Shown piece by piece: positions 1 to 32,361 of a stretch of DNA of 32,361 bases (positions are counted from its first letter, which is position 1; each line of letters starts with the position of its first letter). The DNA is from Actinomycetota bacterium (GTDB lineage: Bacteria; Actinomycetota; Acidimicrobiia; Acidimicrobiales; Ilumatobacteraceae): contig WLGS01000009.1 of NCBI GenBank assembly GCA_009703125.1, forward strand, positions 1-32,361. The letters run 5' to 3'. The translations under genes and the position numbers were made by a program. The notes under the pieces were generated by a model. It was not told where the DNA came from. It was given only the letters and a program-made list of their open reading frames with translations, and made no database searches.

Positions 1-1
1 A

Positions 2-367
2 ATCGACGTCAGTGATCATGCATGCGTTACATGGAATCATGAAAAGCGCAACATTGCAGAGTGGAAACCGCGAGGAAAATACGATCTTGTTATCTGTCAT
101 AGCGTGTTGCAATACCTCGATAATGCGTCGTTCATTAATGCAATGAAAAATCTCGCTTCGGCAACTCGCCACGTTTTGTATCTGGAATTACCTACAAAGT
201 GGGATTACGAAAACATTGTGGACTCGCGCGGTACAGATCTACAGGTATATAAACGAAGTGCTACTTGGTATCGCACGCAGTTGAAGCCCTATTTCACTCA
301 AGTGGGTGCTGGTTTATGGGTGAGCACCGATGGTTTACCAATGTATGAATTAGAAGCAAGCCGCTAG
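2..367 (+). CDS. SAM-dependent methyltransferase, C-terminal part (5' end outside window)
   Basis: The reading frame is open from base 2 to the TAG stop at 365-367, so the gene enters from the left edge and its start is not visible. A GTG at 104 lies inside a conserved motif and is not the real start. The visible 121 residues contain YDLVICHSVLQYL, the post-motif strand typical of class I SAM methyltransferases (hydrophobic-D-hydrophobic, then a helix start ending in L-x-Y/H-L). This is followed by an amphipathic helix (FINAMKNL) and a beta strand (HVLYLELP), as expected for the second half of the Rossmann fold. The substrate cannot be inferred. The SAM-binding GxGxG loop would lie upstream of the window. 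It converges on the phosphonate operon with 14 bp between stops. Confidence 0.7.
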   Translation: MDVSDHACVTWNHEKRNIAEWKPRGKYDLVICHSVLQYLDNASFINAMKNLASATRHVLYLELPTKWDYENIVDSRGTDLQVYKRSATWYRTQLKPYFTQVGAGLWVSTDGLPMYELEASR

Positions 368-381
368 TTCTTCAACAAGAG

Positions 382-939
382 CTATAAATCATTCATCAGA
401 ATGAGCAACAGTTGTTCGAAATCATCAATCGTTGCGGGAATGTCATCTACATCTTTACCGAGATCATCCCATCGGCGAAGACGAATTGCGTCAGGGCTCT
501 GAGTTCTGGCAAGGAACTCAACGCATTCCTCGGTTGACATTGGCCCACCCTGCAGCACCAGACTTGCAGCTGATCCTGAACTGAGGCTGCGTGCATATTC
601 AACATCGGTGGCACTAAGAAAACGTTTTGCCTCTACATGCCACCGAATCGGCTCAGTTACCTGCTCGCCAAAAAGTACTGATAATGCATTGGCCCCAGAA
701 TCTTGATGGCGAAGATCCATATCAGCGACAACTTGTGTGGATGCACGCGCACGAATCTCTAAAAGATGCCCCACGTCGTGAAGAAGTGCTGCAAGAACAA
801 GAGAGGTAGATGCGCCATCTTCCTGCGCGCGTCGTGCACACTGCACCGCGTGAGTAGTTTGCGAGATCTCCTCGTCATACATATTGTCCCCATATTCCCG
901 GTAAACACTCACAATGTCGCCAACATGTTCAAACAACAT
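382..939 (-). CDS. phnZ: PhnZ-like HD-domain mixed-valent di-iron oxygenase
   Basis: This 185-aa HD-domain protein is last in the operon. Visible metal-ligand pattern: His30, His54-Asp55 (HDVGH), His78, His101 and Asp158. This matches the six-ligand set I recall for PhnZ (His34, His58, Asp59, His80, His104, Asp161). His58, Lys105 and Arg155 fall where PhnZ has the substrate-binding His62, Lys108 and Arg158. Tyr21 with Glu23/Glu24 resembles the Tyr24/Glu27 lid pair, though spacing to the first ligand is about one residue shorter. PhnZ-type enzymes oxidatively cleave the C-P bond of 1-hydroxyphosphonates to a carboxylic acid plus phosphate. Its ATG overlaps the phnY stop (TGATG, 937-941), which implies translational coupling. 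Substrate (2-aminoethyl-, methyl-, trimethylaminoethyl- or another phosphonate) is not decided. A plain HD phosphohydrolase is the main alternative, but the partner gene argues against it. Confidence 0.75.
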   Translation of the reverse strand: MLFEHVGDIVSVYREYGDNMYDEEISQTTHAVQCARRAQEDGASTSLVLAALLHDVGHLLEIRARASTQVVADMDLRHQDSGANALSVLFGEQVTEPIRWHVEAKRFLSATDVEYARSLSSGSAASLVLQGGPMSTEECVEFLARTQSPDAIRLRRWDDLGKDVDDIPATIDDFEQLLLILMNDL

Positions 940-1721
940 CAGACTGGCTTCCCTTCAAAGTCACCAATGAGTGAAACCCGTACGGTGTCACCCGTTGCTG
1001 CCTGCTCACTAAATTCTCGGAGCTTTTGCTCGTAGTACGCGTTACGCAAGTCCCCTTCACTGAGCGCGTTATAGGTGGGATATAGAGCACGGCGATCCCG
1101 ACTTGAGTTGTTAGGACCACTGCGGTGAGGTGTACGCGAATGGAACCAAAGAACCTGGCCGGCCTTGAGTTCTACTGGCTCCCATGTAAATGTGGAGACA
1201 AGTTCAGGAGCAATACAACCCTTATTGTCCATGAGAAGAACTTCTGAATGGCACTGACTCACAACTTCAAGACACCCATTTTCAACAGTTGCATCATCAA
1301 CAGCCACCATGCAAGAGATGTGATTATTCACAAAGGGATATGCCGGAGCATCTTGATGAGGTGAATAACCAGCACCGCCTGCAAGCTTGTAATTGATCTT
1401 CTCTTTATAGAGGACCGCTGTTTCGCCCATCAGTTGCGATGCGATTTCCAAAAGAGCACCTTGGCGCAATAACTGATACATCCCCTCATGAAAAGGTGTG
1501 AAGTTTTCCGTGCGACAAAGGCGCGCACCATGCACTGTCATTTCTTGGTAGTGCAACCAGGTTGATTCATCAACGTTCATTGGCCAATCATGAATCTCGC
1601 TCACCCACTTTTGTACCTCTTGGGCATCAACTGTTGACAACGGATTGGTCAAAAGCCATCCATTTGCGGAGAAGAATGTGATGTCATCAGGTGTGAGAGA
1701 AAATGCAAATGTTGTGCTCAC
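939..1721 (-). CDS. phnY: PhnY-like Fe(II)/2-oxoglutarate-dependent oxygenase (phytanoyl-CoA dioxygenase family)
   Basis: This 260-aa protein belongs to the phytanoyl-CoA dioxygenase (PhyH) fold. The iron triad is visible as His122-x-Asp124 (SPHQDAP) and His199 (RTPHRSGPN), with Arg210/Arg211 positioned to bind 2-oxoglutarate. The run KINYKLAGGAGYSPHQDAP is the usual approach to the HxD motif in PhnY/TmpA-like members. PhnY hydroxylates carbon 1 of a phosphonate, making the substrate that PhnZ cleaves. The frame is open up to a GTG at 1874, but that would run 157 bp into the preceding gene. The GTG at 1721 forms a GTGA stop-start overlap with it (1718-1721), the normal operon arrangement, so I chose it. 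Family membership is clear. The phosphonate role rests on the PhnZ-like gene immediately after and the hydrolase before. Confidence 0.75.
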   Translation of the reverse strand: MSTTFAFSLTPDDITFFSANGWLLTNPLSTVDAQEVQKWVSEIHDWPMNVDESTWLHYQEMTVHGARLCRTENFTPFHEGMYQLLRQGALLEIASQLMGETAVLYKEKINYKLAGGAGYSPHQDAPAYPFVNNHISCMVAVDDATVENGCLEVVSQCHSEVLLMDNKGCIAPELVSTFTWEPVELKAGQVLWFHSRTPHRSGPNNSSRDRRALYPTYNALSEGDLRNAYYEQKLREFSEQAATGDTVRVSLIGDFEGKPV

Positions 1722-3181
1722 GATCGCCACGCTACCTCGATCGGCCAACGCCCCACTCCGCCATCTTCCACCAAGAAACCAGTGAACCCATGACGATTGT
1801 GTTGCATTCTCCAAGCGTGCAACTCTTGAGAGAGCTTCAACACCATGTCCGTATTTGTTTCCTTGGTTTTCCAATGAGGATCTGTTGCAAGGTCAAAACA
1901 CATGCTTGTGCCATCGGCCATCTGTACTAATGCATGTGTATCTGTGCGTAAAGTAACCAACGACATCGCCGTTAACCGTCGATTCCATGAAGCTCCCGGT
2001 GTGGAATCAATGAAAAAGGCACTCCAATCAAATTCCCATGTTGCAGCAGTACGCCAGCGAGCAGGACTCTCACTATTGAGAAAAGGAACCAATGAGTACC
2101 CATCACACTGATGGGGTGTTTCTGCTCCAATCAGTTCACATACCGTGGGCAGTAAATCAATGTTCTCAGTGAACTGTTCGACCTTTGTCCCTTGAGCAGC
2201 CTGTAGTTCTGGATCTCGAATGATGCATGGCACATGAAAAGCTTGGTCCCAATAGCCCATTTTTTCTTTCAGGCCATGATCACCCAGCATCTCGCCATGA
2301 TCAGAGGTCACGATGACAATCGTGTTGTCCCAATCACCACGTTCTTTCAATGCCTCAAAAGCTCTGCCAAGTTGCGCATCAATTTCAGAAATCATTCCAA
2401 AATATTGCGAGCGTAATCGGCGTAGTTTTTCATGTTCGGAAGGCGCTGCAGCCGATTCAATTCCTAAGAGGGCTTGATGAAGAGGATGAATATCTTCTCC
2501 AACTTCAATTGGTTGAGGTAACTCATCACCTACATACATGGTGGAAAAATCACCAGCAGCTGAATACGGAGGATGAGGTCGTAGATAACTGAGATGGGCA
2601 CACCACGGATTTTCTTGGTTTTTGTGCCAATCCAAAAACTCATTCGTCATGAAAGACGACACGCTCAAGTGGGCAGGGCGTTTGTGTTCAGTTGCAAGCA
2701 TAGAAATCACGCCGCGTGATGTATCCACATCAAATGATTCCAACCATGACAGCCATGGCTCATGACCCCGCGTGAGATTGAGAATGCAATCAAAGCCTGG
2801 AAGTACTCCCTCGTATGTCTCGAGTCGTGGATCATCAGGACCAGTGGTAACCCGTGGGTCTACCGATTGATCGGTATATCCGAACAAGGCTGGCTCATAT
2901 CCAGATCGACGCAAGACAAGAGCAAGATTGTCAAATGAATGATCAAGAGGTGTTCCATTAGCGACTACGCGATGGTTCATTTGGTACATCCCGGTGTACA
3001 ACGAAGCGCGCCCTGGTGCACACGGGCTTGCTTGGCTGTAGTGACGAGTGAAGTGCATGCCTTGTTTCGCTAACGATGCAAGTGCGGGTGTCTTAATTGG
3101 CCAAGATTTCTGTTCATCTCCAGAGACAAAACATTCCCCACGAAACTGATCAACTGTGACGAAGAGGATGTTTTTATTCAC
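1718..3181 (-). CDS. Phosphonate monoester hydrolase-like enzyme (alkaline phosphatase superfamily, fGly sulfatase group)
   Basis: This 487-aa alkaline-phosphatase-superfamily hydrolase has the formylglycine signature C-x-P-x-R at Cys54-Arg58 (SPCAPGRASLYTG), an N-terminal metal Asp11 in VTVDQFRGE, and the C-terminal metal motif TSDHGEMLGDHGL. From memory it resembles rhizobial and Burkholderia phosphonate monoester hydrolase (PMH) more than arylsulfatases. Shared features are DQ(W/F)R rather than DD at the first metal site, the stretch GLYxMNHRxVxNxxPLD, TxxDPRxTxxxDPR, YxRPHPP, and GDHxLxxKxGYxDxxFxxP. PMHs hydrolyse phosphonate and phosphate esters and some sulfate esters. The frame extends to an ATG at 3256 inside ppa, but the GTG at 3181 lies 11 bp past the ppa stop with an AGGT element upstream, so it is preferred. 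No signal peptide is seen, so it is probably cytoplasmic. A sulfatase role cannot be excluded. A formylglycine-generating enzyme is needed and is not in the window. Confidence 0.75.
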   Translation of the reverse strand: MNKNILFVTVDQFRGECFVSGDEQKSWPIKTPALASLAKQGMHFTRHYSQASPCAPGRASLYTGMYQMNHRVVANGTPLDHSFDNLALVLRRSGYEPALFGYTDQSVDPRVTTGPDDPRLETYEGVLPGFDCILNLTRGHEPWLSWLESFDVDTSRGVISMLATEHKRPAHLSVSSFMTNEFLDWHKNQENPWCAHLSYLRPHPPYSAAGDFSTMYVGDELPQPIEVGEDIHPLHQALLGIESAAAPSEHEKLRRLRSQYFGMISEIDAQLGRAFEALKERGDWDNTIVIVTSDHGEMLGDHGLKEKMGYWDQAFHVPCIIRDPELQAAQGTKVEQFTENIDLLPTVCELIGAETPHQCDGYSLVPFLNSESPARWRTAATWEFDWSAFFIDSTPGASWNRRLTAMSLVTLRTDTHALVQMADGTSMCFDLATDPHWKTKETNTDMVLKLSQELHAWRMQHNRHGFTGFLVEDGGVGRWPIEVAWRS

Positions 3182-3192
3182 GAAATGTGAAC

Positions 3193-3672
3193 CTAATGCT
3201 TGTATCGCGCGAGAGCTGCCTGAATCTCTTCTTCGGCCGCTTGACGATTGGCCCATCCACCAGTGGTCGATGTCTTGTCTGGCTCGATGAGCTTGTATAC
3301 CTCAAAGAAGTTTCCAATTTCAGCTAGTAGGTGATCTGGCGCATCAGTCAAATCGTTATACGCCGCATAGCGTGCGTCACGCGATGGCACGCAAAGAACT
3401 TTCGCATCAGGTCCCTTTTCGTCTTCCATCCAGAACACGCCAATCGGGCGCGCCCACAGATGGCAGCCGGGAAAGGTTGGCTGTTGCAGCAAAATCAATG
3501 CATCAAGAGGGTCGCCATCTTCGCCGAGAGTGTTTGGGAAAAATCCATAATCCAGCGGGTATTGCGTAGCAGTGAACAAGTTACGGTCAAGCCAAATGTG
3601 ACCGGTTTCGTGATCCATCTCGTACTTATTGCGTGAGCCCTGAGGAATCTCAACAATCATCTCAATTTCCAT
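3193..3672 (-). CDS. ppa: Soluble inorganic pyrophosphatase, family I
   Basis: This 159-aa cytoplasmic enzyme hydrolyses pyrophosphate to two phosphates. The family I signature is exact: GEDGDPLDALIL carries the D-G-D-P-L-D metal-binding core. MIVEIPQGSRNKYE near the N-terminus, YPLDYGFFP and the later KVL-x-VP stretch are standard for bacterial Ppa, and length is normal. The frame continues upstream to 3714, but the ATG at 3672 starts the conserved MEIEMIVEIPQG sequence and has a TAGAGT -10 box 7 nt away, implying a leaderless message. It is the first gene of the four-gene operon with the phosphonate genes. Ppa is usually a lone housekeeping gene, so co-transcription with phosphonate catabolism genes is unusual and may reflect a phosphate-economy theme or simple genome compaction. 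Confidence 0.95.
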   Translation of the reverse strand: MEIEMIVEIPQGSRNKYEMDHETGHIWLDRNLFTATQYPLDYGFFPNTLGEDGDPLDALILLQQPTFPGCHLWARPIGVFWMEDEKGPDAKVLCVPSRDARYAAYNDLTDAPDHLLAEIGNFFEVYKLIEPDKTSTTGGWANRQAAEEEIQAALARYKH

Positions 3673-3679
3673 TGAATTT

Positions 3680-3685
3680 ACTCTA
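3680..3685 (-). promoter_or_regulatory. -10 box (TAGAGT) of the ppa-phosphonate operon
   Basis: Reading the minus strand, TAGAGT is followed by 7 nt (aaattca) and the ppa ATG. This fits TANNNT with transcription starting at or next to the start codon. No convincing -35 is visible 16-18 nt upstream. An AATGGG-N9-CCCATT inverted repeat (3695-3715) lies just upstream, in the 77-bp gap shared with the divergent copper gene. Confidence 0.5.
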
Positions 3686-3749
3686 AAGCCTTGCAATGGG
3701 CTGCAGCGACCCATTCACGTCTTGAGCGAGACCTACACTGCTTTTATCC

Positions 3750-5123
3750 ATGATGCAAATGTCATTTTTGTGCTTTCTTCGGCGTGTAGCCATTTTCGTC
3801 GGCCTCACAGTCGGACTGTCCTTGCTGTTCTCAGCCCAGACAGCACTGGCACACAACGCCTTCGACGAAAGCTCCCCCAAAGATGGAGAAGTAGTCACAG
3901 CACCGTTGAGCGAATGGGTGATTTCCTTTACCAATAATGTTCCATTGAATTCAGCCTCGGCAGAGGTTATTAATTCAGACGGGGTGCGAACCCCATTGTC
4001 GAATCCCACCCATGGTGATTCTGAAAAAATCGTGCGATATTCCCTTCCCGAGAATCTTTCTGGGGAAGTGTCTGCACGATGGCGACTTGTCAGCACAGAC
4101 GGTCATGTCGTGTCTGGAAGAGTTCAATTCACTATCACCACTGGGCTGGTATCAAATAGCGCACCAACCACGCTTCCTCCACAAGGTTCGTCAACTACAG
4201 ACGCACCAAATAATGCTCAAGTACAAAGTTCTTCATTTCTGGGATTTGCCCAAGAACCCATCCGGTGGGCACTACGCCTCACTGGCTACGGTGCATTATT
4301 CCTCTTTGGAGGATTGCTCTTTGCGCAATTCAATTTCGCACAAGGAATTCTTCACGATCCCAAATCAATTCTCCTTGCTCGTGGTTCAGCGCTTGCTCTC
4401 ACCATTGTCCCCGCTGTTCAGGGACTTCAGTTTGTGAGCGACCTCAACAATTCATCTATCTTCAGTGCGATTTTTTCTATCAACGATGCGCTGTCATCGA
4501 CGCCAGGGTCTATGTTCTTGCTGCGCGCAATTAGCGGAGGAGCCTTTATTTACCTCATTGCGCAAAGGTCGCTCCATAATTTTTCCACGACGTTCACAAA
4601 ACTGGCGTCGGTCAACGCCCTCGTCTATCTCACCACACTTTCCTACACAGGGCATGCCCGATCTTTCGGTGCCCCCTGGTTAGGTGTCCCAGTTGATATC
4701 GCACATACTGCAGCTAGCGCCGTGTGGCTTGGCGGGCTTGCTGTGTTGATAGTGCTTGTCGCACCACATTTAGAGAGTGAAAAACTTCTCTCGGCGTTTC
4801 AAAGATTTGGTGATGTTGCAAAGTTCTCCGTCATCACCATCATCGTCACAGGAGTCATTCAGACACTTCGTCTACATAGTGGAATAACGACGTTATTTAC
4901 CTCATCTCACGGACAAATCTTGTTACTCAAACTTTTGGCTGTATCACTCATGTTGAAAGTTGGCGACATCAACCGCCGGCGACTCATTCGATATACAGCT
5001 TCCCCATCCGTCGCATTGGAAAGAAAACGAGCCCTTTTGGTTCGTGCCAGTTACACCGAAGCCGCAATCGGAGCAATGGTTGTATCCATAACAGCGGCGC
5101 TTGTCACAGCAACATTCAATTGA
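3750..5123 (+). CDS. CopC-CopD fusion copper resistance/uptake protein
   Basis: This 457-aa protein has a signal peptide ending in TALA (Ala34), so the mature protein begins with His35. A periplasmic CopC domain (about 35-130) carries STDGHVVSG. Counting from the mature His as 1, Asp117 and His119 become Asp83 and His85, the same numbers as the Cu(II) ligands I recall for Pseudomonas fluorescens CopC. A Ser/Thr/Pro-rich linker (about 135-160) leads to a CopD-like integral membrane domain of about eight helices. CopC-CopD fusions of the YcnJ type bind and move copper across the membrane, mostly for uptake. There are three in-frame ATGs (3750, 3753, 3759); any gives a complete signal peptide. 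It diverges from ppa and is followed after 73 bp by another metal-associated family, DUF305. Confidence 0.9.
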   Translation: MMQMSFLCFLRRVAIFVGLTVGLSLLFSAQTALAHNAFDESSPKDGEVVTAPLSEWVISFTNNVPLNSASAEVINSDGVRTPLSNPTHGDSEKIVRYSLPENLSGEVSARWRLVSTDGHVVSGRVQFTITTGLVSNSAPTTLPPQGSSTTDAPNNAQVQSSSFLGFAQEPIRWALRLTGYGALFLFGGLLFAQFNFAQGILHDPKSILLARGSALALTIVPAVQGLQFVSDLNNSSIFSAIFSINDALSSTPGSMFLLRAISGGAFIYLIAQRSLHNFSTTFTKLASVNALVYLTTLSYTGHARSFGAPWLGVPVDIAHTAASAVWLGGLAVLIVLVAPHLESEKLLSAFQRFGDVAKFSVITIIVTGVIQTLRLHSGITTLFTSSHGQILLLKLLAVSLMLKVGDINRRRLIRYTASPSVALERKRALLVRASYTEAAIGAMVVSITAALVTATFN

Positions 5124-5140
5124 TCTCATTTCTTGATGAC

Positions 5141-5169
5141 TTGATTCCACATGGTCACACTTATACGGT
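5141..5169 (+). promoter_or_regulatory. Promoter upstream of the DUF305 lipoprotein gene
   Basis: TTGATT (5141-5146), a 17-nt spacer and TACGGT (5164-5169) form a sigma70-like promoter. A start about 7 nt downstream would leave a 5' leader of roughly 20 nt containing AAGGG (5186-5190), 6 nt before the ATG. The DUF305 gene can therefore be transcribed independently of the copper gene upstream and is a leadered message. Confidence 0.55.
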
Positions 5170-5196
5170 GAAGTAACACAAGAAAAAGGGCAAACT

Positions 5197-5772
5197 ATGC
5201 GTTCTCGTATCCTTAATATTTCCATCTGTGCAATTGCGTTTGTAGCGCTCAGTGCATGTTCGTCCTCTGATGGCTCACCGATCAACTCCGATACCTCAGC
5301 ACCTGCTGAGTCAACTTTTAATGACGATGATGTCATGTTTGCTCAAATGATGATCCCTCATCATGAACAAGCTATTGAGATGGCCGATATCGCTCTCGAT
5401 CCCACAATTGGGGCTAGTGATGCAGTGCGAGAGTTAGCTACAGAAATAAAGAGTGCACAAGATCCTGAAATCTCCTTTATGAAAGAAACTCTCACGAGTT
5501 GGGGCAAATCCACCGAGATGGACGCGTCAATGGACCATTCAGAGATGATGGACGGGATGCTGTCGCTTGATGAACTTTCTGCACTTGGTGCACTGCGGGG
5601 AACTGCATTTGATACTGCGTGGTTGGAGGGAATGATTCGTCATCATGAAGGTGCCATCTCTATGGCCGAGGACCTTGTTGAATCCGGAGTCAACCCAGAG
5701 TTGATCAATCTGGGTCGCGAAATCATCAAAACTCAGCAAGCCGAAATTGATGCGATGAAAGCGTTGTTATAA
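5197..5772 (+). CDS. DUF305 family lipoprotein, likely copper/metal binding
   Basis: This 191-aa secreted lipoprotein has a short signal sequence with lipobox LSAC, so Cys21 would be lipidated and the protein anchored outside the cytoplasmic membrane. The body holds two copies of the DUF305 hallmark: MMIPHHEQAIEMA near residue 50 and MIRHHEGAISMA near residue 150. These repeats place His-His-Glu and Met residues on facing helices of a ferritin-like bundle. An intervening Met/His-rich stretch (EMDASMDHSEMMDGM) suits Cu(I) binding. Family function is not settled; members often sit beside copper genes, as here after the CopC-CopD fusion. The ATG at 5197 is supported by AAGGG 6 nt upstream. The call to the family is firm, while the copper role is inference from motif and neighbour. 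Confidence 0.88.
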   Translation: MRSRILNISICAIAFVALSACSSSDGSPINSDTSAPAESTFNDDDVMFAQMMIPHHEQAIEMADIALDPTIGASDAVRELATEIKSAQDPEISFMKETLTSWGKSTEMDASMDHSEMMDGMLSLDELSALGALRGTAFDTAWLEGMIRHHEGAISMAEDLVESGVNPELINLGREIIKTQQAEIDAMKALL

Positions 5773-5795
5773 GACCCAAATTATGAAGAGCATCT

Positions 5796-5822
5796 AGGGT
5801 TAATACACCCTGGGCATATAGT
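5796..5822 (+). promoter_or_regulatory. Candidate promoter/operator of the SNF2 gene
   Basis: TATAGT (5817-5822) lies 8 nt before the GTG start. Upstream is a small inverted repeat AGGGT-N6-ACCCT (5796-5811), overlapping where a -35 would be. No good -35 hexamer is visible. The repeat is short and could be chance. Confidence 0.35.
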
Positions 5823-5830
5823 CATCAATC

Positions 5831-7780
5831 GTGGCTGGCTTAATTGGCATCTTCGCGCGGCGACGTGAATTACTGAAACAACAAAAGTATGCAGACGCCC
5901 GTATGCGCCAGGCAATGGCACTCGTTGCAGATGCACGCAAGCAAGCACTCGACGCGAGAAAAATCTTCGAACATCAACGTGGTCCAGGTTCTCTACCCAA
6001 TGCCGAGAAACCTGAAGAGATAGATCGACAGTTGATCTCTGCTCTCGATCATTATCACCAGGTCCACACCACAATTGATATCCCCTTTCGAGAAGCACAA
6101 GAATCGTGGGAACAAAGTCTCCAAACCCGTCGCAACCTCAAGAAGGTTTCTCATGTTGTTCGTGCCACAGTTATTCGCACATCCCGCGTCTTTTTTGTCG
6201 AGCAGCTCAATCAACTAGGTCTAGCGCTCACAGCACTAAAAAGCGTTCTTCAATCGCGGCTCACAGACAATGCCCTGCGACTCATGGCAGAACGCAGTCG
6301 GTCACGAGACCCCGAAGAGGCCCTCGGTAGATACCGCATCAACAATGCCGCTTTTATTTCGGCACTAGATCGATTGAACTTTTATGTCTCACCTCAATCA
6401 GGTGACATTGGCCGTGGAATTCATGGAGGACTGCCTGCATCGGTGGCAGAAAAGGTGGAGGCATCTCCCCTTCTACAAGGTCCACTTCTTGCCATTCTTC
6501 GTCGCTATCAAGATTTCGGCGCGCGTTATCTCATCGTGCAAAAACGAACTCTTCTTGGCGATGATATGGGTCTGGGCAAGACAGTCCAAGTGCTCGCCGC
6601 AATGAGTCACCTGCATGCTTTGGGAGCCAGACATTTTCTTGTTGTCGCCCCCAACAGTGTTCTCATCAACTGGCAACGTGAAACTCGCAAACACACGTTG
6701 ATGGAACCTTTTCTCGCACATGGGGTCGAGCGTGAAGAGAATGTGTTGGCATGGCGAGAAAGAGGTGGAGTGGCCATCACCACATATGGAACTTTGTCAA
6801 AAATTCTTGATCTCATTCCTGTGGTGGATTTTGTTGCCATTGATGAAGCCCACTACGTAAAGAATCCAGCATCACAGCGATCTCAGGCAGTACAACTACT
6901 CGTAGAACGCAGTGAATACGTCACCTTGATGACAGGAACAGCATTAGAAAACCGTCTCCGAGAAATGCATTTTCTGCTTTCACTTGCACAACCAGAGGTG
7001 CAGCCAGTGCTTGAGCATCTCATGAGTTTTTATCGTGGCAGTCCGGACCCCACCGAGATTTGTAAAGACCTGGCACCGGTGTATCTGCGACGCACACAAA
7101 AAGATGTGCTTCATGAATTACCTGAACGAATCATTGAAGATGAATGGATTGAACTACACGAGCAAGATCAACAGTTCTATCTTGCAGCAGAGCCTGAGTT
7201 AATGACTAAACGACTATCGGCAGTTATCGGTAATGGTGAAGTCCTTTCGTCAAAGTATCAGCGTCTTCAGGAACTAGTGGAAGAACATTTGTCCGAAAAG
7301 CGAAAGATTGTGGTGTTTTCTTTCTTCCGGCAGGTGATTGATGATGTGTGTGCACTATTTCCTGGTACTCAGCAGATCACGGGAGCAACGTCGGCATCTC
7401 GCCGCCAAGAAATTCTTGATTCCTTTACGCAGGATTCAGAAAAAAAGATTGTGGTTATGCAAATAGACGCCGGGGGCATTGGCATCAACTTGCAAAGTGC
7501 GCAAGTGGTGATTCTGATGGAGCCACAAATGAAGCCCAGTACCGAATGGCAAGCAATCGCTCGTGTCCATCGCATGGGTCAAAGCAAGACCGTTCTCGTG
7601 CACCGCCTTATTGCTCGCGACACAATTGATGAACGCATGGTGGAACTCATTGAGGAAAAGACCCAGATATTCATGAACTATGCCCACGACAGTGCGGTTC
7701 GTGACGCCAGTTTTATGGCAAAAGATGGCCGCAATGTAGATGTGGAAGCCGAACTACGGAGATTTCTCAACCCCGAATAG
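5831..7780 (+). CDS. SNF2/Rad54-family DEAD-like helicase
   Basis: This 649-aa protein carries a SNF2 ATPase core in its C-terminal two thirds: Walker A DDMGLGKT near residue 245, DEAH box at 338-341, motif III LMTGTALEN, motif V DAGGIGINLQSA and motif VI QAIARVHRMGQSKTV (arginine finger region). Such enzymes move along double-stranded DNA and remodel protein-DNA complexes. The N-terminal 200 residues have no domain I recognise; they are helical and rich in Arg, Lys and Gln with coiled-coil character. There is no SWIM zinc finger. It is a single gene with no restriction, defence or nuclease neighbour. The GTG start at 5831 follows a TATAGT box by 8 nt, close to the leaderless pattern, and has no Shine-Dalgarno sequence. 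The acyltransferase gene follows after 47 bp. Confidence 0.9.
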   Translation: MAGLIGIFARRRELLKQQKYADARMRQAMALVADARKQALDARKIFEHQRGPGSLPNAEKPEEIDRQLISALDHYHQVHTTIDIPFREAQESWEQSLQTRRNLKKVSHVVRATVIRTSRVFFVEQLNQLGLALTALKSVLQSRLTDNALRLMAERSRSRDPEEALGRYRINNAAFISALDRLNFYVSPQSGDIGRGIHGGLPASVAEKVEASPLLQGPLLAILRRYQDFGARYLIVQKRTLLGDDMGLGKTVQVLAAMSHLHALGARHFLVVAPNSVLINWQRETRKHTLMEPFLAHGVEREENVLAWRERGGVAITTYGTLSKILDLIPVVDFVAIDEAHYVKNPASQRSQAVQLLVERSEYVTLMTGTALENRLREMHFLLSLAQPEVQPVLEHLMSFYRGSPDPTEICKDLAPVYLRRTQKDVLHELPERIIEDEWIELHEQDQQFYLAAEPELMTKRLSAVIGNGEVLSSKYQRLQELVEEHLSEKRKIVVFSFFRQVIDDVCALFPGTQQITGATSASRRQEILDSFTQDSEKKIVVMQIDAGGIGINLQSAQVVILMEPQMKPSTEWQAIARVHRMGQSKTVLVHRLIARDTIDERMVELIEEKTQIFMNYAHDSAVRDASFMAKDGRNVDVEAELRRFLNPE

Positions 7781-7827
7781 CCCTTGAATAATTTATGCCC
7801 CGCCTCGCAATGTAGTTTCATATTGAT

Positions 7828-9744
7828 ATGGGAGCAGGGGAAAACATCGTCGGGCACGGCGCATCTCACCGCATCGCGGGCCTTGACGGCCTGCGTGGCC
7901 TTGCAGTCACTTTGGTGTTGGGCTTTCATCTCTACCCACGTCTTGTTCCTGGCGGGTGGCTTGGGGTCAGTCTTTTTTTCACCCTCTCGGGATTTCTCAT
8001 CACTACGGTGATCCTGAGGGACCTCGAAAAAGACAGCTTCACATTTAAAGCTTTCTATGCACGACGAGTACGCCGATTAGTTCCCGCAGCTGTTCTAGTA
8101 CTCACCCTGTTCGCATTGACATGGACACTGCTGGGATGGTTTGACGAAAACCATCGCTCTGATGTTCTGTTTGCACTTCTTCAAATTTCTAACTGGCAAC
8201 AAATTTGGGAGGGTGTTCCCTACGGAACTGCACTTGCTTCTCCTGTTGTGCACTACTGGTCACTCGCCATTGAAGAACAGGCTTACTTGGTCCTTCCTTT
8301 ACTCATTGTGCTCTGCGGACGCACACGATTGCTCAAAGTAGCCATCGGTCTCTTTGCACTTTCTGCGCTTGCAACTTTTCTTGCTGATGGATCGCAATCA
8401 GTTATCTATTTCGGCACCCATACTCGCGCCGCAGAAGTGCTTGCAGGGGTCATCGTCGCGGCTTCTCTACACAACACCACATGGCGCCCACAACGCACCA
8501 TCGCCACGGTTCTCAGTCTCGCAGGTGTGTGTTACCTGATTTGGGCTGCGGTGTTTGTGCATCTGAAGGACAGCCTCGTGTATACAGGTGGACTTCTATT
8601 CACAGGAATTGTTTCGGCAAGTGTGATTGTTGCGTTGCCGCAATCCCGCATTGCGAAATTCTTTGACCTTCGACCATTTGCATGGCTTGGCACAGTCTCC
8701 TATGGCGTGTACTTGTTGCATTGGCCCATCTTGTTAACTCTGAAGCGAACCGACTTGCCACATTGGTCAGTACCACTACTCACGCTTGCACTCACCATGT
8801 TGGGCGCGATGGTGATGTACCGCACTTATGAGTTGCCCATGCGATTTGCATTCTCTCCCCGCAAAGTCATCACTGTGTTGTCGGCATGTGTGGTGCTGGT
8901 CTCGGGTGGGTTTGTTCTCGCCAAAACCCCTCCTGCTTCCTTTGAAGACATCGAGGATGACCTCAACACCACGCCAAGCGTCGTGGTGAACACCGATGTT
9001 CCCCGCATGTTGCTTTTCGGAGATTCCAAAATGGCACTGTTTGTAAAGGGTCTACAGAACCGAATTGCCTTGGAACCTATTGCGCGTACAAGAGATGATT
9101 TGTTCACCATGTCGGGATCGTTTACTCGAATCGGGTGTCCGATTGGATCACTGGGTTACATGATCAATGGGGAGATTGAGCAAGTAGTGGGAGATGGGTG
9201 CAATTGGTCTATCTATGACACTGAAAAACAACCGAGCGAAATCGCCATTATCTGGAGTGGTACATGGGACACCACAGATAGAAAAATCGAGTCACTCTTT
9301 GGTGACAAGTGGGTAGATCTCTCTAACCCAGATTACGCAATGTGGATCAAGGGCGAGTACGAAAAACTGATTGAGCACCTGAAGTTGCAACGAGGGGTTC
9401 AAAAGATTGCCATAGTGAACTACATCGGAGAAACACTTTCAGATCGCCAAGATGACTACACAAAGTTTTTAAGTGAGTTCACAAGTCGACCTGATGTCGT
9501 TGTTCTAGATCTGGTGTCGTTTCTGAAAGAACAGAAGATTCTTGATTACTTGCCAGATGGATCACATGTCTCCATTGGCGAACCCACTGAGTTCTCTCCC
9601 ACTGACGACAACAGTGCAACTGATCTCTATGAAAAATGGTTGGAGCCAGCTCTGTGCGCTGCTCTTCTTGAAAAAGGGCCCGAGCTACTCACCACAGCTA
9701 CGTGCCCCCAGATTGACTATTCACCACGCGTCGTCAAGAAGTAG
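7828..9744 (+). CDS. Membrane O-acyltransferase (acyltransferase 3 family) with C-terminal SGNH domain
   Basis: This 638-aa protein is of the OafA/YrhL type. The N-terminal half (about 15-350) is an acyltransferase-3 membrane domain: GLDGLRGLAVTLVLGFHLYP carries the conserved Arg and catalytic-type His34, followed by SLFFTLSGFLIT, FYARRVRRLVPA and about ten hydrophobic helices. The C-terminal part (about 380-630) is soluble and extracytoplasmic, with an SGNH hydrolase layout: block I LLFGDSKMALF (Ser after GD) and a terminal LPDGSHVS with the Asp-x-x-His pair. These enzymes transfer acyl groups to cell-surface sugars or peptidoglycan. The acceptor is unknown. The ATG at 7828 has no Shine-Dalgarno; a TAGTTT box lies 9 nt upstream. 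It ends 5 bp from the converging thiolase gene. Confidence 0.9.
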   Translation: MGAGENIVGHGASHRIAGLDGLRGLAVTLVLGFHLYPRLVPGGWLGVSLFFTLSGFLITTVILRDLEKDSFTFKAFYARRVRRLVPAAVLVLTLFALTWTLLGWFDENHRSDVLFALLQISNWQQIWEGVPYGTALASPVVHYWSLAIEEQAYLVLPLLIVLCGRTRLLKVAIGLFALSALATFLADGSQSVIYFGTHTRAAEVLAGVIVAASLHNTTWRPQRTIATVLSLAGVCYLIWAAVFVHLKDSLVYTGGLLFTGIVSASVIVALPQSRIAKFFDLRPFAWLGTVSYGVYLLHWPILLTLKRTDLPHWSVPLLTLALTMLGAMVMYRTYELPMRFAFSPRKVITVLSACVVLVSGGFVLAKTPPASFEDIEDDLNTTPSVVVNTDVPRMLLFGDSKMALFVKGLQNRIALEPIARTRDDLFTMSGSFTRIGCPIGSLGYMINGEIEQVVGDGCNWSIYDTEKQPSEIAIIWSGTWDTTDRKIESLFGDKWVDLSNPDYAMWIKGEYEKLIEHLKLQRGVQKIAIVNYIGETLSDRQDDYTKFLSEFTSRPDVVVLDLVSFLKEQKILDYLPDGSHVSIGEPTEFSPTDDNSATDLYEKWLEPALCAALLEKGPELLTTATCPQIDYSPRVVKK

Positions 9745-9749
9745 GGCGC

Positions 9750-10982
9750 TTAGCGCACACCCACTACAAAACTTGCGACAGTAGACAATGACCCGCCGAT
9801 GTTCAGTGTGGCAAACGTTTGTGCGCCATCAACTTGAACATCGCCAGCACGGCCAGTTACTTGTTTCATGGCATCAACAATCATGCGTGCGCCCGTTGCC
9901 CCCACAGGATGTCCACCACCTATGAGTCCCCCGCTGGGATTTATCGGAAGTGCGCCACCACGTTCAATCACACCGTCTTCGATTGCTTTCCACGATTCAC
10001 CCGGTGCAGTCATACCGAAGTGATCAATTGCCATGTATTCCGTCGCAGTGAAACAGTCATGAGTCTCAATGCCATCTAATTGCATCACGTCGCCGATGCC
10101 GGCGCGCCCAAATGCATCCGTAATTGCATCACGTACATGAGGAAACACCAATGCATGATCTTTGCTTCGCTCTAACTTGTCGGAGAACTTAATACCAGCA
10201 TTGCGATGGCCCCATCCCAAGATTTGTGCCACCTGTGTTGAATCTTTTCTAAAACGCTGCGAGTACTTTTCAAAATACCTTGCTGAACACAACACCACCG
10301 CTGATGCACCATCTGTAATTTGTCCACAATCTTGTCGTCGAGTGCCTGGTTCGATAATGGGATTCGCAACGTCATCATCTGTGAAGCTCAGGTCAGTAAA
10401 TTTCCACGACCGTGTCTGAGCAAGTGGATTCAACTTTGCATTTCCATAGTTGATCTCTGCGATGCGATTGAGATGCGCACGATTAAGGCCATAGCGATAG
10501 TTGTATTCCTCGGCCAGTAAACCAAACACTGCTGGCCACATAAAGGTGCATGAAATCCCCTCGTTGCCTTGCCATGCAGCTGCATTCTGATTTACCGATG
10601 ATTGATCGCCGGGTAATGCTTTCTGTTCCTCTACCCCCACAACCAACGCAACGTCATATCGACCGGCTTCAATTTCTGCCATGGCACTGAGCACTGCCAG
10701 AGACGACGAAGCGCAAGCACCTTCGTGACGCATTGCCGGTCTTCCCCATAGCCCTGGTGCAACTTGAATTGCTAAGGCACCTAAATGCCCTTGCTGTCGT
10801 TGCAGTTCAGAAAATGCGTTACCGACATGGACTGTCTCCACATCAGCCACATCAACTTGTGCATCCTGCAGGGCACCTTCAATCGCCTCGCGCATCATGT
10901 CGGAAATATCGAGACCTTCGCGTGCATAACCACGTGCAAAGTCAGTCTGATAACCACCGAGGATGAACACAGGTGATGACAT
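9750..10982 (-). CDS. SCP2/SCPx-type thiolase (acetyl-CoA acetyltransferase family)
   Basis: This 410-aa thiolase-fold enzyme shows Cys90 in EGACASSSLAVLSAM as nucleophile. It also has ETHDCFTATEY, whose HDCF is typical of SCP2-thiolases rather than FadA, and GGLIGGGHPVGATGARM with the catalytic His. Such thiolases cleave or condense 3-ketoacyl-CoAs and in actinobacteria often act in sterol or branched-chain breakdown. The frame extends upstream to 11015 inside the neighbouring gene. The ATG at 10982 lies 5 bp after the dehydrogenase stop and begins the conserved PVFILGGYQTDF strand, so it is preferred. It is co-transcribed with the acyl-CoA dehydrogenase. The exact chain or ring substrate is unknown. 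A lipid-transfer partner (DUF35/MaoC) often adjacent to this family is not in the window. Confidence 0.88.
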   Translation of the reverse strand: MSSPVFILGGYQTDFARGYAREGLDISDMMREAIEGALQDAQVDVADVETVHVGNAFSELQRQQGHLGALAIQVAPGLWGRPAMRHEGACASSSLAVLSAMAEIEAGRYDVALVVGVEEQKALPGDQSSVNQNAAAWQGNEGISCTFMWPAVFGLLAEEYNYRYGLNRAHLNRIAEINYGNAKLNPLAQTRSWKFTDLSFTDDDVANPIIEPGTRRQDCGQITDGASAVVLCSARYFEKYSQRFRKDSTQVAQILGWGHRNAGIKFSDKLERSKDHALVFPHVRDAITDAFGRAGIGDVMQLDGIETHDCFTATEYMAIDHFGMTAPGESWKAIEDGVIERGGALPINPSGGLIGGGHPVGATGARMIVDAMKQVTGRAGDVQVDGAQTFATLNIGGSLSTVASFVVGVR

Positions 10983-10987
10983 ATGGA

Positions 10988-12241
10988 TTAACCGTGGCCT
11001 GGGATGTTCTTCCATGGGCCCGCATCGGAGCGGGGTTCTTTGGGAAGTCCAAGAACTTGTTCGCCCACGATGTTGCGCTGAACTTGGCTCGTTCCGGCAT
11101 AAATAGTTCCTGCGCGTGCATTCAAGAACACGCCTACCCAGTTCGCACTGTCATTGGGTGAACCAGGTGAATCGGTTGTAAACGCAGTATGTGGGGTTTG
11201 GCCCACAGGCACAAGTGCATCGGCTCCCAGAATGTCAACTGCAAGTTCTGTGACTTCCTTGTGATATTCACTCCACCACAACTTGCCAATCGATGCATCA
11301 GGCCCTGGTTGATGACCTTTCATAAATGATGTCAACACGCGGTACCCAAGGAATCGCATGATTTCCACTTTGGTGTGTGCTTTTGTCAAACGTTGGCGAA
11401 TATGTGGATCGTGTGTCATTCCTTTTTCTTTTGCAAGCTGAGTCAACTTGTCTAACTCACCACGGAATGAAATGCTGCTCACTACAGCGCCTGCTCCACG
11501 CTCGTTACCTAGCAATGCCATAGCGACCATCCAGCCGCCGTTGACTTCGCCGAGAACATTCTCTTTCGGACAACGAACGTCAGTGAAGAACACTTCGTTG
11601 AACTCAGAGTCTCCCGACATCATTTTGATGGGACGCACTTCTATACCTGGTTGACGCATATCTACCAACATGAAGGTGATACCACGATGCTTCACTTCAT
11701 CTGGCGCAGTGCGTGCAAGCACAAAAATGTAATTGGCAAGATGGCCGGCAGATGTCCAAATCTTTTGACCGTTAATCACCCATTCATCACCATCGAGAAC
11801 TGCACGACATCCTAAGTTTCCAAGATCTGATCCTGCTGCGGGCTCTGAATATCCCTGACACCAACGATCCTCACCAGAGAGAACGCGTGGCAAAAAATGA
11901 CGCTTCTGTTCTTCGGTGCCGATTGCAATCATTGTGTTGCCCAACATGCCAATACCAAAAGCGTCGTTAGGGGCACCTTCTGGTACGCCTGCGCGAGCGA
12001 ATTCTTCGGCTAACACCAGCGCTTCGACATGGCTTAGTCCTTGACCGCCATATTCCTTTGGCCATGTGATTGCAAGCAAACCCTCTGCGGAGAGTTTCTT
12101 GCGCCACTGTTCGGTCCACTCGGCTGCATCGGCATGGTTGAGTGCCCCAATTCCCTTCCAATCTTTCGGAAGATTGGCGTCGAGGAATGCGCGAACTTTT
12201 GTGCGGTAATCAGTTGCTTGAGCTGGGTAGTCAAAATCCAT
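10988..12241 (-). CDS. Acyl-CoA dehydrogenase
   Basis: This 417-aa flavoenzyme introduces a double bond into an acyl-CoA thioester. The expected order is visible: N-terminal helical domain with WPKEYGGQGLS, the middle beta domain with GYSEPAAGSDLGNL (FAD/substrate loop) and INGQKIWTSAGH, then the C-terminal helical domain ending in YAGTSQVQRNIVGEQVLGLP. The sequence style (LDANLPKDWKG, HRGITFMLVDM) resembles the FadE group that actinobacteria use for steroid and branched substrates, but chain specificity cannot be read. The ATG at 12241 has TAAGGT exactly 6 nt upstream on the minus strand and no Shine-Dalgarno, indicating a leaderless message. It is first in a two-gene operon with the thiolase. 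Confidence 0.93.
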   Translation of the reverse strand: MDFDYPAQATDYRTKVRAFLDANLPKDWKGIGALNHADAAEWTEQWRKKLSAEGLLAITWPKEYGGQGLSHVEALVLAEEFARAGVPEGAPNDAFGIGMLGNTMIAIGTEEQKRHFLPRVLSGEDRWCQGYSEPAAGSDLGNLGCRAVLDGDEWVINGQKIWTSAGHLANYIFVLARTAPDEVKHRGITFMLVDMRQPGIEVRPIKMMSGDSEFNEVFFTDVRCPKENVLGEVNGGWMVAMALLGNERGAGAVVSSISFRGELDKLTQLAKEKGMTHDPHIRQRLTKAHTKVEIMRFLGYRVLTSFMKGHQPGPDASIGKLWWSEYHKEVTELAVDILGADALVPVGQTPHTAFTTDSPGSPNDSANWVGVFLNARAGTIYAGTSQVQRNIVGEQVLGLPKEPRSDAGPWKNIPGHG

Positions 12242-12247
12242 TCCGAC

Positions 12248-12277
12248 ACCTTATGTCTCACGCGAGAACCGTCTCGC
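12248..12277 (-). promoter_or_regulatory. -10 box and overlapping inverted repeat upstream of the acyl-CoA dehydrogenase
   Basis: On the minus strand TAAGGT (12248-12253) lies 6 nt before the ATG. A perfect inverted repeat GCGAGA-ACCG-TCTCGC (12262-12277) sits where RNA polymerase would contact the spacer and -35 region, so it is a possible operator. No strong -35 is seen. Confidence 0.45.
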
Positions 12278-12291
12278 CCCGAAGATAGGGG

Positions 12292-12319
12292 TTGAGAAAC
12301 CCTCATCCCTGCCTACACT
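12292..12319 (+). promoter_or_regulatory. Promoter of the DUF4395 gene, leaderless
   Basis: TTGAGA (12292-12297, 5 of 6 to TTGACA), a 16-nt spacer and TACACT (12314-12319) are followed after 6 nt by the GTG start at 12326. This geometry puts the transcription start on the start codon. It is one of the clearest promoters in the window. Confidence 0.7.
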
Positions 12320-12325
12320 AAAAAG

Positions 12326-12838
12326 GTGACCAAACTGCTCAACTTTCCCTCCGAGGTGAACGACACTTCAGCGCGCATCGTTGCAGCAGGTGCAGTCGCA
12401 ATGGCTGTTGCCTACTCCATCACTGGTTGGGGCTGGATCTTGATTCCACTCACATACGGATTCATTGCGCGTGTCGCTTCTGGGCCACGTTTCAGTCCGC
12501 TAGGTCTTTTGGCAACCAAGGTGATTACTCCTCGACTCACCTCCATCAATCACCGCATTTTGCCTGGGCCACCGAAGCGGTTTGCCCAAGGAATTGGTGC
12601 CATCTTCAGCATCGTTGCCACCGTGTTGTTCCTTATTGACTTCACAGTTGCCTCTCGAATTGTCACCGCAGCGCTCGCAGGTCCCGCTTTATTGGAAGCT
12701 GCTCTGGGATTTTGTGTGGGTTGCAAAATGTTTTCTGGTCTCATGCGTCTTGGTGTTATCCCAGAATCTGTATGCGTTGAATGCAGCGACATCAGTGCCC
12801 GGCTTCGCACTCAAAGTATCGCCAAAAATTCTCAGTAA
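12326..12838 (+). CDS. DUF4395 membrane protein with two CxxC pairs
   Basis: This 170-aa protein has four hydrophobic segments (about 17-48, 56-66, 87-110 and 112-130) and matches the DUF4395 pattern. It opens with a conserved hydrophobic hairpin, has a central FSPLGLLATKVITPRL, a GPPKRFAQGIG turn before the third helix, and the ending ALGFCVGCKMF. Two CxxC pairs, Cys130/Cys133 and Cys150/Cys153, suggest a thiol-redox or metal role at the membrane face. DUF4395 genes often occur near thioredoxin-like or sulfurtransferase genes, but no such gene is here. The start is GTG 12326, supported by a strong promoter that makes it leaderless. A P-type ATPase follows after 57 bp with its own promoter. 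The function is unknown. Confidence 0.85.
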   Translation: MTKLLNFPSEVNDTSARIVAAGAVAMAVAYSITGWGWILIPLTYGFIARVASGPRFSPLGLLATKVITPRLTSINHRILPGPPKRFAQGIGAIFSIVATVLFLIDFTVASRIVTAALAGPALLEAALGFCVGCKMFSGLMRLGVIPESVCVECSDISARLRTQSIAKNSQ

Positions 12839-12856
12839 TTCTTTTGAGGTACATCT

Positions 12857-12875
12857 GTTCGTTTGTAGAACGAAC
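12857..12875 (+). repeat. 7-bp perfect inverted repeat over the P-type ATPase promoter
   Basis: GTTCGTT-TGTAG-AACGAAC is a perfect 7-bp dyad with a 5-nt centre. It covers the weak -35-like TTGTAG, 15 nt before the TACCCT box, so a bound repressor would block the promoter. It could also fold as a hairpin, but there is no T-run after it, so a terminator is unlikely. Confidence 0.55.
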
Positions 12876-12883
12876 GTGAAAGT

Positions 12884-12889
12884 TACCCT
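12884..12889 (+). promoter_or_regulatory. -10 box (TACCCT) of the P-type ATPase gene
   Basis: TACCCT is followed by exactly 6 nt (gaacct) and the ATG at 12896. No Shine-Dalgarno sequence lies before the ATG. This fits a leaderless transcript. Confidence 0.5.
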
Positions 12890-12895
12890 GAACCT

Positions 12896-15112
12896 ATGGG
12901 GTCACCCGTTGGTCTCACTTCTCAAGAAGTAACTACTCGTCAACTTCAAGGTTTAGTGAACAATCTTGATACGAAAACTTCTCGCTCGCTCGCACATATT
13001 CTTCGCACCAATGTGTTTACGCGCTTTAACGCCATCTTGGGTGCATTATTTATAGCCATCGTTCTCACGGGTTCTCTTGCCGATGGCCTCTTTGGATTAG
13101 TCCTTGTAGCAAACACAGTGCTGGGCACTGCACAAGAATGGAAAGCAAAGAGAACCCTAGATCGCATTCGTCTTCTCCACTCACCCACTTCCCATGTCAT
13201 ACGTGATGGAGTCAACCAACTCATCGCATCTCATGAGATTGTTCAAGATGATGTCGTTGTTATAAGTGCAGGCGACCATATTGCTGTGGACGGTGTGGTG
13301 CTCTCATCAGAGAACTTGGAAGTCAACGAATCAAATCTGACAGGAGAAGCTGATGCAGTGATGAAGCTTTCGGAACAAAGAGTTTTTTCCGGAACGTTTG
13401 TAACGGCAGGAAGCGGCACCATTCACGCCACAGCAGTAGGAAAGGAATCGTATGCACAACGCATCACTGCTGAGGCAAAGAAGTTCACACGGCCAGTATC
13501 GGAAATACAAGATGTCGTGAATCGACTCCTCGCGTGGATGCTGTGGTCTTTTCTCCTCTTGGCACCATTGCAAGTGTGGACACAATTACGTGTTGATGGT
13601 GATCGCAATTGGCAAGAAGCCACAGTGCGTTCTGTCGCAGGCTTGGTCGGCATCATCCCCGAGGGTCTCGTGGTTTTGACAACAATTACATTTCTTACCG
13701 CAGCGGTTGCTCTCTCTCGGCAACAAGTGCTGGTGCAACAGTTACCGGCAGTTGAGACTCTGGCTCGTGTCAGTGTTCTGTGTGTAGATAAGACAGGAAC
13801 ATTGACCACCGGAATCATGCAATGTGATCCACTGCTGGTGCTGAACAGCTATGACGAGACCGAACTACAAGATGTACTCGGTGCACTTGCCGATGATCTC
13901 GCAGCTAATGCCACGTTGCAAGCCATTGGCCAGAAATTTCCCTCTACACAAGCCATGCACGTCATCGCACATATCCCATTTGACTCATTGAAAAAATGGA
14001 AGGCCATCCAAGTTGACTCTGGCTCCTGGTATCTCGGTGCTCCTGAAATTCTCTCCAGTACCGATGTATCAGTTCTGCGGAAGGTCCAAGATCTTGCTCA
14101 TACAGGCGCACGAGTTCTTTTGCTGGCACATTCGCCGACACCACTGACTCAAAATGCACTCCCGTCCCAACTTGAGCCCGCAGCACTGATCGCAATTAAG
14201 GAACAAGTTCGCCAAGATGCAGCGCTCACGATCAAATACTTCTGTGACCAGGGAGTAGATATCTATGTGCTCTCAGGAGATCACCCCTCCACAGTCGCAG
14301 CAGTTGCGCGGGCCGTGGGAATCAAGGAAGACCATGTACGCGGACGAGTAACACCCGAAGAAAAGCGTGACTTCATAGAACAGTTACACACCCGAGGTGA
14401 AGTTATTGCCATGACGGGCGACGGAGTGAACGATGTTCTTGCTCTCAAGAAAGCTGATATTGGAATAGCTATGGACAATGCTGCACCTGCAACAAAGGCA
14501 GTGGCTGAAATGATTTTGCTCGATGGGAAATTTTCACATCTCCCCACAGCAATTACCGAAGGTCGAAGAGTCATCGGCAATCTGGAGCGCGTTGCCCACA
14601 TCTTTCTCGCCAAGAACGTTATGAGCGTGTTTTCCATCATCAGCGTTGCCGTGCTCTCTCAGCCTTTCCCGTTTCTTCCCCGTCAGATGACACTGATGTC
14701 CACATTGGCAATTGGTATACCAGCCTTCTTTTTGGCTATCGGCAAAAGCGCGCGCAGATACTCACCTGGCTTTTTATCCCGAGTGCTTCAATTCTCGTTT
14801 CCTGCGGGTGTTGCGATCGGATGTGCAGTTGTCGTTGTAGATATCTCGGCCCCTGATGATTCGGGTACGGCGGCCTCAATCACCGCACTTGTTGCCTTCA
14901 TGTGGATTGTGTCGGTGTTTGCTCGACCATTCACGGCTCGCAATGCCGTAGTTCTTGCAACACTCATAATTCTTGCAATCTGTGCGTTTAGCATTGAAAT
15001 GCTGACAGAGTTTTTCTCATTCTCCGTCACAACACACAACATCGCACTTGGCATGGCAGGCAGTTTTTGCACTGCGGGAGTTATTGAAGTTATTCACCGC
15101 ATCCAGCACTAG
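12896..15112 (+). CDS. ctpE: P2-type cation-transporting ATPase, CtpE-like
   Basis: This 738-aa P-type ATPase shows all core motifs: actuator TGEA at 149-152 (Ala replaces the usual Ser of TGES), PEGL at 255-258 in the M4 helix, phosphorylation site DKTGTLT (Asp298), and hinge TGDGVND (507-513). There are about ten membrane segments, four before and around the catalytic domains and six at the C-terminus. PEGL rather than CPC argues against a heavy-metal P1B pump. IIPEGLVVLTT and TGEA resemble mycobacterial CtpE, a calcium-linked P2 ATPase, so Ca2+ is the best guess. There is no N-terminal metal-binding domain. It is somewhat shorter than what I recall for CtpE (about 800 aa). The ion specificity is inference. 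Confidence 0.85.
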   Translation: MGSPVGLTSQEVTTRQLQGLVNNLDTKTSRSLAHILRTNVFTRFNAILGALFIAIVLTGSLADGLFGLVLVANTVLGTAQEWKAKRTLDRIRLLHSPTSHVIRDGVNQLIASHEIVQDDVVVISAGDHIAVDGVVLSSENLEVNESNLTGEADAVMKLSEQRVFSGTFVTAGSGTIHATAVGKESYAQRITAEAKKFTRPVSEIQDVVNRLLAWMLWSFLLLAPLQVWTQLRVDGDRNWQEATVRSVAGLVGIIPEGLVVLTTITFLTAAVALSRQQVLVQQLPAVETLARVSVLCVDKTGTLTTGIMQCDPLLVLNSYDETELQDVLGALADDLAANATLQAIGQKFPSTQAMHVIAHIPFDSLKKWKAIQVDSGSWYLGAPEILSSTDVSVLRKVQDLAHTGARVLLLAHSPTPLTQNALPSQLEPAALIAIKEQVRQDAALTIKYFCDQGVDIYVLSGDHPSTVAAVARAVGIKEDHVRGRVTPEEKRDFIEQLHTRGEVIAMTGDGVNDVLALKKADIGIAMDNAAPATKAVAEMILLDGKFSHLPTAITEGRRVIGNLERVAHIFLAKNVMSVFSIISVAVLSQPFPFLPRQMTLMSTLAIGIPAFFLAIGKSARRYSPGFLSRVLQFSFPAGVAIGCAVVVVDISAPDDSGTAASITALVAFMWIVSVFARPFTARNAVVLATLIILAICAFSIEMLTEFFSFSVTTHNIALGMAGSFCTAGVIEVIHRIQH

Positions 15113-15131
15113 TTGCACTACGCGAGCACCT

Positions 15132-16943
15132 TTAGCGAGAAAGCTCTAAGCCTTCCATTTGTCCAGATTCACGCCACGATTCAAGCAGTCGTGCAAAAGC
15201 AACAGGCCCACGTCCGTAGCTTCCATTTTGCGCCGCTCTTTCGGCTGGTCGTCCTTCGTTGTTGTAGTAACCGGGCGTACATGCTTCAAGGAACTTGAGA
15301 TTCATTGTGGAATGCGCCTTGATGGTATTCACCCACTCGGCCTCGGCAACGTCAGTGGTTTCAACCCTGGTCATGCCAGCTTCCAAGAGTTCAGACACCA
15401 CAAATGCAATGTGAATGGACTGCTCATTCAACATATGAGGAAAATTCACAGAGAACCCAGACTGCGCGGTGGACACAATAAAACAGTTAGGGAACTGACG
15501 AGTAAAGAACCCGTGGAAAGTCTCTACACCATCGGCCCACTTTTCAGAAAGTGTCAGTCCGTCTGTTCCATATACCTGATAGCCAGCACGTCGTGAGTAA
15601 TCAGTTCCCACTTCAAATCCTGTAGCAAAGATCAAACAGTCAAGTTCGTATTCAACACCATTTGCCACCACACCACGAGGCGTGATGCGTTCCACGCCAC
15701 GCCCTTCGGTATCTACCAAGGTCACATTGTCTCGATTAAACGTAGGCAAATAATCATCATGAAAGCAGGGTCGCTTGCAGAACTGTCGATACCACGGCTT
15801 TAAAGACTCTGCGGTTTTGGGATCACGCACAATCTCATCAACTCGTGAACGCACTTGGTTCATCTTTTCAAAGTCAGCAAGTTCCACAATCTGGCCAATC
15901 TCGGCAGGGTTTGCGCCAAGGCCACCTTCTTTTCGTGCACGCAACATCAGGTTTGCGATGATTTCTGTCCAACCATCATCCACAAGATCTTCGGTGTCAA
16001 ACACACCAGATGTGAGATTCGTAAAGTTCTCATTACGACGACGTTGCCAACCAGGTTCTAACGATGCTGCCCATTCAGGATCCGTAGATCGATTGTTGCG
16101 CACATCTATAGAAGATGGAGTTCGTTGAAACACAAACAAATGCTCAGCACCTGCACCCAAATGTGGAACGCACTGCACTGCTGTTGCGCCGGTACCAATA
16201 ATTCCTATGCGCTTGTCCGCAATTCGATCAAGGCCACCTTCGCTAGTGCCGCCTGTGTAGTCGTAATCCCACCTACTTGTGTGAAACGAATGACCTTCAA
16301 AAGATTCAATTCCTTCGATACCTGGAAGTTTTGGTTTATGAAGAGGGCCGTTGGCCATTGAAATAAACCGAGCACGAATCTCATCACCGCGATTGGTTTG
16401 TACGACCCATCGTCGACTGTCTTCATGCCATCGCACCTCGGTGACTTCGGTTTGCAGCACTGCACGTCGATAGAGATCAAAGTGTTCCGCAATACGTCGA
16501 CAATGCGCCAGAATTTCTGGAGCGGGTGTGTACTTCGATGCAGGCATAAACCCTGTCTCTTCCAACAGCGGAAGATAAATGTAGGACTCCACATCGCATG
16601 CAGCACCTGGATACCTGTTCCAGTACCACGTCCCACCAAAGTCACCACCTTTTTCAATGATGAGGAAATCTTCAACGCCCTTCTCGTGGAGACGAGCGCC
16701 AATCAATAAGCCACCGAATCCGCCTCCCACAACAACCATGTCCACATCACGAACAATCGGGTCACGCGTCAACTCATCCACATAGGGATCATCAAGGAAG
16801 CGAGAGAATTCTCCTGAGATCTCGACGTACTGCTCATTGCCGTCTGTTCGCACACGCTTATCGCGCTCTAGGCGATACTTCTCACGCAATTTCTCTGCAT
16901 CAATTTGGGCCGACTTGAGCACCTCGTCGCGTGAAGCATCCAC
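15132..16943 (-). CDS. Flavin-containing Baeyer-Villiger monooxygenase
   Basis: This 603-aa class B flavoprotein inserts oxygen next to a ketone, using NADPH and O2. The FAD Rossmann motif VVGGGFGG is at about 72-78, then GGTWYWNRYPGAACD. The Baeyer-Villiger fingerprint F-x-G-x3-H-x3-W is exact at 215-225 (FEGHSFHTSRW), and a second Rossmann motif GIIGTGATAVQ binds NADPH. The roughly 70-residue N-terminal extension (KLREKYRLERDKR) and the total length resemble cyclopentadecanone or steroid BVMOs more than cyclohexanone types. The frame is open to an ATG at 16982, but GTG 16943 has the perfect Shine-Dalgarno AAGGGGG 5 nt upstream, so I use it. The substrate is unknown. It diverges from surE. 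Confidence 0.9.
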   Translation of the reverse strand: MDASRDEVLKSAQIDAEKLREKYRLERDKRVRTDGNEQYVEISGEFSRFLDDPYVDELTRDPIVRDVDMVVVGGGFGGLLIGARLHEKGVEDFLIIEKGGDFGGTWYWNRYPGAACDVESYIYLPLLEETGFMPASKYTPAPEILAHCRRIAEHFDLYRRAVLQTEVTEVRWHEDSRRWVVQTNRGDEIRARFISMANGPLHKPKLPGIEGIESFEGHSFHTSRWDYDYTGGTSEGGLDRIADKRIGIIGTGATAVQCVPHLGAGAEHLFVFQRTPSSIDVRNNRSTDPEWAASLEPGWQRRRNENFTNLTSGVFDTEDLVDDGWTEIIANLMLRARKEGGLGANPAEIGQIVELADFEKMNQVRSRVDEIVRDPKTAESLKPWYRQFCKRPCFHDDYLPTFNRDNVTLVDTEGRGVERITPRGVVANGVEYELDCLIFATGFEVGTDYSRRAGYQVYGTDGLTLSEKWADGVETFHGFFTRQFPNCFIVSTAQSGFSVNFPHMLNEQSIHIAFVVSELLEAGMTRVETTDVAEAEWVNTIKAHSTMNLKFLEACTPGYYNNEGRPAERAAQNGSYGRGPVAFARLLESWRESGQMEGLELSR

Positions 16944-16950
16944 TTGTTCC

Positions 16951-16957
16951 CCCTTTG
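16951..16957 (-). promoter_or_regulatory. Ribosome binding site deciding the BVMO start
   Basis: On the minus strand AAGGGGG stands 5-7 nt before GTG 16943. The upstream in-frame ATG at 16982 has no comparable site. The rest of the 128-bp gap to surE shows no promoter I would defend. Confidence 0.65.
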
Positions 16958-17071
16958 CAGTGCTGCATTTGTACGGTATCACCGCGTATTTCTCGCATTC
17001 TTAGCGGACCGAAATCTTCAAGTCGCGTTCCCGTCACGACAAGTTCACTTCAATGAGCCAAGATAAGAGCC

Positions 17072-17914
17072 ATGCGGATACTTGTAACCAACGATGACGG
17101 AATTGATTCAGTGGGTCTTCATGTCCTTGCTCGTGCGATGCGACCCTTTGGTGAAGTTGTAGTGGCCGCACCCGACCAGGAATACTCAGGCGCCGGTGCA
17201 GCAATTGGTGCACTTCACCTCATCCAGCCCGAAGTACACAAAAGACAGATCGAAGGCATTGACACAGCATGGGCAGTCTCAGGTCCACCTGCGTTGTGTG
17301 TGTTCTTTGCGCGACTTGGCCTCTATGGAGATCCTTTTGATCTTGTGGTGTCGGGAATCAATCCCGGCGCAAATGTCGGTCGTGCTGTGTATCACTCGGG
17401 AACAGTGGGCGCAGCCATAACCGCACGCAATGGTGGCATTAGTGGTATCGCAGTAAGCCAAGCAGTCATCGGTTTTGGCGTGGAAGGTCAAGGATGGGAT
17501 GACGCGGTGAAAGGTCAGAAGTGGCACACAGCTGCCGCTATTGCCGCAACGGTTGTTGATGGATTCATTGCAAACAAGCCAGCAGAGCCCATCGTGCTGA
17601 ATGTGAATGTCCCCAACCTTGAAATTGAAGAGTTAAAAGGTTGGCGTCGCACATCAGTAGGCCACATTGTTCCCCAGGCAATGGCGCGCGCAGAGATGGA
17701 AGCAAAAGAAGGCTACGAAGATTCCTATTACGTGCGCATGACCTATGGCGGTACAACGCAAATGGCACCTCATACCGATGGCGGCGCAGTTGAAAATGGC
17801 GAAGTGTCAGTGACGTATCTCAGCCGCTTTGACGATGTAGCACACCATGGAACTGATGAGATCCACAATGCCCTCACTGGCATTGTTGGCTCTCAGAATA
17901 TGCTCCACTCGTAA
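17072..17914 (+). CDS. surE: 5'/3'-nucleotidase SurE
   Basis: This 280-aa enzyme dephosphorylates nucleoside monophosphates and is linked to stationary-phase survival. The N-terminus MRILVTNDDGIDSVGLHVLA has the metal-binding Asp-Asp of SurE; DQEYSGAG gives the conserved Ser, and VSGINPGANVG the metal Asn, followed by YHSGTVGAA. The C-terminal part supplies the dimer-exchange region. The length is slightly above the usual 250-265. The ATG at 17072 starts exactly at the conserved motif. It precedes an SCO6745-family gene by 35 bp, a gap containing an 8-bp hairpin. Confidence 0.93.
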   Translation: MRILVTNDDGIDSVGLHVLARAMRPFGEVVVAAPDQEYSGAGAAIGALHLIQPEVHKRQIEGIDTAWAVSGPPALCVFFARLGLYGDPFDLVVSGINPGANVGRAVYHSGTVGAAITARNGGISGIAVSQAVIGFGVEGQGWDDAVKGQKWHTAAAIAATVVDGFIANKPAEPIVLNVNVPNLEIEELKGWRRTSVGHIVPQAMARAEMEAKEGYEDSYYVRMTYGGTTQMAPHTDGGAVENGEVSVTYLSRFDDVAHHGTDEIHNALTGIVGSQNMLHS

Positions 17915-17923
17915 ACGAGAAAC

Positions 17924-17946
17924 TTCTTCACCACTAGCGTGAAGAA
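17924..17946 (+). repeat. Hairpin immediately upstream of the SCO6745-family start codon
   Basis: TTCTTCAC-CACTAGC-GTGAAGAA is a perfect 8-bp stem with a 7-nt loop. Its 3' arm holds the only purine-rich stretch (GAAGAA) before the ATG at 17950, ending 3 nt from it. Folding in the mRNA would hide the start region. There is no T-run, so an intrinsic terminator for surE is less likely. Confidence 0.55.
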
Positions 17947-17949
17947 CAT

Positions 17950-18819
17950 ATGACTAACTGGCGCAATCTCGCACAACGTGCATCTCTTGCCTCTCACCAA
18001 CTCATTGGGTGGATCTTTTGGGATCCCACTGCCAAGGAAAACCTGGCCGCACTCGGAGTGCCCGAGGGAATGGGTCACTACATCACAAACCGTGCTGCGC
18101 CCTTAGCAGCTGCAGGTAGCGAAGCGGTCTTTGCGGCCTTCTACACAATCAAGCGCGAATTCATTCAGTTCTCACTGCAACATGCTGAACCACATATTGC
18201 GAAATGGACCGACGTCACTGATGCACGCGATGCAGCAGTTCTCTCAGGATTACAACGCCTGACTCCAGAGATAGTTGTACCGCTTGGTGAACTTGCAGAA
18301 GATCTGTGGAGGACCGTAGATGCATTACCTGCATCGGGACGCGTACTTTTCGCTGCGCACAAATCTTGGCCTCGTGCTTCTCATCCGACGTTGTCTGCAT
18401 GGAATGCTCTCAACACCATTCGTGAATGGCGTGGCGATACGCACTTTGCTCTACTAGTCGCCGATGACATCGGGCTGGTTGAGGCAGGGCTATTACATGA
18501 TGCATGGATGGGCTACCCCACACAGTGGATTCCTCGTAGCCGTGGCGCAGACGACACAGAGATCAATGTTGCGCTCGCCAATCTCGCAGAACGAGGCTTT
18601 GTCACAGATGGTGTCGTGAATGATGCAGGCGTCGATTACCGCCAAAAGATTGAAGACAGAACTGAGCAACTGTGTGAATCAGTGTGGGAAATGTTTGGTG
18701 AACACAACACATTGAAGTTCTTAGATCTCATCGAACAAGTAGGACAACGCTTTGTTGAGGAGATAAACACCACTGCAGGTGAAAATTGGATGCCGGCCGC
18801 ACGCCCACGTAGGCGTTAG
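17950..18819 (+). CDS. SCO6745-family (SalK-like) protein
   Basis: This 289-aa soluble protein matches the actinobacterial SCO6745/SalK family as I recall it. The N-terminal part has LIGWIFWDP..LAALGVPEGMGHYITNRAAPL-type sequence, then AVFAAFYTIKREFIQFSL; the middle part has VDALPASGRVLFAAH..WPRASHPTLSAWNALNTIREWRGDTHFALLV, followed by a C-terminal winged-helix-like part beginning at LANLAERGFVTDG. The second half looks like a MarR-type wing (LAERGFVTDGVVNDAGVDYRQKIE), often placed with DNA-binding folds, though function is not established. No signal peptide or membrane segment is present. Its stop abuts the stop of the opposite DUF2071 gene with no base between them. Confidence 0.75.
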   Translation: MTNWRNLAQRASLASHQLIGWIFWDPTAKENLAALGVPEGMGHYITNRAAPLAAAGSEAVFAAFYTIKREFIQFSLQHAEPHIAKWTDVTDARDAAVLSGLQRLTPEIVVPLGELAEDLWRTVDALPASGRVLFAAHKSWPRASHPTLSAWNALNTIREWRGDTHFALLVADDIGLVEAGLLHDAWMGYPTQWIPRSRGADDTEINVALANLAERGFVTDGVVNDAGVDYRQKIEDRTEQLCESVWEMFGEHNTLKFLDLIEQVGQRFVEEINTTAGENWMPAARPRRR

Positions 18820-19536
18820 TTAGCGCAGATACACCTTGCGTGGTAACCCGACACGCACAGATACACCTGGTGAGAACATCACATGTGGAGTGCCTTGTGG
18901 TGTAGAGAGACCCGAAGCAATAACCAACGTGTCATGAAGTGACACCAATTCTGCCGAGTACAGCGGCCATGTTTCATGGTCAACTGGCGCATAGCGCACA
19001 CCATCGCGAAACCCTTTTGAATACAAACCCCAACGGGCTGAGAGAAAAACCGATAGGTCATCAGGGTCTTCAATCCGTTCACCAATCTTTAGACTCAGCG
19101 ATGTTGATGCGCCACTTGGCCAGCGCCGCTGCACATGAGCATTGATGCTGTTGCCATGACGACTGTTCTCTGCTGTTCCCCAGCAGTACGGCAACAGATA
19201 CGTAGTACGTGCAACAAGAGCGGGAAGAAAGCGATTCACATCCAAAGAAAAAAACCACACACCTGGAACTCCATTGCACTTCACATATGTGCGAACATTC
19301 ACTTCTGGAAATGATCCAAAGTATGGAACTGGTGGCAGATGTGGAATGCCAATGTTGCGCATAGAAAATGGGATGAGGCCGACCCATGCAGAACCATCGA
19401 ATGTGTCCACTTCTACACCTGGTGGCAATAACGCTTTCACCTCTTGCGGGTCATAGCGCCAGTGGATGTAGGACAAGTCTTGCCATTGCTGCACCATCAC
19501 CGCTCGTGTCACTGGTTCGGGGCATGTATCCATCAC
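18820..19536 (-). CDS. DUF2071 (YqjF-like) family protein
   Basis: This 238-aa soluble protein has the DUF2071 layout. WQDLSYIHWRYDPQEVKALLPPGVEVDTFDG and AWVGLIPFSMRNIG sit at the N-terminus, then NVRTYV and GVWFFSLD, and the C-terminal LSVFLSARWGLYS. The fold is related to acetoacetate decarboxylase-like barrels, and the biochemical role is unknown. The GTG at 19536 is backed by TTGCTA-N16-TAGTGT located 7 nt upstream, so the message is probably leaderless. An ATG one codon later is a possible alternative. It diverges from the flippase-like gene and is tail to tail, with zero spacing, with the SCO6745-family gene. Confidence 0.85.
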   Translation of the reverse strand: MMDTCPEPVTRAVMVQQWQDLSYIHWRYDPQEVKALLPPGVEVDTFDGSAWVGLIPFSMRNIGIPHLPPVPYFGSFPEVNVRTYVKCNGVPGVWFFSLDVNRFLPALVARTTYLLPYCWGTAENSRHGNSINAHVQRRWPSGASTSLSLKIGERIEDPDDLSVFLSARWGLYSKGFRDGVRYAPVDHETWPLYSAELVSLHDTLVIASGLSTPQGTPHVMFSPGVSVRVGLPRKVYLR

Positions 19537-19543
19537 AGGTCAC

Positions 19544-19571
19544 ACACTACGTCTCGCTTTTCCCGTAGCAA
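19544..19571 (-). promoter_or_regulatory. Promoter of the DUF2071 gene, leaderless
   Basis: On the minus strand TTGCTA (19566-19571), a 16-nt spacer and TAGTGT (19544-19549) are followed after 7 nt by GTG 19536. This supports that codon as the start. Confidence 0.6.
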
Positions 19572-19602
19572 CTGCGCCCTGCACCGCTACCGTCACATAC
19601 AC

Positions 19603-20682
19603 ATGCGGCGCTTTATTCCTTCACTCATCACTGTGGCCATCATTGTCACTTTGAGTGTCTTTCAACGCGATCTGTTGCGCGACATTTTCAGCCGTCTGGC
19701 CGAGATCCCACTTTGGGGATTCATTCCTTTATTGGGTGCAGGTGGCGCAGTCATTGTGGCACGCGCACTCTTTCTCCGTTCCTGTTCACCAGGAATAACT
19801 CTTCGACAGGCAATCACTGCAGATCAAACTGCACTAGCTGCGGGATACGGCATTGCAGTTGGTGGTGGCCCCATCGGTACCGCGATGCGCATCCACATGT
19901 TTACGAAGTGGGGACTCACGAGCCAGACAATTGCAACTTCCATCGTCGCCACGGCAGTCGTTCCCTCTTTCACAACATGGGGCTTACCCATCATCGTTCT
20001 TATTTGGCCGTTCATATCAGGCAATACCAACACAGTGGAAACCATCGCGCTGTGGGCAGGTGTGGTCTTGGTCTCCACATCGGCGATGTTCTGGTGGATT
20101 GCACTTCGATGGCCATTTGTATTATCCAAAGTTGGCCATGTGGGTCGCGTACTTCGTTCACTGATTCTGAAAAAGCTTCCCGCGCGTTTTTGGCGCACCA
20201 GAAAACTCGCTGAACGCACCACACCACAAAAATTCACCGACGAACTACGCCTCTCACTGGTACATCTCATACGTACCCGTGGTCTCATGATCATTGCGAG
20301 CTCAAGTTCCACATTGCTTGCAAGCCTTCTGGCCCTATGGACATCTGCTCAACTATTCGGTGCTACCGGACTGAGCTTTGTGGAATGTCTGATTGCCTTT
20401 TCTCTCATCCGCGTACTCGTTGCACTCTCTCCGATCCCAGGAGGTATCGGCATTGCCGAACTTGGCCTCATTGCCCTATTGGAGAATGCAGGCCTTTCCA
20501 CTCTTGATGCAACAGGTACAACAATTCTCTATCGCTTCCTCACATGGTTCTTGCCCATTGTGGTAGGTACTGTGTTGTGGTGGCGCTACAGCCACACACG
20601 CCAGGAGAAAAACAATGGCTCGTTACGTGACGACAATCCCCAGTTCCAAGACACCAGCGGAGGCGTTCGCCTACATGGCTGA
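19603..20682 (+). CDS. Flippase-like membrane protein (lysylphosphatidylglycerol synthase TM / UPF0104 family)
   Basis: This 359-aa integral membrane protein has about eight hydrophobic helices. It carries the family hallmark ALSPIPGGIGIAELGL near residue 285, in which P-G-G-I-G-x-x-E precedes a helix. It corresponds to the membrane half of MprF-like proteins without the aminoacyl-transferase domain, so lipid-linked substrate translocation is the usual suggestion. The frame is open upstream to 19444, but that would overlap the opposite DUF2071 gene and lacks hydrophobic sequence. The ATG at 19603 begins MRRFIPSLITVAIIV and has TACCGT 9 nt upstream. The last 68 bp overlap the next gene in another frame. 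Confidence 0.82.
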   Translation: MRRFIPSLITVAIIVTLSVFQRDLLRDIFSRLAEIPLWGFIPLLGAGGAVIVARALFLRSCSPGITLRQAITADQTALAAGYGIAVGGGPIGTAMRIHMFTKWGLTSQTIATSIVATAVVPSFTTWGLPIIVLIWPFISGNTNTVETIALWAGVVLVSTSAMFWWIALRWPFVLSKVGHVGRVLRSLILKKLPARFWRTRKLAERTTPQKFTDELRLSLVHLIRTRGLMIIASSSSTLLASLLALWTSAQLFGATGLSFVECLIAFSLIRVLVALSPIPGGIGIAELGLIALLENAGLSTLDATGTTILYRFLTWFLPIVVGTVLWWRYSHTRQEKNNGSLRDDNPQFQDTSGGVRLHG

Positions 20683-21046
20683 TTTGCGCAACTTCTCCGA
20701 ATGGGACCGCAACATCATCAAGGTTGAACAAATTGAAGGAAATGGCCCAGGCCTCAACACCGTGTTTGATATCACCGTGCGCGGCATGGGTGGTAAGCCA
20801 TCAGTTCTTCGCTATAAAACAGTGGAGTTCGATGAACACACCAACATTTTGGTGAAAGGTCGCAACACGTTGTTCACCTCTATTGATCGCGTCACTGTAG
20901 TTCCCACTGCAACTGGTTGCGATGTCACCTATGACGCAATCTTGACCGCCAATTGGATTGTGGCTCCAATGAATCTCGTACTCGGTGCAGTGTTTAACAA
21001 AGTGGGAAATGCTGCAACAAAAGGCTTGCGACGAGTACTGGCTTAG
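20615..21046 (+). CDS. SRPBCC (START/polyketide-cyclase-like) family protein
   Basis: This 143-aa protein with a helix-grip fold begins with ARYVTTIPSSKTPAEAFAYMADLRNFSEWDRNI, in which the conserved W follows the short helices, and it ends in a long C-terminal helix (VFNKVGNAATKGLRRVL). Such proteins bind small hydrophobic ligands; some are cyclases or lipid carriers. The start ATG is well supported by AGGAG 7 nt upstream, which lies inside the end of the flippase-like gene. The 68-bp overlap makes the two genes one transcription unit. The ligand is unknown. Confidence 0.85.
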   Translation: MARYVTTIPSSKTPAEAFAYMADLRNFSEWDRNIIKVEQIEGNGPGLNTVFDITVRGMGGKPSVLRYKTVEFDEHTNILVKGRNTLFTSIDRVTVVPTATGCDVTYDAILTANWIVAPMNLVLGAVFNKVGNAATKGLRRVLA

Positions 21047-21054
21047 ACAATGTT

Positions 21055-21216
21055 CTAAGGACACCCAAGTCCATGAAGATTTGCACACTCACGACATAGC
21101 CATGCGCGACCTTCGGTGGTACTCCACGCTGTAGCAAAAGGTGACCCACACGACATGCAGTCGTGCTTTTCTTTCAACTCAGGTCGCACCTGAAACGAAG
21201 GCTTTTCATCGGACAT
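21055..21216 (-). CDS. Small zinc-ribbon-like protein, 53 aa
   Basis: This short frame lies in what looks like a gap. It starts at ATG 21216, inside the last codons of the TetR gene (11-bp overlap), and ends with TAG at 21055-21057. The 53 residues contain two Cys pairs, DCMSCG and LCREC, about 22 residues apart, the standard spacing of a zinc ribbon. A conserved-looking WSTTEGRAW stretch joins them, and a further Cys sits next to the C-terminus. Codon use looks ordinary, and the gene ends 8 bp from the SRPBCC stop on the other strand. I do not recognise a named family. It is probably the third gene of the VOC-TetR operon. It could be a chance frame, but the Cys pattern argues otherwise. Confidence 0.6.
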   Translation of the reverse strand: MSDEKPSFQVRPELKEKHDCMSCGSPFATAWSTTEGRAWLCRECANLHGLGCP

Positions 21217-21844
21217 CGTTTCTTACAGTAGTAGCAAACTTAGAAAGTTCATGGAGATTTTTCTCGACAAATCCTCTGCCGAATTTACGGGCAAACTCAC
21301 GCACAAGTTCTTTTTCCTGTTCGTCGCTTACTTCTGCAACAGCAAAAAGAAAAGGCTCAAGTGCAGCCCACCCCATCTCCATTGCCATCGCGATGGTCAC
21401 CATTGCCTTTATCTCAGAATCGGCTGACGACAATTGACGGTTATCTACAACATGTTGCAAAGCACTACGAGGTACTGACACCCCAGCAGTGAGTTCCATC
21501 TGAGCAAGTTCCATCTCGCCATCCAGAACAGAACGAACAACTGCACGTAGATATCGTTGGTCATCCTTAAGCGTTAGCGGTGCTGGCACTGGGCCTCCAC
21601 CTGATTGTTCTTTGGCAAACTCAGCATGCTCATGTACCAGCCTTAACATCGCGGCACGCAGGAGACCTTCCTTACCTGCAAAGTAATGATGCACAAGACC
21701 GTGATTCACGCCTGCACGGTGTGCAATGGCGCGCACACTCATCGCGCGAGGACCTACCTCACCAAGCAGATCTGCTGCTGCATCAATGAGTTTTTCTTCC
21801 GATGTTGCTCGCGCTCGAGATGGTGACCTTTCAGTTTTTTGCAT
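21206..21844 (-). CDS. TetR family transcriptional regulator
   Basis: This 212-aa repressor-type protein has an N-terminal TetR helix-turn-helix: KLIDAAADLLGEVGPRAMSVRAIAHRAGVNHGLVHHYFAGKEGLL, whose recognition helix ends in HGLVHHYF. The C-terminal ligand-binding domain (about 70-212) is helical and variable. The first codon in the frame is TTG 21847; the adjacent ATG at 21844 is a better start and stands 6 bp after the VOC stop. Its likely target is the palindrome at 22386-22401, between the VOC gene and the divergent hydrolase gene, since TetR regulators usually control their own operon and a neighbour. The inducer is unknown but is presumably a substrate of that pathway. Confidence 0.92.
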   Translation of the reverse strand: MQKTERSPSRARATSEEKLIDAAADLLGEVGPRAMSVRAIAHRAGVNHGLVHHYFAGKEGLLRAAMLRLVHEHAEFAKEQSGGGPVPAPLTLKDDQRYLRAVVRSVLDGEMELAQMELTAGVSVPRSALQHVVDNRQLSSADSEIKAMVTIAMAMEMGWAALEPFLFAVAEVSDEQEKELVREFARKFGRGFVEKNLHELSKFATTVRNDVR

Positions 21845-21850
21845 CAAGAT

Positions 21851-22372
21851 CTATCCCGCTGTTGCATAGTCGGTCACAGACACAACGCTTTCGCCTTTGC
21901 GATACCGAGATACAAGATCGTCAAAATCCACATTGACACCAATGGGGTTAGCAGCAAACAATGGACCAGCCATGAATGCATCTGCCTCATCCATAGTCAT
22001 GGCATCAAATTGGGTTTCCACCTGGTTGCCATCTGGATCTCGGTAGTACGCCGACAAGGTCATCCCATGGTTAATCATCCAATACGGCGCACAGCCCTTT
22101 GCCTTCATGCGTTCGTATTGTGCAAAAAGATCGTCAAGAGTGTCATAGGTAAATGCAAAGTGCTCTAGGCCGCGAGCGTTAGCTGCGCGCTCTTCCAAAT
22201 TCGGGAAATTCACAATCGCAATGCGATGGTGTTCGTCGTCATAGGAAATGAAAGAGATGAAGTCATTCTCATGTCGGGCTTCACCTTCCAAAAACTCTTT
22301 CCACCACGAGACCATCTCGGTGAATTGGGATGTCTTCAGAACGATATGGGCCAATTTGACGGGCGAACTCAT
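21851..22372 (-). CDS. VOC-fold protein, extradiol dioxygenase-like
   Basis: This 173-aa vicinal-oxygen-chelate protein has the iron-type triad His9 (KLAHIVLKTS), His71 (GLEHFAFTY) and Glu119 (NQVETQFD), with YYRDPDGNQVE typical of the biphenyl-2,3-diol 1,2-dioxygenase-like group. Met102-His-type sequence (INHGMTLSAYY) sits where extradiol enzymes have a catalytic His. It is one VOC module, shorter than BphC (about 290 aa), so it may be a single-domain dioxygenase or an isomerase. The frame runs up to 22660 over the divergent gene; the ATG at 22372 is preferred for its AAGGAG 6 nt upstream. It leads an operon with TetR and the zinc-ribbon protein. Activity is not proven. Confidence 0.8.
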   Translation of the reverse strand: MSSPVKLAHIVLKTSQFTEMVSWWKEFLEGEARHENDFISFISYDDEHHRIAIVNFPNLEERAANARGLEHFAFTYDTLDDLFAQYERMKAKGCAPYWMINHGMTLSAYYRDPDGNQVETQFDAMTMDEADAFMAGPLFAANPIGVNVDFDDLVSRYRKGESVVSVTDYATAG

Positions 22373-22385
22373 GGCTTCTCCTTGG

Positions 22386-22414
22386 TTAGACAACTGACTA
22401 AACAGGACTATAGT
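22386..22414 (+). promoter_or_regulatory. Divergent promoter with TetR-type operator
   Basis: TAGACA (22387-22392, 5 of 6), a 16-nt spacer and TATAGT (22409-22414) form a promoter 7 nt before ATG 22422. The -35 is embedded in the imperfect palindrome TTAGACAACTGACTAA (22386-22401; outer TTAG/CTAA and inner CA/TG match), TetR-like in size and form. The -10 lies in the self-complementary ACTATAGT (22407-22414), so it also reads TATAGT toward the VOC gene, leaving about 28 nt of leader with AAGGAG. One repressor could therefore control both directions. Confidence 0.6.
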
Positions 22415-22421
22415 GCCTTTC

Positions 22422-23273
22422 ATGACACTTCGTTTCGCCTCACGAAATGGCCGCGCACAACTCGTCGTCGGGTCTGAGAATCGATTGGTAGATCTCGAAA
22501 CTGCAAGTAATGGCAAGTTCTCCTCTGAACCCATTGACGCATTTCGACGATGGAAAGAACTCCGTGCATTTGCCGCAACGCTGTCCGACAACCCTGGCGA
22601 TATCTGCGACATAAACAGCTTGGATGCGCCGTCTCCTTGGCCAACACAAGTATTCGGCATTGGTTTGAACTACCGTTCACACGCTGAGGAAAGTGGCCTC
22701 CCTATTCCCACCACGCCATTGACGTTTACGAAATACTCGTCGTCTATTGCTCACGGAAATGCCGACATTCCCCTCGTGGGTTCCTCCATTGACTGGGAAG
22801 TGGAACTTGTAGTGGTGATTGCTGATGGCGGACGCAATATTGCAACGAACAAAGCCTGGGACCACGTTGCTGGCATTGCAGTCGGACAAGACATCTCCGA
22901 TCGTGCATTGCAATTTGCGAGCCAACCCCCACAGTTCAGTTTGGGGAAGAGTCGCAAAAACTATTCACCTTTTGGTCCATGGCTCATTGATGCAGCTGAT
23001 CTGCCTCAGCGTGATGCGTTGCATATGACCTGCACACTCAACGGTGAAATAGTGCAAGATACGTCAACCGATGATCTGATCTTCAATGTCTCTGACATCA
23101 TCGCCTACCTCTCCGGAATCGTTCAATTGCTCCCTGGTGATGTCATCTTCACCGGTACTCCCGGCGGAGTAGGCGTGTCACGCAAGCCGTCAGTGTTTCT
23201 TAAACCAGGAGATGTATTGGTCTCCACCATCGACGGAATCGGCACCACAACAAATCGCTGTGTTGCTGAGTAA
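22422..23273 (+). CDS. Fumarylacetoacetate hydrolase family protein
   Basis: This 283-aa FAH-fold enzyme has metal ligands Glu126 and Glu128 (DWEVELVVVI) and Asp157 (VGQDISDR), with the conserved lid NYRSHAEE (about 83-90), FTKYSSSI and the C-terminal FTGTPGGVG. Family members hydrolyse, isomerise or hydrate 2-hydroxydienoates or acylpyruvates downstream of aromatic ring meta-cleavage. This fits the extradiol-like gene 40-50 bp away on the other strand. A GTG at 22413 has an AGGA upstream, but it falls inside the TATAGT box; with the -10 at 22409-22414, the leaderless ATG at 22422 is the more consistent start. It is followed by the only clear terminator-like hairpin in this part. Confidence 0.88.
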   Translation: MTLRFASRNGRAQLVVGSENRLVDLETASNGKFSSEPIDAFRRWKELRAFAATLSDNPGDICDINSLDAPSPWPTQVFGIGLNYRSHAEESGLPIPTTPLTFTKYSSSIAHGNADIPLVGSSIDWEVELVVVIADGGRNIATNKAWDHVAGIAVGQDISDRALQFASQPPQFSLGKSRKNYSPFGPWLIDAADLPQRDALHMTCTLNGEIVQDTSTDDLIFNVSDIIAYLSGIVQLLPGDVIFTGTPGGVGVSRKPSVFLKPGDVLVSTIDGIGTTTNRCVAE

Positions 23274-23283
23274 GAACAGTCAC

Positions 23284-23300
23284 CCCTTGCTTCGCAAGGG
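23284..23300 (+). terminator. Terminator-like hairpin after the FAH gene
   Basis: CCCTTGC-TTC-GCAAGGG is a perfect 7-bp GC-rich stem 10 bp past the stop codon, followed by TTAAAT. The T-tract is weak, so termination efficiency is uncertain. The remaining 76 bp to the sulfatase start hold a short ATGGC-CATGT-GCCAT repeat and a GGGGGA ribosome site. Confidence 0.55.
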
Positions 23301-23376
23301 TTAAATACGCTGTACTCGCAATGGCCATGTGCCATGCGAACTAGGTTGAACTACAACTTCACACGGGGGAAACACG

Positions 23377-25659
23377 ATGGGTCTGAATAAGGATTTCCAA
23401 GGCAAAGTTGGCCGTTACATAGAGGACTCTGACTCTTGGTGGCCACCTCTTCAGACACCACGTGAAGACGCACCCAATGTTGTTGTTGTGTTGCTAGATG
23501 ACGTGGGTTACGCCCAGTTCGGTTGCTATGGCTCAGACCTTGATACACCCACATTCGACCGGCTTGCAGCAAAGGGTCTTCGTTACTCCAATTACCACAC
23601 CACAGCGTTATGTTCACCCACTCGCGCATGCTTGCTCACCGGTCGAAATCACCACGCGTCTGGCATGGCATGTGTTGTGGAGTTTGCACAGGGATTCCCT
23701 GGCTACGACGCAAACATTCCACCTGAGAACGGCTTTCTCTCTGAAGTACTGAATATGAATGGCTATGCAACTTTTGCATTAGGCAAATGGCACTTGGCCC
23801 CTGCATACGAAAACAACGATGGTGGTCCACGTACTCATTGGCCGCTAAGTAAGGGATTTGATCGCTTCTACGGATTCCTCGCTGGCGAAACCGACCAATA
23901 TCATCCAGACCTCATTCACGACAATCATCAAGTGGAACCACCAAAGACTCCTGAAGAGGGTTACCACATCACTGAAGATATGACTGATCGCGCCATTCAA
24001 TACATCAAAGATTTGCGTGCGTTCTCACCGGTCAAACCTTTCTTTATGTACTACGCACCTGGAGCATGTCATGCACCTCATCAGGCTCCAAAGAAATACA
24101 TCGATGCCTACAAAGGCAAGTTCGACAAAGGATGGGATGCGTGGCGTGAGGAAGTCTTCGCCCGACAAGTGGACAGTGGCTTATTGCCCGAGGGCACCGA
24201 ATTATCTGAGCGCCCTTCATGGGTTCCTGCATGGGACACACTCAGTGACGATCAACGACGTCTCTACACCCGATTGATGGAAGCCTTCGCAGGTTTTATG
24301 ACCCACACTGACGAACAAGTGGGTCGCCTCTTGCAGTTCATTGATTCATTGGGCGAACTCGATAACACGATTGTTGTCATTATGAGCGACAACGGTGCAT
24401 CTGCCGAAGGTGGCCCCACAGGAAGCCATAACGAAAAGTACTTCTACAACTTTGTGCCAGAAAGTCTCGAGGAGAATCTCAAACACATCGATGACATCGG
24501 AACACAACATTCGAACAACCACTATCCGTGGGGTTGGGCATGGGCGGGTAATACTCCTCTCAAGAGATTTAAACGCGACACTCACGAAGGTGGCGTGTGT
24601 GACCCGATGATTGTGCATTGGCCTGCTGGCCTGGGAACACCTGGACAAACTCGCCGGCAGTATGTGCATGCAATCGACCTCACGCCTACTCTTCTTGAAC
24701 TCATTGGTATCAACATGCCCAATGAAATAAAGGGAGTTACTCAAAGCCCTATTGAGGGAACAAGTTTTGCGTACACCTTTAATGACGCCGCAGCACCACA
24801 GCGACACCACACGCAGTACTACGAAATGATGGGCTCACGTGCGATTTATCATGATGGATGGAAAGCGGTTGTCTACCACCCACCCATGATGTCGAACTAC
24901 GAAGATCGACAAATATCTACACGTTCGTTTGAAGAAGATGTATGGGAGCTGTACCACGTTGCCGAAGATTTCTCAGAGTGCCATGACGTTGCGTCTAAGT
25001 TTCCTGAGAAATTGGAAGAGATGAAGAAACTGTGGTGGCAAGAGGCAGAAAAGAATCAGGTGCTGCCTCTCAATAACACCCCTGGAAGATTCGGCGACAA
25101 GCGCTGGATGAGACAGCGCTATGTGTACCACCACGGCATCGCATCAATCCCCGAGACCACTGCACCTAACTTGCGTAATCGCTCATTCCATATCAATGCA
25201 GAACTCACCATTACCCCAGACGCCGACTGTGACGGCATCATTGTGTGTCATGGTGGCCATGCAGGTGGATACGCCCTCTACATCAAGGGAAGACGCCTTC
25301 ACTACGTGCATAACTTTCTTGGATCCATTGCCACCACAGTGTCTGCAAGTGAAGAACTTCCCGCCGGCGACATTCTTGTGCGTGCGGTCTTTAATGCGAC
25401 AGGTCGTTTCCGCGGTGAGATGAATTTGTATTACGGAGATGTCCCGATGGGTAGTGGCAACATCCCCATTACGACTCCACTCACCTACGGCGTAGATCCG
25501 TTCTCAGTGGGTTACCAACGTATGGGTTCTATTTCATCTGATCTCCCAGGCAAGTTCGAGATGCCCGAAGGAGTTCTCCATCGCGTGATTATCGATGCGA
25601 TTGGTCGTGCGTATCGTGACCCAGAAGGCGAACAACGCGCCGCCTTGGCACGTCAATAG
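23377..25659 (+). CDS. Arylsulfatase (type I, formylglycine-dependent)
   Basis: This 760-aa sulfatase has the active-site signature CSPTR at Cys79-Arg83 (TTALCSPTRACLLTGRNHH), metal Asp41-Asp42 in VLLDDVGYAQFGCYG, GKWHL, and the second metal motif VIMSDNGASAEGG. The C-terminal portion (about 560-755) is a beta-rich extension typical of long AtsA-type arylsulfatases of actinobacteria and marine bacteria. It lacks a signal peptide, so it acts in the cytoplasm. It releases sulfate from organic sulfate esters; aryl or sterol substrates are likely but not proven. The ATG at 23377 has GGGGGA 7 nt upstream. It ends 5 bp from the converging SDR gene. It is far from, and clearly different from, the PMH-like enzyme at 1718-3181. 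A formylglycine-generating enzyme must be encoded elsewhere. Confidence 0.93.
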   Translation: MGLNKDFQGKVGRYIEDSDSWWPPLQTPREDAPNVVVVLLDDVGYAQFGCYGSDLDTPTFDRLAAKGLRYSNYHTTALCSPTRACLLTGRNHHASGMACVVEFAQGFPGYDANIPPENGFLSEVLNMNGYATFALGKWHLAPAYENNDGGPRTHWPLSKGFDRFYGFLAGETDQYHPDLIHDNHQVEPPKTPEEGYHITEDMTDRAIQYIKDLRAFSPVKPFFMYYAPGACHAPHQAPKKYIDAYKGKFDKGWDAWREEVFARQVDSGLLPEGTELSERPSWVPAWDTLSDDQRRLYTRLMEAFAGFMTHTDEQVGRLLQFIDSLGELDNTIVVIMSDNGASAEGGPTGSHNEKYFYNFVPESLEENLKHIDDIGTQHSNNHYPWGWAWAGNTPLKRFKRDTHEGGVCDPMIVHWPAGLGTPGQTRRQYVHAIDLTPTLLELIGINMPNEIKGVTQSPIEGTSFAYTFNDAAAPQRHHTQYYEMMGSRAIYHDGWKAVVYHPPMMSNYEDRQISTRSFEEDVWELYHVAEDFSECHDVASKFPEKLEEMKKLWWQEAEKNQVLPLNNTPGRFGDKRWMRQRYVYHHGIASIPETTAPNLRNRSFHINAELTITPDADCDGIIVCHGGHAGGYALYIKGRRLHYVHNFLGSIATTVSASEELPAGDILVRAVFNATGRFRGEMNLYYGDVPMGSGNIPITTPLTYGVDPFSVGYQRMGSISSDLPGKFEMPEGVLHRVIIDAIGRAYRDPEGEQRAALARQ

Positions 25660-25664
25660 AAGCT

Positions 25665-26639
25665 CTACGCCACAAAGGGTTGAATCGCGTCGTTACACCA
25701 CGTCCATAGTGCATCTCGCGCAGACTCTGTATCTGCACGACGCGTCATAGGTGTCTTGTGCACAGAACGCACTTCGCGATCTGACCAAAAAGTGCCACTT
25801 GTCTGTGGAAGTGGGCGTACTGCCGCAAGCCACGCAATGGTGTCGGCACCTTGTTGTGAGGTACGCAATATGGGTTTAGTCAACGTACGGAACAATGGAA
25901 TCGATTCCTGAACACCAGGAGTGTCGGCCCATCCAGGGTGCATTGCCACGAACTCGATGTTGGGTTCTTTGTGCGCCCACAATTCATTCAGTGTGACTTG
26001 AGCGCGCTTTGCAATTGCATATTGGCGCGTCCCGTTATATTCCGCTTCTGGCATTTCAAGTGAGTCACCATTGTGAATCTGTGGAAGTGGCGTTGAATAC
26101 ATTCCGCCCGAGGACACAGTGACCACTCGCCCATTGGCAGCACGTAACACATCGCGCAACATTGTGGTCATGAGATGTGGACCCAATACATGCGATGCAA
26201 TGGTTTGTTCAATACCTTGCGGAGACACAGCTCGTTCTTGCAAAAGTGCACCAGCGTTGTGCACAAGCACGTCTACACGTGGAAACTGTTCGCGAATCTG
26301 CCGTGATGCACTAGCCACTGAAGAAAGATCGCCCATTTCAGCAATCACCACAACGGGATTGCATTGAGGAATTGCGGCGTGAAGCTCTGCTGCAAATGCA
26401 TCGCACTTGCCTTGATTACGTGCCACAAGAACTAGCTGTGCACCAGTGGGAGCCAACATGTGGGCAGTGGCAGCACCTAAACCAGAAGTGGGACCAGTAA
26501 TCACGACTACACGACCCGAAAGATTCATCTCCGACACAGACGACCATTGACTCAGTTGCGCACGTAATAGATACCCCACACGTGAAAATCCAGGCACAAC
26601 TACTGCGTCGAGTGCATCACTGATGAATTTCTTACTCAT
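25665..26639 (-). CDS. Short-chain dehydrogenase/reductase (WW-oxidoreductase-like)
   Basis: This 324-aa Rossmann-fold oxidoreductase has the nucleotide motif TGPTSGLG, the structural NAGA, catalytic Ser in VTVSSGGMYS and Tyr-x3-Lys in QYAIAKRAQ. An N-terminal extension of about 40 residues precedes the domain. The overall style, with the substrate loop PLPQIHNG and a long C-terminal part, resembles the retinol dehydrogenase/WWOX-like SDR branch. The frame is open upstream to 26717, but ATG 26639 overlaps the stop of the preceding gene as ATGA (26636-26639), so it is the coupled start. Substrate unknown. It is second in a two-gene operon with a small membrane protein. Confidence 0.88.
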   Translation of the reverse strand: MSKKFISDALDAVVVPGFSRVGYLLRAQLSQWSSVSEMNLSGRVVVITGPTSGLGAATAHMLAPTGAQLVLVARNQGKCDAFAAELHAAIPQCNPVVVIAEMGDLSSVASASRQIREQFPRVDVLVHNAGALLQERAVSPQGIEQTIASHVLGPHLMTTMLRDVLRAANGRVVTVSSGGMYSTPLPQIHNGDSLEMPEAEYNGTRQYAIAKRAQVTLNELWAHKEPNIEFVAMHPGWADTPGVQESIPLFRTLTKPILRTSQQGADTIAWLAAVRPLPQTSGTFWSDREVRSVHKTPMTRRADTESARDALWTWCNDAIQPFVA

Positions 26640-27082
26640 GACCGAGCTGCCAATGTTGCAAGAACCATTCCACCCACAATGAGCCCTCGCACAGTCCATG
26701 CAATGGTGCGCACCCAATTTGTGGACACCAATTCTTTTCCTACTTGAGCATCAGGTTCACGTGCCATGCGTTCATGTCGTGGAACTGAAAGAAAAATCGT
26801 TGCACCAAGTGCTACTGCTAAGGGAACCCCTGCTAACCACGGCACGAACCACGCCACACCTTTTGGAACAAGAACCAATAAAGCCAAGGTAGTCACACCC
26901 TCCAAGGCCATAGGGGCGCCAACCACCCACCCAGTACGGCGTTGATGATTCACGGCCACCGATGCTGCGCTTTCCACTGGCACCACTGCCAAGAGTGGAT
27001 AATGCACTACCTGCACAAACCAAATGACTCCCACCATCGTCCATGTGGACAACAGGTTGATCAGCAAGACAATGTCACCCAT
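26636..27082 (-). CDS. Small four-helix membrane protein (DUF1772-like)
   Basis: This 148-aa membrane protein has four hydrophobic segments (about 5-33, 52-72, 75-97, 126-146). The N-terminal helix contains WTMVGVIWFVQVVHYPLL, similar to a conserved stretch (V-x-W-x-x-Q-x-x-x-Y-P) of DUF1772-type proteins. There is no known catalytic motif. The ATG at 27082 has TACGGT 6 nt upstream on the minus strand and no ribosome site, so it appears leaderless. It is first in an operon with the SDR gene (4-bp ATGA overlap). Function is unknown. Confidence 0.75.
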   Translation of the reverse strand: MGDIVLLINLLSTWTMVGVIWFVQVVHYPLLAVVPVESAASVAVNHQRRTGWVVGAPMALEGVTTLALLVLVPKGVAWFVPWLAGVPLAVALGATIFLSVPRHERMAREPDAQVGKELVSTNWVRTIAWTVRGLIVGGMVLATLAARS

Positions 27083-27088
27083 GTACTC

Positions 27089-27122
27089 ACCGTATCGCTA
27101 GGAACATCAAGCCCCCTACGAT
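27089..27122. promoter_or_regulatory. Back-to-back leaderless promoters in a 46-bp divergent gap
   Basis: On the minus strand TACGGT (27089-27094) stands 6 nt before ATG 27082. On the plus strand TACGAT (27117-27122) stands 6 nt before GTG 27129. Both fit the TANNNT-N6-start pattern. The two -10 boxes are 22 bp apart, so each promoter's -35 region would overlap the opposing one; neither has a strong -35. Confidence 0.5.
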
Positions 27123-27128
27123 GAAGTG

Positions 27129-27302
27129 GTGACCCGCGTCGCTCAAACAAAAAATGGACATCCCCCACGAATCTGCATCAGTTGTGGTCGCCCGTTTGAA
27201 TGGCGGCGTAAGTGGGCTAAGGATTGGGAAAACGTTCTGTATTGCTCAGAAAAATGTCGTCGTCACAAAATCGATGGCGATAGTCCAAATTCAGAAATCT
27301 GA
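27129..27302 (+). CDS. DUF2256 small zinc-binding protein
   Basis: This 57-aa protein matches the DUF2256 pattern: [15 protein letters not shown] then [11 protein letters not shown]. That is two C-x2/3-C pairs around a W-R-K-K/R-W core and the C-terminal YCS-x-x-C-R-R. Four Cys residues can hold one zinc. The GTG at 27129 is chosen over the adjacent GTG 27126 because TACGAT lies exactly 6 nt upstream. The last 40 bp overlap, tail to tail, the end of the Gfo/Idh/MocA gene. DUF2256 has no established role, although it is widespread, often near photolyase-like or deoxyribodipyrimidine genes; none is in view. Confidence 0.82.
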
Positions 27303-28354
27303 ACAGCACGCCCTTGGTCAATTGAACGGTGAGCGGCGGCGCCAATGACTACGCTCCACAATCCATCTGCCACCGAGACTTCAGGTGCGCGGTTATGCAA
27401 TACAGCATCCACAAAACGCTGGCACTCCACAAAGCTTGCACCGAAATGAAATCCCACATGTGCAACGTCGTCAGATATTGCCACGGGAATCTCGGCGACC
27501 TGACGGGTTGATCGATCCCCTACATAGATCTGACCATCACCGGGAATCTGTGCTTCAACTTTTCCAGTACTTCCCACTACGACAATTTCTTGTTCGTGGC
27601 GAGAACCTTCGGCAAACATCGAAAGATCCAGCATGGCTCGCACTCCATTTGCATAGTCAACAATGACAAACGCATTGTCCAAAATGTCGGAACGCTCGCC
27701 GTCATAAAACTCCTCAAGATGATTCACGTCTTGCCCGCCACTTGCCATCACACGTATAGGTCGGGCATCAATCACCACGTTCATGAGATCGAAAAAGTGG
27801 CAACACTTCTCTACCAATGTGCCACCGGTATTTCGAGAAAATCGATTCCAGTTGTCGACCTTCTGCAAGAAAGGAAAACGATGTTCACGAATGGACATCA
27901 TCTTCATATCGCCTACTACGCCATTCTTCGTCTGTTGGATGAGCTCTGCAATTGGAGCCATATAGCGATATTCAAGACCTACCCAAGTCAGAGCGCTGCG
28001 CTCCGCTTGTGCGTCCACAATCGAGATGCAGTCCTCCACAGTGGTGCACATTGGTTTTTCCACCAACACTGGAATATCTGCATCAAAGACATCGTCAAGA
28101 ACTGACTTATGCGTGAAATTGGGGGATGCCACCACAACCGCATCAACTAGTCCCGAAGACAATAAATCCTGGTGGTGCACAAACTCTCGGGCGGTTGCGG
28201 CTCGATCTCCCAGCGTCAGACGCGCCCATTGGCGAGGGTCCTCATTCGGGTCACTAAAAGCCGTAATGACAGCATCCTCAATTCCCATGAGGTTCTTGAG
28301 ATGCTCACACCCCATCATCCCGGTCCCAATGACACCCACACGCAACTTCGTCAT
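27263..28354 (-). CDS. Gfo/Idh/MocA family oxidoreductase
   Basis: This 363-aa NAD(P)-dependent oxidoreductase has the Rossmann motif GVIGTGMMG at residues 8-16, the EKPMCTT signature near 95 and the second-domain substrate motif [14 protein letters not shown]. Many family members have G-G-x-x-x-D-x-x-x-H-x-x-D here; the first Asp is Glu in this protein, while the His is kept. Substrates are typically sugars, inositols or their derivatives; none can be chosen. The ATG at 28354 has TAATGT 6 nt upstream on the minus strand and no ribosome site. Its 3' end overlaps the DUF2256 gene. It diverges from the phosphotransferase gene. Confidence 0.9.
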
Positions 28355-28360
28355 AGACCC

Positions 28361-28366
28361 ACATTA
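28361..28366 (-). promoter_or_regulatory. -10 box (TAATGT) of the Gfo/Idh/MocA gene
   Basis: On the minus strand TAATGT is followed by 6 nt (gggtct) and ATG 28354. This again suits a leaderless transcript; the -35 is weak. Confidence 0.5.
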
Positions 28367-28416
28367 GGTGCCGCCCATTTGCGTTTACTCTCTCGCCAAC
28401 TAATGTTCATGACAGT

Positions 28417-28432
28417 CGCATCGGGGGATGCG
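28417..28432 (+). repeat. Hairpin in the leader of the phosphotransferase gene
   Basis: CGCATC-GGGG-GATGCG is a perfect 6-bp stem with a 4-nt loop. It lies 5 nt upstream of the AAGGGGG ribosome site (28438-28444) and 16 nt before the ATG. It may stabilise or tune the mRNA start, or be an operator. Confidence 0.4.
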
Positions 28433-28448
28433 CAACCAAGGGGGCAAT

Positions 28449-29555
28449 ATGGCAATCGTCGATCTCATCGGTTCAGGTCTTGGCCTGATCAGCAATGAAA
28501 CACACATCACTCCGCAGTGGGTCGAGGGCCTACTCAAAGGAAGTGGTGACCTTGAAGCACACAACTCGGTGACCTCTGTATCTACCGAGCGAATTGGAGA
28601 AGGTGTGGGCGTTCTCAGCATTCTGCAGCGCGTATCACCTACATATTCGGGGCCTACGCAGGCTCCACGCTCCTTTGTGGTCAAGTACCCCACTGATGAT
28701 GCGACACAACGATTCACTGCGGATGCGCTCGTTCTCTATATTCGAGAGCTGAAGTTCTATGCGGAATGCGCTGAACAAGCACCGTTCAAAACTGCAAAGT
28801 GCTACGGCCAGGCAATCTCTGGAGATAACACTGACTTCACGATTGCTATGGAGGACATCAGTGGCTATCGCAATCTTGACCAACTCACAGGAGTTGGTCT
28901 TGATGATGCCAAGGTGCTTCTCAATGTCCTTGCCGATTTCCATGCATCATGGTGGAATGAGCCCGCACTCAACGACATGGCGTCATATTTCCAACCGCTG
29001 AACAACCCCACATACAACGCAGTTCTTCCGATGCTCTGGCAAGGTGGATGGCCATCAGTGGAACAACACGGTATGGATGTTGTGCCTGAATCAGTAGCAC
29101 GTATTGGTGGAATCTGGGCCGAGAAAGTCCCCTGGATGTTAGAAAACCTCATGACACCAACAACGATGTGCCATGGTGACTACCGCGCGGACAACTTGAT
29201 GTTCGATGGTCCTGATCCTGTTGCAATTGACTTTCAAATAGTCGGTACAGGTAGCGGCATCTACGACGTGGGGTATTTCATCTCTCAATCAATTGCCTCC
29301 GACGTGCGTGCGGGGCATGATCGCGAACTAGTTAACGGCTACCTCGATCGTCTCGAGTCACATGGCATCAATGTGGATCGTGACGAGATGTGGCGCCAAT
29401 ATCTCATCACTATTTGTTTCTGTGTCACCTATGGCGTCACTACCTTCCAGGGATATGCAGACCAAAACGAGCGTGGACAACAACTCATCAAAGAAATGCT
29501 TGGTCGCTCACTGCGTGCAGTGGCCGATAACGATGCTCTTCAAGTGTTCGATTGA
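28449..29555 (+). CDS. Aminoglycoside phosphotransferase-like kinase
   Basis: This 368-aa protein of the APH/choline-kinase fold has the catalytic loop CHGDYRADNLMFD (H-G-D-x4-N) near residue 240 and the metal-binding DFQ shortly after (VAIDFQIVG). SFVVKYP carries the ATP-binding Lys of the N-lobe. The sequence style (DISGYRNLDQL, YDVGYFISQSI) is closer to the ecdysteroid-kinase/DUF1679-like branch of actinobacteria than to antibiotic kinases. The acceptor is unknown. The frame starts earlier at 28428, but ATG 28449 has AAGGGGG 4 nt upstream, so it is preferred. AhpD-like and serine hydrolase genes follow on the same strand. Confidence 0.85.
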   Translation: MAIVDLIGSGLGLISNETHITPQWVEGLLKGSGDLEAHNSVTSVSTERIGEGVGVLSILQRVSPTYSGPTQAPRSFVVKYPTDDATQRFTADALVLYIRELKFYAECAEQAPFKTAKCYGQAISGDNTDFTIAMEDISGYRNLDQLTGVGLDDAKVLLNVLADFHASWWNEPALNDMASYFQPLNNPTYNAVLPMLWQGGWPSVEQHGMDVVPESVARIGGIWAEKVPWMLENLMTPTTMCHGDYRADNLMFDGPDPVAIDFQIVGTGSGIYDVGYFISQSIASDVRAGHDRELVNGYLDRLESHGINVDRDEMWRQYLITICFCVTYGVTTFQGYADQNERGQQLIKEMLGRSLRAVADNDALQVFD

Positions 29556-29586
29556 TTTTTGAGCTCCCACACGGGAGACTGAACAT

Positions 29587-29955
29587 ATGAGTGAACACAC
29601 CCACGACCATGGACGAGACCTGTTGAAGCAACTCGCAGGTGAGGGCCGCGAACTACGCGCGCTTATCCCGGGTGTCTATGACGGCTTTGGTGAGTTACAT
29701 AAGGCCGCGTTTGCAGACGGTGAGATTGATAAGAAAACGAAGGAACTTATTGCTCTTGCAGTTTCCATTGCTGTGCGTTGCGATGGCTGCATTGCAAGCC
29801 ATGCACGAGGCGCTTCAATCCACAACGCCACAGAGGCAGAAGTCGCTGAAACGATTGGTGTGGCAATTGCAATGAGCGGTGGACCAGGCACTGTGTATGG
29901 TCCTCGAGCACTTGCTGCATTCCGTTCCTTTGCGCGAAAGTCCGACTCTCAATAG
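29587..29955 (+). CDS. Carboxymuconolactone decarboxylase/AhpD-like protein
   Basis: This 122-aa all-helical protein has Cys65-x-x-Cys68-x3-His72 (RCDGCIASH) with Glu53 upstream, the thiol-proton-relay pattern of AhpD-like alkylhydroperoxidases. Length and the ending GGPGTVYGPRALAAF are usual for the group. It probably reduces peroxides or a disulfide partner, and carboxymuconolactone decarboxylase activity is less likely because the Cys pair is present. The ATG has GGGAG 9 nt upstream. It starts 31 bp after the kinase gene and 79 bp before the next gene, which has its own promoter. Confidence 0.9.
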   Translation: MSEHTHDHGRDLLKQLAGEGRELRALIPGVYDGFGELHKAAFADGEIDKKTKELIALAVSIAVRCDGCIASHARGASIHNATEAEVAETIGVAIAMSGGPGTVYGPRALAAFRSFARKSDSQ

Positions 29956-30022
29956 AGGCATAGGCCCGAAGACAATTCGACGGTCCAATTCCTCCAACTC
30001 CTTGAGCCTCACGCCTCAGACA

Positions 30023-30028
30023 TACGCT
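30023..30028 (+). promoter_or_regulatory. -10 box (TACGCT) of the serine hydrolase gene
   Basis: TACGCT is followed by 6 nt (tctttc) and ATG 30035. A TTGAGC lies 15 nt upstream as a possible -35. This is consistent with a leaderless message and supports the chosen start. Confidence 0.5.
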
Positions 30029-30034
30029 TCTTTC

Positions 30035-31270
30035 ATGTCGAACCTTGCAATTTCTGTAGATCCCACCGAAGTAGGACTGGACCCACAGCGTCTCGCCCGC
30101 ATTGAGACTCACTTCGCCAAGTACGTCGACAACGGAAAGCTGCCTGGTTTTCACATCACGGTCTCTCGTGCAGGAAAGTTGGCCTACAGCTCTATGTACG
30201 GACACGCCGATGTAGAGAATGGCAAGCCCATTGCAGATGACACCATCTATCGCATCTATTCAATGACTAAACCCATTTGTGCTGTGGCAGCACTCATGCT
30301 GTGGGAAGAAGGTCTGTTTGAAATGCGCGACCAAGTGAAATGGTTTATTCCATCATTTGGCAATCAGAAAGTATTTCGCTCGGGAACGCTCACTGCGCCG
30401 CGATATGAACCCGTGACAGAGCCCATGGAGATGTGGCAACTTTTTGCACACACCTCTGGCATGACATACGGATTCGTCTATGCCAACCCAGTTGATCAGA
30501 TGTACCGCAATGCAGGATTTGAATGGGGAACGCCCAAAGGCGCAAACCTTGAACAAATCTGCGATGCATTGGCTGCTTTGCCATTGATGTTCCAGCCCGG
30601 TACCGAGTGGGCCTATTCAATGTCGATTGATGTATTGGGTCGCGTGGTGGAAGTGCTCTCCGGAATGACATTGGGTGAATTCATGCAAAAGCGCATCTTT
30701 GGCCCACTCGGCATGAATGACACTGCTTTTTATTGCGAATCCGACAAAGCTGATCGCCTCGCAGCACTTTATGTGCCTAACCCCGCAGATAAAAAACGAC
30801 TCCGCAGCGATGCAATGGGCGCTGGTGCACTCAATAAACCCATCGCCGATCTTGGTGGTGGCGGACTTGTCTCTACTACTTCTGATTATTTGAAGTTTGC
30901 AGAAATGCTGCGCGGTGGTGGAGAACTCAACGGCGTGCGTATTCTGTCCCCACGTACGGTGGAATTCATGGGGTCAAATCATCTTCCCGGAAATGCAGAT
31001 CTGACTGCATATGGTCGCCCATTGTTCTCGGAAACAACCTTTGATGGCGTCGGGTTTGGGCTTGGCGTAAGTGTCACGGTGGATCCTGTGAAAGCCAAAA
31101 TTCCCGGAAGTGCAGGCGATTTTGGCTGGGGTGGCGCTGCAAGCACAAACTTCACAGTTGACCCTAAAGAAGACCTTGTCTACATGATTATGACCCAACT
31201 GCTTCCATCAAGCACTTGGCCACTACGCAGCCAACTCAAGCAGTTGGTATTCCAGTCTTTGGTCGATTGA
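30035..31270 (+). CDS. EstB-like serine hydrolase (beta-lactamase class C fold)
   Basis: This 411-aa hydrolase has the nucleophile motif Ser76-Met-Thr-Lys79 (YSMTKP) and Tyr194 in WAYSMSID, with FGWGGAAST near residue 370 in place of the K-T-G box. That set (S-x-x-K, Tyr, W-G-G) marks the carboxylesterase branch, like Burkholderia EstB, not true beta-lactamases. There is no signal peptide, so it is cytoplasmic. The frame is open to 29879 over the AhpD gene; the ATG at 30035 is chosen because TACGCT lies 6 nt upstream and the family sequence begins there. Its last 35 bp overlap the end of the DUF2157 gene on the other strand. Confidence 0.9.
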   Translation: MSNLAISVDPTEVGLDPQRLARIETHFAKYVDNGKLPGFHITVSRAGKLAYSSMYGHADVENGKPIADDTIYRIYSMTKPICAVAALMLWEEGLFEMRDQVKWFIPSFGNQKVFRSGTLTAPRYEPVTEPMEMWQLFAHTSGMTYGFVYANPVDQMYRNAGFEWGTPKGANLEQICDALAALPLMFQPGTEWAYSMSIDVLGRVVEVLSGMTLGEFMQKRIFGPLGMNDTAFYCESDKADRLAALYVPNPADKKRLRSDAMGAGALNKPIADLGGGGLVSTTSDYLKFAEMLRGGGELNGVRILSPRTVEFMGSNHLPGNADLTAYGRPLFSETTFDGVGFGLGVSVTVDPVKAKIPGSAGDFGWGGAASTNFTVDPKEDLVYMIMTQLLPSSTWPLRSQLKQLVFQSLVD

Positions 31271-32162
31271 ACACCCTCTTCATTTGCAAAGACAAAATCC
31301 CGAGCATGGCCAAGCCTGTAGCAATGATGACGAGTCCTTGAGCAATGTCATTGCTCACCCATCGCACTACGGACATCACAATTCCCGCAACAATTAAAAA
31401 TGCACCGGCAATGAGCATCTCAGGTGCAAGCAACAGTGACCCCACAACGAAGAGTGCCGAACCCATCACGATGGGAATGAATTTTCCATTTGAAAGATCA
31501 ACTCCTAGCGGCATGGTGCCAATCACATAGAAAAGAGCGCCGCTTGCCCGAGCCAAGAGAGGAACACCAATTGCTTGTGTCCCCAAAATCAACAAGATGA
31601 TTCCTGGAACAAGGTTGAAGACTGACATCACCCACGCGCTATCTGAATCCGTCAACGCTCCTAGCGAGCCCCCAAGTGCGGGAATTGCAACAACGAAGAT
31701 TGTGGTACCCGCAAATACTGTGTCTCTACATCGAAACAGCCCCCATAGAGCGGCTACCGAGGAAAGAATCACCCCCACCCATTCACTGTCCAGATTCTCT
31801 ATCTGGTTGAGCACGATGGCAGTTGCTCCTATGAACGAGCCAAGTGAACCAACTTCCAACACTTCAGAAAATCGTTTGCGGATTGTGCTTCCCGACGACA
31901 GTTTCCATGATGCAATGCCTGTCCCTACGGACAACACATAGAGAGATGCACTGATGACGCCCTCTGATGCATCTTCAAATGCGACCGCCAAGATACGCAC
32001 GACACCCACTGCGATGATGATGGATGCCAGATACGAGACGAGTTCGCGAATGGAAAACGACCATTTAGGGGCATGTTCAATGTCAATTGCCGTGGTCTCG
32101 GATAACACTCCTTGAGCGACTAAATCGTCCAACATCTCTCGACGGGTTTTATTTTGTTCCAT
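31236..32162 (-). CDS. DUF2157-like multi-pass membrane protein
   Basis: This 308-aa protein opens with a short soluble stretch, MLDDLVAQGVLSETTAIDIEHAP, which resembles the N-terminal helix-turn (gene-position-2, G-x-(I/L)-S) of DUF2157. About eight or nine hydrophobic helices follow (for example ELVSYLASIIIAVGVV, VISASLYVLSVGTGIAS, VPGIILLILGTQAIG). No catalytic residues are recognised. GTG 32186 is an alternative start eight codons upstream, but it lies inside a 22-bp palindrome, so I prefer ATG 32162. Neither has a clear ribosome site. It overlaps the serine hydrolase gene by 35 bp tail to tail. Function is unknown. Confidence 0.78.
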   Translation of the reverse strand: MEQNKTRREMLDDLVAQGVLSETTAIDIEHAPKWSFSIRELVSYLASIIIAVGVVRILAVAFEDASEGVISASLYVLSVGTGIASWKLSSGSTIRKRFSEVLEVGSLGSFIGATAIVLNQIENLDSEWVGVILSSVAALWGLFRCRDTVFAGTTIFVVAIPALGGSLGALTDSDSAWVMSVFNLVPGIILLILGTQAIGVPLLARASGALFYVIGTMPLGVDLSNGKFIPIVMGSALFVVGSLLLAPEMLIAGAFLIVAGIVMSVVRWVSNDIAQGLVIIATGLAMLGILSLQMKRVFNRPKTGIPTA

Positions 32163-32178
32163 GGGTGAAGTGTTACAT

Positions 32179-32200
32179 GTATTCACGAGGACGTGAATAC
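32179..32200. repeat. 22-bp perfect dyad upstream of the DUF2157 gene
   Basis: GTATTCACG-AGGA-CGTGAATAC has 9 perfect complementary pairs around a 4-bp centre. It lies 17 bp before the ATG of the DUF2157 gene and six bases left of an open frame going rightward. It looks like an operator for a dimeric regulator. Confidence 0.55.
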
Positions 32201-32313
32201 TTCCTATGAGTCATTCCAATGAATGCACATACTGCATTCTGGTCCATTTCGCAGAGACCAAGGTCACACATTCCCCATGGAACTATCTCTTTCTTGTGGG
32301 TGTCTATATAAAG

Positions 32314-32361
32314 GTGAAGATTCTGCAGCGAGCATTCCTGATTACTGCTGTTTTCACTATC
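32314..32361 (+). CDS. Start of a possible secreted or membrane protein (3' end outside window)
   Basis: The GTG at 32314 opens a frame reading MKILQRAFLITAVFTI to the window edge. A Lys-Arg start followed by a hydrophobic run resembles a signal peptide or first membrane segment, and AAAGG overlaps the start. The same frame is open from an ATG at 32206, so the true start may be upstream. Only 16 to 52 codons are visible, so identity cannot be given. Confidence 0.35.
   Translation, partial: MKILQRAFLITAVFTI

Follow-up and report, generated by a model that had tools for sequence, protein, structure and literature searches.

The window analysed here, a contig of 32,361 bases from a 1.93-Mb draft genome that is 94% complete, encodes an HD-domain protein that is very probably a C-P-cleaving oxygenase of the PhnZ/TmpB family, that is, the second enzyme of an oxidative phosphonate pathway. 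The gene content and a named relative (L002, a Nanopelagicales MAG) suggest that the host belongs to the Actinomycetota. We base this assignment of class and step on homology that is confined to PhnZ and TmpB, on structural similarity to both at a Z score of ~24, on the retained metal ligands and Tyr, Glu, Lys and Arg residues, and on the coupling to a gene for a PhyH-type hydroxylase. The whole reading, which includes the assignment to a pathway of the PhnY*/PhnZ1 type, appears reasonably probable. It is favoured because the PhyH protein is best matched by a methylphosphonate hydroxylase model and because the lid of the HD protein is PhnZ1-like.

Homology and predicted structure of the HD protein

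When the PDB was searched with phmmer, the best matches of the HD protein were TmpB (6npa, 2.1e-24) and PhnZ (4mlm, 4n71 and 4n6w, ~1e-22), and no PDB match beyond these two proteins fell below 0.1. A profile built from 21 relatives likewise retrieved TmpB (4e-66) and PhnZ (7e-52), with the next match at 0.04. An AlphaFold model of the protein, built on an alignment of three sequences (pLDDT 87.5), superposes on TmpB with a Z score of 24.4 over 170 residues and on PhnZ with a Z score of 24.3 over 172 residues (rmsd 1.9 for each, 1.9-2.5 overall). From there the scores drop steeply, to 11.0 for MIOX and to at most 11 for hydrolases and MIOX taken together. The initial annotation had set the protein apart from ordinary HD phosphohydrolases, and the fold comparison, the profile search and the PhyH partner all bear this out.

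In a MAFFT alignment all six metal ligands are present (H30, H54, D55, H78, H101 and D158, equivalent to H34, H58, D59, H80, H104 and D161 of PhnZ). Moreover, H58, K105 and R155 fall on H62, K108 and R158, as had been proposed from the first reading, and Y21 and E23 fall on Y24 and E27. The same six ligands are listed for PhnZ in a review, according to which E27 contacts the amino group of the substrate, H62 contacts its hydroxyl and R158 lies beside D161 (PMC7916636). K105 and R155 are invariant among 21 diverse relatives, and the helices in which they are predicted to lie are well modelled and superpose on PhnZ, which is consistent with a position of both residues in the active site, where the initial annotation had put them. 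The PhnZ counterpart of K105, K108, is presumably a phosphonate contact. H58 is invariant among the same 21 relatives, but a few family members at a greater distance have Q, R or T in its place. On its own it is a weak discriminator, since the HDxGH motif is common among HD proteins. Y21 and E23 are also invariant among the 21 relatives but E24 varies, and thus the relevant lid Glu is E23 and not E24.

Gene neighbourhood

The HD gene is the last of four genes that follow each other on the minus strand in the order pyrophosphatase, sulfatase, PhyH and HD (Table 1). Between the end of the pyrophosphatase gene and the start of the sulfatase gene there are 11 nt, and no terminator-like site was found in this gap. 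The sulfatase and PhyH genes overlap by GTGA, the PhyH and HD genes by TGATG. This spacing suggests that the four genes form one transcript with translational coupling. A scan for sigma-70 promoters returned zero sites, a result that is uninformative for the host organism.

Table 1. Genes of the putative four-gene operon in the window.
Feature	Coordinates	Strand	Remarks
HD-domain mixed-valent-diiron-type oxygenase, PhnZ/PhnZ1-like (putative)	382..939	-	185 aa, ATG start; short lid Y21-x-E23
PhyH-type Fe(II)/2-oxoglutarate hydroxylase, PhnY*-like	939..1721	-	260 aa from GTG 1721; Pfam E 7.5e-25
Phosphonate-monoester-hydrolase/PehA-like sulfatase	1718..3181	-	487 aa from GTG 3181; CAPGR formylglycine-type motif
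Inorganic pyrophosphatase	3193..3714	-	only PF00719 match in genome; start probably ATG near 3672

For the PhyH gene an alternative in-frame GTG start is possible at 1730, and the open reading frame of the sulfatase extends to 3256. The facial triad of the PhyH protein (H122-x-D124 and H199) is conserved in 35 aligned homologues, and the C-x-P-x-R nucleophile motif of the sulfatase (CAPGR) is kept in its aligned homologues. A second, larger sulfatase-like open reading frame with a CSPTR motif is found in the window at 23377-25659, 20 kb from the first. The pyrophosphatase was considered as part of a conserved cassette and rejected, as none is found beside the loci of the relatives. A PhnD-type phosphonate-binding protein was not found in the 94%-complete genome, which leaves phosphonate uptake unexplained.

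In 34 of the homologous loci sampled, the PhyH and HD genes lie next to each other or are fused, and actinobacterial relatives include two single-frame fusions (L052:7881-9797 and L089:9269-10903). In two congeners (L047 and L048) the pair is located at the end of a C-P lyase operon that contains PhnI and PhnJ and, in L048, also PhnK-like and inositol-phosphatase-like genes. This position ties the PhyH-HD pair to phosphonates.

Further genes were seen near the pair. An Amidohydro_2 metal-dependent amidohydrolase lies beside it, mostly divergently, in about ten congeners (loci L034, L036-L042, L044, L045 and L050). A SurE nucleotidase follows it in several congeners, and a SurE homologue (76% identical) is present in the window at 17072-17911. 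Viral contigs were also considered as a source of broader kin, but those scanned yielded one HD relative locus (L075, encountered a second time as L117) and no PhyH relative.

A short lid shared with PhyH-partnered relatives

The spacing from the lid Tyr to the first His is 9 residues in the window protein (lid Y21-D-E23) and 10 in PhnZ and TmpB, and in this respect the initial annotation was correct. It had, however, treated the changed lid as peculiar to this protein, which we reject. In a survey of 55 aligned rows, a short Y-x-E lid is found in all 34 rows in which a PhyH gene lies beside the HD gene or is fused to it (PhnZ itself not counted), and is thus general among PhyH-partnered relatives; these rows are kin, so that the 34 do not represent as many independent events. 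The Y-x-x-E lid is that of PhnZ, of TmpB and of those homologues that lack PhyH and are TmpA-partnered or C-P-lyase-associated. For PhnZ and TmpB the YxxE lid loop has been described before (PMC8177086), and the window protein does not have this spacing of the PhnZ (R-HAEP) and TmpB subfamilies. Overall, the earlier interpretation is partly supported: the protein fits a PhnZ-family oxygenase, but its lid is not individually altered.

All curated subfamily cut-offs are missed by the proteins of the window, which formally stay below each of them. The HD protein reaches 199.4 bits on the Phn-HD model TIGR03276 (NCBIfam cut-off 214.6), 121.5 bits on the PhnZ1 model NF052439 (cut-off 300) and 121.3 bits on the TmpB model NF049941 (cut-off 300). 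Its PhyH partner scores 272.8 bits on the PhnY* model NF052437, its best family match (cut-off 500), and the sulfatase scores 383 bits on the PehA model NF045661 (cut-off 900). Since the PhnZ1 and TmpB scores are equal, nothing but the lid and the PhyH partner ties the HD protein to PhnZ1.

The lid of PhnZ1 was placed indirectly, by scoring native and lid-altered sequences in three backgrounds on the NCBIfam models. One added lid residue raises the score on TIGR03276 (from 199.4 to 204.4 for the window protein, and from 209.4 to 214.4 and from 213.1 to 218.2 in the other backgrounds) and on the TmpB model (from 121.3 to 128.3 for the window protein, and from 148 to 156 and from 154.6 to 162.8). 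The PhnZ1 score, in contrast, is lowered by ~6 bits (from 121.5 to 115.6 for the window protein, and from 220.3 to 214.4 and from 194.7 to 188.6). Removal of one residue from PhnZ or TmpB has the reverse effect, with small gains on the PhnZ1 model (from 105.0 to 105.7 and from 137.2 to 140.2). These opposite responses indicate that the PhnZ1 model is short-lidded, and PhnZ1 itself, judged from the HMM only, appears to be so too. In all three backgrounds, as judged on the PhnZ1 model, the lid of the window protein is of the PhnZ1 type and not of the PhnZ/TmpB type. Moreover, a Y-D-E lid is also present in L056 (220 bits) and L057 (195 bits), which come nearest to the PhnZ1 model among the genome relatives. 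The short lid may in part cause the sub-cut-off score on TIGR03276.

An HD tree built without the lid columns requires 6 changes of lid type, of which at least 3 are forced by the starred branches. A single origin of the lid type is therefore rejected, and over the family as a whole the lid does not behave as a clean one-step marker. PhnZ groups with L086 (support 99/94) on a branch of its own, apart from the short-lid homologues with a PhyH partner.

The sulfatase and a possible phosphonate-ester route

The operon might also encode a dedicated phosphonate-ester route, in which the sulfatase would free methylphosphonate or a similar compound that the PhyH and HD enzymes then oxidise to a carboxylate and phosphate. 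This is an extension of the preferred explanation and not an exclusive rival to it, and we regard it as tentative. It is consistent with the occurrence of marine methyl- and hydroxyethylphosphonate as polysaccharide esters, from which a PMH has been postulated to release them (PMC5649143, PMC9381506), and with the gene order. A sulfatase gene lies in line upstream of the pair in the window, L032, L033 and L043, the first three of which form one clade of the HD tree (support 100/98; the L043 fragment was left out), and it is divergent beside the pair in L050 as well as in L094 and L095, which belong to another family of the order. In the congener locus L033 (4636-7587) an ArsR-ArsC fusion, an ArsJ-associated GAPDH and an ArsJ arsenic efflux gene are found directly upstream of the sulfatase-PhyH-HD genes on the same strand, so that arsenate and phosphate stress may be co-regulated.

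The wider distribution of the sulfatase argues against the ester route. A homologue is present in 28 of 32 congeners, about 11 of which lack the HD gene, so that the sulfatase is nearly core in the genus, and in seven further congeners it is found on the same contig as the pair but 9-20 kb away from it. Furthermore, neither an FGE (PF03781) nor an anSME (TIGR03942) match was detected in the 32 congener genomes, which are incomplete. The conversion of the sulfatase Cys to formylglycine is thus unexplained, and the Cys may not be converted. Maturation systems for formylglycine other than FGE and anSME exist. A sulfatase of the same superfamily with an unmodified Cys retains weak activity (PMC6189696). 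Finally, inspection of the sulfatase by eye revealed no signal peptide, so that polymer-bound esters would need to be processed elsewhere.

Substrate and proposed mechanism

According to the preferred reading, the PhyH enzyme would hydroxylate a small phosphonate at its alpha carbon to yield a 1-hydroxyphosphonate, possibly after ester hydrolysis by the sulfatase has fed the pathway. The HD enzyme would bind this product on Fe1 through its phosphonate and hydroxyl groups, in the surroundings of H58, K105 and R155. Tyr21 of the lid would leave Fe2 and E23 would close over the substrate. O2 could then bind to Fe2, and cleavage of the C-P bond would produce a carboxylate and phosphate. The likeliest substrate of the HD enzyme is hydroxymethylphosphonate (HMP), which would yield formate and phosphate, or another small 1-hydroxyalkylphosphonate; R-HAEP is also possible.

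The initial annotation had suggested that the lid may change substrate preference. PhnZ1 has been reported to cleave both HMP and R-HAEP, while its partner PhnY* is specific for methylphosphonate (PMC10574752). Thus, the substrate does not follow from the lid alone; that of the pathway is probably set by the hydroxylase.

These activities of PhnZ1 also bear on an alternative in which the PhyH-HD pair is specific for AEP and R-HAEP, like the classical PhnY/PhnZ, with E23 holding the amino group as E27 does. We consider this unlikely, even though E23 occupies the alignment position of E27 without variation among the diverse relatives, AEP is the most common phosphonate in the sea, and R-HAEP is a substrate of the apparently short-lidded PhnZ1 as well (PMC10574752). 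PhnZ, which is proven to be of the AEP type, has the Y-x-x-E lid and branches with L086 apart from the short-lid group. The PhyH protein matches the methylphosphonate model, but an AEP-type hydroxylase model is absent among its NCBIfam matches, so that this match does not discriminate. That the HD protein is instead an ordinary HD phosphohydrolase with incidental PhnZ-like residues is hardly credible. Pfam HD is matched, if weakly, and most HD proteins are hydrolases, but the profile and fold searches clearly set the protein apart from them, and 34 loci show the coupling to a PhyH oxygenase.

Implications

For the use of phosphonates in marine dissolved organic matter (DOM), a phosphatase- or PMH-like activity has been postulated at the ester-bond step (PMC5649143). 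The combination of a putative ester hydrolase and a C-P oxygenase pair in one operon is the most useful novelty of the locus, and it opens the ester step to a direct test with three genes. Such a coupling would describe a sink in which phosphonate carbon ends as formate and not as methane. It is doubtful whether the four genes constitute a complete route, free of methane, that leads from esterified methylphosphonate, a form present in marine DOM, to formate and phosphate, and whether the Y-x-E lid marks a class of alkylphosphonate oxygenases with PhyH partners that is large and under-annotated in Actinomycetota. Estimates of the abundance of PhnZ/TmpB-type versus PhnZ1-type enzymes differ widely between surveys (PMC10574752), and the lid is a simple sequence mark that would help to separate the two types.

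Comparison with known systems

A close parallel to the proposed pathway is PhnZ1/GmPhnZ of Gimesia maris, the hydroxymethylphosphonate dioxygenase behind NF052439. It likewise combines an HD oxygenase with a PhnY*-type partner and, as far as the HMM tells, has the same short lid, but the window protein reaches just 121.5 of the required 300 bits. PhnZ of bacterium HF130_AEPn_1 (4MLM, 4MLN, 4N6W, 4N71) is 38% identical to the window protein over 154 residues and has in common with it the six ligands, the equivalents of H62, K108 and R158, the fold (Z ~24) and an Fe/2OG hydroxylase partner. Its lid (Y-I-G-E), however, is one residue longer and it occupies a separate tree branch. TmpB of Leisingera caerulea (6NPA), to which the window protein is 36% identical over 153 residues, also shares the ligands and the fold, but has a Y-L-G-E lid, and the partners of its close relatives are TauD/TfdA-like, whereas that of the window protein is PhyH. 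The sulfatase resembles PMH/PehA (2VQR, 2W8S, 4UPH, 4UPK), with matches of 3e-106 to 4UPH and 1e-86 to 2VQR and a common CxPxR motif, yet it attains 383 of 900 bits on the PehA model and differs in its adjoining C-P oxygenases. Finally, the fungal PhnY-PhnZ fusion PhoF (PMC10574752) has bacterial counterparts in L052 and L089, in which PhyH and HD are similarly joined in a single frame, whereas in the window the two are encoded by separate, overlapping genes.
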